Positions 1 through 46,785 of a stretch of 46,785 bases of DNA are shown here, piece by piece (position 1 is the stretch's first letter; every line of letters starts with the position of its first letter). The translations under genes were made by a program, and so were the position numbers. Source of the stretch: a virus; the IMG/VR virus record IMGVR_UViG_3300028610_000454, positions 1 to 46,785 of that record, one strand, 5' to 3'. The notes below the pieces were generated by a model. That model made no database searches. It saw only the letters and a list, made by a program, of their open reading frames with translations, and was not told the origin of the DNA.

Positions 1-144
1 CTCTTTTTCGCTCTACGTTGTCTATAAAAAAACAAAGGCCAGCACAACAACCTTTGCAAAAAAGAGTGGTGCTGACCTTGTTCGTAATAGCAGAGACAGG
101 AGTCGAACCTGTAATCTCCTGCTTATGAGGCAGGCAAGTTACCA
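1..144. repeat. Left copy of 144-bp terminal direct repeat
   Basis: Bases 1-144 are identical to 46642-46785. The repeat holds the minus-strand terminator and most of the CAU tRNA. It is either a genuine direct terminal repeat, as in T7-like phages, or the overlap left by assembling a circular or permuted genome. The sequence alone cannot decide. Confidence 0.95.
24..79 (-). terminator. Rho-independent terminator downstream of the CAU tRNA
   Basis: On the minus strand AAGGTCAGCAC (79-69) pairs with GTGCTGGCCTT (45-35), 11 bp with one G-U, followed by TG and seven T (32-26). It lies 9 nt after the tRNA 3' end. A second possible helix, CAAAGG (56-51) with CCTTTG (38-33), shares the 3' arm and may compete with the terminator. 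Confidence 0.85.
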
Positions 145-159
145 TTACTCTACTCTGCG
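88..159 (-). tRNA. tRNA with CAU anticodon (Met, or Ile2 if lysidine-modified)
   Basis: Minus-strand cloverleaf: acceptor CGCAGAG/CTCTGCT (six pairs with a C-T mismatch at position 1-72), D arm GAG/CTT with a GG-containing loop, anticodon stem CCTGC/GCAGG with loop CTCATAA (anticodon CAT), 5-nt variable loop, and T arm ACAGG-TTCGACT-CCTGT. No CCA is encoded. The unpaired 1-72 position recalls initiator tRNA, but the three G-C pairs expected in an initiator anticodon stem are absent. Elongator Met or tRNA-Ile2 is therefore at least as likely. It sits between a strong minus-strand promoter plus structured RNA upstream and a terminator downstream. Confidence 0.9.
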
Positions 160-487
160 ATATATTTATCATATTTGCGTCCCTGCATCATCACCGCTCC
201 GTCAACTGCAAATATGTTCGTTTTCAAAGCCTGGGGCGAAAACCGTTAAGTAAACTGTCCAGGCTAAGAGTAATCTAAATCATACTCACGGAAGCAAATA
301 TGATAGATTTAATATTTAGTGCTGCCAGCGATAACAGCATTACGCTACAAGCTCGCGAAGCCCATCGTCAATCTTGTTACCGGTTGCAACTCCAACAAGC
401 ACCATTAAGCCTTTGCTACGAGCCTCTGTTTGCCCGTGTTCGCATCAGGCTAAATCATTCACTCGACTGCTATGGCCGAGCATTGTA
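160..487 (-). ncRNA. Structured RNA region upstream of the tRNA, unrecognised family
   Basis: About 330 bases without a convincing gene but rich in complementary segments. TATCATATTTGC (167-178) pairs with GCAAATATGATA (294-305, 12 bp), or alternatively with GCAAATATG (208-216, 9 bp). GTTTTC (220-225)/GAAAAC (238-243) interleaves with AGCCTGG (228-234)/CCAGGCT (259-265). Further short pairs lie at 322-347 and 413-451. The strand is inferred from the promoter at 494-522, the tRNA and the terminator, all on minus. The interleaved 220-265 helices would, however, make sterically better pseudoknot loops on plus. Large phage RNAs such as GOLLD and ROOL are known near phage tRNAs, but I cannot assign this one. 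Confidence 0.5.
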
Positions 488-493
488 AATAAT

Positions 494-522
494 ATTAAAT
501 CATACTTTTTACAGAATGTCAA
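494..522 (-). promoter_or_regulatory. Sigma70-like promoter driving the structured RNA and tRNA
   Basis: On minus, -35 TTGACA (522-517), a 17-nt spacer and -10 TTTAAT (499-494) predict a start near 487. Nothing protein-coding follows before the tRNA, so the likely product is an RNA of about 460 nt ending at the terminator at 24-79. Confidence 0.75.
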
Positions 523-536
523 TAGAGAAAAATAAA

Positions 537-576
537 AAAGTCTGAAAATTATATCTTTTTATTACATATAGACTTA
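537..576 (-). terminator. AT-rich hairpin with T tract
   Basis: On minus, AAGTCT plus AT-rich flanks pairs with AGACTT, followed by TTTTATTTTT. It lies between the two divergent promoters and may stop minus-strand transcription coming from the plus operon region. Weak stem. Confidence 0.35.
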
Positions 577-611
577 CGGCGCTTTGCTCAAATAAAATAT
601 GTCACTACCCC

Positions 612-640
612 TTGACAAAAATTAAAGTAACTGGTACAAT
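612..640 (+). promoter_or_regulatory. Strong sigma70-like promoter of the plus-strand operon
   Basis: -35 TTGACA (612-617), 17-nt spacer, -10 TACAAT (635-640). The predicted start near 647 places the interleaved hairpin leader (662-756) at the very 5' end of the transcript. It is divergent from the promoter at 494-522. Confidence 0.85.
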
Positions 641-661
641 ACGGTCGAAAATAAGATTATG

Positions 662-756
662 ATTACTGACCATAACAATCAAATTAAAACAATCGCCCAG
701 CCATCTTTTTGTCAATTCCTTTGGTCAGTAATTGTAAGGGATGGTTGGGCTTTTTT
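662..756 (+). promoter_or_regulatory. Leader with interleaved helices and T tract (attenuator-like)
   Basis: ATTACTGACCA (662-672) is complementary to TGGTCAGTAAT (722-732), 11 bp. GCCCAGCCATC (695-705) pairs with GATGGTTGGGC (740-750), 11 bp with one G-U, followed by six T (751-756). The second helix plus T tract looks like a terminator placed directly before the GAGG ribosome site of the gene at 768. The helices cross, so they form either a pseudoknot or alternative states. Confidence 0.75.
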
Positions 757-767
757 GAGGTGTGAAA

Positions 768-968
768 ATGGCTTATAAATTCAGCTATACGAATTATGCT
801 AAAGAGAGAACGGGTATCTTCTGTCGCAATGTAAGCACAAAGAACCCTGAATCTGCCTTGCAATTTGAAATAGAGCAAGAACGAGGTAAACGAAATTATC
901 ATTGGAGCTTTTCTTTACCTGTTTCTGAAATACCAAAGTTTCTCAAAGCAATACAAAAAGAAGACTAA
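768..968 (+). CDS. Hypothetical protein, 66 aa
   Basis: First gene of the plus operon. GAGG (757-760) sits 7 nt before the ATG at 768; an in-frame GTG at 762 is too close to it. The product is small and charged, with an aromatic segment near the C-terminus. No family recognised. Its ribosome site abuts the T tract of the leader terminator, so expression probably depends on readthrough or on refolding of that leader. Confidence 0.7.
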   Translation: MAYKFSYTNYAKERTGIFCRNVSTKNPESALQFEIEQERGKRNYHWSFSLPVSEIPKFLKAIQKED

Positions 969-1002
969 CAAAGGCAAATTAAATTACTGAAAGGCGAAGG
1001 CA

Positions 1003-1200
1003 ATGATTACAAAAGAACACCACAAAGCAATCGCAGAAATTATCAGAGACACTCGAAAGGCAATGGACGAAGATGGTCGATGTAAATGGTGGCACGCTGT
1101 CCAGACAATCGAATGCAAACTTGCTCAATATTTTACTGATGATAATCCACGTTTCGACCGCAGTGAGTTTATAGCAGCTTGCAAAAGATTTGAAGAATAA
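1003..1200 (+). CDS. Hypothetical protein, 65 aa
   Basis: ATG preceded by AAGGCGAAGGCA. The product is helical and charged, beginning MITKEHHKAIAEIIRD, with a DDNPRFDRSEFIAACKRFE tail. This pattern is common in small phage early proteins of unknown role. It is followed by a structured leader to the next gene. Confidence 0.7.
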   Translation: MITKEHHKAIAEIIRDTRKAMDEDGRCKWWHAVQTIECKLAQYFTDDNPRFDRSEFIAACKRFEE

Positions 1201-1214
1201 CTAAACAACAAAAA

Positions 1215-1278
1215 GACAAAGGCACTGAGGTATTTCACCCCGCAAATTTGCCTTTGTCGCCTCGGCGGGCTTTATTTT
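1215..1278 (+). promoter_or_regulatory. Structured intergenic leader with T-rich tract
   Basis: GACAAAGGCA (1215-1224) pairs with TGCCTTTGTC (1249-1258), 10 bp perfect. CCCGC (1239-1243) can pair with GCGGG (1265-1269), and CTGAGG (1225-1230) with CCTCGG (1260-1265); both cross the first helix. TTTATTTT follows at 1271-1278, then AGGAGA and the ATG at 1293. The order of parts is the same as in the leader at 662-756. Confidence 0.55.
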
Positions 1279-1292
1279 AGGAGATTAGAAAA

Positions 1293-1508
1293 ATGAGATT
1301 AAGAATTGGAGATTTAGTGACATTCAAAGAAGAAGATTCAAGGAAAAAACGACGGGGTTTTGTTACAACCCTAAAGGCTCATTGGATGTGCGATTGTGAT
1401 GTTGAAGTAACTATAAAAAGAGACGATTTAAGAAGTATTGTGGATAGGAAATTTATCATCGGAGTTGTCCCAAGAGAACAGGTAAGAGAATACTGGAAAT
1501 ATCTATAA
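1293..1508 (+). CDS. Hypothetical protein, 71 aa
   Basis: Good AGGAGA site 8-9 nt before ATG. It begins MRLRIGDLVTFKEEDSRKKR and looks like a small beta-barrel (SH3-like) fold with a conserved-looking RIGDLVTF start. No family assigned. It is followed by a 54-nt gap in which AAGCCC and GGGCTT can form a short hairpin. Confidence 0.7.
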   Translation: MRLRIGDLVTFKEEDSRKKRRGFVTTLKAHWMCDCDVEVTIKRDDLRSIVDRKFIIGVVPREQVREYWKYL

Positions 1509-1562
1509 AGCCTTAAGCCCAACCTAACCTCTGTGCGGGCTTGAACGTGGAAGGAATAAAAG

Positions 1563-2069
1563 ATGAAAATTACCAACAAAACAGATTATGACACCCAATA
1601 TCTTCGCCAGTTGTTTATCGCTTGCGAAAAGCATGAAGGAACGAATCATAAGTATCGGAAAGTAGAAATTCTAAACAAAAAGGGCGGCGGCGTATCTGGT
1701 CGGGCATGGATTCGTTCTCGGTATGTCAATATGTATCTACCATCGTACAACCGGGGGATGGACAGTGCCAATGCCCATTCAGTTGCTCAAGTTTATATTC
1801 ATGAGGTCGGACACAATCTCGGATTGAGACATAAGGATATGGCCAGCGTATCTTCGATTGATGTTTCTTGGCTACCTAATGAATCTACTCCATTAAAGAA
1901 ATCTAAAATTGGAAAACCCAAACCAAGCATCATAGAAATCAGAGCAAGACGCGCCCAAAAGAAACTTGACGAATGGACTAAGAAACTTAACCGAGCCAAG
2001 AATCTCGTCAAAAAGTATCGAACAAAAGTCAAATACTATGAGAAGAAAAAAGCCGCTTCGCCCAAATAA
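1563..2069 (+). CDS. Small zinc metalloprotease with metzincin motif, 168 aa
   Basis: Residues 80-90 read HEVGHNLGLRH, the HExxHxxGxxH zinc-binding signature of metzincin proteases (three His ligands, Glu as general base), and Met93 follows closely. There is no signal peptide, so it should act in the cytoplasm. Residues about 120-168 are a very basic, helical tail (RARRAQKKLDEWTKKL), perhaps for binding nucleic acid or ribosomes. Metzincins are usually secreted, so a cytoplasmic early phage copy is odd. The target is unknown: a host protein, or maturation of a phage protein. AAGGAATAAAAG precedes the ATG. Confidence 0.75.
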   Translation: MKITNKTDYDTQYLRQLFIACEKHEGTNHKYRKVEILNKKGGGVSGRAWIRSRYVNMYLPSYNRGMDSANAHSVAQVYIHEVGHNLGLRHKDMASVSSIDVSWLPNESTPLKKSKIGKPKPSIIEIRARRAQKKLDEWTKKLNRAKNLVKKYRTKVKYYEKKKAASPK

Positions 2070-2165
2070 GAAACGAGGGTACTTTGCCCCTCAAATAATT
2101 TTTTAGAGCCTTACGGAGCAAGTGACATTGGCGTTTTTAGGCTAATAAGATAAAAAGGAGATAAA

Positions 2166-2327
2166 ATGAAAAAGAAAGTACATTACGGTAGTCCACATAA
2201 TTATACAGCTTGTGGCTTTTGGGCAAACCATCCCTTAGACCCTAAGCCAATAACTTACAATAAGCGAAAAGTAACTTGTAAGCGATGCAAAAAAACAAAA
2301 GAATACAAGCGCAGTCTATCTAACTGA
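2166..2327 (+). CDS. Small zinc-finger-like protein, 53 aa
   Basis: AAGGAGATAAA before the ATG gives a strong start. The protein is basic, with an early YTACGF segment and a CKRC pair near the end (TCKRCKKTKEYKRS), suggesting one zinc knuckle. The upstream gap (2070-2165) contains a GAGGG/CCCTC hairpin followed by a T run and an AGCCT/AGGCT pair. Function unknown. Confidence 0.65.
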   Translation: MKKKVHYGSPHNYTACGFWANHPLDPKPITYNKRKVTCKRCKKTKEYKRSLSN

Positions 2328-2374
2328 ATAAGTAATATCTAACCGCCTCGCTTGGCAGAAAGGAATAGAGAAAA

Positions 2375-2689
2375 ATGAAAGTTATTGTAAAAACACAAAT
2401 TCACGGCAGTTTTAGTGCGACCTCGTCAGAGGATATATGGGTTTTTAAGGTGTTCGATTTACCTTTTACCCCTTTTGTCGGACTAACGATAAATCACAAA
2501 ACCAAGAACGGCAAAACAGATGACATTGTAATTGAAGAAATTACTTGGGATAACGATAGAAAATGTTTTGTATGTTATCAAAAATCCGATGAAGAAATCT
2601 ATAATGCCCAACTACACAAAGAAACGTATCGGCATATAAGTAAAATCGTAGAAGAATACGAAGAGGCAGATTGGCTTATTTGTGACTAA
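2375..2689 (+). CDS. Hypothetical protein, 104 aa
   Basis: AAAGGAATAGAGAAAA precedes the ATG. The sequence alternates beta-strand-like stretches (MKVIVKTQIHGSFSA; IVIEEITWDNDRKCFVCYQ) and ends in an acidic helix. This is typical of small phage beta-fold proteins; no family recognised. Confidence 0.7.
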   Translation: MKVIVKTQIHGSFSATSSEDIWVFKVFDLPFTPFVGLTINHKTKNGKTDDIVIEEITWDNDRKCFVCYQKSDEEIYNAQLHKETYRHISKIVEEYEEADWLICD

Positions 2690-2757
2690 CTTCGTCCACC
2701 CAACGGCCTGCTGACGGCCTTAAAACGTAAACTGAGGGCTATAATAAGAAGAATGTT

Positions 2758-2961
2758 ATGACTATTGAAGAATTTGAAGAAAAAGTAATAGCCGTAAGCA
2801 CTGAATTAGGCACAGCACTTGTATATGATATTGGCCAATTGGAATCTTCTGATTGGGATGGCCTTGCAGATGAAGTTGCTGAATTAGCAAGCCTCGCCGC
2901 AAGAACGGCTAATCGTTACGCAGCTTACGCAAGCATAGCAAGAAGAGAAGCTAATAAATAA
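2758..2961 (+). CDS. Hypothetical helical protein, 67 aa
   Basis: Acidic helical N-terminus and an Ala/Arg-rich C-terminal helix (LASLAARTANRYAAYASIAR). The start context GAATGTTATG is shared with the next gene. No family recognised. Confidence 0.65.
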   Translation: MTIEEFEEKVIAVSTELGTALVYDIGQLESSDWDGLADEVAELASLAARTANRYAAYASIARREANK

Positions 2962-2971
2962 GGAGAATGTT

Positions 2972-3298
2972 ATGGAATGCACAGGAAAATTAGAAATGAA
3001 TGAATGCTCACTCAATGCTATTGATATAGCTTCTGTAAAAAGAGGGTTATATATTGTTGTTGCACAAATTATCAATGATAATGACGAATTGACTGAAACT
3101 GACAGAGCCAACGCCAAAAAGCTTGTCCGGCGGTGGAATGCGTTCGAAAAGGATGGGCTTGTGGAGGAATTGAAAAGTACATTAGAGGAATTGGTCAATA
3201 TAATTGACGGAATAAATGAAGGCGTTGATTACAAAATAGATAGCTTAACAGCACAGCCAGCCAGAATTATCCTTGCTAAGATTCAGGTGCGAACTTAA
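2972..3298 (+). CDS. Hypothetical helical protein, 108 aa
   Basis: Strong AAGGAGAATGTT site. Helical with repeated Leu/Ile/Glu heptads (LVEELKSTLEELVNIIDGI). Last gene of the plus operon. Its 3' end overlaps the end of the converging minus-strand reading frame at 3276-3494 by 23 nt. No terminator is evident between the converging units. Confidence 0.7.
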   Translation: MECTGKLEMNECSLNAIDIASVKRGLYIVVAQIINDNDELTETDRANAKKLVRRWNAFEKDGLVEELKSTLEELVNIIDGINEGVDYKIDSLTAQPARIILAKIQVRT

Positions 3299-3494
3299 AG
3301 ACGAAGTCGCTTTTGGAAATCTCCCACATGCACGGAGCGTCATCATCGCCAACGTCAATAGCGTTTACCCTGTTGGCACTGCCGTTGCCCTCACACTGAA
3401 AGACCAAGCCGTTGAAAGCCTTAACATTGTCTCTTTTGCGGAAACAAGTGAACCTTTGACCCTTTGACCCTTTGACGGTATGTATCTCCTCAAT
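3276..3494 (-). CDS. Probable gene lacking ATG (candidate AUU start), about 72 aa
   Basis: The minus frame directly after the stop of the DUF5131 gene stays open for 72 codons and looks coding: NRVNAIDVGDDDAPCMWEIS and SKSDFVFKFAPES are typical of a small phage protein. No in-frame ATG, GTG or TTG lies upstream of the conserved part. ATT at 3494 has AAAGG 6 nt upstream, so AUU initiation, or readthrough of the preceding TAA in the same frame, are options. Codons 7-14 are made of three 8-nt repeats (GTCAAAGG, 3453-3476), so copy-number change would shift the frame. Confidence 0.5.
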   Translation of the reverse strand: MEEIHTVKGSKGQRFTCFRKRDNVKAFNGLVFQCEGNGSANRVNAIDVGDDDAPCMWEISKSDFVFKFAPES

Positions 3495-4517
3495 TTATAT
3501 CCTTTCGGGATATTGCTGAATCCTCAAATCTTTTGGAAATTGTTTTATGTCTTTAATTAGAACGCGCTTTGGTGTCAACTTATTCTTCTTACCTGCTATT
3601 TTGTTATTAAATTCTAAATGGCTTCTTATATCGCTTTCCAAAGCTTCTTTTTCTGTCTCAAACAACCAACCGCCACTACCTTGTATTTGCCACAAGTGTA
3701 TTTGCTTAACAAATACAGGAATATTAGCTGCCTTGCATTGCTCGACTATCCCCCTGATGTTCTCGATAGGACAATACCGTGCGCCCGGGCCAGACTCTCC
3801 GCCGACTACTACCCAATCAATATGTTGGCCAAACTCTTCTAAATTATTATCATCTTCACGGCACGAAATCAGGGGTATTTCGCCAACATCTGCCAATAAC
3901 GGCTCGAATGAAATCCACCTTACCGCAGCGGGGATTCTCGAAAGCACTTCTGCTTTCCACATCTCATCAGGGTTTGATATGGATACGCCGAGATGGATAT
4001 TAGGAAAAGGCCAATTTATGCCAAAAAAACCTGTTATCATATCGTAGTCTTTTTCCAGAATCTTATATAATTGTGGACGCCTGTTCGATGAGTAATATTT
4101 CAACATCCGCTTAATGCGTTTCGTTAATATCAGGTATGTGTGATAGTGGCTGTGCCGAACTGCCACAATCATCGCAGCGTGTATTTTATCAATAAACTCA
4201 AACGGTATTTTCGGATGAAACAAATCGCTCATCGAGCATACGAAGATTCGGCGGGGTTCCTTCCAATGGAGAGGTTTACCAAGCTGGTCGTCTCGCAGGG
4301 CTATCTTACCACTCCATTTACCAGTATCGGGATTGATTGCATCACTATAAGCTATCCAAGTAGCTGTATTGTCCCCACCCCGGGCGCAACCCATAGCAAC
4401 TTGTCGCTTTGCCATCCTCTCAGCGTAGCAATTCAGGCACCCAGGCGAACACTTCGTGCATCCGGCTGTTACATTCCAAGTAGCATCCGTCCATTCAATT
4501 TTACTATTACTTGACAT
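3495..4517 (-). CDS. DUF5131 / phage Gp37-Gp68 family protein, 340 aa
   Basis: The N-terminus SKIEWTDATWN followed by C20, C23, C27 and C30 (GCTKCSPGCLNCYAE) is the hallmark of DUF5131, the three-Cys-motif family whose cysteines probably hold an Fe-S cluster. Other family-like blocks are RIFVCSMSDLFHPKIP and WVVVGGESGPGARYC. Full length for the family. The three-Cys-motif partner (TcmP) often encoded beside such genes is not seen here. AAGGAG lies 8 nt before ATG. The start overlaps the upstream HNH gene by 11 nt. Biochemical role not established. Confidence 0.85.
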   Translation of the reverse strand: MSSNSKIEWTDATWNVTAGCTKCSPGCLNCYAERMAKRQVAMGCARGGDNTATWIAYSDAINPDTGKWSGKIALRDDQLGKPLHWKEPRRIFVCSMSDLFHPKIPFEFIDKIHAAMIVAVRHSHYHTYLILTKRIKRMLKYYSSNRRPQLYKILEKDYDMITGFFGINWPFPNIHLGVSISNPDEMWKAEVLSRIPAAVRWISFEPLLADVGEIPLISCREDDNNLEEFGQHIDWVVVGGESGPGARYCPIENIRGIVEQCKAANIPVFVKQIHLWQIQGSGGWLFETEKEALESDIRSHLEFNNKIAGKKNKLTPKRVLIKDIKQFPKDLRIQQYPERI

Positions 4518-5040
4518 GAGGCCAACTCCTTTTGTGTATTATGTTTGCTATTTGGCTTTTTGATATAGTTATATTGAAAGCAAATTTTACTCCATCAATA
4601 AGGTCTTGATAAGTATGTCCCTTATATCTATATCTTCGTATCGTTCTAACAATTAAAGGGTTGATTTTGGCAGCAGGATTCTTCGTTCCAGATAAATCTG
4701 CGGTTTGTATGTGTGGGTGACGACCTTTCATTTCTCTATCCTCTGTGTTGTCTTTGTGTGTTCCAAGAAATAAATGGTTCGGATTAACACAGAGCTTATT
4801 ATCGCAGTGATGACATATTATTTTACCATCTGGTATAGGCCCATAAAATAATGAATAAGAAACTCTATGGGCTTTAACTTTTCTATGGCCCCAACGAAAT
4901 TGTCCATAACCATTCCCAAAAGTACCACCACACCATCGCCAACACCCTGAATTTGTATTGCTGACGTAACTCCAAAATCTATCAATAATTATTTTGGGAT
5001 AATCCCATGTTTTCTGGCACCATTCGATTTTTGAAGGCAT
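4507..5040 (-). CDS. HNH homing-type endonuclease, 177 aa
   Basis: HNH core: GCWRWCGG...GYGQFRWGH, KAHRVSYSLFYGPIPDG, ICHHCDNKLCVNPNHLFLGT (HNH histidines and Asn), then a C-terminal helix-turn-helix-like segment typical of phage HNH_3 nucleases. The chosen ATG at 5040 has AAAGGATAAATAAT upstream; a longer in-frame start at 5073 lacks this. Residues 2-11 (PSKIEWCQKTW) match the first residues of the neighbouring DUF5131 protein (SKIEWTDATW), suggesting the nuclease was inserted at, and copied, that gene's 5' end. Confidence 0.88.
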   Translation of the reverse strand: MPSKIEWCQKTWDYPKIIIDRFWSYVSNTNSGCWRWCGGTFGNGYGQFRWGHRKVKAHRVSYSLFYGPIPDGKIICHHCDNKLCVNPNHLFLGTHKDNTEDREMKGRHPHIQTADLSGTKNPAAKINPLIVRTIRRYRYKGHTYQDLIDGVKFAFNITISKSQIANIIHKRSWPHVK

Positions 5041-5045
5041 ATTAT

Positions 5046-5294
5046 TTATCCTTTCAGGGCTCGCTTGATACATTCCATTTTTACTCTGTCATTAGCTTTA
5101 GATACTACAAGAAACTCTAAGCAGTTTCTATACCTTGTCCTCTCAGCCTCAAGTTCTTTGATTCGCTCATTCAATACACATATCTTAATTGTTTGTTGGC
5201 CACACTCAATTTTGAGCGTTTTGATTCGTTCAGCTTTATGGGTGATTATACCTGATAATTTAACTATCTTTTCCGCCTTAGTTTCCATAATCAT
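5046..5294 (-). CDS. Coiled-coil hypothetical protein, 82 aa
   Basis: Helical heptad pattern through residues 5-60 (IKTLKIECG...LNERIKELEAERTRY). The ATG overlaps the upstream stop as ATGA, indicating coupling; an alternative ATG lies 6 nt further in. No family recognised. Such short coiled coils are common among phage early genes. Confidence 0.65.
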   Translation of the reverse strand: MIMETKAEKIVKLSGIITHKAERIKTLKIECGQQTIKICVLNERIKELEAERTRYRNCLEFLVVSKANDRVKMECIKRALKG

Positions 5295-5698
5295 TTACCT
5301 TTGTCGTTAAAATCTTTTTCTGGAACGACTGGCATCTCAAACAGTTTTTTCTTGCGCTTTTCATATTTAGCTTTCCATAATCGCCCTTTTTCGTGTCGTG
5401 CCGCTATTGTTTCGGGGGACTCTGTTGCTTTTGGGACTTCCACTGGTTTTGACTTAGGCTTCGGTATTTCTATATCATCAAAACGCTTTTTCTTCAACCA
5501 CCTGTGAGCATCAAGGATAAATTCCCCATCTCTCATATATTTGACCTTAATTAGAATATCGTTCCTGTCCTTTTGGCTTAACCTTTTCCATACTTGAAAT
5601 GCTTCCCATTTACCAACCTTATAATACTTGTGAGACGAGCGATTCCAGCGTTTAGGATATAATTTCCAGAATGTCTCAAATTCGGCTGTATAGGTCAT
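5291..5698 (-). CDS. Replication-O-like / helicase-loader-like C-terminal protein, 135 aa
   Basis: The pattern FETFWKLYPKR...K.GKWEAFQVWKRL...ILIKVKYMRDGEFILDAHRWLKKKRFDD matches the C-terminal region seen in many phage replication organiser (O-like) proteins, where FW.lYP and a WL motif recur. The usual N-terminal winged-helix part is absent, so this may be a stand-alone module. The C-terminal 45 residues are Lys/Pro/Glu-rich. It is the best candidate replication gene in the window. Confidence 0.6.
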   Translation of the reverse strand: MTYTAEFETFWKLYPKRWNRSSHKYYKVGKWEAFQVWKRLSQKDRNDILIKVKYMRDGEFILDAHRWLKKKRFDDIEIPKPKSKPVEVPKATESPETIAARHEKGRLWKAKYEKRKKKLFEMPVVPEKDFNDKGK

Positions 5699-5736
5699 CT
5701 TACTTCTTCGATTGTCGGGGGTTGGAATGTCATTTG

Positions 5737-5970
5737 TCAGTCAATTTGCTTAATTTTGTCCCAACTGGCTGTCTTTAGTTTTTTAATATCTTCTGTGCCA
5801 GGGTACTTAACAAGACACACCTTATGGATATGTTTTTTTGAAATAACCGGCATCCCTAATCCTTCAAATATCTCACAGGCCGCTTTTCTGGACTTGGCAA
5901 GTATTATAGTGATTTGTTTCTGGCTACCTCTTAATGTTGTCATACCCCACCCTATATATTTTTTATCCAT
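5737..5970 (-). CDS. Hypothetical protein, 77 aa
   Basis: Small alpha/beta protein (ITIILAKSRKAACEIFEGLGMPVISKKHIHKVCLV), basic. No family recognised. Separated by 6 nt from the upstream coiled-coil gene. Confidence 0.65.
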   Translation of the reverse strand: MDKKYIGWGMTTLRGSQKQITIILAKSRKAACEIFEGLGMPVISKKHIHKVCLVKYPGTEDIKKLKTASWDKIKQID

Positions 5971-5976
5971 TTTCTC

Positions 5977-6237
5977 TTATCCTTTCTTTATTTCTTTACA
6001 TAACAAGACTTGCTTTACTTGGTTGAATATCCAGTTATAATCAATCAACTCTTTTTCTGTTGCCATTATATTTGTCTTGGCGGCATCGTAAAATTCATCT
6101 GTATCGGAAACTTTTTCCATTAGTTCAATATAGGCAAGTTTGCCTTTTATTTCTATTTCAAGATATGTTCTTATATTTTGGCAAGCCTTCCGCAACTTTT
6201 TGTTTTCCTCTTCCAACGCCTTAAATTCTTCACTCAT
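5977..6237 (-). CDS. Coiled-coil hypothetical protein, 86 aa
   Basis: Begins MSEEFKALEEENKKLRKACQ, a leucine-zipper-like coiled coil, followed by a helical body. The start overlaps the 3' end of the methyltransferase gene as ATGA, so it is translationally coupled. Confidence 0.7.
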   Translation of the reverse strand: MSEEFKALEEENKKLRKACQNIRTYLEIEIKGKLAYIELMEKVSDTDEFYDAAKTNIMATEKELIDYNWIFNQVKQVLLCKEIKKG

Positions 6238-6908
6238 TTTGGGGACTCCATTGGAAATAACGGTTGTTGACCTTGTTTCTGTTCTTTTACGGGAACACCG
6301 GTATCGACAGCCTCAAGCCTCTGGCGGGCTATCTCACAGTATTTCTCGGATATGTCTATGCCGATGTAACGCCTGCCTAACATCTTGGCTGCTACGCAAG
6401 TTGTACCAGAGCCACAGAAGGGGTCGAGAATGATGTCATTGGGGTCTGATGCTCGCTCAATTAGCCATAATGCCCAATGGACAGGCTTTGGACAGGGATG
6501 CCCATTGCTGAAATCGGTTGGTGTACATTGAAAAAAGTCGTGCATATATAGTTGGTTTTTATTCCTGCCATATACAAGAAGGGGCTCCCAATCATTAAAG
6601 CCGATGTAGCCCGAGCATCCCGTACTGCCTTTATGCCAACAAACAAGCCAGTCCGGTGGCAATGCTTTATATATCCAAGATAGACGGTTAATTTGACAGG
6701 ATGGCATTATAGTCATACGCCCAACTCGATTCATTTCCGGCACAGCATCCATAAACATATCAAACCAATTTTGCTCTGTGTCATCGTAAATATCATAATC
6801 CACACCTACTCCATACGGCGGGTCAGTCAACACCAAATCCACACAGTTATCCAGCCAGTCTTTCATAACCTTTAAGCAGTCGCCTTGTATGATGGTATTT
6901 ACTTGCAT
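6234..6908 (-). CDS. DNA adenine/cytosine-N4 methyltransferase, beta-type, 224 aa
   Basis: Catalytic motif DPPY at residues 29-32 (LVLTDPPYG), with the AdoMet-binding DPFCGSGTT at 162-170 and the following helix RRYIGIDISEKYCEIARQRL. Motif IV before motif I is the beta-class order. There is no restriction partner, so it is an orphan methylase that may protect phage DNA from host restriction or mark it for replication or packaging. It overlaps the upstream gene by 10 nt. Length is normal for compact phage methylases. Confidence 0.92.
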   Translation of the reverse strand: MQVNTIIQGDCLKVMKDWLDNCVDLVLTDPPYGVGVDYDIYDDTEQNWFDMFMDAVPEMNRVGRMTIMPSCQINRLSWIYKALPPDWLVCWHKGSTGCSGYIGFNDWEPLLVYGRNKNQLYMHDFFQCTPTDFSNGHPCPKPVHWALWLIERASDPNDIILDPFCGSGTTCVAAKMLGRRYIGIDISEKYCEIARQRLEAVDTGVPVKEQKQGQQPLFPMESPK

Positions 6909-7162
6909 CGCTCGTCGCCTTCGTGTTCTTTACAGACTCGTGGTTTTGCTTCGTAGCCATATATTTCGTGGATTCCACACACAGCTTTTCCCTTATCGTC
7001 ATAGCTTAACATCTCACAAGGTAAGCCGTTATCTTCGTGGTCATCATTATTGGCTATCGCATTAAGTTCTGGAAAAACTGAATAATTACCGTTCTTCCAG
7101 AATGTCCGACCAACGTCTATGCAACAATTTCCACATCTATTACGAGTATTTTCTTGCATCAT
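6899..7162 (-). CDS. YkgJ-like Cys-cluster (zinc/iron-chelating) protein, 87 aa
   Basis: The cysteine pattern RCGNCCIDVGRTFW...PCEMLSYDDKGKAVCGIHEIYGYEAKPRVCKEHEG matches the CxxCC...PC...C.IH....KP..C layout of the YkgJ / zinc- or iron-chelating family. Probably a metal-cluster protein. Coupled by ATGA to the nuclease upstream. Confidence 0.7.
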   Translation of the reverse strand: MMQENTRNRCGNCCIDVGRTFWKNGNYSVFPELNAIANNDDHEDNGLPCEMLSYDDKGKAVCGIHEIYGYEAKPRVCKEHEGDERCK

Positions 7163-7539
7163 TCTTTCAATTCTACGAGTTTACGTTTCAGCACTTCAAG
7201 CCATTCTGACAATACAGGTAATGGGATATGTTTTGTTGGTTGTCGGCGTACCAATTGCAAATAGCCATACCTGACAGGAAACTTATCTCTAAACCAGTTT
7301 TCGGCGTCAATAGGATTAGCGTGCCAAAACCTATGACAACCATTACACAAAACAAGGCTATTTAGTAAGTCCCAACGCATTTTGTGGCTTGTGCGGCTAT
7401 ATATGTGCGCCCAGTGGCAACCCTGTGGCTTTGGCTTACCGCTACATCGTTGACAAGTATAATCATCTCGTAGCTTGATTACCTGTGCAGTTGTCTTGTC
7501 GAGTTTAGCTACTATCTTTTGACGTTCCGTTTTTGCCAT
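7159..7539 (-). CDS. NinG (Rap)-like HNH recombination nuclease, 126 aa
   Basis: CQRCSGKPKPQGCHWAHIYSR...MRWDLLNSLVLCNGCHRFWHANP...WFRDKFPVRYGYLQL is the zinc-HNH core of NinG/Rap, the lambda-type Holliday/branch nuclease. It is smaller than lambda NinG (about 200 aa) but has all the metal-binding Cys/His and the HNH histidine. With the SSB-like gene it forms a recombination set. Its mRNA leader (7540-7708) is highly structured. Confidence 0.82.
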   Translation of the reverse strand: MAKTERQKIVAKLDKTTAQVIKLRDDYTCQRCSGKPKPQGCHWAHIYSRTSHKMRWDLLNSLVLCNGCHRFWHANPIDAENWFRDKFPVRYGYLQLVRRQPTKHIPLPVLSEWLEVLKRKLVELKE

Positions 7540-7708
7540 CCTTGACCTTCCTTAAATAAGAGGCAGAGGCACGAGTCAGTCTCATCCGCCCCTGCCCTAA
7601 GAAGTAGTATTGTGGCTGGCGGGCAGTTGGTTCTGCTTACCGACTTGTAGTTTACATTTCTACTCTACGGCTTAAGGCTACCACGCCACCGCCAGCTTTA
7701 TTCACTTG
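7540..7708 (-). promoter_or_regulatory. Structured leader upstream of the NinG-like gene, cloverleaf-like
   Basis: On minus: a closing stem GCTGGCGG (7696-7689) with CCGCCAGC (7622-7615) encloses arms GGC-loop GTGGTA-GCC, CCG..GTAG/CTAC..CGG, and GCAG-AACCAA-CTGC. This is a four-armed shape resembling a tRNA, but the T loop does not match TTCRANY. A second strong hairpin follows (7596-7588 with 7570-7562, 9 bp with one G-U). Then comes AAGGAAGG and the gene start. Not a recognised riboswitch. Confidence 0.5.
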
Positions 7709-7906
7709 TCAACATCCGTGTTGTTTCACAATTTCAGGGTCGTACTTTATGCCGATACGCTTGGCCATTGCTTTGGCATTGCGGACGGCAGCTTGTTTGG
7801 TGCTCCACGATTTGTCTCCGTACATAAGACGTTTTCTACCCTCGAAAATTCCTACGTGGTAATCGCCAATACAATTTAATCCTACTTTCACTCGTACATT
7901 TTTCAT
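7709..7906 (-). CDS. Hypothetical protein, 65 aa
   Basis: Basic small protein (VKVGLNCIGDYHVGIFEGRKRL...KQAAVRNAKAMAKRIGIKYD) with a likely beta-beta-alpha (double-stranded-RNA-binding-like) layout. That fold is only a guess from the pattern. AAAGGAAAAACCTT precedes the ATG. Confidence 0.68.
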   Translation of the reverse strand: MKNVRVKVGLNCIGDYHVGIFEGRKRLMYGDKSWSTKQAAVRNAKAMAKRIGIKYDPEIVKQHGC

Positions 7907-7919
7907 AAGGTTTTTCCTT

Positions 7920-8177
7920 TCAAACTGAGTCCAAATGTTTATAGATACTCTGATACCCGTTCAATTGCGCCTTCAACGCTTCAAGGTTGCTGATACAAGC
8001 TTTATAATCACTATCAGCTATTTCTTTTTCTTCTAGAAAATCAGCGCACATACCCTTAGCTATGGCTTTCCTTATAGTTATTGGGGGTTGTTTGTACGTT
8101 TTTCCAGCAAGCTCATAATTCTCAGCGTGGCCAAGAGTAGCAAGCGCAATCGCTAAATTCTTATCATACATTTTCAT
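7920..8177 (-). CDS. Hypothetical protein, 85 aa (possibly 122 aa from an ATA codon at 8288)
   Basis: Helical protein (NLAIALATLGHAENYELAGKTY). The ATG at 8177 has AAGG 8 nt upstream and is a workable start. The same frame is, however, open and coding-like for 37 more codons (ADKPEIQIREIIKKLVKEI, then GDFRREIEIKGKAKAKA) back to an ATA at 8288 with AAGGG 7 nt upstream, with no ATG/GTG/TTG. Without this extension 8178-8298 would be an unexplained gap. Compare the ATT candidate at 3494. Confidence 0.65.
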   Translation of the reverse strand: MKMYDKNLAIALATLGHAENYELAGKTYKQPPITIRKAIAKGMCADFLEEKEIADSDYKACISNLEALKAQLNGYQSIYKHLDSV

Positions 8178-8298
8178 AGCTTTAGCCTTAGCCTTGCCCT
8201 TAATCTCAATCTCACGGCGAAAATCACCTATCTCTTTTACGAGCTTTTTGATTATTTCTCTTATTTGTATTTCTGGTTTATCGGCTATTGTTTTTCCC

Positions 8299-8955
8299 TT
8301 AAAAGGCTGGCTTACAACTACAATCTGGATACGGTTTTTTGCAATGTGGACATACCGTTATTTCTTCGTCTGGGTCAGGAATATTTGCAACATCTATGCC
8401 GGTTCGTATATAATCGACAAGCTCTGTAACGTAACTGAGTAAGGGTTTTCGGCCACTTCGTAACATCGCCTCTATAACCACCGCCCTTGCCATTCTATCA
8501 GCAGTTTCTGGCGTTACGGGATAAGCATAGGTATCTGGCATACGCATCTGGACGTTATTAGGGGCGTTCGTCGTCTGAGCGGGCGGTTGGGGGGCTTGCG
8601 GTGGTTGTGGCGGGGTCTGAGGGGCGTTGTAAGGGGCTGGTGGTGCATTGCTTGGTATTTGACTGACCTGCGCCCTATCATCCCAAAAGCCTGAATAGCC
8701 CGTATATGGCTGGCCTTTCTGGGTCTGGCCTTGATAGGATGATAAAGTAAACTGCTGTCTCATATTGAGTAATTGTGGCGTTGGCATATTTTGATTGTAA
8801 ATCCGAATGAGATGCTTTTCTCCATTATCATCCGTTATCTGGCACTTGCAGACCTGCTTTTGATTTTGATTTAGAGATACACCACCTATCTCATCGAATG
8901 TGCCAAACATCGTTACGTTTTGGCCGTTAGCACTTTTTACTTGTTGAAAATTCAT
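8299..8955 (-). CDS. SSB-like protein with Pro-rich linker and zinc-finger tail, 218 aa
   Basis: Residues 1-90 look like an OB fold (VTMFGTFDEIGGVSLNQN, KCQITDDNGEKHLIRIYN, FTLSSYQGQTQKGQPYTGYSGFW). A Pro/Ala/Gln-rich linker (about 95-135), a helical segment and a C-terminal CPHCKKPYPDCSC zinc finger follow. Likely a single-strand DNA-binding or annealing accessory protein. The start chosen (MNFQQVK) has GGAGAAAAC before it. Confidence 0.55.
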   Translation of the reverse strand: MNFQQVKSANGQNVTMFGTFDEIGGVSLNQNQKQVCKCQITDDNGEKHLIRIYNQNMPTPQLLNMRQQFTLSSYQGQTQKGQPYTGYSGFWDDRAQVSQIPSNAPPAPYNAPQTPPQPPQAPQPPAQTTNAPNNVQMRMPDTYAYPVTPETADRMARAVVIEAMLRSGRKPLLSYVTELVDYIRTGIDVANIPDPDEEITVCPHCKKPYPDCSCKPAF

Positions 8956-8966
8956 GTTTTCTCCTT

Positions 8967-9263
8967 TCAATTAAATTGTTTATTCCACTCTTCAAATTTA
9001 TCCTTATCAAAATCTAAAACCATTTTTTCTAAGGCTCTTTTGTTCTCAGCCAAATCTGAACCGTTTGTAAGTACAAGGTCGAAATCCCCATTAACTGTTT
9101 CGATTGTTTGTGAAACTACCCCCGACATTAATTGCTCACCTGTTAATCTTGCATCACACCCAACAATCTCTTGATATTTTTCTTTGCACTTATCATCAAC
9201 TTTTAATTCGTGTTGGACTTGTCGGCCATTAGGTCTCATAAATTGTGTAACTTGAACTATCAT
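8967..9263 (-). CDS. Hypothetical protein, 98 aa
   Basis: Mixed fold (QVTQFMRPNGRQVQHELKV...CDARLTGEQLMSGVVSQTIE). Located between the SSB-like gene and a long coiled-coil gene, so probably part of a DNA replication/recombination cassette. Family not recognised. Confidence 0.68.
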   Translation of the reverse strand: MIVQVTQFMRPNGRQVQHELKVDDKCKEKYQEIVGCDARLTGEQLMSGVVSQTIETVNGDFDLVLTNGSDLAENKRALEKMVLDFDKDKFEEWNKQFN

Positions 9264-9275
9264 TGATTATCCTTT

Positions 9276-10058
9276 CTAATAATTGATAGTAATGTGTGGA
9301 ATTTCCCCTGCTTTCATGTGGGCAACGATTGCCGAAGCACACGGGCCGACATCAACAAAATGAAGCAGCGCAGTGTATATGTCGTCCTCTATAGACTTCC
9401 GATGTTTTTTATTTGCTTTTCGCTGCGTCTCTATTGCTTCTTCGGCGGCTATATCTGCTAATCTTTCTTCCTCAGCCTCAGCTTCAGCCTTAGCCTTTTC
9501 CTCGGCTTCGATTCTGGCTTTTTCGACTTTTTCATCTGCGATGCGTTTTTCTTCCTCAACTTGCTTAAGCTTTTCCTGTTGCTCTTTTATAATGCGGTCG
9601 GCTGCTTCAGCCGCTTCCAACCGCGCTTTTTCTTTGGCCTCGTCTTTCTCTCTGGCTATCTTTTCTTCGGCTAATATAATCGCACGCTCTCTGGCCTCAA
9701 TTTCAGCTATTTTCATAGCTTCAGCTTCTTCTTTTGCCCTAAGCACCGCCATAGATTTTGCGACTACTTCGGCCTCAATAACATCGAGCGGTTCTTTATG
9801 AACTTTAATCATTTTATCAACTTCGCCTGTATATTCATTCTTTTTAGCATCTAACTTTCTGCCAAATGCTAATGCCTCAGCTTTAGCCTCTTTGTGGACT
9901 TCGCTGATTTTGCCTTTGACTTTGCGGAGCTTAGATATATGACTCCTTGCCTGCTTTGAGCCTTCTTTATCTGCATAATTAAAGACTAATTTATCATTTT
10001 CGACTTTGTATTCGGCGATTGTTGCCGCTACTTCATCAAATACTGCTAATTCATTCAT
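9276..10058 (-). CDS. Long coiled-coil protein, 260 aa
   Basis: After a 60-residue N-terminal domain (MNELAVFDEVAATIAEYK), residues about 70-220 are an Ala/Glu/Lys-rich coiled coil with very low complexity. A short C-terminal domain (KSIEDDIYTALLHFVDVG) closes the protein. The chosen ATG at 10058 overlaps the upstream stop; a longer in-frame start at 10139 would overlap that gene far more. Similar helical proteins sit beside recombination genes in many phages, but the role here is unproven. Confidence 0.72.
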   Translation of the reverse strand: MNELAVFDEVAATIAEYKVENDKLVFNYADKEGSKQARSHISKLRKVKGKISEVHKEAKAEALAFGRKLDAKKNEYTGEVDKMIKVHKEPLDVIEAEVVAKSMAVLRAKEEAEAMKIAEIEARERAIILAEEKIAREKDEAKEKARLEAAEAADRIIKEQQEKLKQVEEEKRIADEKVEKARIEAEEKAKAEAEAEEERLADIAAEEAIETQRKANKKHRKSIEDDIYTALLHFVDVGPCASAIVAHMKAGEIPHITINY

Positions 10059-10531
10059 TTGTTCTCCTTTCGTTTGAGGGTCATAATCATCTGGCCGAGC
10101 TTGCGCCAGATTTCTTCGGCTTCGGCTAATGTATGCCAATTGCCTGCTATATGAATGGGTGCGTGTGGAAATTCTTTTGTGTTAATCTTGTATTCGTGTA
10201 CATCAAACTTAAAATACCATAAGTCCTTCTTCATAAGGCCGAAGATGTTGCCGAAAATGATATATTCCTCAAAATGCTTCTTAGCATAGCTGCTTCCATC
10301 AGTAAGGCCATCTTGATATTGTGGTTCAAGTTCTCCTTTTGGAGTTTTTATTACTATAAACTTATTAAATTTATCACAGCTATCTCTCGTAGTTACTCCA
10401 AAATCCCCCTGCCGAAGTTTCGGTTTTTCGGACTCTACGAGTTGTTCCAATAGCTTTATGATATTGTTCTTAATTGTTGTTTCAGCAACCCTGGCTCGTA
10501 CTAATCCCTGTTCGATTTCTTCTTTGTTCAT
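10055..10531 (-). CDS. Hypothetical protein, 158 aa
   Basis: N-terminal helix (MNKEEIEQGLVRARVAETTIKN), central beta-rich part, then a helical tail (NWHTLAEAEEIWRKLGQMIM). GGAGATAGACA gives the start. Overlaps the next upstream gene by 50 nt. No family recognised. Confidence 0.7.
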   Translation of the reverse strand: MNKEEIEQGLVRARVAETTIKNNIIKLLEQLVESEKPKLRQGDFGVTTRDSCDKFNKFIVIKTPKGELEPQYQDGLTDGSSYAKKHFEEYIIFGNIFGLMKKDLWYFKFDVHEYKINTKEFPHAPIHIAGNWHTLAEAEEIWRKLGQMIMTLKRKENK

Positions 10532-10658
10532 TGTCTATCTCCTTTTCTATCTGTTCTTTGGCCCTTGCCCATTGTCGCATTAAACTTTTCTGGACGTAGC
10601 GGTGGAATTGCTCTTGGTCTTCGTCTGATAAATTTGAGATTTCATCGTAAGTTGGCAT
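10482..10658 (-). CDS. Hypothetical helical protein, 58 aa
   Basis: Starts at ATG 10658, which overlaps the preceding stop as TAATG. Begins MPTYDEISNLSDEDQEQFHRYV, a charged helical protein. A longer in-frame start to 10799 would run across the upstream gene in another frame and is rejected. Confidence 0.65.
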   Translation of the reverse strand: MPTYDEISNLSDEDQEQFHRYVQKSLMRQWARAKEQIEKEIDNEQRRNRTGISTSQGC

Positions 10659-10858
10659 TATATTTGTACCTCTATAGCTTCTGCCCAACATTCTTCGTGA
10701 TAACCTGTTTTGTAAACTCTGGTTAGTGTATCGTGCGATGATTCTTTGATTCTTAGGGCAATAATTCGCTCTCTGATTTTCCCACCGCACCATAGACATT
10801 TAACTCTTTCGATTATCGGCACAGTTAAATGATTTTTTGATATAGCAACGCCTTTCAT
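10658..10858 (-). CDS. Small zinc-ribbon-like protein, 66 aa
   Basis: CLWCGGKI near residue 21 and HEECWAEA near the end supply Cys/His ligands for one zinc site. Ends in TAATG overlap with the next gene. No function known. Confidence 0.68.
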   Translation of the reverse strand: MKGVAISKNHLTVPIIERVKCLWCGGKIRERIIALRIKESSHDTLTRVYKTGYHEECWAEAIEVQI

Positions 10859-10861
10859 TTT

Positions 10862-11056
10862 TTATCCCCTCATCCTCTTTAAGAAGTCCCGTCTCAATTC
10901 ATCGGCTGACGGGCGTTTGTAATAAACGGGCGTTATGCCTGGTATCGTTGTAAATTCGTCTATGTAAAAGCCGAGTTGATGGCTACGCCGGAACCGCTCC
11001 ATTCTGGATTCGATTGTGTCTCTGTCGGTTAATCTGTCTCGTATGCGTTGGCTCAT
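10862..11056 (-). CDS. Hypothetical basic protein, 64 aa
   Basis: Arg-rich N-terminus (MSQRIRDRLTDRDTIESRME) and a C-terminal SADELRRDFLKRMRG helix. ATGA overlap with the upstream 39-aa gene supports the start. Confidence 0.65.
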   Translation of the reverse strand: MSQRIRDRLTDRDTIESRMERFRRSHQLGFYIDEFTTIPGITPVYYKRPSADELRRDFLKRMRG

Positions 11057-11172
11057 TGTTTCCTCTGCTTTCTTTTCTTCAAATGCCGCCGAACAGATTT
11101 TGCACAGGCCGTTAGGTCATTCAGTTCCTCAAGAGTTTTGTCCATTGCAGCTATTAGCTTTTTGTGGGTCAT
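11053..11172 (-). CDS. Small basic protein, 39 aa
   Basis: Begins MTHKKLIAAMDKTLEELNDL and ends in a Lys/Arg-rich tail. Both ends are fused to neighbours (TAATG at the start, ATGA at the end), which supports it as a real coupled gene despite its size. Confidence 0.6.
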   Translation of the reverse strand: MTHKKLIAAMDKTLEELNDLTACAKSVRRHLKKRKQRKQ

Positions 11173-11465
11173 TATTTTGGTTCTCCCGATTCTTTCAGGG
11201 CTTGCTCAAAACCACAAGTACATTTATATCCTGCTGTGTTATATTTATAAGAAAGAGGACATCCTGAACCTTTTAAGTGTTGACCATATATCCGAAATGC
11301 TTCTACTAATTTCTCGCGGCTGTTTATTGCGGTAACGATGTAATCGGCTTCATCTTCTTTGAGGGAAAACGAAAGGAATAAGCCGTTAGCACTTTCGACA
11401 CGAAATAAATCTTCGTTCGCAAAATCAGGTTTTTTCTCTACTGGTAATTCAAAGGGTGGTTTCAT
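11172..11465 (-). CDS. Hypothetical protein with Cys pair, 97 aa
   Basis: Acidic N-terminal part (FRVESANGLFLSFSLKEDEAD) and a C-terminal KCTCGFEQAL. ATGA-type overlap with the 3D-domain gene. No family recognised. Confidence 0.68.
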   Translation of the reverse strand: MKPPFELPVEKKPDFANEDLFRVESANGLFLSFSLKEDEADYIVTAINSREKLVEAFRIYGQHLKGSGCPLSYKYNTAGYKCTCGFEQALKESGEPK

Positions 11466-11938
11466 TGCAACCTCACTTTTACTTTTAATTGCTGCCGACC
11501 AAAATTTATAGCTGCCTGATGTGTCGGGAAATACAAATCAAGTTTGTTGCCTTTGATTGCGCCGCCTCTGTCCAGAACCAGCACAACGCCGTAACCTGAA
11601 ACATCCATCACTGTCCCAAACGGATATTTAGATGGAGCAGCTACGAATTTATCGCCAAGTTGTATTTTATGACCGCTTGCCGTATATCCGTCAGCCCACT
11701 TCCCACAACAACAGGATTTTTTACAATATCCTGAGCAATTCATTAAAATCGTTTCATATTCGCCCTGTACCGACTTTTGGCCTATATCTGCCGACATTTC
11801 AGCCGTTTGGCCAAGCACCCCTTCTCGTGTGTTATTGGGGGCTTCTGGCTCTCTTGGCGGAATCGCTACCAAGCCCGTACAGAATCCAAACGCAAATAGC
11901 AGGATTCCCGATACTATGCTAAGTATTGAGTTCTTCAT
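11462..11938 (-). CDS. Membrane-anchored 3D-domain cell-wall hydrolase-like protein, 158 aa
   Basis: N-terminal hydrophobic segment about residues 6-26 (LSIVSGILLFAFGFCTGLVA) acts as a signal anchor. Residues about 65-158 fit the 3D (double-psi beta-barrel) domain of MltA/RpfB-type peptidoglycan enzymes: KSCCCGKWADGYTASGHKI, YPFGTVMDVSGYG, VLDRGGAIKGNKLDLYFPT. The last block contains the conserved Asp residues. Probably cleaves or remodels peptidoglycan, either as part of lysis or during infection. It lies in the early/middle operon rather than with late lysis genes. Confidence 0.82.
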   Translation of the reverse strand: MKNSILSIVSGILLFAFGFCTGLVAIPPREPEAPNNTREGVLGQTAEMSADIGQKSVQGEYETILMNCSGYCKKSCCCGKWADGYTASGHKIQLGDKFVAAPSKYPFGTVMDVSGYGVVLVLDRGGAIKGNKLDLYFPTHQAAINFGRQQLKVKVRLQ

Positions 11939-12344
11939 TTTCTTTGTCCTCGATTAGCTCAATATCCCTAAATCGTGATAAATTAACCCAATTATCACCT
12001 ATTTCAACTTCTGCCCCTGACTTATAAGAAAAAACAACCTTACTTTCAGATGTAGAACCCCAAACTCCGTGGCCTTTCACCTTATCCCCCGCAAACACAT
12101 CCTTGCCGTTCTTGTCTTTGGTTACGAAAGGATGAAGTGAATCATATTCGCATTCATCGTGTTCGTAATAAGAACTACCATAAGCAGGGCATTGAAAAGA
12201 GAATACTTTCCCGTTCCAAATAGAAATACAATAAGGACTAACATAAGAGCCATCTTCGTTTGAATAGACAAACTTTCCATCCTTGAATTCCAGATACCCT
12301 ACCGTCTTCCCGTCCTTCTTGAGTTTGAATAGATGTTCAGTCAT
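11919..12344 (-). CDS. YopX-like protein, 141 aa
   Basis: The segment KDKNGKDVFAGDKVKGHGVWG is the YopX core (DKNGKEIYEGDIV...). The N-terminal half is diverged. It forms a tandem with a clearer YopX protein directly upstream, so the pair probably arose by duplication. YopX proteins are widespread in phages with no settled role. Confidence 0.65.
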   Translation of the reverse strand: MTEHLFKLKKDGKTVGYLEFKDGKFVYSNEDGSYVSPYCISIWNGKVFSFQCPAYGSSYYEHDECEYDSLHPFVTKDKNGKDVFAGDKVKGHGVWGSTSESKVVFSYKSGAEVEIGDNWVNLSRFRDIELIEDKENEELNT

Positions 12345-12762
12345 TTTCTTTCCCCATTAGTTTTGGCGTTGTGTGGATGTCGCCGATGATTTCGTAGCTG
12401 TTCCCGTAATATATCGGCGCGTGCTTCTGGTCAATAATATCAGCTATATATTTTTTTCGGTGAGCGTCGTAAAACTTGAACCAGCTAAATCCTGCAAGAG
12501 ACCACTCTATTCTATACAAATCTCCAGTCCAACCACCGTCCTCATTCTTTACTATATCCCCCTCATATATCTCTTTGCCGTTCTTGTCCTTGAGGCCGGT
12601 GTATTGCATAATAGTAGAAATCAAACAAGGAATGTCAGGAGTTGCTTTTACGTAAAATACATCACAACTTTCGTCCCAATTCCCTATTTCATCTAATCCA
12701 AATTTTGGTAAACCATATAGCTTATCCAGCGCCATCGCTCTAAACTTTATCTCTCTACTCAT
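12337..12762 (-). CDS. YopX family protein, 141 aa
   Basis: MSREIKFRAMALDKLYGL, QYTGLKDKNGKEIYEGDIV and a C-terminal NSYEIIGDIHTTPKLM match the full YopX domain in order. Full length for the family. Coupled by ATGA overlap to a 36-aa gene upstream. Confidence 0.9.
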   Translation of the reverse strand: MSREIKFRAMALDKLYGLPKFGLDEIGNWDESCDVFYVKATPDIPCLISTIMQYTGLKDKNGKEIYEGDIVKNEDGGWTGDLYRIEWSLAGFSWFKFYDAHRKKYIADIIDQKHAPIYYGNSYEIIGDIHTTPKLMGKEND

Positions 12763-12869
12763 CTGTTGTTTCTCCTTGCTTTATTCAATCGCCGAAGGTC
12801 TCTGCGGCTGCCAGTCTCGGCTAACCGTTTGCAAGCCTTCTCGACATTAGACTGTTTGGGTTTCTTCAT
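12759..12869 (-). CDS. Small basic protein, 36 aa
   Basis: Begins MKKPKQSNVEKACKRLAETG and ends ARRNNR, overlapping the YopX start as ATGA. Very basic, possibly nucleic-acid binding. Small size keeps confidence moderate. Confidence 0.55.
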   Translation of the reverse strand: MKKPKQSNVEKACKRLAETGSRRDLRRLNKARRNNR

Positions 12870-12877
12870 TGGGAGCC

Positions 12878-13300
12878 TTAGTTCCAAGTTTGATGTTTTT
12901 CTGCGATATGCTCTAATCCGTCATATTCTTCAACTTGCCAATCTATATTGTCAGGTATCTCTATAATTTTAAGGGAAGCACAATGTCCATTTGCTTTTGC
13001 TTTGAGTAGTTTGATTGTTTCAATTAAAGCAGTGTCAGTACGCTCAATATCACTTGGTGAGAAATAGCTATCTTCCTCGTAGTATTTACCATCCCTGAGA
13101 GGTTTTTTGGAGTAATGGATAACAAATACATCTTCTGTGCCATCGTAGGAAACTTTGGGTGCGTGGAAGTCTAAATTACCCGCTTCATTTCTTCCGTCAA
13201 CAAAGGCGTAGAGCTTTATGCCTTTTATCTCTGCGTATTTCATTACGCCTTTATAACTTAAGCCAAAACCGCCAAATTTATCATTTATAACAATATTCAT
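12878..13300 (-). CDS. Phage hypothetical protein, 140 aa
   Basis: Begins MNIVINDKFGGFGLSYKG and ends EEYDGLEHIAEKHQTW, a pattern recurrent in phage proteins of unknown function. AAAGGAAAATGAATA precedes the ATG. A structured leader with a GC-rich closing stem lies immediately upstream. Confidence 0.78.
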   Translation of the reverse strand: MNIVINDKFGGFGLSYKGVMKYAEIKGIKLYAFVDGRNEAGNLDFHAPKVSYDGTEDVFVIHYSKKPLRDGKYYEEDSYFSPSDIERTDTALIETIKLLKAKANGHCASLKIIEIPDNIDWQVEEYDGLEHIAEKHQTWN

Positions 13301-13309
13301 TATTCATTT

Positions 13310-13402
13310 TCCTTTCAAAAAGGGGCGGCGGTGTCAGCGACAAGCTGATAATCCCTTTCCACGGCGTTATATCTGGCCTCCTTTCCATTCGCACCGCCAC
13401 CT
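13310..13402 (-). promoter_or_regulatory. Structured leader with GC-rich closing stem
   Basis: On minus, GGTGGCGGTG (13401-13392) pairs with CACCGCCGCC (13333-13324), nine of ten positions, enclosing a TCAGC-TTGTC-GCTGA hairpin and a GGC/GCC pair. TGGAAAGG appears twice in the junction. CCTTTTTG and the ribosome site follow directly after the 3' arm. It has a three-way-junction layout; not a riboswitch I recognise. Confidence 0.5.
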
Positions 13403-13408
13403 TTTAAT

Positions 13409-13909
13409 TCAAGCTATTTTCCTTTCACTATTCCTATGACAATCTATACAAACGGGAGCAACAGCAAACCAAAATTCAGGCTCGTATCCCAAATAATGAT
13501 GGTATTCTTTGGCTGGCTTTGGGCAGTAACGACAAAGCAATAATTTGGGCGAAACCAATTTGCCATCACGGATAGCATTGTTTATAACATGCCTGGCCTT
13601 AATTCGATTGAGATTGCGGGCAAGGTAACGCTTTTCCGTTGCTTTCCCTTTTTCACTTCGTTTGTACCGCTTCCTTGCATTTTTCCCTTTTTCGCTTTGC
13701 TGATGACGTTTTATTGCAATTTTGCCTTTCTTGCTTTGAAAATAATGTTTTCTCATGGCTTTGCCATGTTCAGTTTGTCGATATTCACCTTCGTAAATTT
13801 TCTTGCAAGATTTACAATATCCTCGAAACCCATCTTTATTTTGTTTGTCTATGTTAAATTCAGATATTGGCTTGATTGTTTTGCATTTACTACATTTTTT
13901 CGTTTTCAT
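13409..13909 (-). CDS. HNH homing-type endonuclease with 13-residue repeats, 166 aa
   Basis: N-terminal zinc knuckles (KKCSKCKTIKPISEFN, YCKSCKK), then about four 13-residue repeats of the form SEKGKxxxKRYxx, then a C-terminal HNH core (LLCRYCPKPAKEYHHYLGY, VAPVCIDCHR). It is related to the HNH protein at 38954-39424. The start at MKTKKC is chosen because GGAGATAAA precedes it. The frame is open 36 codons further up, but that part is the palindromic leader. Its ribosome site is inside a 13-bp perfect helix. Confidence 0.85.
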   Translation of the reverse strand: MKTKKCSKCKTIKPISEFNIDKQNKDGFRGYCKSCKKIYEGEYRQTEHGKAMRKHYFQSKKGKIAIKRHQQSEKGKNARKRYKRSEKGKATEKRYLARNLNRIKARHVINNAIRDGKLVSPKLLLCRYCPKPAKEYHHYLGYEPEFWFAVAPVCIDCHRNSERKIA

Positions 13910-13912
13910 TTT

Positions 13913-14040
13913 ATCTCCAATAAAACCAGCCGAAGCTGGTACGCAGATTGAGCTTCCGCCCGAAGTGCCTTCGGCTGGCCGTGTTAAAGTGCTTTGTTGT
14001 TCTGCGTACCATTCCATAAGTGTAACCTTTTATTGGAGAT
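13913..14040 (-). promoter_or_regulatory. Nested, interleaved palindromic leader sequestering the HNH ribosome site
   Basis: Outer helix ATCTCCAATAAAA (14040-14028 on minus) with TTTTATTGGAGAT (13925-13913), 13 bp perfect, includes the GGAG site of the HNH gene. Inside, GGTACGCAGA/TCTGCGTACC (14010-14001 with 13947-13938) and CCAGCCGAAG/CTTCGGCTGG (13978-13969 with 13935-13926), 10 bp each, cross one another. Competing local hairpins are CCAGC-TTCG-GCTGG and CCGAAG-GCA-CTTCGG. On the minus strand only 2 nt separate the last arms, so mutually exclusive states are more likely than one full pseudoknot. Confidence 0.8.
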
Positions 14041-14049
14041 TGTCAAATA

Positions 14050-14376
14050 TTACTTTTCCTCAGTGTTGATATTTTCACCAATCTTTTCCATCGTCCAGCC
14101 GATGTCTTGACAGGCAGCACCGACCAGATGACAACTTTCCCTTGCCACATTGCAGCCTGCGCTTGCCATAGTCCAAGACAAAACAGACGCTACCAACAGT
14201 CTTTTCACCAACTCCCGCCTGCGGCTCTTAATCTGTGCGATTTTCTTATCGCAGAAACACACCGCTTTGGCATAGACAAGTCGTGCGCCAAGCTCTTTTT
14301 CATCTTCCAACAGTTGCATCATCCTTGCCTTGCTGTCCACCCATCCTGTGATTGTTTTCCGTAATAATCTGCTCAT
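14050..14376 (-). CDS. Hypothetical protein with internal entericidin-like lipoprotein segment, 108 aa
   Basis: Starts at MSRLLRK (GAGAGGTAAGAAA before ATG). The first 55 residues are basic and helical. Residues about 58-76 (RLLVASVLSWTMASAGC) look like a lipoprotein signal with an ASAGC lipobox. The tail NVARESCHLVGAACQDIG resembles entericidin-type toxins. Either the N-terminal part is a fusion or a shorter lipoprotein starts internally at a GTG/TTG after CGGGAG. A membrane or envelope role is likely in either case. Confidence 0.6.
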   Translation of the reverse strand: MSRLLRKTITGWVDSKARMMQLLEDEKELGARLVYAKAVCFCDKKIAQIKSRRRELVKRLLVASVLSWTMASAGCNVARESCHLVGAACQDIGWTMEKIGENINTEEK

Positions 14377-14543
14377 TTTCTTACCTCTCTTTTCTCCGCT
14401 AATCTCCTTGTTAGATTTATGATTCCAAAAGAACCTGCCGCGTTTGTGAGAGCAAGAAATCATCGTTTAGCTTCCCTGATTAAAGGAGGAGGACAGCAGG
14501 CTCTTGAAGTGCTCGTATTTATTTGTAAGAGAACGTATCTATC

Positions 14544-14744
14544 CTATGCCTCTTTTGTATAGACATTTATTTCTTCTGGAACAAAACACATAGCAGCAGA
14601 AGTCATATTGTCTGTTTCGTTACACCAAGCACTTTCAGTATATATCCAACCACCAAATACTCTCCTTACAATTACATCGTGGGACTTACACGGGAGAATT
14701 ATTGTGGCGTGCAATCCCATATTTAGTAATTCTTCTCTGGTCAT
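14544..14744 (-). CDS. Hypothetical protein, 66 aa
   Basis: Beta-rich small protein (LHATIILPCKSHDVIVRRVFGG, WIYTESAWC). No family recognised. The 80-nt gap to the next gene (14464-14543) shows nothing clear. Confidence 0.62.
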   Translation of the reverse strand: MTREELLNMGLHATIILPCKSHDVIVRRVFGGWIYTESAWCNETDNMTSAAMCFVPEEINVYTKEA

Positions 14745-14747
14745 TCT

Positions 14748-15179
14748 CTATCCCTCTTTCTCTCTGGCGATGGCAGCTTTAGATTGCTCTGCAATTTTGT
14801 CTAATTCGTCGATAATTCTTAAAATCGCAGAGTGGCCATAGATTGTGGTCGATGGATATTTTTTATTCCATTTCACGAAAGCCTCGCACACAGCCAGCAA
14901 ATCTTCCCGGCTGGATTCCAAACGGTCGATGATGTCCTCAGCTTCGTGCAATAACTTTAATGCAACACTACACTGTTCCTCTGTTGACCGAGTATCCAAT
15001 ATTGCACAAGTAACCTTTTGCCTAAACTCCCCTGCCGGTGGTCGCTCTTTAGATTCGAGTTGGTCGCAAGCTTCCTCTAATAAGGTAATCTCTGCCCGTC
15101 TTGGTATTTCTGTTTCGTACATCTTGACGAAACTTTTTATTTTCTCCACAAACTCAATTGCTACTTTTGTGTTTGTCAT
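14748..15179 (-). CDS. Hypothetical helical protein, 143 aa
   Basis: ATG at 15179 (MTNTKVAIEF) preferred over a TTG 7 codons upstream. Long amphipathic helices (FVEKIKSFVKMYETEIP; LLHEAEDIIDRLESSREDL) suggest a coiled-coil or helical-bundle protein. No family recognised. Confidence 0.68.
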   Translation of the reverse strand: MTNTKVAIEFVEKIKSFVKMYETEIPRRAEITLLEEACDQLESKERPPAGEFRQKVTCAILDTRSTEEQCSVALKLLHEAEDIIDRLESSREDLLAVCEAFVKWNKKYPSTTIYGHSAILRIIDELDKIAEQSKAAIAREKEG

Positions 15180-15183
15180 CGCT

Positions 15184-15945
15184 CTAAGTCCCTTGCTCAA
15201 GTAATTCTTTCAGCTTGTCTCTTAAGTCCTTACAGGTTCGCTCCCAATCGCGCCAGTTGCATCTTCCTTTTTTCCAATCTTCAAAAGCATCGATAACGTG
15301 TCGCCACAAATCTATGCCGCCGCCATAGCCACATCTATAAATAGTGGTTTTCCCAAGGACACAATGGCTACATTTCATATCGTTGCCGTAAACTCTTTTG
15401 TAATAGTGACATAAGCCACAATGAGTAGAAAGAAAAATATAACCCTTTGTTCTTTTGTATTTCGCTCTCAATTCCTTAGCCGTAGCCGTATAAAGCTGAT
15501 TCCAATGCTCGTAAGAGACTTCCAGTGCGCCTTTGGCCGTCTTTGACCTACGCTTGATTTGGGATATTGTTAGCCAACGCATCATTTTTTTTTTCTCCAA
15601 AGATTTTATCTGTTCCAAAAATAGTCCGGCGTATTTCATGCGGGCGCGGGGGGTTTTGGCATCTTCCCACATCAGAAACGGCTTATCATTTCTGGCATAT
15701 ATATTGGCACAAAAGCCATATACAGTATAATACGGACAAGCATAATTACATTCACTAATCGATTGGGGTAATCGTTGCTTCCTATTATTGTAAAGACAAA
15801 GCCAGCACCAATGAGCATCATTAAGTCCTTTGCAATCTTTGTATTTCTCCCATTCCGGCCAATCCTCTTTCTTCTTCCCCGTCTCAGCCAGCCATTCCCA
15901 AAGAGCAATACACAATTCAATAGCTTTTTTTCTTGTTAATCGCAT
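15184..15945 (-). CDS. Cys-rich protein: two paralogous genes fused through an A10 run, 253 aa
   Basis: Two similar halves each carry a C-x2-C cluster set (WCWLCLYNNR...CNYACPYY...FC; HCGLCHYYKR...CSHC...YRCGYGG) and a Trp-rich tail. The junction, on minus TTGGAG then ten A then TGATG (T run 15594-15585 on plus), holds a good ribosome site and ATG ATG at 15585. With nine A the first half would end at TGA overlapping that start as ATGA, the usual junction here. So it is either a true fusion, transcript slippage, or a one-base assembly error. The second half alone would be 15184-15585. GGAGAAAACA precedes the ATG at 15945. Confidence 0.7.
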   Translation of the reverse strand: MRLTRKKAIELCIALWEWLAETGKKKEDWPEWEKYKDCKGLNDAHWCWLCLYNNRKQRLPQSISECNYACPYYTVYGFCANIYARNDKPFLMWEDAKTPRARMKYAGLFLEQIKSLEKKKMMRWLTISQIKRRSKTAKGALEVSYEHWNQLYTATAKELRAKYKRTKGYIFLSTHCGLCHYYKRVYGNDMKCSHCVLGKTTIYRCGYGGGIDLWRHVIDAFEDWKKGRCNWRDWERTCKDLRDKLKELLEQGT

Positions 15946-15971
15946 TGTTTTCTCCAATTACTGTTAAAATG

Positions 15972-16143
15972 CAGAGACGGGCAGGATACCTTTCAGTAGA
16001 GCCTACCGTTAGCGTGAGCGGGTGGGATTTGAACCCGAATATGCACTATTCCACCAGAATAGAAAATACATACTCTACACGACCTCCAGCTTTCTGGGCT
16101 GGCGAGCTACCATACTGCTCTACCGCCCACGCCGCCGTCTCTG
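15972..16143 (-). ncRNA. tRNA-like cloverleaf with hairpin inserted in the T arm, in an mRNA leader
   Basis: On minus: outer stem CAGAGACGG/CCGTCTCTG (16143-16135 with 15980-15972), then acceptor-like GCGTGGGCGG/CCGCTCACGC (16132-16123 with 16021-16012, 10 bp, one G-U). TA is followed by D arm GAGC-AGTATGGTA-GCTC, anticodon-like arm CCAGC-CCAGAAA-GCTGG (AGA, with C instead of T at position 33), AGGTC, and T loop GGG-TTCAAAT-CCCAC. The T-stem 5' strand is interrupted by a 39-nt hairpin (16075-16037). No CCA is encoded. A functional tRNA is unlikely; a tRNA mimic or decayed tRNA in the leader of the gene at 15945 fits better. Confidence 0.65.
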
Positions 16144-16146
16144 TAT

Positions 16147-16506
16147 TTAGTTGTCAAGAGAGCTACTTAGTCGGCTTGTATTGCAGGTCATTATCCACAA
16201 TGCCTTGCCATATTTCGGGCGTGTAATCAAAAGCCCTTTCGTCTGGCATCCATTTGTAAGAAATGCTATTGCCATTTTTCTTGTATCATTCTCATTTTTG
16301 GCCTCAAAACCGATAGGCAATGAGGTATCTTCTTCGGATCGCCATTTGTATTTTGATAATCGAGGATAATCTTCAGCATCGACAATTGCAAACTTGCCTT
16401 GTGTGAGTGGAATAAACCGGCAGAAGGGCGCAGAGTCAGCCGAAGAAGTTGATATACGCCCCCTGACGGTTATGTGCCGTTGATTTGGTTTTTTGGGTGG
16501 TATCAT
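16147..16506 (-). CDS. HNH/AP2-type homing endonuclease fragment lacking the HNH core, 119 aa
   Basis: Residues about 32-56 (FIPLTQGKFAIVDAEDYPRL, SKYKWR) are the conserved N-terminal block of phage HNH endonucleases with AP2-like domains. The expected HNH catalytic part is missing, and the C-terminal third is unrelated. It looks truncated or diverged. Its start codon lies in a 12-bp perfect helix (16509-16520 with 16433-16444). First gene after the promoter at 16559-16587. Confidence 0.6.
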   Translation of the reverse strand: MIPPKKPNQRHITVRGRISTSSADSAPFCRFIPLTQGKFAIVDAEDYPRLSKYKWRSEEDTSLPIGFEAKNENDTRKMAIAFLTNGCQTKGLLITRPKYGKALWIMTCNTSRLSSSLDN

Positions 16507-16520
16507 TTTTCGGCTGACTC
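16433..16520 (-). promoter_or_regulatory. Long hairpin enclosing the start of the HNH-fragment gene
   Basis: On minus GAGTCAGCCGAA (16520-16509) pairs perfectly with TTCGGCTGACTC (16444-16433). Nested within are TGATA/TATCA, CCxCC/GGGGG and ACGG/CCGT pairs. The only ribosome-site-like GGAG and the ATG at 16506 fall inside the stem, so translation should be repressed while it is folded. Confidence 0.65.
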
Positions 16521-16558
16521 CACTGTACTATTAACTTGTACTACTTTACTATCGACAC

Positions 16559-16587
16559 AAAATACCATATTCCTAAAGTTAAATCAA
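16559..16587 (-). promoter_or_regulatory. Sigma70-like promoter of the minus-strand early/middle operon
   Basis: On minus: -35 TTGATT (16587-16582), 17-nt spacer, -10 TATTTT (16564-16559), predicted start near 16551. It lies in a 203-nt gap (16507-16709) downstream of the late terminator and is the only good promoter seen for the genes from 16506 to 3276. GTAC-containing repeats just downstream (16526-16543) could be an operator. Confidence 0.6.
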
Positions 16588-16709
16588 GAAAAATCTGGCC
16601 ATTTTCTTAAAATTCTTATCATGACCTATCATTTTCTATGACATTTTTTCGGCACAATTGCTGTAAATCGTTGATAACAAAAGACTTGTTTGGTCAGAAA
16701 CTATAACAT

Positions 16710-16886
16710 TTATGAGACAAAAAATCTTCGCTTAAATTCTGGCGCATCGGCACTTTCGTAGCTCTCGCCCTGCATACAATCAGGACAAAACACACAACCA
16801 TAAAAGGGGACAGTTACCCAAACTAATTCTCCACAGTTTTGACAAGGTAGTTCTGCTGCCTCTTTTTTGGTTTCGTGCTTAATCAT
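16710..16886 (-). CDS. Small zinc-ribbon protein, 58 aa
   Basis: CQNCGE at about residue 15 and CVFCPDC at about 31-37 provide a zinc site of rubredoxin/ribbon type. Lies alone between the late terminator and the early promoter. On minus a possible -35 TTGACT is upstream, but the -10 is poor. Function unknown. Confidence 0.65.
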   Translation of the reverse strand: MIKHETKKEAAELPCQNCGELVWVTVPFYGCVFCPDCMQGESYESADAPEFKRRFFVS

Positions 16887-16923
16887 TCTATTAAGCTACC
16901 ATAAATCTTCTCAAAAGTCAAGC

Positions 16924-16960
16924 ATAAAAAAATCCGGCCAAACGTAAATTCAGCCGGACT
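16924..16960 (-). terminator. Rho-independent terminator at the end of the late region
   Basis: On minus TCCGGC (16958-16953) pairs with GCCGGA (16938-16933), with extra pairs in the loop side, followed by seven T (16932-16926). It follows the lipoprotein gene directly and ends the long late transcription unit. Confidence 0.92.
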
Positions 16961-16991
16961 TCTTGAAAGGAACTAAAGATGTGTAAGAAAT

Positions 16992-17468
16992 TCACGCTAT
17001 CTTTTTAGCTTTACGAGCATCACCCACATCGTTGTAAAGTTCCGCCGCTTTGTCGGGATTCTCGTTCCGGAATTTATCCATTCCTACTTTGGCGGCTGAA
17101 TATTTATTGGCAAGCTCGTTTCTTTCCCTAACCGTCTTTATGATTTTGGGAGCGCCATAAAGTACACCCGTACCAGCCAATATTTTCAAGGCAATATCTA
17201 TCATCGGAGCGTAGGGATTGAATGGTCGGGACGCTTCGTTGGCTGCTGTTAGTTGCTCTACAACACTTTCGTCAGCCTTTTCCTTTACGGCTTCGTTGAC
17301 TACGACAATATCGGCCTGTACCCTGTCAACTTCCTCTGCAAATTTCTCTTGATAGTTGTCCACAGCTACCATCAATTTGTCAACGTCATTCGTGAGCGTT
17401 TCGACTTGCTGTGTGGTAGGAATACATCCTGCTACGAGCAGAAGTACAATTATAATTAGTGTTTTCAT
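16992..17468 (-). CDS. Phage lipoprotein, possible spanin-like lysis protein, 158 aa
   Basis: MKTLIIIVLLLVAGC is a lipoprotein signal with lipobox LVAGC (Cys15). A coiled coil follows (VETLTNDVDKLMVAVDNYQE...), then a hydrophobic segment near residues 100-115 (IALKILAGTGVLYG) and a basic helical tail. Being last in the late operon next to a one-TM protein suggests lysis, but the second hydrophobic segment is unusual for an outer-membrane spanin. The start at 17468 overlaps the upstream stop as ATGA. Confidence 0.7.
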   Translation of the reverse strand: MKTLIIIVLLLVAGCIPTTQQVETLTNDVDKLMVAVDNYQEKFAEEVDRVQADIVVVNEAVKEKADESVVEQLTAANEASRPFNPYAPMIDIALKILAGTGVLYGAPKIIKTVRERNELANKYSAAKVGMDKFRNENPDKAAELYNDVGDARKAKKIA

Positions 17469-17632
17469 TGTTTGCTCCTTTCGATTAGAATGTTTTTGAT
17501 TTCGTTGATTTCCGACCATATATCATTTACGGACTTCTTCAAATGCTTCACGTCATTGTAGAGTATTCCTGAATTGAAAATCAAGCCTGCTATGGCTATT
17601 CCCACGATTATCCATTTGGCTAAATCATACAT
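17465..17632 (-). CDS. Single-TM small protein, holin-like candidate, 55 aa
   Basis: Residues 6-23 (KWIIVGIAIAGLIFNSGIL) form one membrane segment, followed by a charged helical tail ending ERSKQ. Size and place beside the lipoprotein fit a class-III-like holin or inner spanin. The function is inferred from position only. Confidence 0.6.
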   Translation of the reverse strand: MYDLAKWIIVGIAIAGLIFNSGILYNDVKHLKKSVNDIWSEINEIKNILIERSKQ

Positions 17633-17633
17633 A

Positions 17634-17819
17634 TTAACCTCCAAATTTTTCTATTTCTGTAGCCAAGTGATTGCACAATTCGGACTCTTGATTTAATTGT
17701 CGAGTAAGTTTCTCACGCCTGATAACCGCTTCGCCAAGTCGGGCGCATAAGTCCTTGCGCTTGCTTTTGGTTTCGACATTCTTCGCTTTGTTTTCTGTTG
17801 CTTTTGGTTTCTTTGCCAT
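17634..17819 (-). CDS. Hypothetical basic coiled-coil protein, 61 aa
   Basis: Lys-rich first 20 residues (MAKKPKATENKAKNVETK), then a helical segment (CARLGEAVIRREKLTRQLNQE). Adjoins its neighbours with 1-nt spacing. No family recognised. Confidence 0.65.
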   Translation of the reverse strand: MAKKPKATENKAKNVETKSKRKDLCARLGEAVIRREKLTRQLNQESELCNHLATEIEKFGG

Positions 17820-18028
17820 TAGTCAAACACCTTTAACATATCTTTTAACTCTTCTTCTCTTTCAATTATAGCATCAAATTGCTCTTGAGCCTCAGCTTTA
17901 CGGTCTGGAATATGGTCAAGCTCCGTTTGAAGCTCTGCCTTATTATACTCTACTACCACCGGCTCCGGCAAGTCAAAAGTTTCTGTCGCTTCCACGGTAT
18001 TGTCATCTATTTTTTCGTATGTTTTCAT
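17819..18028 (-). CDS. Hypothetical protein, 69 aa
   Basis: Start at MKTYEKIDDNTVEATETF; an in-frame start at 18061 would overlap the fibre gene and lacks a site. C-terminal half is an acidic coiled coil. Small proteins of this type (tail-fibre neighbours, DUF-like) are common; role unknown. Confidence 0.65.
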   Translation of the reverse strand: MKTYEKIDDNTVEATETFDLPEPVVVEYNKAELQTELDHIPDRKAEAQEQFDAIIEREEELKDMLKVFD

Positions 18029-18036
18029 TTGTTCTC

Positions 18037-19428
18037 TTATACGTGCCTTGCGTGACTGCAATCATGCCAGTCCGTACCGCCATGACATACTAATATCCAA
18101 CCACCGTATTCTGTGTTTAATGTTTCATCCGCCCCACGGTGAAGATATATTTTTTGTGTCGCACCTGTTTCGTTGTGTTCCAATATTACATTGTTAGCCC
18201 CTGCATTTATCAATGCTATATACAATACTTGACCGTCAACTCCACCAGCTAATCCACCGATAGTTACAGCGTTAGAACTGTTATCTATAAACAGTGTATT
18301 TACTCCAGATACATCCAAATTATCAGTTGGGCCTACTGTGGAAAATGTTAACGTTGCAGACGATATGGCTCCTGCACCAATATCCAGGTTGCCGCCATTC
18401 AAATAACTGTCTCCATTGGAGTATAATAAAACTTTAAGGTCTGCTGAAGCGTTGTAAAGGCGAAGTGCCGCATTATCTAAAGCATAAGAACCTAAATCAG
18501 CATTTACGACATCACCTGTTGTGTGTGCCCTTATTGGAGGCGCACCTACTGCATTGGCTTTAACTGTTAGCGGTACTACAGGAGTCGCCGTATTGATGCT
18601 AACACCAACAGAATTAACCCTCACCATATGAGTCGGTGCATCACCGTCATTGCCATCGTTTATAAATAAATCCAAATAACCTTTTTCGTCATCGGCAGAG
18701 CCATCGTGTGCTGCCTCTAACCTTGCAAGGGTAGTTTCTTCTCCGCCTGATTGTTGTCCTTTGAAATCATGTCTTGATTCACGCCCACCATCTGTATCCT
18801 CATGGGTATTATTAAGAGTTATTATATTGCCTTGAAACATATAAGCATCAAGGCCAAAAAACTCCGCCGTATTAGCGGCATATTGCTCCACAGATACATC
18901 AAGTGATTCTATACCGCCGAAACCAGTACCAAAACCATAAATTTGAAGTTCTTGGGTTTCGCCTTCTGTGGCAGATTCAAATATAGTGACAGGAATATCG
19001 GCTTCTTGTTGCAACCTCAAAGAAACAGGGGAAGAACCTTGAACTGAAATAAGTCCTTTTCCAGTTGCAGTACGAAGACTTAAAAATTCAGCATCATTTT
19101 CATCACGAATTATAATATTCCCTCTGCCTGTCCCCTTTCCTTTTATATCTACAAGGGTAGTAGTATTATCTCCTTCGTCTGTCAGAAATACAATAGAACC
19201 ATCAGTTGGCCTTATATACATATCTGTATTATCGTGATAAATCTGAATCTGGTCGGAAGCATCAGCGGAATTGATAGTTAGACCTGCAAAGGTCGGGCTA
19301 TCTTTAGTGCCGAGTCCGTGGTCGTCAGCACCGCCGCCTGCGGCCTGTCCAGGCAAACCCAACAAAAGGCCGTGGTCAAGTAGGCCGTTAATGTGCTCAA
19401 TCGAACATATTCTGCTATTTCTTAGCAT
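18037..19428 (-). CDS. Tail fibre / receptor-binding-type protein, 463 aa
   Basis: The N-terminus has ICSIEHINGLLDHGLLLGLP and DHGLGTKDSPTFAGLTI. The body is beta-repeat rich in Asn/Thr/Gly, and a C-terminal block (GQVLYIALINAGANNVILEH, GWILVCHGGTDWHDC) recurs in phage fibre tips and cyanophage structural proteins. No chaperone or peptidase motif is seen. GAGGA lies 9 nt before ATG. Probably trimeric and contacts the host surface. Confidence 0.7.
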   Translation of the reverse strand: MLRNSRICSIEHINGLLDHGLLLGLPGQAAGGGADDHGLGTKDSPTFAGLTINSADASDQIQIYHDNTDMYIRPTDGSIVFLTDEGDNTTTLVDIKGKGTGRGNIIIRDENDAEFLSLRTATGKGLISVQGSSPVSLRLQQEADIPVTIFESATEGETQELQIYGFGTGFGGIESLDVSVEQYAANTAEFFGLDAYMFQGNIITLNNTHEDTDGGRESRHDFKGQQSGGEETTLARLEAAHDGSADDEKGYLDLFINDGNDGDAPTHMVRVNSVGVSINTATPVVPLTVKANAVGAPPIRAHTTGDVVNADLGSYALDNAALRLYNASADLKVLLYSNGDSYLNGGNLDIGAGAISSATLTFSTVGPTDNLDVSGVNTLFIDNSSNAVTIGGLAGGVDGQVLYIALINAGANNVILEHNETGATQKIYLHRGADETLNTEYGGWILVCHGGTDWHDCSHARHV

Positions 19429-19480
19429 TTATTTTATTTTAATCCTCAATCTCAAATTGTGGATAACTTTTGTGATTCTT

Positions 19481-19855
19481 CTATTCATACTTTATTTTGT
19501 AAACTACCTTTTCTAATATTTGTGGAGATAAAATAAACCATTCACCACTTACATTAAATTCCCTTAACCATTCGTGCAATTTTGCTTCAACTCGTTCGTA
19601 ATCCTTCTTATCAGCCGAAATAATCAACTTTAATGGATAAGGGCAATTAGTTTGCATACCACTTAAACGAGCTTTTACATCACCTGTTGTAAGCCCTATT
19701 TTGTAATAATGACTACCTTGGCAATGTATTAAATATATCGTCCCTTTTAGCTCTGAAATCCTTGTGTATAACTTTATTCCTTTTTGTGGATAACAATTTT
19801 CTTTCGCTCTATCGTCTTGTATTTTATACACTTGTATCAATACCCCTATGTTCAT
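19481..19855 (-). CDS. T5orf172-type GIY-YIG-related protein, 124 aa
   Basis: GTIYLIHCQGSHYYKIGLTT followed by VKARLSGMQTNCPYPLKLI and ERVEAKLHEWL...GEWFIL is the T5orf172 (MUG113) domain, related to GIY-YIG nucleases. It may be a homing-type nuclease or DNA-binding protein that entered between the core protein and fibre genes. No clear Shine-Dalgarno at the first ATG. Confidence 0.8.
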   Translation of the reverse strand: MNIGVLIQVYKIQDDRAKENCYPQKGIKLYTRISELKGTIYLIHCQGSHYYKIGLTTGDVKARLSGMQTNCPYPLKLIISADKKDYERVEAKLHEWLREFNVSGEWFILSPQILEKVVYKIKYE

Positions 19856-19888
19856 AACATTTTTTACTTGACAGATTTACCATCATCG

Positions 19889-20095
19889 TTATAATAGCGC
19901 TTCAATGGGAGCAAGATATTCTTTTAACTCCTTAAATACAATATAGTTAGCTAAAGAAAAGAATAAAGAAGTAAAATATAAACGAGCCAATATGGAATTT
20001 TTAGCATACATATCGCTTTTTGGGCTAACAATATGGGCTTTTGTTGAACTGTTGCCTAAATTCATTGGCTGTTTTGTAGGTAGAAAATAACTCAT
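19889..20095 (-). CDS. Hypothetical protein with hydrophobic segment, 68 aa
   Basis: Starts at an ATG overlapping the stop of the gp16-like gene. Residues about 37-55 (ARLYFTSLFFSLANYIVF) are hydrophobic and might span a membrane. No family recognised. Confidence 0.6.
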   Translation of the reverse strand: MSYFLPTKQPMNLGNSSTKAHIVSPKSDMYAKNSILARLYFTSLFFSLANYIVFKELKEYLAPIEALL

Positions 20096-23000
20096 TCCAT
20101 ATCCCCTATCCTCATTTCTTGACCAGCCAACAATTTTGCACTTCTCAATAAAGTAGTCATCATTTCGTATTTACCTTCGACATTCTTTGTGTCCCACAAT
20201 GATTCTGTTTCTTTGAACAACTTATTTATATTGGCTGCAACTCTCTTTTTGTATTCTTTATACTGCTCATCATTCAGTCGCCAATTACCAAAAGTCCTAC
20301 TAACTCCACCGACACTGAGTTTTATTTCATTCAAGTCTGCAAGTAGCTTCTTGCTGATGTTTTTCTCCAAAAATCTCTCAGATTTTCGTCCTTCCTGTGC
20401 CTGCCTCATAAGAAATCTGACACTTTCGCTTTCAAACTTTGCTTCCCGCTCCAAATCTACGATGCCAGGATGATTTACTAATATGTCTCTGTCTAATTCG
20501 GTAACTTCAGTCCAAGATAATTGGTCATAATTCTTACCAAAAGTCTGTCTCGAAAGAGAATCTCTCGCCAATTCAAGCTCCGCAAAAGGAGCGATTTCCC
20601 AAGTCTGAACACCAATACCAGTAAATGCCAAGCCCGCACTAATCGGAAGTTGAGCATCTGCGCCTTGAAAACGCCAAGCATCGACTGTATCCTGTATGAA
20701 CAAAGGCACTAAAGATTCAAAGGCAGTTTTGCCTAAGAATTTTGCAGTCGGTTCGACAGGTTCACCGAGAAAAGTTTCGCCGATAAGAATATCAAATCCT
20801 CTGCCAGCCGCAGGTGATAATTTTGTGCGCAAGAATTGGACAACTGTATTATCAATACCAAGACTAATTCTTTCTTTCTTTTTAATTTTTCCCGTACCGG
20901 TGGATTTTATCTCGCCGGAATATATCCGACCTGCTAATGAAGCCATTGGTTGAAATGCGCCCCAATAGTTATATCTAGTATCGCCGACTTTTATCTTGCC
21001 GAAATCAGATGAGCGGGGGTCGGTTTCGACCTCTGCTCCACCCATCTTGGCCATTGCCATAACACCCATACCAGTTGCGAAAAATTCAGCAAGGTCTCTG
21101 GCTATGACCTTTCTCGCTAACAATGAAGTTTTCGGACTAATCAAATCTCCTACAACCTGAACACGAGATACTTGAAATCTCGGCGAAAAGAAAGTTGCGT
21201 TCAATGCCGTTAATGCGCCTGGTTGAAGAGTTTCCAGCGAACCTCTACCAGTAGCGTGATTAACGAACTTAGCATAATCTTGAAAAGCCTTTGAATTTTT
21301 TTTAGGAGTTATGCCCTTTTTAATCCATTTTTGGGCTTGCAAGGCAAATACTTCTCTTCGTTGTTGATTCAGGAATGTTGTAAATGCTCTTTCGGATTGA
21401 GCTATACCAGGAATCTGTTCGGCAATTCGAGACATATACATTTCTTCTTTGGCACTGAGTTTCGCAGCGAATCCAGTAGGAGACGAATGAACACCAAATC
21501 TATCAGCCAGTTTGCCAAACTTTGTTGTCTTTGTAATACGTTCAATATCATCGGCATATTTCAAACTTACCGCAGCCCGCATAGACCTACCAAAAGCCTT
21601 CATAGACGCTACTGGATGCGACACAGAAAAGATAATGCCCTGCCTACCTCCGGCGGATGCATCATAGGATGCTAATATAGCTCTTGGTAGATTGATAATT
21701 TCAAAAGAGACGTCCTGTATAATAGACGATATTGATTGTTTTCTAAATAATGCCTTAGTTAATTCTCTGCCGAATACCGCTTCCAAATTTGCAATTTCGC
21801 TTTTGGTTATAAGAGTTCCTTTTAGCAGTTTATCAAGAGACAAAAAAGCTCTGCCCTTATCAAATCCGACACCAAGTTGAGACGTATTGACCAAATTGAA
21901 TAATACATCTATTTCTTGTGGAGATAAGTTTGAGTTTATCGGAGTGAAATCAGGGATGGGTGCTTTGCCGCTTAATGCGCCTTTCGTAGCCCTTACTAAT
22001 CTTGCGCCTTCGACATTCTTTTGCACAGTAGCTAACTTTGCCGCTTTACGCTGTCGGTCTCGGTGTAATAATAATGCCTTCCTGTTCCGCAAAGGTTTAG
22101 CTTCTTTAATCAACCTAATTAGTTTTTGGGTTACAGTAGCAGCATCGGTTGGATGAGGAACAGTTGTCGATTTTATAGGAATCTTTTTTACTTGTGATGC
22201 GGCCTTATGTAATCTTTTAATCGCCTTGACTTCCGCTCTCGTAAGTTTTGCTCCTTTAGCAAGAGAAGCAGCGTCTTTGGCCGTTGTTGCTGATTGAGAC
22301 ATTTTCATTAGGCCAGCTAACGCTACTGTTTGCAATGCTATATCGCCCACAGGCGCATAATACCAAGGGGCTTCTTGGCCTACTATTCTCTTAAATGAAT
22401 CTGCGCCTACTTCTCCAAAAGATTTTACATCATCGGCAAAGCCAGGCCAGAGTACGAGAGACTTCAAGGCGTCCTTGCCGGATTCAAGGAAATCTGCGAC
22501 TTCTACACCCTCAGTATCTTCACCTGCCAATTGCCTTATGGCTTCAACGGCTAACTTATTTAATTCTTGGGCTTTTTTAATTTCCTCATTTTGCGAAATT
22601 ATTCCCGCTCTTCTCTGATGGGCAAGCCTTGTGATTTCTCGGTTCCTTGCCGCAAAGATTGTATGCCTTTTTATTGGGCCGATAGCCGATTTTGTTAATG
22701 GGTCATACATCATTGCGTGAGTAATAAACTTGAATCCCCTATTAGGAAGCGCATATATATACGATGATGCTTTTAACGCCCATTTTACAGGCTCTCTAAC
22801 AGCGGCTATTTCGTGTTTAAGCAGCTCACCCAAGGGGTCAGGGACGCCCTCAGCGGCCACTGGAGGCTCACTTGGGTCAAATACGTCTATTAACCCATCC
22901 ATATCCTGATATAGAGGACTCTCGTCAAGTTCTCTGGTAAAGTCCATTAACTCTTGACTGAGAATTATCGAGTCGGCTTCAGGTAAAGGGATGTTCTCCT

Positions 23001-23112
23001 GAACGGATAAATCGAAAGTCTTTTCAGCCCTATCAACTACCCCCGCCTGAGATTCCCTGGGTGGTACTATATCTCTTTTCCGGTAATCTTGTAACAGATT
23101 ATCAAGGGTCAT
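20092..23112 (-). CDS. Large internal virion (T7 gp16-like ejection) protein, 1006 aa
   Basis: Very long, Ala/Lys-rich helical protein placed after gp14- and gp15-like genes, the position of the T7 gp16 core/ejection protein. A hydrophobic patch near residue 245-260 (GDIALQTVALAGLMKM) and long helical stretches suit passage through the tail into the cell envelope. No lytic transglycosylase motif is visible at the N-terminus, unlike T7 gp16. Start overlaps the gp15-like stop as ATGA. Confidence 0.75.
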   Translation of the reverse strand: MTLDNLLQDYRKRDIVPPRESQAGVVDRAEKTFDLSVQENIPLPEADSIILSQELMDFTRELDESPLYQDMDGLIDVFDPSEPPVAAEGVPDPLGELLKHEIAAVREPVKWALKASSYIYALPNRGFKFITHAMMYDPLTKSAIGPIKRHTIFAARNREITRLAHQRRAGIISQNEEIKKAQELNKLAVEAIRQLAGEDTEGVEVADFLESGKDALKSLVLWPGFADDVKSFGEVGADSFKRIVGQEAPWYYAPVGDIALQTVALAGLMKMSQSATTAKDAASLAKGAKLTRAEVKAIKRLHKAASQVKKIPIKSTTVPHPTDAATVTQKLIRLIKEAKPLRNRKALLLHRDRQRKAAKLATVQKNVEGARLVRATKGALSGKAPIPDFTPINSNLSPQEIDVLFNLVNTSQLGVGFDKGRAFLSLDKLLKGTLITKSEIANLEAVFGRELTKALFRKQSISSIIQDVSFEIINLPRAILASYDASAGGRQGIIFSVSHPVASMKAFGRSMRAAVSLKYADDIERITKTTKFGKLADRFGVHSSPTGFAAKLSAKEEMYMSRIAEQIPGIAQSERAFTTFLNQQRREVFALQAQKWIKKGITPKKNSKAFQDYAKFVNHATGRGSLETLQPGALTALNATFFSPRFQVSRVQVVGDLISPKTSLLARKVIARDLAEFFATGMGVMAMAKMGGAEVETDPRSSDFGKIKVGDTRYNYWGAFQPMASLAGRIYSGEIKSTGTGKIKKKERISLGIDNTVVQFLRTKLSPAAGRGFDILIGETFLGEPVEPTAKFLGKTAFESLVPLFIQDTVDAWRFQGADAQLPISAGLAFTGIGVQTWEIAPFAELELARDSLSRQTFGKNYDQLSWTEVTELDRDILVNHPGIVDLEREAKFESESVRFLMRQAQEGRKSERFLEKNISKKLLADLNEIKLSVGGVSRTFGNWRLNDEQYKEYKKRVAANINKLFKETESLWDTKNVEGKYEMMTTLLRSAKLLAGQEMRIGDME

Positions 23113-24752
23113 TCGATTGCCTCAATTATCACTTCCGAAGGCGCGCCACGCATAGTCAATTCCCAAACCTTAGCTTTATCGTCTGTAGATAAATCACGCC
23201 AAATATCCTTAAAGTCGATGTTAGGTGGGGTTTTCATTATTGCCCTATCAGGATTTTGGCCGTCAAATTCTTTTAGTAACTGGTCAACTGGCATATCGAG
23301 TTGCTCTGTTAGTATCTCTTGAGCAACATATATTTGCTTTTGAGACCATTCGGGATTCTGGTCAATCTGAGACCTTAACTGTTTCCTGAATCTGCCGTAA
23401 TTCCATCTCTCAGCTTGGTTTTTCTTTATCGCTATATTGAATAAATTTATAGCGGCAATGTCCTTAATTACTTCGGCATTTTGTCTCGCTAATTTTATCG
23501 CACCTAAATCGCTTTCGGTCAGTTCGACTAACGTAGGAAGCGTAGCAGACATAGCATCTGTGAAAGCCCTATTCTGCATTGTTTTCGTAGCTACAATATC
23601 CTTGCTACGGATTGTTCGCTGGTCATCTCTGTCAAGTTCGCCTTTTTTGTCTGCGTACAATTCTTCAAAGGCAGCAGGTGACATTGTACCTCTTTCAACA
23701 GATTCAGATGCACGGGTAAGTTCATCGTAAACATCCTCGTTAGACTCATCTGCTACTTTAGTAGAGTTGATTTTAGAGAAATATGTCGGTATCTTCTCAG
23801 CTGCTTTGATTTTATCCTCATCGGAAATTGTCGGGTCGGCATCTATCGTATCTATCATAGCATCAATATCAACGTCCCCGTCTCGTATCTTGCCATAAGC
23901 ATCTACTATTGCAGCGTTTACAGCAATCTCAGAATCCGATACGGCTTTTTCGCCAACGGAATTTGCATAATCTCGAATAGCCTCCAAGTCTGTATTAGAT
24001 AATAAAGCAAATTCATCAAGTGCTTTCTTACCGGCCTTTCTTGCCTTAAGTTCGGCGTCAATAAAACTTTTCATTAGCTCCGGCTTGACGGCGGCCTTGT
24101 CCATTAAATCTTTTTTAGCATTTTCCACCATCTCCTTAGTGGCCCGCTCTTCTAACTCTTCCTTAAATTTAGCGGCTTCAGCAAGAGGCATATTCTTGAG
24201 TTGTTCATCCAGTAAAACTTCTGCTTCGGCTATAGAACTTACATCTCCTTCAATGAGTGCAGTTTCATATGCCTCTGAAGTCTTTATGAGGGCATCTCTA
24301 TTCGTAGCTTGGATATTGGCTAATTCAGCTATATCAGTAAATCTGTCAGCTTTTATATTTGTATTGCTATTTACTATTTCTCTTGCATCTGGAGATAAAT
24401 CTAACTGACTAACTTTTGCTCTTGCCTTATTTAGTTCATCTAACCTGATAGCTTTGTGTTCAGTTAATGGTTTACCAATTATCCTTAAAGCATATTCCCT
24501 TTCAGCGTTATCCATTATGGCATTTGCATCTGTAATTCCTATCCTGTCCTGAGCATCACGTTTACGCTTGGCAAGTTCTTGTTTGACCTTTCTCTCTTGC
24601 TCAAGTTTCAAGCCTATATCTTTTGCCGTTTCACCTGCAATCCTCAAAGCCTCTGCGCTCGAAATATCGGCAGGAAAACTTCTTGGGTCAACAAGCTGTG
24701 CCTGCGGTACTGGTATCTGTCCTTCAGATGTAAAACGCTCTACTCTTGCCAA
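23109..24752 (-). CDS. Internal virion protein (T7 gp15-like), 547 aa
   Basis: N-terminus MARVERFTSEGQIPVPQAQL, then almost continuous charged Ala-rich helix (EALRIAGETAKDIGLKLEQE...). Gene order gp13-14-15-16 supports assignment as the helical ejection-tube protein. Shorter than T7 gp15 (747 aa). Confidence 0.7.
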   Translation of the reverse strand: MARVERFTSEGQIPVPQAQLVDPRSFPADISSAEALRIAGETAKDIGLKLEQERKVKQELAKRKRDAQDRIGITDANAIMDNAEREYALRIIGKPLTEHKAIRLDELNKARAKVSQLDLSPDAREIVNSNTNIKADRFTDIAELANIQATNRDALIKTSEAYETALIEGDVSSIAEAEVLLDEQLKNMPLAEAAKFKEELEERATKEMVENAKKDLMDKAAVKPELMKSFIDAELKARKAGKKALDEFALLSNTDLEAIRDYANSVGEKAVSDSEIAVNAAIVDAYGKIRDGDVDIDAMIDTIDADPTISDEDKIKAAEKIPTYFSKINSTKVADESNEDVYDELTRASESVERGTMSPAAFEELYADKKGELDRDDQRTIRSKDIVATKTMQNRAFTDAMSATLPTLVELTESDLGAIKLARQNAEVIKDIAAINLFNIAIKKNQAERWNYGRFRKQLRSQIDQNPEWSQKQIYVAQEILTEQLDMPVDQLLKEFDGQNPDRAIMKTPPNIDFKDIWRDLSTDDKAKVWELTMRGAPSEVIIEAIE

Positions 24753-24758
24753 TTTAAT

Positions 24759-25358
24759 TTACCTCGGTAATACTGTTGCACCGCCTGAAAACGTAGAAAA
24801 CCTTTGTTGTGTCGTAAAAGCCGGTGTCGTACCAAACGTGCTTGGCGAACCTGCTGTTGAAGCATCAATCCCAGGCGGAGTTCTTAAAAGAGCAGCCGTA
24901 CCCGCCGCACTAAGTAATGAACCCGTAGCCTTAATATAAGACAGTCTTTGTGCCTGCTTACCTAAAGTCTTTGCCCAACGGCCTTGAGCGGCTATGATAA
25001 CACCTCTTTCTCGCAACGCACCTGCCCTGAATACTCCCCTTCTGAGGGCTAAGTTTCTTTCTATAGAAAACTGGGTTGCTGTATCCACAAGCGCAGCTAA
25101 GGTAGCACCTGCAAGGCCGGTTGCCTGCTTGCCTATTACTGCCAACTGCCTTGCCTGGAATATCTTCTGCTTGCGGACAATACGTCTCTCTTCTAAGCGA
25201 GAAGCGGCTTCTTCGGCTTTGGCTTGGCGGTTCAGGGACTCTTGATTTCTTAACGCTATCTTCTTAGCAAACGAACCTTGAGCCTTGGCTATACGCCCTT
25301 CTTGTATCTGTCCTGCGGCCATCAAACCGCCACCTATTAGTATTGCTGCTGGAGCCAT
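24759..25358 (-). CDS. Internal virion protein (T7 gp14-like), 199 aa
   Basis: Begins MAPAAILIGGGLMAAGQIQE, a hydrophobic N-terminal segment followed by a long Ala/Gln/Arg helix, with a second weak hydrophobic part near residues 80-95. This matches the membrane-inserting gp14 class. T7 gp14 is 196 aa. Sits directly upstream of the gp15-like gene. Confidence 0.75.
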   Translation of the reverse strand: MAPAAILIGGGLMAAGQIQEGRIAKAQGSFAKKIALRNQESLNRQAKAEEAASRLEERRIVRKQKIFQARQLAVIGKQATGLAGATLAALVDTATQFSIERNLALRRGVFRAGALRERGVIIAAQGRWAKTLGKQAQRLSYIKATGSLLSAAGTAALLRTPPGIDASTAGSPSTFGTTPAFTTQQRFSTFSGGATVLPR

Positions 25359-25768
25359 TAAGTTATCGTATATTTATAATAGATATTACCTTTGTACTTT
25401 TGAGATTCACCTGTTTTCTTCAAGCCTATCATTCTTGCGAGTTTATCACCTTTGCAGAAGTCCTTTACTATGTAAGTTGAAATCTCTATCTCACCTATAG
25501 AATCCACCATAGCAGTATAAGTCTCTCGGATAGTTCTTGCCCATGTATAAGCTGCTTTCCTGCACTTCTTGGACACTTTTACCCATATCAGACCTTCGGT
25601 ATCGGAAATAAAAGTAATACCACCACAACCCATTATCTTACCATCCTCTATTGCAGTTACAGCTACGCTTCGTTTCCCTACTTGAAGATTCGGCAATAAA
25701 GGCGAGAATGGTTCTACGGCATCTTTAATTTTCGCCCAGTCGGAGTCTTTGTATAATCTCATTATCAC
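25358..25768 (-). CDS. GNAT-fold protein (T7 gp13-like), 136 aa
   Basis: MIMRLYKDSDWAKI...VAVTAIEDGKIMGCGGITF...GLIWVKVSKKC shows the beta-strand arrangement of an acetyltransferase fold, as in T7 gp13, which occupies the same place between tail tube and core genes. The CoA-binding RxxGxG/A loop is not convincing, so it may be structural. ATGA overlap with the upstream gene. Confidence 0.7.
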   Translation of the reverse strand: MIMRLYKDSDWAKIKDAVEPFSPLLPNLQVGKRSVAVTAIEDGKIMGCGGITFISDTEGLIWVKVSKKCRKAAYTWARTIRETYTAMVDSIGEIEISTYIVKDFCKGDKLARMIGLKKTGESQKYKGNIYYKYTIT

Positions 25769-26424
25769 ACCTCCACCTCTGTTATCGTAGCTAAGACCGT
25801 AAAGGGTACGGGGTCATCGGATAGAATAGTTGTGTAGTTATCCTCATTAAACCCGCCTTCGGTAGCCCGCTTGTTCGCATCTGTATCGGCAGAATCCGTA
25901 CTGTAAACTGCTTCTATAGGTTTTAGGTACTCCGTACCGCCGTATTCTGTACCCGCAGAGCCTAACAGCGACCTGATATATCTTACAGTTACCGAGATTA
26001 CCCGCTTGATTTTGGTCTGCAATGCGCTCGGAACTTGCGGTACGGCAAGCCTCATAGACCTTCCCTTCATTATGTAAGAAAGACCTACTTGATATGTATA
26101 TACCGTTGAGGCTATTGTAATTGAGCCACCTGAAACAATTTCCGTTCCAACTACATTACCACCTGCCGTTACCTTGACAGTTTCTCCTTCAAGATGGCCA
26201 AGACCGGTTATAGTCGTTACGCCAGTAACGCCGACCTCTCTGATAAATCCATCTGTTACGGTTTCTGAAAACTGAATTAGCGTAGCACCGCCAGACGTAG
26301 TTGCTAACTTAAAAGAATCAGAGTCTTTGTCGGAAACATAATAGTTGGCATCCAACCAGGATACATATACTTGGTCATCGTCAGAGTAACCGTGATTAGG
26401 CAAATATACCAAAAGGTCGCTCAT
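25765..26424 (-). CDS. C-terminal part of the gp12-like tail tubular protein as a separate gene, 219 aa
   Basis: The segment GLGHLEGETVKVTAGGNVVG followed by GGSITIASTVYTYQVGLSY is the block normally found near the C-terminus of gp12-like tail proteins. The N-terminal NHGYSDDDQVYVSW...SFKL matches a module also present in the long gp12-like protein (AHGLADGEWVYVED). The gene thus looks like the detached end of 27335-29545, separated by an endonuclease gene and a 142-aa gene. Confidence 0.65.
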   Translation of the reverse strand: MSDLLVYLPNHGYSDDDQVYVSWLDANYYVSDKDSDSFKLATTSGGATLIQFSETVTDGFIREVGVTGVTTITGLGHLEGETVKVTAGGNVVGTEIVSGGSITIASTVYTYQVGLSYIMKGRSMRLAVPQVPSALQTKIKRVISVTVRYIRSLLGSAGTEYGGTEYLKPIEAVYSTDSADTDANKRATEGGFNEDNYTTILSDDPVPFTVLATITEVEV

Positions 26425-26437
26425 ATCATATTATCTC

Positions 26438-26866
26438 CTAACTGAAGTCCACCGGCGCCCCAACCGATGGGTTAAGCGAAGTCCATGTTATTGTCGGAGT
26501 ACCAGTGGCGGTAACCTCGAAATACTTATTCTTGCCCACGAAAAATGATATGAAAGCATCGTTGGCAACATTGCCCTGAACAGTCGTCTGTGCCACTTTC
26601 GTACCAGCGCCAGCAGGGTCGCTTGTAGCTCCAACATATCCAATCAAAGCAGCCTGGTCGTTTAAGCTAAAAGCAGTAACGAATCCAGAACCTTGAGCTT
26701 TGTAGGCGTGAACTTTTAGCATTGCATTAGCTTCTGAATCGAGAAGTGTGGGGCTACCACCGTCCGTTATGTCGTGCTTACCATCCGTTTTATGTTCAAC
26801 GGCAAGATACGCAAGCATCTTAGTATTCCAGTCTGTAGCACCATTCGCAGGCCATTGTGCGCACAT
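26438..26866 (-). CDS. Virion-type hypothetical protein, 142 aa
   Basis: Low-Cys, Ala/Gly/Thr-rich beta protein (AQWPANGATDWNTKMLAYL...GKHDITDGG) resembling tail-fibre modules. Lies between the HNH gene and the detached gp12-like C-terminal part, so it may be a fibre or adaptor on the nozzle. Family not assigned. Confidence 0.6.
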   Translation of the reverse strand: MCAQWPANGATDWNTKMLAYLAVEHKTDGKHDITDGGSPTLLDSEANAMLKVHAYKAQGSGFVTAFSLNDQAALIGYVGATSDPAGAGTKVAQTTVQGNVANDAFISFFVGKNKYFEVTATGTPTITWTSLNPSVGAPVDFS

Positions 26867-26870
26867 AATA

Positions 26871-27338
26871 TTACTCCTTATTCAAATAATTTATTGCACT
26901 TGACAAAGCTGTTTTGTCCTCAAAAAAGCATCCAATGCCTATATTGCAATAATCACAAAGTAATCCCCTCACCTCATCAGTATCGTGATTGTGGTCAACA
27001 CGCAACCGCTTGCCTCCCTTGTTTGGTTTCCCACAAATAGCACAAACACCGCCTTGTTTTTCACAGATTTCGTCATATTCTGTAAGTGTCATATTGTAAT
27101 TTGCTTTTAATCTATATCCGAGTTTTCGCCTTGCATATTCAGGGCTTTTTCTATATTCTCTCTCCCACTCAATTTTTCTCTTTCTGGCATCTTCGTTATT
27201 AAAAATATAGTTTTGCCTTTTTATATTCTCACAATTTCTACAACTTCCACGAAGCCCTAATGCACCATGAGGATGTTTATTGTAAAGGCTAATTTCCAAA
27301 TCTCTTTTACATGTATTACATTTCTTGGTCGCCCTCAT
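26871..27338 (-). CDS. Recombination endonuclease VII-type HNH protein, 155 aa
   Basis: N-terminal KKCNTCKRDLEISLYNKHPHG...CRNCENIKR zinc knuckles, then the Endo VII core LTEYDEICEKQGGVCAICGK, LRVDHNHDTDEVRGLLCDY, CNIGIG. In T4 Endo VII this fold resolves branched DNA; stand-alone copies act as homing nucleases. The start at 27338 overlaps the stop of the gp12-like gene as ATGA. Its position inside the virion genes indicates mobility. Confidence 0.9.
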   Translation of the reverse strand: MRATKKCNTCKRDLEISLYNKHPHGALGLRGSCRNCENIKRQNYIFNNEDARKRKIEWEREYRKSPEYARRKLGYRLKANYNMTLTEYDEICEKQGGVCAICGKPNKGGKRLRVDHNHDTDEVRGLLCDYCNIGIGCFFEDKTALSSAINYLNKE

Positions 27339-29545
27339 GCTGTAACGCCTCCACATAAAGAAGAATTGCACAAACCAGCGTTGCAACGAACCGTATCAGA
27401 TGCAAGAATGATGGATTGTGCTGTAAACGCAGAAGAAACAATAGTCGCACTGTCAAGCATCATGGCCTCATCGATTTCATCAAAGAATCTCGTCGCAAAT
27501 CGCTCGACATATCTTACCGTAACACTATTTATGACTCTGCGAACAGAAACCCAAACCTCGTCTTCTATTGAACCATGAATAACCGCCACGCTCTCAAAGA
27601 ATCCCACGGGCATTTCCACGCCAATAGAGTTCTGTGTTATATGCCTCGCCCAACCGGCTACCTCTTCTTTCGGGTCGTAAGTAAACGACAAAAGAACGCC
27701 ATCCGTTCTTATTACCCAAATAATAGAGTCCGGAACTCTCTGAACAGCCATATTCGTAGGCTGAGAGTCTAAGAGGCCATAGGCAAGAAGCGTGGCATCA
27801 TCGACAATAAAGTTTTCAGTTACAGAGTCGAATTTCATCGCCCCTAACTTCTTGCCCTGCCTCTGAAGAAAGAAAATGCTATCGTTGAGCATTACAGGCT
27901 GAATCGAGCCTGAAGAAAACCCCGTCTGCGGTGTGCTCTTTTTGTCCAAAGGCGTTATTGGGTCTTCCGGATTCTGAGCAGAAAAACTGTACTCTCTATT
28001 GGCCGCTCCTATTGCCATAACCCTACGAGACATCATCCATTGAATCTGAGATACTTCATTGTCTTTTACTGTTGCTGTTACAGCTTCGTTGTCAAGACCG
28101 GTTGTAAATGCCATATTCTCATACAGGCCGGACTGGGACGACCACTTCTTATCCGGGTCGTTTGTGCTGGAAGCCCACCACAATCTATCTTCGTGAAATC
28201 CTACCGTCCTGGGGAAGCCTCTATATGTTGACCATGCCCCCTCCGCCCACATCGAAGTCGTTGCAGACGTACCGGAATCATTAGTAAGAATCGGGTCAAC
28301 AACAGTGCAAATTACTACTGTAGCAGATGTGAAATCTGTTATTTTCACAATACCATAGTTGATAATCTCTTTGGCTGTCAACGTGCCGTTAATAGTATTG
28401 TCTGAGCGAGTCATTGCATAATAAACATCATCCTCATCTTCCGTCCATGAAAAAGCTGTAGCCGCTCTGAATGAGCGATAAGTCTGCCATTTACCATTAG
28501 AAGTCTTGCGCCACAACTGCGCCATCTTTCCGGTAGCTATTGGCTCAAAAGAGACCGTGGCATTGCCTTTAATTTTAATAGCCCCTGAAGCATAAGTTTG
28601 TAAGGTCGGAACTACATTAGTGTCTTTGGCGAAAGTGTCCGTATCGTTATTTACATCTTTGGTATGCTTGACAAGCCATAAGGCCCCAACTTGATTGATA
28701 TTGAACGGCTCATTACCTGCACCCGTAGCGGTTAGTGTTCCTGTAGTGTCCTTCGGAAAGTAATAGTCTGCCTCAGCCGTACCGCCTGTTCGGGCAAACT
28801 GTACCAAAGAAGCATCGGTTGTATTCTCTGTTAGAAACGGCCCGCCTGTAAACGGAACGTCAGTTATCGTCCAATCCAGAGTATCAAGACGCGAAAGTTT
28901 TTTAGGAAACACATCACTGTGGGCGATATACATTACATCTGCCGATTGCGTAACGTGAACATTAAACGCCCGTGCCGAAGTATATGGCGAGACTATTTGA
29001 TAGACTCTTTTACATGAGCCCAGCGCCCCGCCGACACCAATTCCAGTTCCATCAATATCGTTACCCTCGGTATCTTGCAAGGTAAACTTTGTCACCCCAC
29101 CCGCTCCTGTTACGGTTATCTGATAGATTTTGTCATTAAGAGAGGTCGCGGTATCTATATCTTCGACATAAACCCATTCGCCATCGGCAAGGCCGTGAGC
29201 GGCGTCCGTCGTAACTAAAACAGGGTCATCTTCGGTAGTTGAAGCAATCTCTATATCACCCTCATATACTCTATCATCGTCTTTGTAAAATCTTAATAAT
29301 AGATTACTAAACTCAAGAACTAAAGCATCGGAAACAGAAAACTCAAAAGGTAACAGATTGCACTTATTCGGGGCCTTAGCGATATATTCCGTACCCGGTC
29401 TCTTAGTAAACCCGCCGTGAGGTAAAACAAGGGCATTGATAAGTTTGGACGCGCCGTTGTAATACTTGTTCAGGTCGGTACGACCGTCCATGTACTGAGA
29501 TAGTTCTCCAGCATTCCAGGCATTTTTTATAAGTTTTTGCGGCAT
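27335..29545 (-). CDS. Tail tubular protein B (T7 gp12-like), 736 aa
   Basis: N-terminus QKLIKNAWNAGELSQYMDGR, YNGASKLINALVLPHGGFTK and RPGTEYIA are the signature of gp12-like nozzle proteins. Internal modules include AHGLADGEWVYVEDID and the WWASSTNDPDKKW...SGLYENM block. The C-terminus ends in an odd Cys-rich stretch (CNAGLCNSSLCGG) soon after the YVERFATRFFDEIDEAMMLD motif, where related proteins continue. The missing part appears to be at 25765-26424. Confidence 0.88.
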   Translation of the reverse strand: MPQKLIKNAWNAGELSQYMDGRTDLNKYYNGASKLINALVLPHGGFTKRPGTEYIAKAPNKCNLLPFEFSVSDALVLEFSNLLLRFYKDDDRVYEGDIEIASTTEDDPVLVTTDAAHGLADGEWVYVEDIDTATSLNDKIYQITVTGAGGVTKFTLQDTEGNDIDGTGIGVGGALGSCKRVYQIVSPYTSARAFNVHVTQSADVMYIAHSDVFPKKLSRLDTLDWTITDVPFTGGPFLTENTTDASLVQFARTGGTAEADYYFPKDTTGTLTATGAGNEPFNINQVGALWLVKHTKDVNNDTDTFAKDTNVVPTLQTYASGAIKIKGNATVSFEPIATGKMAQLWRKTSNGKWQTYRSFRAATAFSWTEDEDDVYYAMTRSDNTINGTLTAKEIINYGIVKITDFTSATVVICTVVDPILTNDSGTSATTSMWAEGAWSTYRGFPRTVGFHEDRLWWASSTNDPDKKWSSQSGLYENMAFTTGLDNEAVTATVKDNEVSQIQWMMSRRVMAIGAANREYSFSAQNPEDPITPLDKKSTPQTGFSSGSIQPVMLNDSIFFLQRQGKKLGAMKFDSVTENFIVDDATLLAYGLLDSQPTNMAVQRVPDSIIWVIRTDGVLLSFTYDPKEEVAGWARHITQNSIGVEMPVGFFESVAVIHGSIEDEVWVSVRRVINSVTVRYVERFATRFFDEIDEAMMLDSATIVSSAFTAQSIILASDTVRCNAGLCNSSLCGGVTA

Positions 29546-30079
29546 TTAGAAAGACCTGTAAAGAGCGGTAGCAACCTCTATATCAACCGTACTATCAGCA
29601 GTAAAAAGACCTAATACATAACGATAACCTGTAAGGTCTAACGTAACTGAACATACACGGTCTCCACCACCAGCACCATCGGCAACTGTTATTGTTTTCA
29701 TGTGTGTCGAAGTAACAACAGCTTGGTCGCACCATAATTCGGTTGCGGTAGCAGACACCTGTCCCAAGCCGACAGTCCACACAATAGAGGCTATGAGTTG
29801 CATTGGCCCTGCTTCTGCCGCTCCATAAACTTTTTCTGTGAAATCATCGGCGTTAGCTGCTGACGTGGTATGGACAATAATAGAGAAATTATTGACCTTT
29901 AAGTGTTTACCAGCGCCGTCAAGAGTGTGCAAATCAATTGCGCCGGTAGGCTTGGCTGTGGGTGATGTTATAGGAAAATACCCTGTCGCCGCAGCCAAAT
30001 CGGTATCCTGCGTATCGTGAAGGTTAGCGATTGTGTGAAAGATTTTGTAGGACGATAGCCCTGTCGTTAATGTTGCCAT
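29546..30079 (-). CDS. Virion-type hypothetical protein, 177 aa
   Basis: Ala/Thr/Gly-rich beta protein (MATLTTGLSSYKIFHTIANL...), placed between the lectin-like and gp12-like genes. Probably a head or tail decoration component; no family recognised. Confidence 0.65.
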   Translation of the reverse strand: MATLTTGLSSYKIFHTIANLHDTQDTDLAAATGYFPITSPTAKPTGAIDLHTLDGAGKHLKVNNFSIIVHTTSAANADDFTEKVYGAAEAGPMQLIASIVWTVGLGQVSATATELWCDQAVVTSTHMKTITVADGAGGGDRVCSVTLDLTGYRYVLGLFTADSTVDIEVATALYRSF

Positions 30080-30816
30080 TATTGTCTCCTTTTAATTCGT
30101 CGGTCAAGGTCAATGACCTCCGCTATTTCTGTTCCATGTCCGCCGTGATACAAGGCTTTCACTTCGTCTTCGTTCAATTCTGTATTAAAAATAATTACAT
30201 TGTCCATAAGGCCGTTGGCGTAACTTCCGTCTTGTCGACCTATCCATACGACGTGGCCGAGGTTTTCGACAGCGACAAAAGTTCCAGCTTCGAAAACAGA
30301 ATCATTAACCTGAGTACCACTCAAAAATAACTTAATTCCTGAACTCAATACTCCACCATCATCAGTTACCGCCACATGAATCCATTGATTCTCGTAAGTA
30401 GACAAATCAAATGCGTATTGCTGCCCTCTACGCCCTCCTACAGATTCATCAAATTTTGAAAAAGTAAGATAGCGTGGGCCTGTAGCCCTTACATAAAATA
30501 ACCATTCCTTATTGCCTGGAGCATATTTGCTGGCTATTGAAAAATTATCCGCATCGTGCATATAAACCCATGCACTAATGCTAAGCGGCGTCAAAGCAGG
30601 CGTGAAAATAGCATTATCCGCTATCTCTACATATTCACTATTAGCATGGTCGAAATCCAGACAAGTACCTACGCCACGACTGTTCGCCGTACTACCATTC
30701 GATGTATTTTCGTTACCGCCGGCATCTTTGTATGTCCCGTTATAAACGCCGGTAGCATCAATAACCGTAGCGCTTGCAGCGTTGTCATTGAGTTTGTAGT
30801 GAGCAATAACACTCAT
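30079..30816 (-). CDS. LamG/concanavalin-like lectin-domain virion protein, 245 aa
   Basis: Begins HYKLNDNAASATVIDATG, then LDFDHANSEYVEIADNAIF, LSISAWVYMHDADNFSIASK, WIHVAVTDDGG, NGLMDNVIIFNTELNEDEVK: the ordered strands of a LamG jelly-roll (laminin G-like 3). Likely binds carbohydrate on the cell surface or decorates the capsid. Adjoining genes overlap by 1 nt. Confidence 0.85.
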   Translation of the reverse strand: MSVIAHYKLNDNAASATVIDATGVYNGTYKDAGGNENTSNGSTANSRGVGTCLDFDHANSEYVEIADNAIFTPALTPLSISAWVYMHDADNFSIASKYAPGNKEWLFYVRATGPRYLTFSKFDESVGGRRGQQYAFDLSTYENQWIHVAVTDDGGVLSSGIKLFLSGTQVNDSVFEAGTFVAVENLGHVVWIGRQDGSYANGLMDNVIIFNTELNEDEVKALYHGGHGTEIAEVIDLDRRIKRRQ

Positions 30817-31316
30817 TATAGAATCCTTGCGTAAATTCTTATATCTGTAATCGTTGTCAAGGCTGTAACGTAAGCCTTTAGAAACTGGTATCCGACATTG
30901 TCCCAGCCAACTTTGGTCGGATGACTATTACCTGAATCAGCCCTGGCAATACCGCATTCAGCTAAATGCCAGCTTGTTAATGTAATGGTATCCACCCACC
31001 GCCAATCTCCTGATTCGACAATATCCGCTGAACTGTCGATAGCTAAAGAGCATATAGGTTCTTCGCAACCACCTGGAGCGGCGCCCGTAAAGATAATAGT
31101 TCCTGTCCCTGCCGGTTTGGTAGCAATCAATATCGCAATTCGATACGCCCTTGTCTCGTCCGCAACGCCGCCGTGCTTCGCCTCAAGAAGATTCATATCG
31201 CCGGAAGTTACGCCTAAAGGAAAAGCGGTCGGTAAAGCAGTAGTCGCTCCGCCCGTTACCGTCTTGATAATCGAATAACTGCCAACTATAGTTTTTTCAG
31301 CTTCCGATTGACTCAT
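30816..31316 (-). CDS. Virion-type hypothetical protein, 166 aa
   Basis: Start at MSQSEAEK, where ATG overlaps the upstream stop as ATGA; a longer in-frame start at 31364 lies inside the tail gene and is rejected. Beta-rich with a CEEPICSLAI pair of Cys. Similar small proteins follow tail tubular A in other podoviruses, but I recognise no family. Confidence 0.65.
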   Translation of the reverse strand: MSQSEAEKTIVGSYSIIKTVTGGATTALPTAFPLGVTSGDMNLLEAKHGGVADETRAYRIAILIATKPAGTGTIIFTGAAPGGCEEPICSLAIDSSADIVESGDWRWVDTITLTSWHLAECGIARADSGNSHPTKVGWDNVGYQFLKAYVTALTTITDIRIYARIL

Positions 31317-32260
31317 GTTACGAAATAGTCTCCTGTACCACCTGACTGTCTTGCGGCAAGCCACGAAGAGCGGAAATGCGGTCTTGGCTTTCCTTCGGCG
31401 GCGTCGGCACTTCTCGCCTGTGGCATTACCAGACCTTCATATTCGTTTATTAACGCCTCTTTTTTCTTGGCATCGCCTGTCAAACCAACTACTATTTTAG
31501 AGGCAAGTTTCAGAGCAAGAGCGGCCTTTGCTTTGGCACTCCATTCGTCCATATCGGTCTGCTTCCAGACATATTCGACATAGACAATATCAGTATCCAC
31601 ACCCCTTGCTGTAACGTAAGTCAAGACTATATCAGCAACTACAGTAGTAGATGTATGGGTAGTTGATACTTCGTAAGTCACAGTACTTCCTATAACACCT
31701 GCGGCAAGGTCTAATGAGGCTATATCAGCCGCTATCGTGTCAGATGTGTGGTCAACGAGGACTTCGTAAACGAGAGTTCCATCGGTTACATACTGACCGT
31801 CTATATAAGCCGTATCAGTTGCCCATGTGTCGGGGGTAACTGCATAAAACTGGCCATCGTAATATTTTACTCCAGTTGACCATGAATTAGGGCCGGCACC
31901 AGCATCGGAGTGGATATAATCACCCTTGACTTCCCACGGAGGAATGCCTGCCTGTCTGCGGGAAACATCTGAGCCTATACTGTTATCCACCGTCAGGATT
32001 CGAGCATAATCAGTAGGCGTTGCATATTTACGGTCATAACCAAAGATAGGTCTATCGGTGAACTCGTAAAGGATAACGTCCTTCTTGGCGAAATTCCACG
32101 GATGGTCTTCGAGAGTTTCGTTCTGTGAGTCGGTGTAATACCTTATACAAAGTACCGCCTGCTTAGAAGTCGTATCACCTTCGGTTACTTTGTACTCACC
32201 TATTAACCCCAAAGCATTATTATACATTACTTCAGCATCAGAAAGTGCGATTTTAACCAC
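31313..32260 (-). CDS. Tail tubular protein A (T7 gp11-like) with central insertion, 315 aa
   Basis: N-terminal helical part (ALSDAEVMYNNALGLIGEYK...YYTDSQNETLEDHPWNFAKK) and C-terminal WSAKAKAALALKLASKIVVGLT are typical of gp11-like gatekeeper proteins that join portal and nozzle. Between them, residues about 125-230 form Tyr/Thr-rich repeats (YYDGQFYAV, YIDGQYVTDGTLVYEVLVDH), like a carbohydrate-binding or beta-sandwich insertion. T7 gp11 is 196 aa, so the insertion accounts for the extra length. Confidence 0.8.
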   Translation of the reverse strand: MVKIALSDAEVMYNNALGLIGEYKVTEGDTTSKQAVLCIRYYTDSQNETLEDHPWNFAKKDVILYEFTDRPIFGYDRKYATPTDYARILTVDNSIGSDVSRRQAGIPPWEVKGDYIHSDAGAGPNSWSTGVKYYDGQFYAVTPDTWATDTAYIDGQYVTDGTLVYEVLVDHTSDTIAADIASLDLAAGVIGSTVTYEVSTTHTSTTVVADIVLTYVTARGVDTDIVYVEYVWKQTDMDEWSAKAKAALALKLASKIVVGLTGDAKKKEALINEYEGLVMPQARSADAAEGKPRPHFRSSWLAARQSGGTGDYFVT

Positions 32261-32275
32261 CTACTTTCTAAGTAT

Positions 32276-32303
32276 GGGGACGGAACCCCAAAGCCCCGTC
32301 CCC
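32276..32303 (-). promoter_or_regulatory. GC-rich hairpin between capsid-side and tail genes
   Basis: GGGGACGG (32276-32283) pairs with CCGTCCCC (32296-32303), 8 bp. There is no T tract on either strand. Its place after the abundant head genes suggests an mRNA-processing or partial attenuation site. Confidence 0.5.
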
Positions 32304-32310
32304 GTTACGG

Positions 32311-32778
32311 TTAATCTTCGACAAGATAGAATGTCACCAGTACCAGAACTGTCGCTGCATCAACGTCTTGTGTTGCAATAGTAATTGTCACGACAGAGGC
32401 GGCTGTTAATACACTATCCGAGGCAGTTGAAAGTGCTGGAATAAGCTGTTGAGTAGCAGAGGTCATATCCGTAAGGACAGACGCACCCGCAACGTCAGTA
32501 GTACCAATCTTAATCGTTCCAACTGCGGCCTCACCGCCGCCGCTCTGAGCAAAGTAAAATGCTAACGGCCTCGCCCCTTTAGGGAGCTTACCCATAGTAA
32601 GAACGGCATCCGAGTGAAGTGTATCGCCGGTAGGCACAGTATATATGTCAAACATTGCACGGAGTTTAGTACCCCATTGGTTCGCACCATCTACAAGGTC
32701 GGACAACGAGCCGGTATTGGCAATCAAAGCCGCAATTTTAGTGTAATTAACACCTGAAGCTGTTGATAAATCAGACAT
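32311..32778 (-). CDS. Capsid-associated hypothetical protein, 155 aa
   Basis: Ala/Thr/Val-rich with LPKGARPLAFYFAQSGGGEA and AVGTIKIGTTDVAG; immediately follows the capsid gene, the usual place of a decoration or head-fibre protein. Assignment is by position and composition only. Confidence 0.6.
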   Translation of the reverse strand: MSDLSTASGVNYTKIAALIANTGSLSDLVDGANQWGTKLRAMFDIYTVPTGDTLHSDAVLTMGKLPKGARPLAFYFAQSGGGEAAVGTIKIGTTDVAGASVLTDMTSATQQLIPALSTASDSVLTAASVVTITIATQDVDAATVLVLVTFYLVED

Positions 32779-32793
32779 AATTAGGCTCCTTTC

Positions 32794-33765
32794 TTAGATA
32801 CATTCGATTTTGATAATTTTCGATTCGTCCATGCGAATAGCATTCATTCCGACGCGCGCGGAAATTTGCCATATCTGCTTCCTCGGAAGCCAGTCCACGT
32901 TAAAGATGGGACTTTCATGGCGGGCGAATAACATGGTTTCGTTAGTGAAAACAGGAAGCTCATAGACACTGGTATCAGTACCCACATCGTTACTTGACCC
33001 AATGACGATTCGGTTAGTCTTTCTGAACTTGAATCCCATATACTCGTTTACGACACCGTTTACGAGAGATTTGAGCATACTGGTATCAATAGACTGAGTT
33101 TCGGCCTCCCTGAGCAAGTCAGACGCCTGTTTCGGTGCGATAGCAATATTGAACATAGCGTCTGGGTCGTTTTCAAGCTCTTCGAGAGCCTGCCGAGCAA
33201 GAATCAGCTTCTCTATCGTAAGACCTGTCGATACACCACCTGCTGTATAGTCGGACTGAACATCGTGAGCAATCGTCCGTCCGCCTGTCGTGATTCTCGT
33301 AGAATAGACATACAAAGAATCAGCGAGAACGGCTGTATCGTCACCCGGATTCTTACCAGCCCTTACATCAGCAAAAAAAGCGTCGGTAATAGTCTTGTTC
33401 TCTTTTCTGATTACAGCCTTGGCAAGTGCCCCCATATAAGCAGAAGTCGGGTCGGTATGAAGGGCAATATCGTCTTCTTTATCGACGAAAATTCCCTTAC
33501 GAGCGAATTTAGGTGTAATCCACCTCTTGTTGTGTACTACGTCCTCAATGGGAATGTCCTCGAACCGAGTCTCTTTGTCGTCAAGCTCGATGTCGCCAAC
33601 AAAGTCGTAAGACTGGAACTCCCCCGTGATTCGCTCTTCACGAACAAGACCCGTGTAAATAGGTCTCCGCTCCTGAAGGATTGCCTCGTACCCGGTAGTC
33701 CAGGCGTTATAGAATGCCTCGGTATAGCCGCGGGCCGCGTTGGTGTTTGTGTTAATGTCAGCCAT
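32794..33765 (-). CDS. Major capsid protein, 323 aa
   Basis: Follows scaffold in gene order and begins MADINTNTNAARGYTEAFYN. Blocks DLDDKETRF-like DIELDDKETRFEDIPIEDVV, RWITPKFARKGIFVDKED, ALAKAVIRKENKTI and RIVIGSSN match phage coat proteins of podoviruses with HK97-type fold. GGAGGCCAATAAA gives a very strong start. Upstream is a 208-nt stretch with a hairpin-rich leader. Confidence 0.82.
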   Translation of the reverse strand: MADINTNTNAARGYTEAFYNAWTTGYEAILQERRPIYTGLVREERITGEFQSYDFVGDIELDDKETRFEDIPIEDVVHNKRWITPKFARKGIFVDKEDDIALHTDPTSAYMGALAKAVIRKENKTITDAFFADVRAGKNPGDDTAVLADSLYVYSTRITTGGRTIAHDVQSDYTAGGVSTGLTIEKLILARQALEELENDPDAMFNIAIAPKQASDLLREAETQSIDTSMLKSLVNGVVNEYMGFKFRKTNRIVIGSSNDVGTDTSVYELPVFTNETMLFARHESPIFNVDWLPRKQIWQISARVGMNAIRMDESKIIKIECI

Positions 33766-33973
33766 TTTATTGGCCTCCTACAAAAGTAACATTTCGGGTT
33801 CACGCCTTAGTTACCTCGTTAGAGACCATGACTTCTACGTAACGTGTAGCAATCGAGTAGAATTATCTACTAATCAGTGGAATCATTTCTGATTTACCCA
33901 CATTGTTTCAAATAAGATATGGCCGAAGCCATAACGTCTATATCATCATCTTTTCATTTAGTCTCCTGTGGCT
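33766..33973 (-). promoter_or_regulatory. Capsid gene leader, hairpin-bearing, no gene seen
   Basis: On minus AGTAG-ATAATT-CTACT and a longer TTCTAC/GTAGAA pair (around 33832-33865) are visible, and the strong GGAGG lies before the capsid ATG. No convincing promoter or ORF. A stable 5' leader boosting the capsid mRNA is a reasonable guess. Confidence 0.35.
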
Positions 33974-34144
33974 TCAATATGAACTGGCTATATTCAATTT
34001 ATGCGTTAAGGGCAATTTGATAAACCCCGTACCCTTTCTTCGCCTATCAACCTTAATTGAACCATCAGACAATATCAGGATAGGATGTTCTTCGGGGTCA
34101 TTTAATATTTTTTCCAATTCTGCAATCGTTGGTTTCTTACTCAT
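33974..34144 (-). CDS. Hypothetical protein, 56 aa
   Basis: ATG preceded by AAGGACGAAGT, a start context reused at 43081. Product begins MSKKPTIAELEKILNDPEEH with a charged helix and a LSDGSIKVDRRRKG beta turn. No family recognised. Confidence 0.65.
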   Translation of the reverse strand: MSKKPTIAELEKILNDPEEHPILILSDGSIKVDRRRKGTGFIKLPLTHKLNIASSY

Positions 34145-34153
34145 ACTTCGTCC

Positions 34154-34264
34154 TTATGTTTGAGCCATTACTATCGCCAATACACCCAAAGCTCCCAATA
34201 TGGGTGATACTACAGTCAATACCAACAATATAATCAAAGTCTCAAGTATTGTCAACTGTCTCAT
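34154..34264 (-). CDS. Small membrane protein, 36 aa
   Basis: Almost entirely hydrophobic from residue 8 to 34 (TLIILLVLTVVSPILGALGV), one membrane segment. ATG has GGGCGAAGT upstream. Placed between scaffold and capsid genes; could be a pinholin-like or envelope-acting peptide. Confidence 0.6.
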   Translation of the reverse strand: MRQLTILETLIILLVLTVVSPILGALGVLAIVMAQT

Positions 34265-34279
34265 ACTTCGCCCTACCAC

Positions 34280-35158
34280 TTATCCGTCTTGTATTCTCTT
34301 TGGAGCGTTCTCCGAATTACCAACTATAGTGCAAAGCTCCATGTACCGCTTCATTAACTCCTTGCGACCGGGAGCGAATTTATTCTTAAATATCTCAGAC
34401 TCCGTTATTTCTTTCAGCTCCACTTTCGGGTCTTTAGCGTTAGATGGAAGTTCTTCAACTTTCAATATCGTTCCTTCTTTCGTCCTGTTCTTAATTTCTT
34501 GCAGCATACTGATTATCTCAGGGTCAGACGCCAATCCTTTCTTTTCAAGGGTCGTGTAAATACCAAGTTCATCAGCGACTTGCCGAGCCTCTACCATCAT
34601 ATTCTGATATGCGACTTCTCCACCTGCTTTCGTTACCAATGCTTTGCGGATAGTTTCTTTTTCTGTTTCAGAAGTTTCTAACGCCGTAGCCTCAGCATCA
34701 GCTTCCGCCGCCATTACCTCTTTGATAATATCACGCTGGAATTGGACTATCCCCGAAGCCTGTTCTTTGTTCAGGTGTGTATCTTTGGCAAACTTTCTGA
34801 ACCTGCCAAGTAAGGCATCGTCAAAGGGTACAGTTTCATCCGCTTCAAATTCGTAACCGGCCTCTTCCGGCACGCCAAGCTGTTGCCAATACTTTGTCCA
34901 ACCATCGACATCATCAGGTGATTCAGGCTTGAAGATATGCTCGCCCTTGCCTAAGACCTTCTCAAGTTCGGCATAACTTGTAGTTACGTCCTCTACAGAC
35001 GACCACTTCTTTGTCTCGAACAATCCCTTTATGTTTTCGGGCATAGTGTTTCTATGTTCGTCCGAGAGCGGCATCCAACTCGTAGGCTCACTGCCCGGCG
35101 CTTCAGTCTGAGCAGTCTTTACCGGCTCAGTGCTTACGTCTAAGAGTTCATTTGTCAT
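34280..35158 (-). CDS. Scaffolding protein, 292 aa
   Basis: Acidic, helical, with SWMPLSDEHRNTMPENIKGL and WSSVEDVTTSYAELEKVLGK, a recurrent N-terminal motif of phage head scaffolds, and a helical basic C-terminus (KFAPGRKELMKRYMEL). Sits between portal and capsid. Expected to guide procapsid assembly and leave afterwards. Confidence 0.8.
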   Translation of the reverse strand: MTNELLDVSTEPVKTAQTEAPGSEPTSWMPLSDEHRNTMPENIKGLFETKKWSSVEDVTTSYAELEKVLGKGEHIFKPESPDDVDGWTKYWQQLGVPEEAGYEFEADETVPFDDALLGRFRKFAKDTHLNKEQASGIVQFQRDIIKEVMAAEADAEATALETSETEKETIRKALVTKAGGEVAYQNMMVEARQVADELGIYTTLEKKGLASDPEIISMLQEIKNRTKEGTILKVEELPSNAKDPKVELKEITESEIFKNKFAPGRKELMKRYMELCTIVGNSENAPKRIQDG

Positions 35159-35393
35159 TTTCTTCCTTCCTTAAATATTCTTCATTCTTATACCACATAA
35201 TATCAAGGTACACTTTACGCTTTCCTTCTTCGCCTGCTGTTTGTTCAGCGTTAGGGTTTTGCCAACACATAGTCGAATTATCCACATTACATTTACGGCG
35301 CAGTAACTTATCCAATACCTTACCGTCATCAGACTGCCATATTCTCTTGAGAGCCTGTGTAATTAGTTCGTTCTGTTTATCTCTTTCTATCAT
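35148..35393 (-). CDS. Bbp19-like small head protein, 81 aa
   Basis: ELITQALKRIWQSDDGKVLD and GEEGKRKVYLDIMWY fit the short Bbp19-type structural domain that lies between portal and scaffold genes in many podoviruses. Overlaps the scaffold start by 11 nt. Confidence 0.65.
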   Translation of the reverse strand: MIERDKQNELITQALKRIWQSDDGKVLDKLLRRKCNVDNSTMCWQNPNAEQTAGEEGKRKVYLDIMWYKNEEYLRKEENDK

Positions 35394-35403
35394 TTTCTTT
35401 CTC

Positions 35404-37020
35404 CTAAAGCGCCTCCGCTAACGACCCTGCTTCCGGTACGTTGCTCACGTTCCTATATGCTTTACTTGCATCAGCACCTATCTGTGCCTGAGCAGCGGCT
35501 TCATCTAACTGCTGACGTTCTGCTCTTGCTGCCATCATCTCATCGAAGTCGGTAAGGTTCTCGGCAGGCGCTCCCTGTGCTATCCAAGATGTTCTGAGAG
35601 CCTTATCCATATCAATATTCTCAAAAACAGGCGATATTTCCGAATAAGGTATAAACTTAGCCATTACGATTTCCTGTGCGTTTGCCTGCACATTACTCAT
35701 AGCCAAAGCTAATCGTCCCTGATAGACTACGTCGTAGTCAAAAGAAGCCGGAGGCTGGGGGATACGTTTACCCTTTTTGGGAGTCTTCATTAGTAAGTCT
35801 AAAACTCTCGTCAACATTGGCGAAAAGATTTCACTCGCTAACGAAACTACGGCAGGGGTAACAATCACTATAAGCTCGTTTTCTCTCAAATTCGCCTCTG
35901 TGGCTGTCATATTCTTATGTTCACCCATCGGCTCGAACAGGTCGTTAAAGAACGCCATGCGTACAATCTCGCGCATCTGCTCTATTACCAGCGAATTACC
36001 CTGAATATTGATTCCTGAAACGTAAGGTTGTGGGAACTGGGCGCCTGAACGCACGTAGATAGTACCGTGCGGGCCTGTAACCGGCTGACCTACCACTCCG
36101 TCGTCTTCCATCATCATAGGCGGGTTATTGGCTATCTCGGCAGATTCGATATAAGAAGCCGCCATACGATTGAGCATTCGTATATCGTCGATATACTCCA
36201 TAGCAGGGCCGTAACCCATTATCCCGCCCGGAGTACGGGCGAAACGCGCTACCAGATATGGAAGATGTTTGAAGTCGGGGTCTTCTTTGACTATTTCTTT
36301 GTCTTGAATAGCGATGTAAAATGATTTAACCTTACCAGAACCCATCCGGCCATCGAAGTCTTTATTAGGTGCGCAGACGTGAACGTATTCGTGTTTTTCA
36401 CTTAGTTTATCGGCCTTATAATCCGCAGCAGCCGACTTACTGAGTTTCCCTACACCGAACTCTTGAGCCGCCTGCCTTACGGTATAAAATATCTGCCGGT
36501 ACACAGTATCAATCTCGCCACGGTTATTATCGTCGAAGAACATGAATCCGATATGGTGAGACTTGAATACAATGTCACCATCTATCATCTCTACTGAAAT
36601 CACACCCGTCCCGAAAACTATCATCGAGCGAATAGTAAGGAACATCTCTCTCTGGAAATTACTTCTCATCAGTTCGGCATGGGTCTGGGTAGCGGCAATA
36701 GACATCCACTTCTGATATTCAGGTTGCTGATTGAGATTGTAGTCCTGAGCCTTGAAGCCATGCCAGAACGAACCCGCAGGCATGAGATAAGTGAATATCC
36801 CCGAAGTCATTCTGTAAGCCGACCTTACCGCCGTATCATCGTATTTATCTATCGTATTGATAATCTGGTCTGTCGATAAGGCGTTGCGAACCTGGTCTTG
36901 CGCAGCAGGCCAAGCATACTTTCCAGCCTCGCGCCTCTCGTTGTCGGTACGAGACTTGCGCGTTTTCGCCGCTCCGTAGCGTTCAAGGACTTCATCTACA
37001 TTGATAGGTTTCTTAGCCAT
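35404..37020 (-). CDS. Head-to-tail connector (portal) protein, 538 aa
   Basis: T7 gp8-type connector: DDTAVRSAYRMTSGIFTYLM, SFWHGFKAQD, FQREMFLTIRSMIVFGTGVI, YLVARFARTPGGIMGYGPAM and EPMGEHKNMTATEANLRENE in the family order. Normal length (T7 gp8 is 536 aa). It forms the dodecameric ring through which terminase loads DNA and on which gp11-like and gp12-like rings assemble. Confidence 0.93.
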   Translation of the reverse strand: MAKKPINVDEVLERYGAAKTRKSRTDNERREAGKYAWPAAQDQVRNALSTDQIINTIDKYDDTAVRSAYRMTSGIFTYLMPAGSFWHGFKAQDYNLNQQPEYQKWMSIAATQTHAELMRSNFQREMFLTIRSMIVFGTGVISVEMIDGDIVFKSHHIGFMFFDDNNRGEIDTVYRQIFYTVRQAAQEFGVGKLSKSAAADYKADKLSEKHEYVHVCAPNKDFDGRMGSGKVKSFYIAIQDKEIVKEDPDFKHLPYLVARFARTPGGIMGYGPAMEYIDDIRMLNRMAASYIESAEIANNPPMMMEDDGVVGQPVTGPHGTIYVRSGAQFPQPYVSGINIQGNSLVIEQMREIVRMAFFNDLFEPMGEHKNMTATEANLRENELIVIVTPAVVSLASEIFSPMLTRVLDLLMKTPKKGKRIPQPPASFDYDVVYQGRLALAMSNVQANAQEIVMAKFIPYSEISPVFENIDMDKALRTSWIAQGAPAENLTDFDEMMAARAERQQLDEAAAQAQIGADASKAYRNVSNVPEAGSLAEAL

Positions 37021-37047
37021 TCTTATAACTCATTGCCTATAAAGGAC

Positions 37048-37260
37048 TTACTCCCCAAGTCTCTTTTTGAGCGCCGCGAATAAAGCTCTTCTGATACCCG
37101 ATATTCGAGTTGACGGTGCGCCACCTGCAACCAGCTTCTTACGTCTTCGCCTACCTGCTTCGGTAGCGTCTTCTGTCACTGTCTCGATAGTTTCAGGTTG
37201 CTGTACCTGCTGCTGCACAGGCAACTTTGGCTTCTTTGGAGAAGGAAATATTTGGCTCAT
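37048..37260 (-). CDS. Hypothetical basic protein, 70 aa
   Basis: Gln/Pro-rich N-terminus (PKKPKLPVQQQVQQPETIE) and an Arg/Lys tail (RRRRKKLVAGGAPSTRI). Resembles the small proteins encoded before podovirus portals. Overlaps the preceding stop as ATGA. Confidence 0.65.
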   Translation of the reverse strand: MSQIFPSPKKPKLPVQQQVQQPETIETVTEDATEAGRRRRKKLVAGGAPSTRISGIRRALFAALKKRLGE

Positions 37261-37427
37261 GTTAACTCCCTGCCTAAAAGCATAGCAGCTAAAGTCTTTA
37301 TTAGTTCTATGCCTGGATTAGGCTCTTCAACCGGCTCTTCAGGAAGGGCTTGAGGAGCCTGCGCGGTAAGCTGGCTCTCTCGGCCCAACCTTTCAAGGTC
37401 GTTTATGTCAATCGCGTTAGAAGACAT
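37257..37427 (-). CDS. Small acidic protein, 56 aa
   Basis: Reads MSSNAIDINDLERLGRES, then a Pro/Glu-rich linker and a hydrophobic helix (IELIKTLAAMLLGRE). GGAGAAACT precedes the ATG. Ends in ATGA overlap with the next gene, supporting translation. Confidence 0.6.
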   Translation of the reverse strand: MSSNAIDINDLERLGRESQLTAQAPQALPEEPVEEPNPGIELIKTLAAMLLGRELT

Positions 37428-37438
37428 AGTTTCTCCTA

Positions 37439-37546
37439 TTAATGCCTATTGCAGCAAACACAAGTCTTTTCTTCACTTACACTGCCGCATTTAGGGCATA
37501 CATATACAGGGTTAGCTTTGACTTCTTTTTCTTTTTTCTTTGCCAT
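37439..37546 (-). CDS. Small zinc-ribbon protein, 35 aa
   Basis: Lys-rich start then VCPKCGSVSEEKTCVCCNRH, a compact four-Cys zinc ribbon. AAGGAGTTTTATA precedes the ATG. Such micro-ribbons are frequent in this genome. Confidence 0.6.
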   Translation of the reverse strand: MAKKKEKEVKANPVYVCPKCGSVSEEKTCVCCNRH

Positions 37547-37557
37547 TATAAAACTCC

Positions 37558-37749
37558 TTATTCGTCTAACTTAATCCTGAATTTCAAATTAGTTGTAGCT
37601 TCATGGTTGATTAACCAAGCCAAACTTGACGCTTGCTCTTTACTTAGTTCCAAATTGGATATACAAAGTTTATCTCCGTTGGTAGAAGTTGTTAAACTCA
37701 CAGCATCAGCCTTAGTTACAAAGACACATATTTCGTCTATGGTTGCCAT
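37558..37749 (-). CDS. Hypothetical protein, 63 aa
   Basis: Beta-alpha-beta type (DEICVFVTKADAVSLTTSTN...LELSKEQASSLAWLINHEA). No family recognised. Neighbours the beta-helix protein. Confidence 0.62.
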   Translation of the reverse strand: MATIDEICVFVTKADAVSLTTSTNGDKLCISNLELSKEQASSLAWLINHEATTNLKFRIKLDE

Positions 37750-37757
37750 AGCTACTC

Positions 37758-38741
37758 CTAATCATTAGCAGGCACGTTCTTAGTATCGTTATTACCAGTT
37801 GAGATATTACCAACTGACCATGCCGTACTATAAGTCCATGCACTACCAGTGCCTTCGGCGGCACCACTAATCGTCCTGTTATTGGTAACAATCAAGTCAC
37901 TACTCTCATCATCAATGGTTTGGCCTGTGGCATAGATGTCGTTGTTAATAGCCCAACAATTTATAGGTTGTCCAGCCGTAGGATTAAAGTCAAGACCGAT
38001 GCCGGCACTCCAAATACGGCAATTTTCCAATAGGAAATTAGTGACACTACCTGCGTTAATCTGGATAGCCGCAGTTGAAAAGCCTACGCCAGATGTATTC
38101 GGGTCAAATATACAGTTGACAACGTGCATATCATGGGACTGTACTGCGCGAAGTCCGATTGTGGCCGCATCAACTGCAGACCACTTGCATCTGTGAAAGC
38201 CAATACCATTCTGGTTTGCTGGAATGTCAACTATAATACCATTGGCAGCTCCATACCATTCGAGATTGTAGAATTGACATCCATGATAAGTATCGGTTGA
38301 CGTTGCGACAAGGACGTGAGTACCCTCGACTCTTGTATGGGTATGTTGATTAGTTGAACCAACTCCGATAACGTCCGACTTCTCGGCGAATAACGTCAAG
38401 TCCTCCGTGAAGTTATCCGCACAACAATAAACCGTCGCTCGTTGCGCCCATGCCCTGTTTCCAGACGTACTCATGTAGGTATGAGCCGCTAATAACGCCT
38501 CAGCTAAAGTCTTGAAGGCTGATAGCCATGACAATCCATTTCCAGACGACACAACATTACCATCGGCGTAGAAAACGGACGGCGCGCCTCCTAACGTTCC
38601 TGCGGAAAACGGTTCCATCCCTGCATTTCCTCGAATCCTGCCGTCCGGCAAAAGACGAATCGTTTGGCCATCAACTGCGGTTTTTCTTAATTTTGATGCG
38701 TAAGTTGCAATAATACACCTTACCTTTCTTGTCCATTCCAT
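37758..38741 (-). CDS. Right-handed beta-helix (pectate-lyase-like) protein, 327 aa
   Basis: After FYADGNVVSSGNGLSWLSAF (a common opening of parallel beta-helix virion proteins) come repeated rungs such as YHGCQFYNLEWYG, GIGFHRCKWSAVD, MHVVNCIFDPNTSG and FLLENCRIWSAG. Likely a tail spike or surface-polysaccharide-binding protein; catalytic residues cannot be assigned. Unusually, it is encoded upstream of the portal rather than with the fibre. Confidence 0.75.
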   Translation of the reverse strand: MEWTRKVRCIIATYASKLRKTAVDGQTIRLLPDGRIRGNAGMEPFSAGTLGGAPSVFYADGNVVSSGNGLSWLSAFKTLAEALLAAHTYMSTSGNRAWAQRATVYCCADNFTEDLTLFAEKSDVIGVGSTNQHTHTRVEGTHVLVATSTDTYHGCQFYNLEWYGAANGIIVDIPANQNGIGFHRCKWSAVDAATIGLRAVQSHDMHVVNCIFDPNTSGVGFSTAAIQINAGSVTNFLLENCRIWSAGIGLDFNPTAGQPINCWAINNDIYATGQTIDDESSDLIVTNNRTISGAAEGTGSAWTYSTAWSVGNISTGNNDTKNVPAND

Positions 38742-38796
38742 TACTGGTGGACATGTTTGCCCTATTTAACTGGGCTTTCAATCTGGCATTCCTACG

Positions 38797-38946
38797 TTAG
38801 TCATGCCCAAAACACTTTCTGTAATTTCTTTCGTATTTCTTTCTGTCACCTGGGGGCTTTTGCATCTCGGCTATCCAGCAATGAGCGTTGCCGCCTGCTA
38901 CTTCCTGCCTGCTCTTCGGTGCGTAATTCTTTCTATACGGTTTCAT
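38797..38946 (-). CDS. Small basic protein, 49 aa
   Basis: Reads MKPYRKNYAPKSRQEVAGGN and ends in basic RKKYERNYRKCFGHD. ATG lies close after the stop of the HNH gene. The ribosome site is poor; accepted for its composition and because it fills the gap. It could also be a decayed C-terminal region. Confidence 0.45.
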   Translation of the reverse strand: MKPYRKNYAPKSRQEVAGGNAHCWIAEMQKPPGDRKKYERNYRKCFGHD

Positions 38947-38953
38947 TACATCA

Positions 38954-39424
38954 TTAACTTGCAATTCGTTTCAATAATTCATGCGTCTCTCTATGACACC
39001 CACGACACATAGGCATCACATCGAGCCTGTGTTGTTTTTCGTAACTTGGATGATGATAGTGTTCGGCCTGTTTGTCACAGCCGACTCTCGCACAGGTCTT
39101 TGTAGAGGCATGGGGAAACTTACCGCTTTGGACTGCATTGCTGACTGCCGATGCCGCCTTTACCTTGTCAGGGTTTGCTAAACGAAATCTCTTAGCTTTT
39201 TGACAGTGCTTTTCTTTCCCCTCTGGAGTTCGGTTGCGTGCCTGCTCCTGTGTCTTCATCTTAGCCTTGTGAGTTTCATAGTATATCTCTGCACGAGCCT
39301 TCGCCTCGTCTTTGTGGGATTCATAATAGGCTTTCTCACGCACTTTTACTTCGGGGTTTTTTCTGCGAGCGCGCATATATTTCCGGTTATACTCCCGTTG
39401 TTTTTCTTTACTTGCATACGGCAT
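38954..39424 (-). CDS. HNH endonuclease with basic repeats, 156 aa
   Basis: Basic repeated helical N-terminal half (AYYESHKDEAKARAEIYYET) and a C-terminal HNH core: CARVGCDKQAEHYHHPSYEK, VMPMCRGCHRETH. Same architecture as the HNH protein at 13409-13909, so the two are paralogues inserted at distant sites. AAAGGAATAATT before ATG is accessible here, in contrast to the other copy. Confidence 0.85.
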   Translation of the reverse strand: MPYASKEKQREYNRKYMRARRKNPEVKVREKAYYESHKDEAKARAEIYYETHKAKMKTQEQARNRTPEGKEKHCQKAKRFRLANPDKVKAASAVSNAVQSGKFPHASTKTCARVGCDKQAEHYHHPSYEKQHRLDVMPMCRGCHRETHELLKRIAS

Positions 39425-39436
39425 AATTATTCCTTT

Positions 39437-40105
39437 CTATCCGTTCATTATATCAGAAGCAGTCATTCCCCTGGCATACTCGTCTTCATCACCAGGAGGA
39501 GTCTGAGCTTTCTCGCTAAAAGCCTTTGCTTCCTCTTCACTTTCCGAGTCTGTTTCAAGATTTTCGATGTCGGCCAAGACATCTTCTTTCTTTCTCATAC
39601 CCCTGCCGTCTGGAATATGGGTCTGTACTCCGAGTCTCTTTGCTTTTTGCAGATATGTCTCAGGTTTGGCGTTTATAGTCTCAGGCGCTGTCATCGTCTG
39701 TATCTCTGCCTGAGTCGGTGGATAGTCGGGTCTTCCTTCCGCTAACGCATCTCGAATCATGTCTTTTACGCCAGCCATCTCTGCCTTTATCATTTTGCTT
39801 ACGTCCTCTGTCGTCAGTTTTTTGTCAACGTATGTCCTCTTCCGTTGGTCTTCTTCTTTTTTCATTTTATTTACTTCTTCCGGATGCTTGTTGCACTTCA
39901 GACATATCCAGCAGTTCCACGGGTCGCCGAGGCGGGTCAAGGGGAGTTTGCACTTCTGGGTTGCACACTCCGGAACGTTCTCTGGAACGGGATTACAAGC
40001 GTGGCATCTGTAACTGTGAGTTACTTCGGTGTATGCCATCGGGTTTTCACATGACGGGCATAATAACCCTGTTGATGGTGCTTCGAGTGTTTGTTGTTCA
40101 ATCAT
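39437..40105 (-). CDS. Zinc-ribbon / acidic-tail protein, 222 aa
   Basis: Three CxxC pairs in the first 80 residues (LLCPSCENPM, RCHACN, WICLKCNKH) make two zinc ribbons. A charged coiled coil and a very acidic C-terminal third (ENLETDSESEEEAKAFSEK) follow. Located between terminase and portal; may be a head-assembly or packaging accessory. Family not recognised. Confidence 0.7.
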   Translation of the reverse strand: MIEQQTLEAPSTGLLCPSCENPMAYTEVTHSYRCHACNPVPENVPECATQKCKLPLTRLGDPWNCWICLKCNKHPEEVNKMKKEEDQRKRTYVDKKLTTEDVSKMIKAEMAGVKDMIRDALAEGRPDYPPTQAEIQTMTAPETINAKPETYLQKAKRLGVQTHIPDGRGMRKKEDVLADIENLETDSESEEEAKAFSEKAQTPPGDEDEYARGMTASDIMNG

Positions 40106-40109
40106 TTTC

Positions 40110-40262
40110 TTATCTCCTTATTTCAATTCTATCACGTTTGTTATGAGGCGCCGGATGCCAGCCGCATTCAGGACATATCATATAAATTTCTTGCTGGCCC
40201 TGCTGCTGCCTTAATTTCATTTCCGTACTATTGCCTCGACTCTTGCATCTTGCACATTTCAT
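40110..40262 (-). CDS. Small zinc-ribbon protein, 50 aa
   Basis: KCARCKSRGN and MICPECGWHPAPH provide a four-Cys zinc ribbon. Starts at an ATGA overlap with the 22-aa gene upstream, which supports translation. Confidence 0.6.
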   Translation of the reverse strand: MKCARCKSRGNSTEMKLRQQQGQQEIYMICPECGWHPAPHNKRDRIEIRR

Positions 40263-40327
40263 TTCTTCTTGCCCCGTTTCTTGTGTCCAGGTCTGCTCTT
40301 GTATGGCTTACGTCCCTTGTGAGGCAT
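40259..40327 (-). CDS. Very small basic peptide, 22 aa
   Basis: Encodes MPHKGRKPYKSRPGHKKRGK plus KK. AAGGAGAAA precedes the ATG and the stop overlaps the next ATG. Probably a real coupled leader peptide or micro-protein. Confidence 0.45.
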   Translation of the reverse strand: MPHKGRKPYKSRPGHKKRGKKK

Positions 40328-40328
40328 T

Positions 40329-40586
40329 TCATTTTCTCCTTATTCTATTTACCTTTTTAATGCAACCTCGATGCACACTTTGGCAATCCAAAACGTCACT
40401 GTCATCCGCAACGCATTTGGCAATAGTTACCGAATTTTTGTTTTGATGCTGAAAATAGCCGATACTCCTACAATGAGAAAGCTTGCTGTTTTTCAAGTTA
40501 GACAGTGTTCGCCAACCCATATAAGACGTAGTATCATCCCAGATAATTTCCAAAATCTCATCTTTTCTATATTTTACGGTCTTCAA
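40329..40586 (-). CDS. Hypothetical protein, 85 aa
   Basis: Begins MKTVKYRKDEILEIIWDDTT and has a VTIAKCVADDSDVLDC segment. AAGGAGTAACTAACTTGAAG-type context. Function unknown; a phage-wide small protein type that often lies beside terminase. Confidence 0.65.
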   Translation of the reverse strand: MKTVKYRKDEILEIIWDDTTSYMGWRTLSNLKNSKLSHCRSIGYFQHQNKNSVTIAKCVADDSDVLDCQSVHRGCIKKVNRIRRK

Positions 40587-40587
40587 G

Positions 40588-40701
40588 TTAGTTACTCCTT
40601 GCTCCGAAAAATCGCCGTTGTTTAGTAGTTAGTTTCTTTCCGTGAACTTTACCATCCTTGAGTATCTTTCGAGCTTTTGCTTTTGTTAGTTTCTTTGCCA
40701 T
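40588..40701 (-). CDS. Small conserved-type phage protein, 37 aa
   Basis: MAKKLTKAKARKILKDGKVH then LTTKQRRFFGARSN. This layout (short basic helix, GK, KQRRFFGA end) is familiar from many phages next to terminase or HNH genes. Starts right after the terminase stop. Confidence 0.65.
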   Translation of the reverse strand: MAKKLTKAKARKILKDGKVHGKKLTTKQRRFFGARSN

Positions 40702-40702
40702 A

Positions 40703-42265
40703 TTAACGCCAATGACTTATAGTATGTGTTGGCCGGTTTACTTTAGTAGTCCCTTTGGCACGTGGAGATTGACGACTCGCTGCCAGTAAGAAATATAGTG
40801 TCCCATGGTAGAAATGGTCACTCCCAAGTTTAATCCAACGAGGTTTCTTCAAGCCAGTATCAGGATTGGTTATGACTGTCTTGGCTGTTCGGGTCATCTG
40901 TTTTGCATACTCATATATTATTATTGATTCTCTCGGAATCCTAATTTTGTTCTCGGTAACTGTCGCATGAACTTTATCACACCATTCGTTTCGATTGACC
41001 TTGACTATTCCGGTCTTACCGTCAAACTTCGGCTTGCACGGCGACTGCTCGGAATACTGGCATAAATAAATAGTATAAGGCTCAGTCTTTTGAAATTCCC
41101 TTACCCCGTGGTCGTAAGGCCCGGAGTCTATCACCGCGCCGTGGACGTTCATCTTTAAGGCTATGTCGTGGACTTCGTACAGATTATCATAAATCCCCAC
41201 GTGCGAAATATCATAAGATTCTCTCGAAGTCCGTGTACCTATGACTATGTGAATCCTCTTACCTATGTCCATGCCCATAACAGTCTCACCGGACGATACC
41301 ATTCTGTTATGGTCGGTAGTACACCTTGACAAAACGACCGTCTCATCCAACTGGCTCTCCGCTTCGGTGGTGGCTATTCCCAGAGTGGAACGCATAAACT
41401 CAGAGCGTTTCCTGCCCTCGGTGTTATTGTACTCGTACATATAATCGTCGAGATTGGCCAACGGGGATAGTAAGCCGGATACCCAAAAACCAGCTTCACG
41501 CCGGTCGGGATACTCGGCCTGCCAGTCGCCGTCAACAACGAATATCTCGGAATGACAATGAATACACGCCCTGAACCATCGACCATCTTTTTGGATAATA
41601 GTGTCAGGGAAAGTCTCACCCAAGCAAGTATGCCTACCGCAAGTTCTGCATTTAATCTGCCATCGCCTCTGGTCGGAATCTGTGTATAACAAATCTATTC
41701 CGTAATTGGGAAATGTCGGAGTACCGAAGTTTCTTTCCCTGCCAAACTTAGACCTCTTCAATCTTTGTTTGGACATATATACCATATCAGTATCCATCAA
41801 GTCGAGTTCGTCCCTGTCAATCTCGTCGCAGGGAATCGACCTTAAATTATCGGTATCCTTAGTAGTCGAACCGCCAACCTTCTTAGGTTGCGCGCCTACC
41901 ATAACTATCGACCGTCCGTTTATCTCCCTGCACATCGTGGTATTAGTATCACCCTTATTCATTATCCACGGATTGTATTGAAATATCGGGTCGAATGAAA
42001 CTTGGCTCAATCTCTCCACCGCAGTTACAGTCGGCATCATATACATTATGTTCTGGTCGTATCTACGATACTTGCAAGCGTGAATTGCATTTATAAATAT
42101 AGCAGTAGTCAGGCACATCTGTGCGCCCTTCTTGCAGTTGGAAATCCTCTTCTCGCAACCGATTATATCGAAAAGATATTTCATTCCCTCAAGAGTAAAC
42201 TGAATACCGTCCCTCAAGAATAGACGCTTCTTGTTCGCCCATACCAAAGAGTCGTTTGCCATCAT
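40703..42265 (-). CDS. Terminase large subunit, GpA-type, 520 aa
   Basis: N-terminal ATPase with a deviant Walker A (CKKGAQMCLTT, residues about 45-55) and Walker B-like IPCDEIDRDEL. A mid zinc site (KCRTCGRHTC...ACIHCHSE) and a nuclease domain (GMDIGKRIHIVIGT, VIDSGPYDHG) follow, as in lambda GpA-type terminases. It cuts and pumps phage DNA into the procapsid. The start at 42265 (MMANDS) has AGAAGAAAA upstream; an in-frame ATG at 42289 lacks a ribosome site. A terminator lies just upstream. Confidence 0.88.
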   Translation of the reverse strand: MMANDSLVWANKKRLFLRDGIQFTLEGMKYLFDIIGCEKRISNCKKGAQMCLTTAIFINAIHACKYRRYDQNIMYMMPTVTAVERLSQVSFDPIFQYNPWIMNKGDTNTTMCREINGRSIVMVGAQPKKVGGSTTKDTDNLRSIPCDEIDRDELDLMDTDMVYMSKQRLKRSKFGRERNFGTPTFPNYGIDLLYTDSDQRRWQIKCRTCGRHTCLGETFPDTIIQKDGRWFRACIHCHSEIFVVDGDWQAEYPDRREAGFWVSGLLSPLANLDDYMYEYNNTEGRKRSEFMRSTLGIATTEAESQLDETVVLSRCTTDHNRMVSSGETVMGMDIGKRIHIVIGTRTSRESYDISHVGIYDNLYEVHDIALKMNVHGAVIDSGPYDHGVREFQKTEPYTIYLCQYSEQSPCKPKFDGKTGIVKVNRNEWCDKVHATVTENKIRIPRESIIIYEYAKQMTRTAKTVITNPDTGLKKPRWIKLGSDHFYHGTLYFLLAASRQSPRAKGTTKVNRPTHTISHWR

Positions 42266-42303
42266 TTTTTCTTCTGCTTGTGTTATCATAATATTTCAGG
42301 GCA

Positions 42304-42343
42304 ATAAAAAAAGGCAAGTCGTGAGTTAGCACTAACTTGCCTT
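42304..42343 (-). terminator. Terminator upstream of the large terminase gene
   Basis: On minus AAGGCAAGT (42343-42335) pairs with ACTTGCCTT (42319-42311), with an inner GTTAG/CTAAC hairpin, then a run of T (42312-42306). It separates the small genes 42401-46362 from the head and tail genes, so readthrough or an unseen promoter must supply terminase expression. Confidence 0.8.
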
Positions 42344-42400
42344 AATTTATTCTTACGTCAACCAACCCCTGCCGGTTCGGTTGAACCCATTATTTAATTG

Positions 42401-42694
42401 TCAAACTATACTAATATTTTGCCACTTTGCATACAAATCTTTGTCAACTGGTATATAAAATTCCGGATAAGGAATTTTCTTAATAGAACTATCCTCGTGT
42501 ATAACATAAGCGGGGTATTTCAAGTAATCCATCGCCATCTTTAATCTTATATCTTCTAATTTTTTCTGTGCCTCTTTGTCAAATTCCTTAACGTGCAGAG
42601 GAGGAATATTCGCACCGACAGCCTTTGGCACAACCGTTGCAAACACCCCTGCGACAAAACCCGTTACTGTCTTAAAGAAATTACGCCTGTTCAT
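42401..42694 (-). CDS. Predicted Tat-exported protein, 97 aa
   Basis: MNRRNFFKTVTGFVAGVFATVV carries a twin-arginine motif (RRNFFK, residues 3-8), a moderately hydrophobic core and an AVGA cleavage-like site near residue 28. The mature part of about 70 aa is charged with no known domain. Tat signals are rare in phage proteins; it would export a folded protein through the host Tat system. AGGATAATAAA precedes the chosen ATG; a TTG further upstream is rejected. Confidence 0.7.
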   Translation of the reverse strand: MNRRNFFKTVTGFVAGVFATVVPKAVGANIPPLHVKEFDKEAQKKLEDIRLKMAMDYLKYPAYVIHEDSSIKKIPYPEFYIPVDKDLYAKWQNISIV

Positions 42695-42698
42695 TTTA

Positions 42699-42899
42699 TT
42701 ATCCTGCAACTTTTAATATTTTATCAAGTAATGCACAGCCACAATAGGGACAATGAAGACCACGCTTGACTTTTTCTTTTACATAGTCGGCGGCGACGTG
42801 ATTCTCTTTCCTTTTCAATGCTAAATGCTCAACTTCCCGATATTTCGGCTCTATCCAAAAAAGACTATGGCAAACGTAACATTTTATTTCAACTTTCAT
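42699..42899 (-). CDS. Zinc-ribbon protein, 66 aa
   Basis: KCYVCHSLFWIEP at residues 6-18 and HCPYCGCALL near residue 50 form a four-Cys zinc ribbon separated by a charged helix. ATGA-type overlap with the upstream gene. Confidence 0.7.
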   Translation of the reverse strand: MKVEIKCYVCHSLFWIEPKYREVEHLALKRKENHVAADYVKEKVKRGLHCPYCGCALLDKILKVAG

Positions 42900-43081
42900 T
42901 TATTCTCCTGTGGTTTTGGGGAGTATTCACCACACCAATCCTCTTCGTGAACTGTTGGCCACGGAGCATCTGCGTGGTAACTAATGGGCGAACCCTTACG
43001 GCATTCACCATAACCTTTCACTTTCTTGCGGTCTGTTTCCTCAGGGTTTATAAACCATCTGCAAGTTTTACATTTACTCAT
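42896..43081 (-). CDS. Small Cys-rich protein, 61 aa
   Basis: KCKTCRWFINPEE, GYGECRKGSP and EEDWCGEYSPK place four Cys as in a widespread family of small phage/bacterial metal-binding proteins (C..C...C....DWCGE). AAGGACGAAGT precedes the ATG, the same start context as the gene at 34144. Confidence 0.72.
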   Translation of the reverse strand: MSKCKTCRWFINPEETDRKKVKGYGECRKGSPISYHADAPWPTVHEEDWCGEYSPKPQENK

Positions 43082-43090
43082 ACTTCGTCC

Positions 43091-43339
43091 TTATGGGTTA
43101 ATAATCTCTAAATGGTCATACCGAGGAAACTCAAAACCCAAATGTCTTAGTTGAGATGGTTCTGAAAAACTCCTGTACTCCATCGCAACCAAATTGCCCT
43201 TTAAGTAATATTTAAACGTTCTTTTAGTAAAGAAAGGGTCAGGTTTTGTTTTTGTCAGAGATACTATAATCCCAACAATAAATAATACTATACCTATAAT
43301 TATGAGAATATTAAACCAATTTCTTGCTAACCAAGCCAT
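43091..43339 (-). CDS. Single-TM protein, 82 aa
   Basis: Residues 9-30 (FNILIIIGIVLFIVGIIVSL) span the membrane once; the rest is a basic, aromatic cytoplasmic-type domain. Could be holin-like or a superinfection factor; no family recognised. Confidence 0.68.
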   Translation of the reverse strand: MAWLARNWFNILIIIGIVLFIVGIIVSLTKTKPDPFFTKRTFKYYLKGNLVAMEYRSFSEPSQLRHLGFEFPRYDHLEIINP

Positions 43340-43360
43340 AATCTTTGCCTTTCACATACT

Positions 43361-43537
43361 TTACGCCTCTACGGGACGCTCCGGAGCTTGTAAGGGTACT
43401 GGGGAAGACACCATAGTCCGCGTAGATGAACTCCTTAAAAGCAATTCCTCTTTATCAAAAAACCTACATCTTCTTTTTTGAGTAATATATAATTCGTTCT
43501 TACAAATCTTAGAAATAATCTTGCGATTCTGCTTCAT
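43361..43537 (-). CDS. Small basic protein, 58 aa
   Basis: Begins MKQNRKIISKICKNELYITQ, Lys/Arg-rich, Pro-rich end (PVPLQAPERPVEA). Four nt after the preceding stop. No ribosome site is obvious, so coupling is likely. Confidence 0.5.
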   Translation of the reverse strand: MKQNRKIISKICKNELYITQKRRCRFFDKEELLLRSSSTRTMVSSPVPLQAPERPVEA

Positions 43538-43540
43538 AAA

Positions 43541-43672
43541 TTATTCATCTTTCGGTATCTTCCAAAAACCAGCTTCCATAACCGCCAAAACCGGCTCGTC
43601 TGGCTCTGGCTCAGGAATATAATCCATTTCCACACTCTGTGATTCAAGACTATCTAAAAGAGGACAACTCAT
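43541..43672 (-). CDS. Small acidic protein, 43 aa
   Basis: Reads MSCPLLDSLESQSVEMDYIP, then PEPEPDEPVLAVMEAGFWK. AGGTAAGCT lies before the ATG. Acidic and Pro-rich; role unknown. Confidence 0.52.
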   Translation of the reverse strand: MSCPLLDSLESQSVEMDYIPEPEPDEPVLAVMEAGFWKIPKDE

Positions 43673-43684
43673 AGCTTACCTAAA

Positions 43685-43888
43685 TTAACACTTGCTGTCA
43701 AATTTAATATTTCTGTCCTCAATTAACTTGACCAAGGCTGTGCTAAGTTTTATCATTTCACATTCAACAAGACACTCAACCTCATCTTTAGAAAGCCTTG
43801 CTCCTTGAGAAGCCAAAGATTTACAAACCTTCTCCTCCAACAAACGCCTCACTTTTTCACTTAAACTTTCTATATGGTTATTGCTCAT
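43685..43888 (-). CDS. Hypothetical helical protein, 67 aa
   Basis: Start at MSNNHIESLSEKVRRL, with AGGACACATA upstream; an in-frame start 5 codons earlier has no site. Helical with a central LSKDEVECLVECEMIKLS. No family recognised. Confidence 0.65.
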   Translation of the reverse strand: MSNNHIESLSEKVRRLLEEKVCKSLASQGARLSKDEVECLVECEMIKLSTALVKLIEDRNIKFDSKC

Positions 43889-43904
43889 TATGTGTCCTGT
43901 CAAG

Positions 43905-44156
43905 TTAATCCTTAGATATTGTCAAATTTGAGATTTCAGGGAATAGTAGGTACTTGTGGACTCTTGCCCCACCCCTTGTCCGGGGGTACGCCCCCTCAAA
44001 ATTAAGCATGCTTGCCTGTGCCTCGATTATCACTCCGTTCTTGACCAGTCTGTTGAAGTTGTGCTGTTCAATGGCGTTCTGCACCTCACCGGCTATGATT
44101 ATCCTCTTGCCTGCCTGCTGTAGTGCCTCTGTTCGTTGTGTCTTGTGTTTGCCCAT
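43905..44156 (-). CDS. Hypothetical protein, 83 aa
   Basis: Begins MGKHKTQRTEALQQAGKRII and has a QHNFNRLVKNGVIIEAQASM helix. Directly abuts the upstream gene. Possibly DNA binding, by charge only. Confidence 0.62.
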   Translation of the reverse strand: MGKHKTQRTEALQQAGKRIIIAGEVQNAIEQHNFNRLVKNGVIIEAQASMLNFEGAYPRTRGGARVHKYLLFPEISNLTISKD

Positions 44157-44561
44157 CTATCTGCCTCTCTCTACTCTCCATTCGTCAGTACATATCCCGT
44201 TGTAGTCTGCATCTCCTGGCTTGCCTGTTACAACACTAGTACAGACAGCGCTAGTCGTGTGGTATCTGTCTGGGAATAGATGTTGATACTTAATGGCTGC
44301 AACTGTCCGCTTGGATTTCACAGCCTCGACTATCTTGCCGTTGTCATCTCTACTCATCTGATTGATAGTAGCTTGCACGTCCGGCGGCAGGTCGGCGAAG
44401 CACTTGATGTCCTTGCCTCGCTTTGTCGAACCCTGCTTTGTCGAACCCGTAAATGTGCCCTCAGCCCTTGCCTTAAACTCTTCAGGGTTTTGTTCTACTC
44501 GTTTACGTCGAACCCATTCCCGTTGTGCCTCTCTCTGCTTGTCTTTGTCCTTATATGCCAT
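44157..44561 (-). CDS. Hypothetical protein with basic N-terminal motif, 134 aa
   Basis: The N-terminus YK-D-KDKQREAQREWVRRKR resembles the basic opening of the HNH protein at 38954-39424 (KEKQREYNRKYMRARRK), but no HNH core is present. The middle, DLPPDVQATINQMSRDDNGK, looks like a small DNA-binding domain. Two copies of GSTKxG occur near residue 40. Lies next to the small terminase, so a packaging role is possible. Confidence 0.62.
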   Translation of the reverse strand: MAYKDKDKQREAQREWVRRKRVEQNPEEFKARAEGTFTGSTKQGSTKRGKDIKCFADLPPDVQATINQMSRDDNGKIVEAVKSKRTVAAIKYQHLFPDRYHTTSAVCTSVVTGKPGDADYNGICTDEWRVERGR

Positions 44562-44570
44562 TTAATCGCC

Positions 44571-44663
44571 TCAAATCAGCATTATTGCCCCTAAAGTTAT
44601 CAGAAGACACATCATAACGTAACAAATGATAATTACTACCATTAAGCCTTTGTATTTATCCAT
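44571..44663 (-). CDS. Very small membrane protein, 30 aa
   Basis: MDKYKGLMVVIIICYVMMCL followed by LITLGAIMLI, a single membrane segment. CCACAGG before the ATG. A CTCAGG-AGAGTG-CCTGAG hairpin sits just upstream (44672-44689). Confidence 0.52.
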   Translation of the reverse strand: MDKYKGLMVVIIICYVMMCLLITLGAIMLI

Positions 44664-44730
44664 CCTGTGGCCTCTCAGGCACTCTCCTGAGCCTGCTCTG
44701 GCTCACTTAGACCCCTTAACACAAATATAC

Positions 44731-45099
44731 TTACGCACTTCCGGCCAACTTCAACTTATAGACCTTGCAAGCTGCGTCTGTGGCTGCTTTCTCAGCTTCT
44801 GGCACTGTTACAGGTTCAGTCTTGGTCATTATAACCTGCTTATCTACTTGATTAAGCTCGTTTTTGCCTAAGAATATGGCCATTGCAGGGTTGTGTTTAC
44901 TTAGTTTTGTCTGATTATCCCTTAGTATAAACTTACGTTCAGCCCTTTTTTCGCTTAAAAGACTACCGTAACGCCTTATAAGAGTGGTAAGAGATATACA
45001 CATAAGCCTCGCTATTGTACCATTTTGACACCCAGACAGCGCATAATCGAACATTTGCTGCTCATCTTTGTTAGTAAACTCTCTTTTAGGTCTTGCCAT
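44731..45099 (-). CDS. Terminase small subunit, 122 aa
   Basis: MARPKREFTNKDEQQMFDYA opens a helix-turn-helix region (CQNGTIARLMCISLTTLIRR). The motif KLSKHNPAMAIFLGKNELNQ at residues about 65-85 is characteristic of phage small terminases. It recognises phage DNA for packaging. It lies about 2.4 kb before the large subunit, with small genes and a terminator in between. Confidence 0.82.
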   Translation of the reverse strand: MARPKREFTNKDEQQMFDYALSGCQNGTIARLMCISLTTLIRRYGSLLSEKRAERKFILRDNQTKLSKHNPAMAIFLGKNELNQVDKQVIMTKTEPVTVPEAEKAATDAACKVYKLKLAGSA

Positions 45100-45116
45100 T
45101 ATGGTTTATCTTTCAT

Positions 45117-45320
45117 TTAATAGCTCTCTTGCAAACATCTTGCTTCTAATATTTCTTGGTAAAAAGCCACTTGTCGGGCGGTTAAATCACCTTTTCTCTT
45201 CATTTTAAGGATAATCTCTGTTATATTTACACACCATCGGCCACAAGTACATTTATAAGCCGTCTGCCCTTTTGAGCCGTGATGAGTATAACTGCATTTT
45301 ATACATCTCCAGTAAGTCAT
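45117..45320 (-). CDS. Zinc-ribbon protein, 67 aa
   Basis: RCIKCSYTHHGSKGQTAYKC and TCGRWC make one zinc site, followed by a helical tail (LTARQVAFYQEILEAR). ATGA overlap with the preceding gene. Confidence 0.68.
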   Translation of the reverse strand: MTYWRCIKCSYTHHGSKGQTAYKCTCGRWCVNITEIILKMKRKGDLTARQVAFYQEILEARCLQESY

Positions 45321-45664
45321 TCGAACGCCTTTTGTAGCTTAAATAACGTGTTTTTCTCGAACATATCTATTTCTTCTAAGGCTTGCAATACTCTCGTTTT
45401 ACGAACACTATCACCCGGAACTTGGTCTATTATACCCTCTCTCAGTTTCTCTAATTCATTATTTACACAAGTCATTAAGCCCCGTATCGTCTTTATTATC
45501 ATTGCGTTGGTGTTTGGCTGTTCAACAGTGAAATACTCTTGGGCGCACTTCTCAGCCTCTTTCTTAGTCATTGGCTGTTCAGAAGTGGCTTTATTTGGCC
45601 CGTCTAATATTTCCAAGTTAGTCATTTCCAAGTTAGTCATCGGCCTTGTAATATCTTTAGTCAT
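45317..45664 (-). CDS. Hypothetical helical protein, 115 aa
   Basis: GGAGCTATT precedes the ATG. An in-frame 15-nt tandem repeat gives MTNLEMTNLE near the start. The rest is helical (KKEAEKCAQEYF; VNNELEKLREGIID). No family recognised. Confidence 0.65.
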   Translation of the reverse strand: MTKDITRPMTNLEMTNLEILDGPNKATSEQPMTKKEAEKCAQEYFTVEQPNTNAMIIKTIRGLMTCVNNELEKLREGIIDQVPGDSVRKTRVLQALEEIDMFEKNTLFKLQKAFE

Positions 45665-45676
45665 AATAGCTCCGGT

Positions 45677-45859
45677 TTATCCATAATATAATACCCATTG
45701 CTCAATTTTAGCTTTATCAGCCTTTGCGAACATATCATCTGATGTCTGAGCTATCGCCGTTATAAATCGCTCATTCACCGGCAAGTCGTGCAATAACTTA
45801 TACGCAGCGTGAAACGCCCTTACTTGTAATATGTCCATTTTTGTTAAATTGTACTTCAT
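45677..45859 (-). CDS. Hypothetical helical protein, 60 aa
   Basis: Helical small protein (DILQVRAFHAAYKLLHDLP). The ribosome site AAAAAGG is almost next to the first ATG, so initiation at the ATG 7 codons in is also possible. A TTGACA with TACAAT 19 nt away overlaps the start and might be a weak promoter. Confidence 0.58.
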   Translation of the reverse strand: MKYNLTKMDILQVRAFHAAYKLLHDLPVNERFITAIAQTSDDMFAKADKAKIEQWVLYYG

Positions 45860-45902
45860 ACCTTTTTAGTGATGTCAATAAACAGGTCTCATTTCTCTGC
45901 CC

Positions 45903-46016
45903 TTATGCTGTTGACTTATACCACCATTCGCTTATTTCTAATTTCAGCCACTTCCACCGATAACGCCATCTGCGCCCCCAACTTCCTCGCATTTTCTCTC
46001 TTATATCCTCAAACAT
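45903..46016 (-). CDS. Small Arg/Trp-rich protein, 37 aa
   Basis: Sequence features MFEDIREKMRGSWGRRWRYR and a WKWLKLEISEWW end: an amphipathic, Trp-rich cationic peptide that could bind membranes. AGAGGCAAGAA gives a good start. Confidence 0.5.
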   Translation of the reverse strand: MFEDIREKMRGSWGRRWRYRWKWLKLEISEWWYKSTA

Positions 46017-46028
46017 TTCTTGCCTCTC

Positions 46029-46184
46029 TTATGCTGTCAAGATGAGCTTATTTCTTTTTAGCCTATCTTCTGGATAAGGACAATTCGGCTCACCTACCCA
46101 TACTTTTTCTGGACACCACCGATAATTCTTGCACCGAAAACAATCACTTCTGTTTTCCCTTAAAGCTCTTTGAAATTCATCCAT
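46029..46184 (-). CDS. Small Cys-containing protein, 51 aa
   Basis: CFRCKNYRWCPE and NCPYPEDRLK place four Cys for a metal site. Its start is a few nt after the upstream stop. Weak ribosome site. Confidence 0.5.
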   Translation of the reverse strand: MDEFQRALRENRSDCFRCKNYRWCPEKVWVGEPNCPYPEDRLKRNKLILTA

Positions 46185-46188
46185 ATTC

Positions 46189-46362
46189 TTACAACCAGGC
46201 TATGTTATTAAATCTCCTGTCAATAGCTTGTTCTTCTCTGGCAAGCCATTCCTGCATCCTCTCAGGACATTTTAAGTGCTGTCTTGGCCTCGATTTATTC
46301 ACAGCCCTCGTTTGCTCTTTTGGCTTCTGTAAACAAGATTTGTTTAATATATGTATTCTCAT
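46189..46362 (-). CDS. Small basic protein, 57 aa
   Basis: Begins MRIHILNKSCLQKPKEQTRA, basic, with a helical end (MQEWLAREEQAIDRRF). First gene after the structured 46363-46641 segment. Its ribosome site is poor. Confidence 0.5.
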   Translation of the reverse strand: MRIHILNKSCLQKPKEQTRAVNKSRPRQHLKCPERMQEWLAREEQAIDRRFNNIAWL

Positions 46363-46641
46363 ATCTTAGAGGCAGGGCTTATACTGAATAAAACCCTTTG
46401 ATAAGATTAAAACAGTTTAAGTATTCTTTGATAGTAGAGATAAGCAAAGGTTTTTATATCATAACTTCGTATTTCTTACCAAATCGGCTTATCTCAACAA
46501 CGGAATAGAAGTCGTCTAACAGCTTCTTAATTAGCCTTGAGAGGTTCGCTGTGTTCGTTAGACGGCTAATATTCCGTTGTTGTCCTTCGCCCCTGACTGT
46601 TGGCAGGGCTCCTGCGTGAAGGCTATTCGTCCGATGGGTTA
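46363..46641 (-). promoter_or_regulatory. Gene-free structured leader/control segment
   Basis: No gene seen. Plus-strand coordinates: CAACAACGGAATA (46495-46507) pairs with TATTCCGTTGTTG (46570-46582), 13 bp. Inside it CGTCTAAC/GTTAGACG (46513-46520 with 46557-46564) crosses ATTAGC/GCTAAT (46530-46535 with 46565-46570). GAGATAAGC (46437-46445) pairs with GCTTATCTC (46487-46495). On minus, loop lengths (0, 21, 9 nt) allow an H-type pseudoknot with slight fraying. Likely the 5' leader of the operon starting at 46362. No clear promoter found. Confidence 0.5.
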
Positions 46642-46785
46642 CTCTTTTTCGCTCTACGTTGTCTATAAAAAAACAAAGGCCAGCACAACAACCTTTGCAA
46701 AAAAGAGTGGTGCTGACCTTGTTCGTAATAGCAGAGACAGGAGTCGAACCTGTAATCTCCTGCTTATGAGGCAGGCAAGTTACCA
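46642..46785. repeat. Right copy of 144-bp terminal direct repeat
   Basis: Exact copy of bases 1-144. It cuts the tRNA gene short at its 5' end (minus strand), so the complete tRNA is read only at the left end. Joining the ends gives a non-redundant length of 46641 bp. Confidence 0.95.

Follow-up and report, generated by a model that had tools for sequence, protein, structure and literature searches.

What does a long and elaborately paired RNA do immediately ahead of an endonuclease gene in an uncultured tailed phage? The question is raised by a viral IMG/VR record of 46,785 bases, which we analyzed over its whole length (the window). The terminase of this phage is at most about 24% identical to those of the best-covered known phages, placing it at a distance from sequenced ones. 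On the minus strand, ORF 14463-14050 ends ahead of the leader and the endonuclease gene at 13909-13409 follows the leader. An earlier note on this DNA had drawn its limits at 13895-14040. The element itself is indeed there, but it runs from 14040 to 13913 on the minus strand (128 nt), and thus the 13895 limit reaches into coding sequence. On balance, we think it somewhat probable that this is a two-layer regulatory leader, in which a lock of the T4 type is combined with a pseudoknot/terminator attenuator to control a phage HNH-type endonuclease gene. The features on which this reading draws are as follows.

13409-13909, minus strand: HNH-type endonuclease gene, 166 aa, with an N-terminal CxxC zinc-finger motif (phrog_2340 and alignment of relatives)
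13915-13918, minus strand: Shine-Dalgarno GGAG of the nuclease gene
14041-14046, minus strand: -35-like hexamer TTGACA, perfect (10/12 promoter matches)
14019-14024, minus strand: -10-like hexamer TACACT, spacer 16, predicted +1 at about 14012
14028-14040, minus strand: outer helix 5' arm ATCTCCAATAAAA, within the promoter spacer
13913-13925, minus strand: outer helix 3' arm TTTTATTGGAGAT, containing the U tract and ribosome site
14001-14011, minus strand: helix A 5' strand TGGTACGCAGA
13937-13947, minus strand: helix A 3' strand TCTGCGTACCA
13979-14000, minus strand: loop L1, sequence ACAACAAAGCACTTTAACACGG
13969-13978, minus strand: helix B 5' strand CCAGCCGAAG
13926-13935, minus strand: helix B 3' strand CTTCGGCTGG
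13960-13974, minus strand: competing hairpin CCGAAG-GCA-CUUCGG
13919-13940, minus strand: terminator-like hairpin ACCAGC-UUCG-GCUGGU, then the U-rich tract UUUUAUU

The 166-aa protein matches the phrog_2340 endonuclease in a PHROG search (E 3e-22), a family that includes homing enzymes, and its relatives in GAP31 and Silvergun carry the annotation endonuclease. Because searches of Pfam and NCBIfam yield no family at cut-off, the HNH label stands on the PHROG match together with the His/Cys pattern. The gene product is a phage endonuclease of the HNH type and probably a homing enzyme, with the homing function read off the family. The protein and its relatives start alike in the alignment, at the CxxC motif, and we therefore place the gene start at 13909 with its GGAG at 13918-13915. 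An in-frame ATG at 14017 opens a 202-aa ORF that runs through the leader element. We rejected the leader as an N-terminal extension from this ATG, as the extension has no relatives and the homologs start at 13909. Further genes of the HNH or endonuclease VII type are carried by the phage at 4507-5073, 7159-7539, 26871-27386 and 38954-39424 on the minus strand.

The leader RNA is a non-random structure. Its folding as a 133-nt segment gives z = -4.8, with none of 200 shuffles equally stable. The outer helix ATCTCCAATAAAA/TTTTATTGGAGAT is a perfect 13 bp, helix A (TGGTACGCAGA/TCTGCGTACCA) a perfect 11 bp, and helix B (CCAGCCGAAG/CTTCGGCTGG) a perfect 10 bp, or 12 when G-U pairs are counted. An earlier tally of 13, 10 and 10 bp was correct for the outer helix and helix B and one pair short for helix A. 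When the window was dinucleotide-shuffled 60 times, no 140-nt stretch contained more than two perfect helices of 10 bp or longer, compared with three here, and in 56 of the shuffles no stretch reached even two. Likewise, 3000 shuffles of the 175 nt upstream yielded no perfect complement to all 13 nt of the ribosome-site segment, the longest there being 11. As the earlier note had claimed, two helices cross (A-B-A'-B', on the minus strand), and they compete with UUCG and CCGAAG hairpins, which correspond to CCAGC-UUCG-GCUGG-UUUUAUU (13939-13919) and CCGAAG-GCA-CUUCGG (13974-13960). Only 1 nt separates A' from B', and B' directly adjoins the 3' arm of the outer helix. When crossed A-B-A'-B' arrangements are ranked, this element is the best on the minus strand of the window.

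Other structured sites were also seen in the window. At 46495-46582 on the plus strand, beside a tRNA at 46729-46785 (minus strand), a perfect 13-bp outer helix CAACAACGGAATA/TATTCCGTTGTTG surrounds a core in which CGTCTAAC/GTTAGACG and ATTAGCC/GGCTAAT cross with adjacent 3' strands; no gene follows directly on the same strand, and there is no Rfam match at E 5. At 16433-16523 on the minus strand, the stem GAGTCAGCCGAA/TTCGGCTGACTC (12 bp perfect, 15 with neighbours; z = -4.7) spans the start of ORF 16506-16147 and has CAGCCGAAG in common with the nuclease leader. Separately, 16014-16129 (minus strand) gives an Rfam tRNA match of 35.6 bits in which about 44 additional bases separate the anticodon arm from the T arm, and ARAGORN makes no tRNA call there.

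How the outer helix might act depends on where transcription begins. In RNA that reads through from upstream genes, the 13-bp helix would pair the ribosome site and shut translation. Consistent with this proposal, folding of read-through RNA gives GGAG an unpaired probability of 0.00-0.02 in five of six transcripts and of 0.24-0.28 in the sixth. The 5' arm sits between the -35 and -10 hexamers of the promoter-like site, and transcripts from this promoter would thus lack the arm. Such RNAs would start past it and form no outer helix, such that the ribosome site would be open; in their predicted folds, most GGAG bases are unpaired with probabilities of about 0.5-0.99, the last G being at about 0.25 in the shorter version. 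The earlier proposal that the outer helix hides the GGAG is therefore borne out in silico, specifically for read-through RNA. The promoter itself is a prediction: 19 of 1000 shuffles yield a site as good as TTGACA-N16-TACACT, promoter-like matches occur at 12 per 5.5 kb and so are not rare, and the true promoters of this phage may differ.

This arrangement has known counterparts. In the late transcripts of I-TevI, segB and mobE, the inhibitory structure is missing its 5' portion (PMC2988022, PMC3014915). As in T4 I-TevI and segB and in Aeh1 mobE (HNH), the gene encodes an endonuclease and the ribosome site is predicted to pair with a segment just upstream; the promoter-like site is placed such that the gene's own transcripts would likewise lack that segment. 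The parallel with I-TevI drawn in the earlier note is supported in silico and appears closer than was claimed, because the promoter-like site would leave the 5' arm to read-through RNA only. There are also differences. The T4-type structures are plain local hairpins, whereas here 102 nt separate the two arms, with a crossed-helix core and a terminator-like stem between them, and the promoter is sigma-70-like rather than a T4 late promoter. The T4 segB leader, folded as a positive control, was predicted to have its ribosome site paired in a simple hairpin without strong crossing. We conclude that the outer-helix lock is strongly supported in silico and that it represents a credible new instance of a strategy already described.

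The same 13-bp inverted repeat could instead be a DNA feature, serving as a paired operator at the promoter and ribosome site or marking both ends of a small insertion. One arm does lie in the promoter spacer and the other over the start region, and I-TevI autorepresses its own promoter (PMC2988022), which offers a parallel for the operator reading. However, no target-site duplication is visible at the repeat ends, the repeat is single-copy in the record, and its register over GGAG matches precisely that expected for a ribosome-site lock. We consider a DNA role quite improbable.

With the lock assigned to read-through RNA, what remains is the knotted core. Its strong helices cross, their 3' strands are adjacent, and they are followed by the U tract, the ribosome site and the start codon. 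A terminator-like site is called at 13940-13925 (6 pairs, then TTTATT), with a short stem of 5-6 bp and an interrupted U tract. For RNA from its own promoter, the nested optimum (helix A plus the CCGAAG hairpin) is computed at -35.3 kcal/mol, compared with -31.8 for the conformer with the B hairpin and -30.6 for the UUCG terminator conformer. The stack energies of A and B sum to -45.5 kcal/mol before loop and pseudoknot penalties, and hence the pseudoknot is plausibly competitive. The earlier suggestion of a bistable core that may be a switch therefore holds on paper as to bistability, with three predicted conformers within about 5 kcal/mol. Because the core stands directly before the U tract, it most likely chooses between termination and read-through. 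Specifically, either the A-B-A'-B' pseudoknot or the UUCG hairpin before the U tract would act as an attenuator in own-promoter RNA, and the terminator-embedded pseudoknot would limit the nuclease further until a phage or host factor, or the state of the polymerase, favors read-through. Thus, attenuation of own-promoter RNA is the most likely role of a core whose structure is well supported and whose function we infer.

If such cores have a use beyond this gene, they might recur elsewhere. Our descriptor combined an A-B-A'-B' crossing, adjacent 3' strands, two helices of at least 14 kcal/mol each, a U tract, and a ribosome site with start codon. The strict descriptor finds exactly two matches in the window, the nuclease leader and a second site at 657-750 on the plus strand, the top-ranked A-B-A'-B' arrangement of that strand; 90 shuffles lead one to expect 0.011 per strand.

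612-640, plus strand: promoter-like TTGACA-N17-TACAAT before the sibling leader (1/1000 shuffles as good)
657-750, plus strand: sibling leader, helix A 657-672/722-737 and helix B 695-709/736-750, crossing, 3' strands contiguous
751-770, plus strand: U6 tract, GAGG and ATG (768) of the small ORF 768-968

Among the other loci compared, one further match precedes a real gene start, in an unrelated phage (L013), where the gene resembles replication initiation proteins. The succession that leads from a promoter-like site through crossed strong helices and a U tract to the ribosome site and start codon is thus seen again at 612-770 on the plus strand and in L013. A promoter-like site lies close upstream of helix A in all three leaders, with 19, 1 and 5 per 1000 shuffles as good (5 for L013). 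The thresholds were chosen after the first two window matches had been seen, and so L013 and the control leaders form the independent part of the evidence. As controls we took 118 bacterial leaders whose sole selection criteria were promoter, spacing, U tract and GGAGG; no crossing in them reaches 15 kcal/mol in both helices. In phage and bacterial DNA totaling 1.38 Mb, the other matches below 52% GC with a ribosome site are weaker, except for a repeat-like one (L136). This bacterial contig has, at 3388-3504 on the plus strand, very strong crossed helices on a AGTGAATAGT-like tandem repeat, with a U-rich tract and ribosome site and preceded by a tRNA-like 3' end. A further descriptor match in L002-L004 combines a poor U tract with a loop of 73 nt.

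These comparisons bear on a plainer account, in which an ordinary intrinsic terminator of the upstream gene stands beside a T4-type ribosome-site hairpin and the crossing of helices is functionless. Units of promoter, leader, terminator and ribosome site are common, a stem is present at the U tract in 74 of the 118 controls, and several weaker crossings in the window consist of one strong stem with a moderate or short helix. Two helices each below -20 kcal/mol with adjacent 3' strands, however, are found in the window only here and at +657, against an expectation of 0.011 per strand (90 shuffles) and none among the 118 controls. We regard this account as rather unlikely. The weaker crossed-helix leaders are at 13401-13316, 7645-7561 and 14505-14419 (minus strand) and 1215-1265 (plus strand), directly preceding genes 13300, 7539 (an HNH-like protein), 14376 and 1293, respectively. 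We did not accept them as members, given their one strong and one moderate stem; no promoter-like site before them is significant versus shuffles.

Alternatively, the core might be a small RNA gene, comprising a promoter, a pseudoknotted RNA of about 90 nt and a terminator, whose product acts in trans and which abuts the nuclease ribosome site by chance. The promoter-like site and U tract do delimit a compact unit of 90-105 nt, and T4 also makes small stable RNAs near segB. On the other hand, in all three members the U tract leads straight into a ribosome site and start codon, which fits a cis leader better, even if this is only a partial argument because that placement is part of the descriptor, and the members have no common sequence able to pair with a shared target. 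We give this explanation a low probability.

Could the core instead sense a ligand or protein as a riboswitch-like RNA of a new class, with two members in the window and one in L013? A common architecture before three unrelated genes with no Rfam match at gathering score is what such a class might look like, and the HMP-PP riboswitch, in which a pseudoknot and a terminator share one short leader, is a precedent for a terminator-embedded pseudoknot aptamer (PMC6478431). As in that thiS riboswitch, the pseudoknot and intrinsic terminator are alternative folds with a U tract before the gene, but here there is no Rfam match, no conserved aptamer bases, and a gene unrelated to thiamin. Moreover, the members lack the conserved bases that a ligand pocket would need: pairwise sequence similarity among the three leaders is no better than among shuffles. 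This absence of shared sequence disfavors a classical ligand pocket, and the candidate triggers are then timing, a protein or the polymerase state. A sensing RNA of this kind thus seems distinctly unlikely.

Attenuation by the core remains the reading we prefer, and the proposed class behind it is more tentative. It is possible, though doubtful, that the three leaders represent an undescribed class of phage leader RNA. In such a class, two strong helices that cross, their 3' strands side by side, would stand between a promoter and a U tract followed by a ribosome site; a pseudoknot/terminator choice would control unrelated genes, and the endonuclease gene would have added a T4-type lock. The outer helix was sought in the sibling leaders and not found, and hence the lock seems peculiar to the nuclease gene. 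Each leader also carries an ATG close to or at the 5' end of helix A (window 14017, minus strand; window 659, plus strand; L013 432, minus strand), and the frame that this ATG opens spans the leader. An upstream ORF was rejected as a driver of attenuation in all three, as the ATG of the nuclease leader precedes the predicted transcript start.

Searches of viral contigs, phages and plasmids returned no convincing sequence homolog of the element. A search for close relatives of the nuclease gave three viral contigs at 32% identity and two known phages, with none in genome contigs; overall, relatives are only about 30-35% identical. The neighboring gene 12878-13300 and the methylase 6234-6908, used as hooks, uncovered no syntenic relatives. 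The earlier note had asked for a similar element at homologous loci. On this point the picture is mixed: neither a sequence homolog of the element nor a close homolog of the gene was recovered, and inspection of the leaders of the two known-phage relatives showed no such element, whereas the architecture recurs at another gene of the window and in L013. Just upstream of the start of a 32%-identical relative (L002, 4930-4990, plus strand), GCCGGGG/CCCCGGC and TGGCGG/CCGCCA form small crossed helices. All copies of the L013-type leader (L013, L014, L021-L023) are identical, and thus covariation through this gene offered no variation; six regions with known-phage relatives of the L013 gene contained no qualifying leader.

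Nor does the leader fall into a described family. An Rfam covariance-model search of the leader gave no family, and its only match, to an unrelated CRISPR repeat model at E 0.2, was taken as chance, as was a sau-5949 match on 701-756 of the plus strand (E 0.004, about half the gathering score). The HEARO/OMEGA RNAs of IscB are similar in that a structured RNA lies upstream of an HNH-containing gene, but there is no Rfam match even at E 5 and the protein is a 166-aa PHROG 2340 endonuclease, not IscB. Membership among the RNAs of IscB or TnpB is thus unsupported by either an RNA match or an IscB/TnpB effector. The leader of T4 gene 32 likewise places a 5' pseudoknot in a phage leader; it is a short, classical pseudoknot bound by gp32, with no known terminator or outer lock. 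The logic of the lock is already known, and what may be new is the core, with its strong crossed helices and U tract. This predicted fold is a candidate for a new leader architecture.

If the lock operates as proposed, then an unrelated, uncultured phage has reached the T4 way of hiding the ribosome site of a selfish nuclease in read-through messages, and such a translational lock can be combined with a second gate built on a pseudoknot. Should the core prove to be a class of its own, then a structural signature of crossed strong helices, a U tract and a ribosome site would find phage attenuators that have no conserved sequence, and attenuators of this kind would escape RNA family methods that are based on sequence.

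Follow-up and report, generated by a model that had tools for sequence, protein, structure and literature searches.

The locus and its surroundings

The window, the whole stretch of 46,785 nucleotides that was analyzed (IMG/VR record IMGVR_UViG_3300028610_000454), is a complete circular phage genome with a direct end repeat of 144 bases (positions 1-144 and 46642-46785). Most of its genes lie on the minus strand; a PF12236 head-tail connector and a gpA-type terminase are encoded. A tRNA-Met gene is situated near the end repeat, and 90 bases at that tRNA are 100% identical in the related genome G003. A 15-nt inverted repeat (GAGTCAGCCGAAGAA/TTTTTCGGCTGACTC, 58 nt apart, window 16433-16520) is found at the start of the minus-strand ORF 16147-16506, which looks like a piece of an HNH/AP2-type endonuclease and has no Pfam or PHROG match.

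The element studied here occupies positions 16143-15972 and was presented in a preliminary description, with no strand given, as a tRNA mimic that carries a hairpin in its T arm and lies within an mRNA leader. The whole feature lies on the minus strand, where a complete tRNA cloverleaf is present with its T stem broken by a 42-nt hairpin. The D, anticodon-like and T-loop elements named earlier were all found. Read 5' to 3' from 16157, the features follow in this order:

16157-16144, minus strand: promoter-like motif TTGACAACTAAATA, ending directly before the outer stem
16143-16136, minus strand: outer stem, 5' strand CAGAGACG, from the minimum-energy fold; compensatory changes in 2 of 8 pairs among homologues
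16133-16123, minus strand: extended acceptor stem, 5' strand, 11 nt; tRNA positions 1-7 read TGGGCGG; 2 of 11 pairs changed on both sides
16120-16104, minus strand: D arm, GAGC-AGTATGGTA-GCTC; A14, G15, G18G19 and A21 kept; 2 of 4 pairs compensatory
16102-16086, minus strand: anticodon-like arm, loop CCAGAAA (16097-16091) with C at position 33; 2 of 5 stem pairs compensatory
16085-16078, minus strand: variable loop AGGTC and T-stem positions 49-51 (GTG), from the Rfam alignment and homologue comparison
16077-16036, minus strand: 42-nt hairpin insert between T-stem positions 51 and 52; fold z = -5.0 for the insert alone
16035-16022, minus strand: T-stem positions 52-53 (GG), T loop TTCAAAT and T-stem 3' strand CCCAC, from the Rfam alignment and homologue comparison
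16021-16011, minus strand: acceptor stem, 3' strand CCGCTCACGCT, without a CCA end, from the fold and homologue comparison
16007-15980, minus strand: bulged hairpin 3' of the tRNA, GGYAGG-CUC-NNNN-GAAA-NNNN-U-CCUGCC, stacked on the outer stem
15979-15972, minus strand: outer stem, 3' strand CGTCTCTG, from the fold and covariation
15955-15952, minus strand: Shine-Dalgarno GGAG, from the sequence
15945-15184, minus strand: downstream gene, 253 aa from the ATG at 15945, without a known family

The outer stem (CAGAGACG/CGUCUCUG) joins 16143-16136 to 15979-15972; of the 9 bp first assigned to it, 8 form in the minimum-energy fold and the ninth, a G-C pair, is possible. The acceptor stem (GGCGUGGGCGG/CCGCUCACGCU), earlier taken to be 10 bp long, has 11. 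The insert, reported correctly as a 39-nt hairpin at 16037-16075, measures 42 nt (16036-16077) if defined as the piece whose removal restores GTG+GG/CCCAC. The C at position 33 and the missing CCA were confirmed in the loop CCAGAAA and at the 3' end, as was the position just before a ribosome site, with GGAG at 15955-15952 and the next ATG at 15945. The fold of the whole element (-74.9 kcal/mol) was more stable than that of shuffled sequences (-55.3 ± 3.9 kcal/mol; z = -5.0).

Homologues of the element

Two further distinct homologues were identified in three IMG/VR contigs (L066, and L072 with L079); the member set comprises four metagenomic contigs and three distinct sequences. L066, a 29-kb phage contig found by a pattern that kept the odd anticodon loop, shares with the window its outer stem, long acceptor, anticodon-like loop (CCAGAAA), T loop and GAAA hairpin; AAGGTG and an ATG follow, and the T stem has no insert. 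L072 and L079, found by a second pattern (T loop plus hairpin), come from two data sets and do not differ within the element. Between T-stem positions 51 and 52, where the window has its insert, both carry a hairpin of 37 nt with an unrelated sequence; their anticodon-like loop reads CTGAAAA. Outer stem, 11-bp acceptor, tRNA core, 3' GAAA hairpin, Shine-Dalgarno and ATG are common to all members, and the conserved unit measures 145-186 nt in the three distinct phage sequences, which are 84, 75 and 85.5% identical outside the insert.

Hairpins of unrelated sequence at the same site in two members, and none in L066, indicate that the T-stem hairpin is an optional expansion helix recurring at one site and make an assembly error a poor explanation. 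A homologue with an uninterrupted tRNA had been named in advance as the sign of such an artefact. The T stem of L066 is indeed uninterrupted. L066, however, differs from an ordinary tRNA, and because a separate lineage also carries an insert, the interruption is not explained by faulty assembly. The idea that the insert loop CTGGTGG poses as a second anticodon was dropped because that loop is not conserved among homologues. A kissing interaction between the anticodon loop (CCAGAA) and the insert loop (UUCUGG) was also rejected; the two are complementary in the window, but the corresponding loops of L072 (CUGAAAA and UGCGGU) are not.

Three further pattern scans of viral contigs returned no members beyond L066, L072 and L079, the rest being tRNA genes or unrelated stretches, and a pattern for the same motif with an interrupted T stem had no matches in viral contigs. 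The element was present in none of the relatives found via portal and capsid genes (G003 and G006 are without it). BLAST against phage and plasmid records gave partial matches only, and the named phage matches were mostly tRNA-Met genes. Literature searches found no published description of such an RNA. The members apparently constitute a small, undescribed family of tRNA-derived phage RNAs.

Covariation in the stems

When the structure read from the window was applied to the three distinct sequences, 98.4% of 129 pair cells were standard pairs. The preliminary description had proposed covariation among homologues as a check, and it was found: 12 of 43 pairs were changed on both sides (two each in the outer, acceptor, D and anticodon stems, one in the T stem and three in the upper GAAA hairpin), a count drawn from three distinct sequences only. 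When the partners were slid by 1-3 columns, pairing fell to 37-46% and such double changes were seen in 0-1 pairs; the shuffle control takes no account of relatedness. In the 3' hairpin the CUC bulge and the GAAA loop are invariant, while 3 of the 4 upper-stem pairs are compensatory across the three distinct sequences. RNAalifold, to which no structure was supplied, returned the same fold with 50 pairs, 14 of them compensatory, some of these lying in the insert helix, a part that could not be aligned with certainty. Unconstrained single-sequence folds recovered 40, 42 and 35 of the 43 consensus pairs. A covariance model scored the members at 171-212 bits, a match by construction as all four rows were used in building it; tRNAs and other matches in other loci reached at most 49 bits. 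From the sequence comparison we conclude that the structure is under selection.

These data bear on the suggestion that the locus holds a decayed tRNA, a pseudogene with a chance insertion. Such an origin would suit the tRNA-Met ancestry, the C33 and altered anticodon, and the odd loop common to L066 and the window. It fails because covariation is seen in the stems (12 compensatory pairs across the outer, acceptor, D, anticodon, T and 3'-hairpin stems) and because parts foreign to a tRNA, the hairpin and the outer stem, are conserved as well; the insert, moreover, recurs at one site. Unless the alignment is misleading, covariation already refutes a pseudogene, and we give it almost no weight.

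Resemblance to tRNA

The Rfam tRNA family (RF00005) matched the element at 35.6 bits (cut-off 29) with a long insertion, and was the sole match among 4227 Rfam families at E up to 1; no family covered the whole element. The ARAGORN check suggested earlier gave a divided answer. No tRNA was called in the intact window sequence at default settings, but removal of the insert in silico yielded a good 77-nt tRNA, 'Ser(aga)'. L066 was called tRNA-Ser. Tools that find tRNAs may thus overlook such RNAs, as in the window, or label them ordinary tRNAs, as in L066.

Residues U8, A14, G15, G18, G19, G26, C48, T54, T55, C56 and A58 are all kept and are identical in the homologues. Like these core tertiary positions, the stretch from the D arm to the variable loop links the element to phage elongator tRNA-Met genes (RF00005), to which it is nearly identical there; compared with the tRNA-Met in MT839459, a phage record from the human gut, only loop positions 33-36 of the anticodon arm are different (TCAT to CAGA). 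The sequence indicates that an elongator tRNA-Met gave rise to the element, which has ceased to be a tRNA. As in a functional tRNA, the cloverleaf scores above the family cut-off. Unlike a functional tRNA, and unlike phage tRNA-Met, the element has no uninterrupted 5-bp T stem (the 42-nt hairpin lies between 51 and 52, and the T stem is broken in 2 of the 3 distinct members). U33 and the anticodon have been replaced, and no anticodon is conserved (CCAGAAA in the window and L066 vs CTGAAAA in L072/L079). CCA is absent, and in place of a free end there is an 11-bp acceptor closed by an 8-bp covarying outer stem, with a conserved hairpin on the 3' side.

RNase P is inhibited when the 5' leader pairs with the 3' RCCA (PMC9433436), and the continuous pairing of leader and trailer in the element should likewise hinder the enzyme. 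Since neither the anticodon nor U33 is conserved and processing should be impeded in this way, the functional form is probably the unprocessed RNA; selection on the outer stem and GAAA hairpin also implies that the unprocessed RNA is what matters. The recruitment of RNase P that had been proposed is unlikely, given the continuous pairing of leader and trailer with the acceptor; recruitment of a synthetase finds no support in an RNA whose anticodon varies and which lacks a free CCA end. The more general proposal, a tRNA-like regulator, fits. We are confident that the element is a conserved, non-translating RNA derived from a tRNA.

A working tRNA from which the insert is spliced as an intron would explain why removal of 42 nt gives a perfect T stem and a tRNA call by ARAGORN. 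Archaeal tRNAs with introns at noncanonical positions can have a cloverleaf interrupted in the T stem in the same manner, and when 84,980 genomes were scanned with a pattern for T-stem insertions, a single archaeal tRNA with such an insertion came up, the other matches falling on or beside ordinary tRNA genes. No other genome match of that scan, bacterial included, was an interrupted tRNA. Archaeal-type splicing was considered and rejected: the bulge-helix-bulge is relaxed, G-U-rich and confined to the window, stands in the wrong register and would not restore the T stem, and none was found in L072; 0.6% of shuffles have a bulge-helix-bulge near the insert boundaries. The intron-like insertion put forward at the outset therefore fails, as there is no convincing or usable bulge-helix-bulge, the recurrent inserts share no sequence kinship and the host side looks bacterial. 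The element also differs from archaeal intron tRNAs in its extra conserved domains, and C33, an anticodon AGA in the class I frame, the lack of CCA and the closed acceptor count further against splicing, which we regard as exceedingly improbable.

Promoter-like motif and the early region

The motif TTGA[CA]AANTNAATA lies directly upstream of the element in all members and ends at the outer stem. Exact copies number 3 in the window, 1 in G032 and 3 in G033, compared with means of 0.08, 0.02 and 0 in first-order simulations, and they are always on the coding strand. No sigma-70 minus-10 sequence was found at the right distance after the motif. The motif may act as a promoter.

The early genes behind the element are shared, in the same order, by the window, G032 and G033. 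Their proteins are mostly 31-50% identical to those of the window, with methyltransferase segments at 64-71%, compared with 75-86% identity for the RNA outside its insert. A tblastn search with the window structural proteins detected no homology in the partial contigs G032 and G033; G033 has a connector of the same PHROG as that of the window. The first gene behind the element differs in each phage (253, 32 and 87 aa, mutually unrelated), and for the 253-aa gene of the window no relatives and no known family were found. An ATG and a Shine-Dalgarno sequence (AAGGTG and AAGGAG in the homologues) lie at most about 30 nt behind the element in all three.

Other copies of the motif also precede folded RNA. 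The second copy in the window (7712-7699, minus strand) stands before a strongly folded leader (about 7698-7530, outer stem GCTGGCGG/CCGCCAGC) with no Rfam match. Next come a hairpin, GGCAGGGGCGGATGAGACTGACTCGTGCCTCTGCC, which the relative G003 (L015, about 716-776) conserves with some base pairs altered, and a Shine-Dalgarno sequence. The third lies upstream of the terminase gene (42290-42404, minus strand), with a terminator-like hairpin (AAGGCAAGT..ACTTGCCTTTTTTT) within about 90 nt; this region is possibly a small RNA or an attenuator. In G033 (26520-26731, minus strand; L107) three copies in a row precede a folded RNA, then a tRNA-Met with the loop CCCATAA (C33), then the element.

Possible functions of the element

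That the RNA is conserved at a putative 5' end, is followed by different genes and lies shortly before a Shine-Dalgarno sequence suggests a general leader. Our preferred reading, at about even odds, is a tRNA turned into a 5'-leader RNA that aids the translation or stability of early mRNA; action in cis is the most likely mechanism, although we put it slightly below even odds. Transcription would start at the outer stem. Leader and trailer, paired continuously with the acceptor, would hinder RNase P and CCA addition, and the unprocessed element would stay in the mRNA as its 5' end. The element would then be a 'cis-tRNA' leader of natural origin: its tRNA-shaped fold just upstream of the Shine-Dalgarno sequence could help ribosome loading, and closure of the 5' end could shield the early mRNA. 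In the laboratory, tRNA-like leaders or tRNAs placed upstream of a Shine-Dalgarno sequence raise translation 2- to 6.3-fold, whatever the length of the variable loop (PMC9142559). By sequence position, all members have the tRNA-like fold upstream of the Shine-Dalgarno sequence and ATG. In computed folds, removal of the outer 5' strand lowered Shine-Dalgarno accessibility weakly (0.56 to 0.27, 0.52 to 0.40 and 0.27 to 0.21).

Several points count against a cis-acting leader. Phage genes are densely packed, so a gene close behind the element is expected anyway; sequence conservation, unpaired loops included, exceeds what a mere stability leader needs; the effect on Shine-Dalgarno accessibility is weak; the members comprise three distinct sequences only, and the element is missing from G003 and G006; and the T-stem helix of two members might disturb ribosome docking. 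The main rival is a trans-acting decoy, a processing-resistant mimic of the tRNA core and anticodon stem that would tie up a host factor binding tRNAs, such as an anticodon nuclease induced by infection or some other defence protein that reads tRNAs. A decoy would account for a complete tRNA core in which anticodon and U33 vary, and for an RNA with its own promoter-like motif and no tie to one downstream gene; phage tRNAs with anticodon-loop mutations have been proposed to escape anticodon nucleases (PMC10264068). However, no terminator was called directly behind the outer stem, a Shine-Dalgarno sequence and gene follow in every member, the neighbourhood shows no defence link, and the GAAA hairpin and outer stem are left unexplained. 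We judge a decoy unlikely.

Less likely still is a leader acting on transcription, an RNA that opens the early transcript and counters termination or pausing in cis. The element heads the early region beside a promoter-like motif in three phages, and HK022 put, which acts on RNA polymerase, sets a precedent for a structured RNA at the start of phage early transcription (PMC9378689). Against this, the role needs no tRNA core, and no sequence or structural resemblance to put was noticed. To our knowledge no tRNA core has been described in put.

For the cis-acting leader, the closest tested precedent is the yjdF riboswitch, whose aptamer takes a tRNA-like fold (PMC9142559). Element and riboswitch share a tRNA-like four-way junction upstream of the Shine-Dalgarno sequence, an apparent tRNA ancestry and a cis position (PMC9142559). 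The element differs in that it has no Rfam match to the yjdF model and stems from tRNA-Met rather than tRNA-Lys. It is closed by an outer stem, carries a second hairpin (with a GAAA loop) and, in some members, a helix in the T stem, and was found only in phage contigs. An off state of the yjdF type, with the T loop paired to the Shine-Dalgarno sequence, was not seen in the computed folds; there, the Shine-Dalgarno sequence can lie opposite the outer stem's 3' strand, with weak effect.

GOLLD and other large phage-linked RNAs are structured noncoding RNAs that occur in phages or prophages near tRNAs. They are far larger than the element, which has no Rfam match to them. RNAs of this kind are a topic of PMC12286853.

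We tentatively propose an undescribed class of phage RNA: a tRNA taken over as the 5' domain of early mRNAs, to which an outer clamp, a hairpin with a GAAA loop and, optionally, a helix within the T stem were later added, and whose tRNA shape would control early gene expression. The element would be a clear case of a virus turning a tRNA gene into a regulatory or protective RNA, with steps that can be read in the homologues: the anticodon lost, the ends locked, domains added and the T stem opened for a new helix. If cis-acting, it would be a natural counterpart of the laboratory result in which a tRNA upstream of a ribosome site boosts translation, and would make testable how phages use the tRNA shape at the head of early mRNAs.

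Other tRNAs with additions in the T stem

The archaeal tRNA returned by the genome scan (Caldarchaeum; L025:278-382, plus strand) carries a T-stem insertion that is likely an intron. A phage tRNA-Met on a 138,862-bp contig (L166:12253-12329, minus strand) seems to hold a short extra piece in its T stem, GTCTCAAACGG before TTCAAAT, roughly at the site of the window insert.
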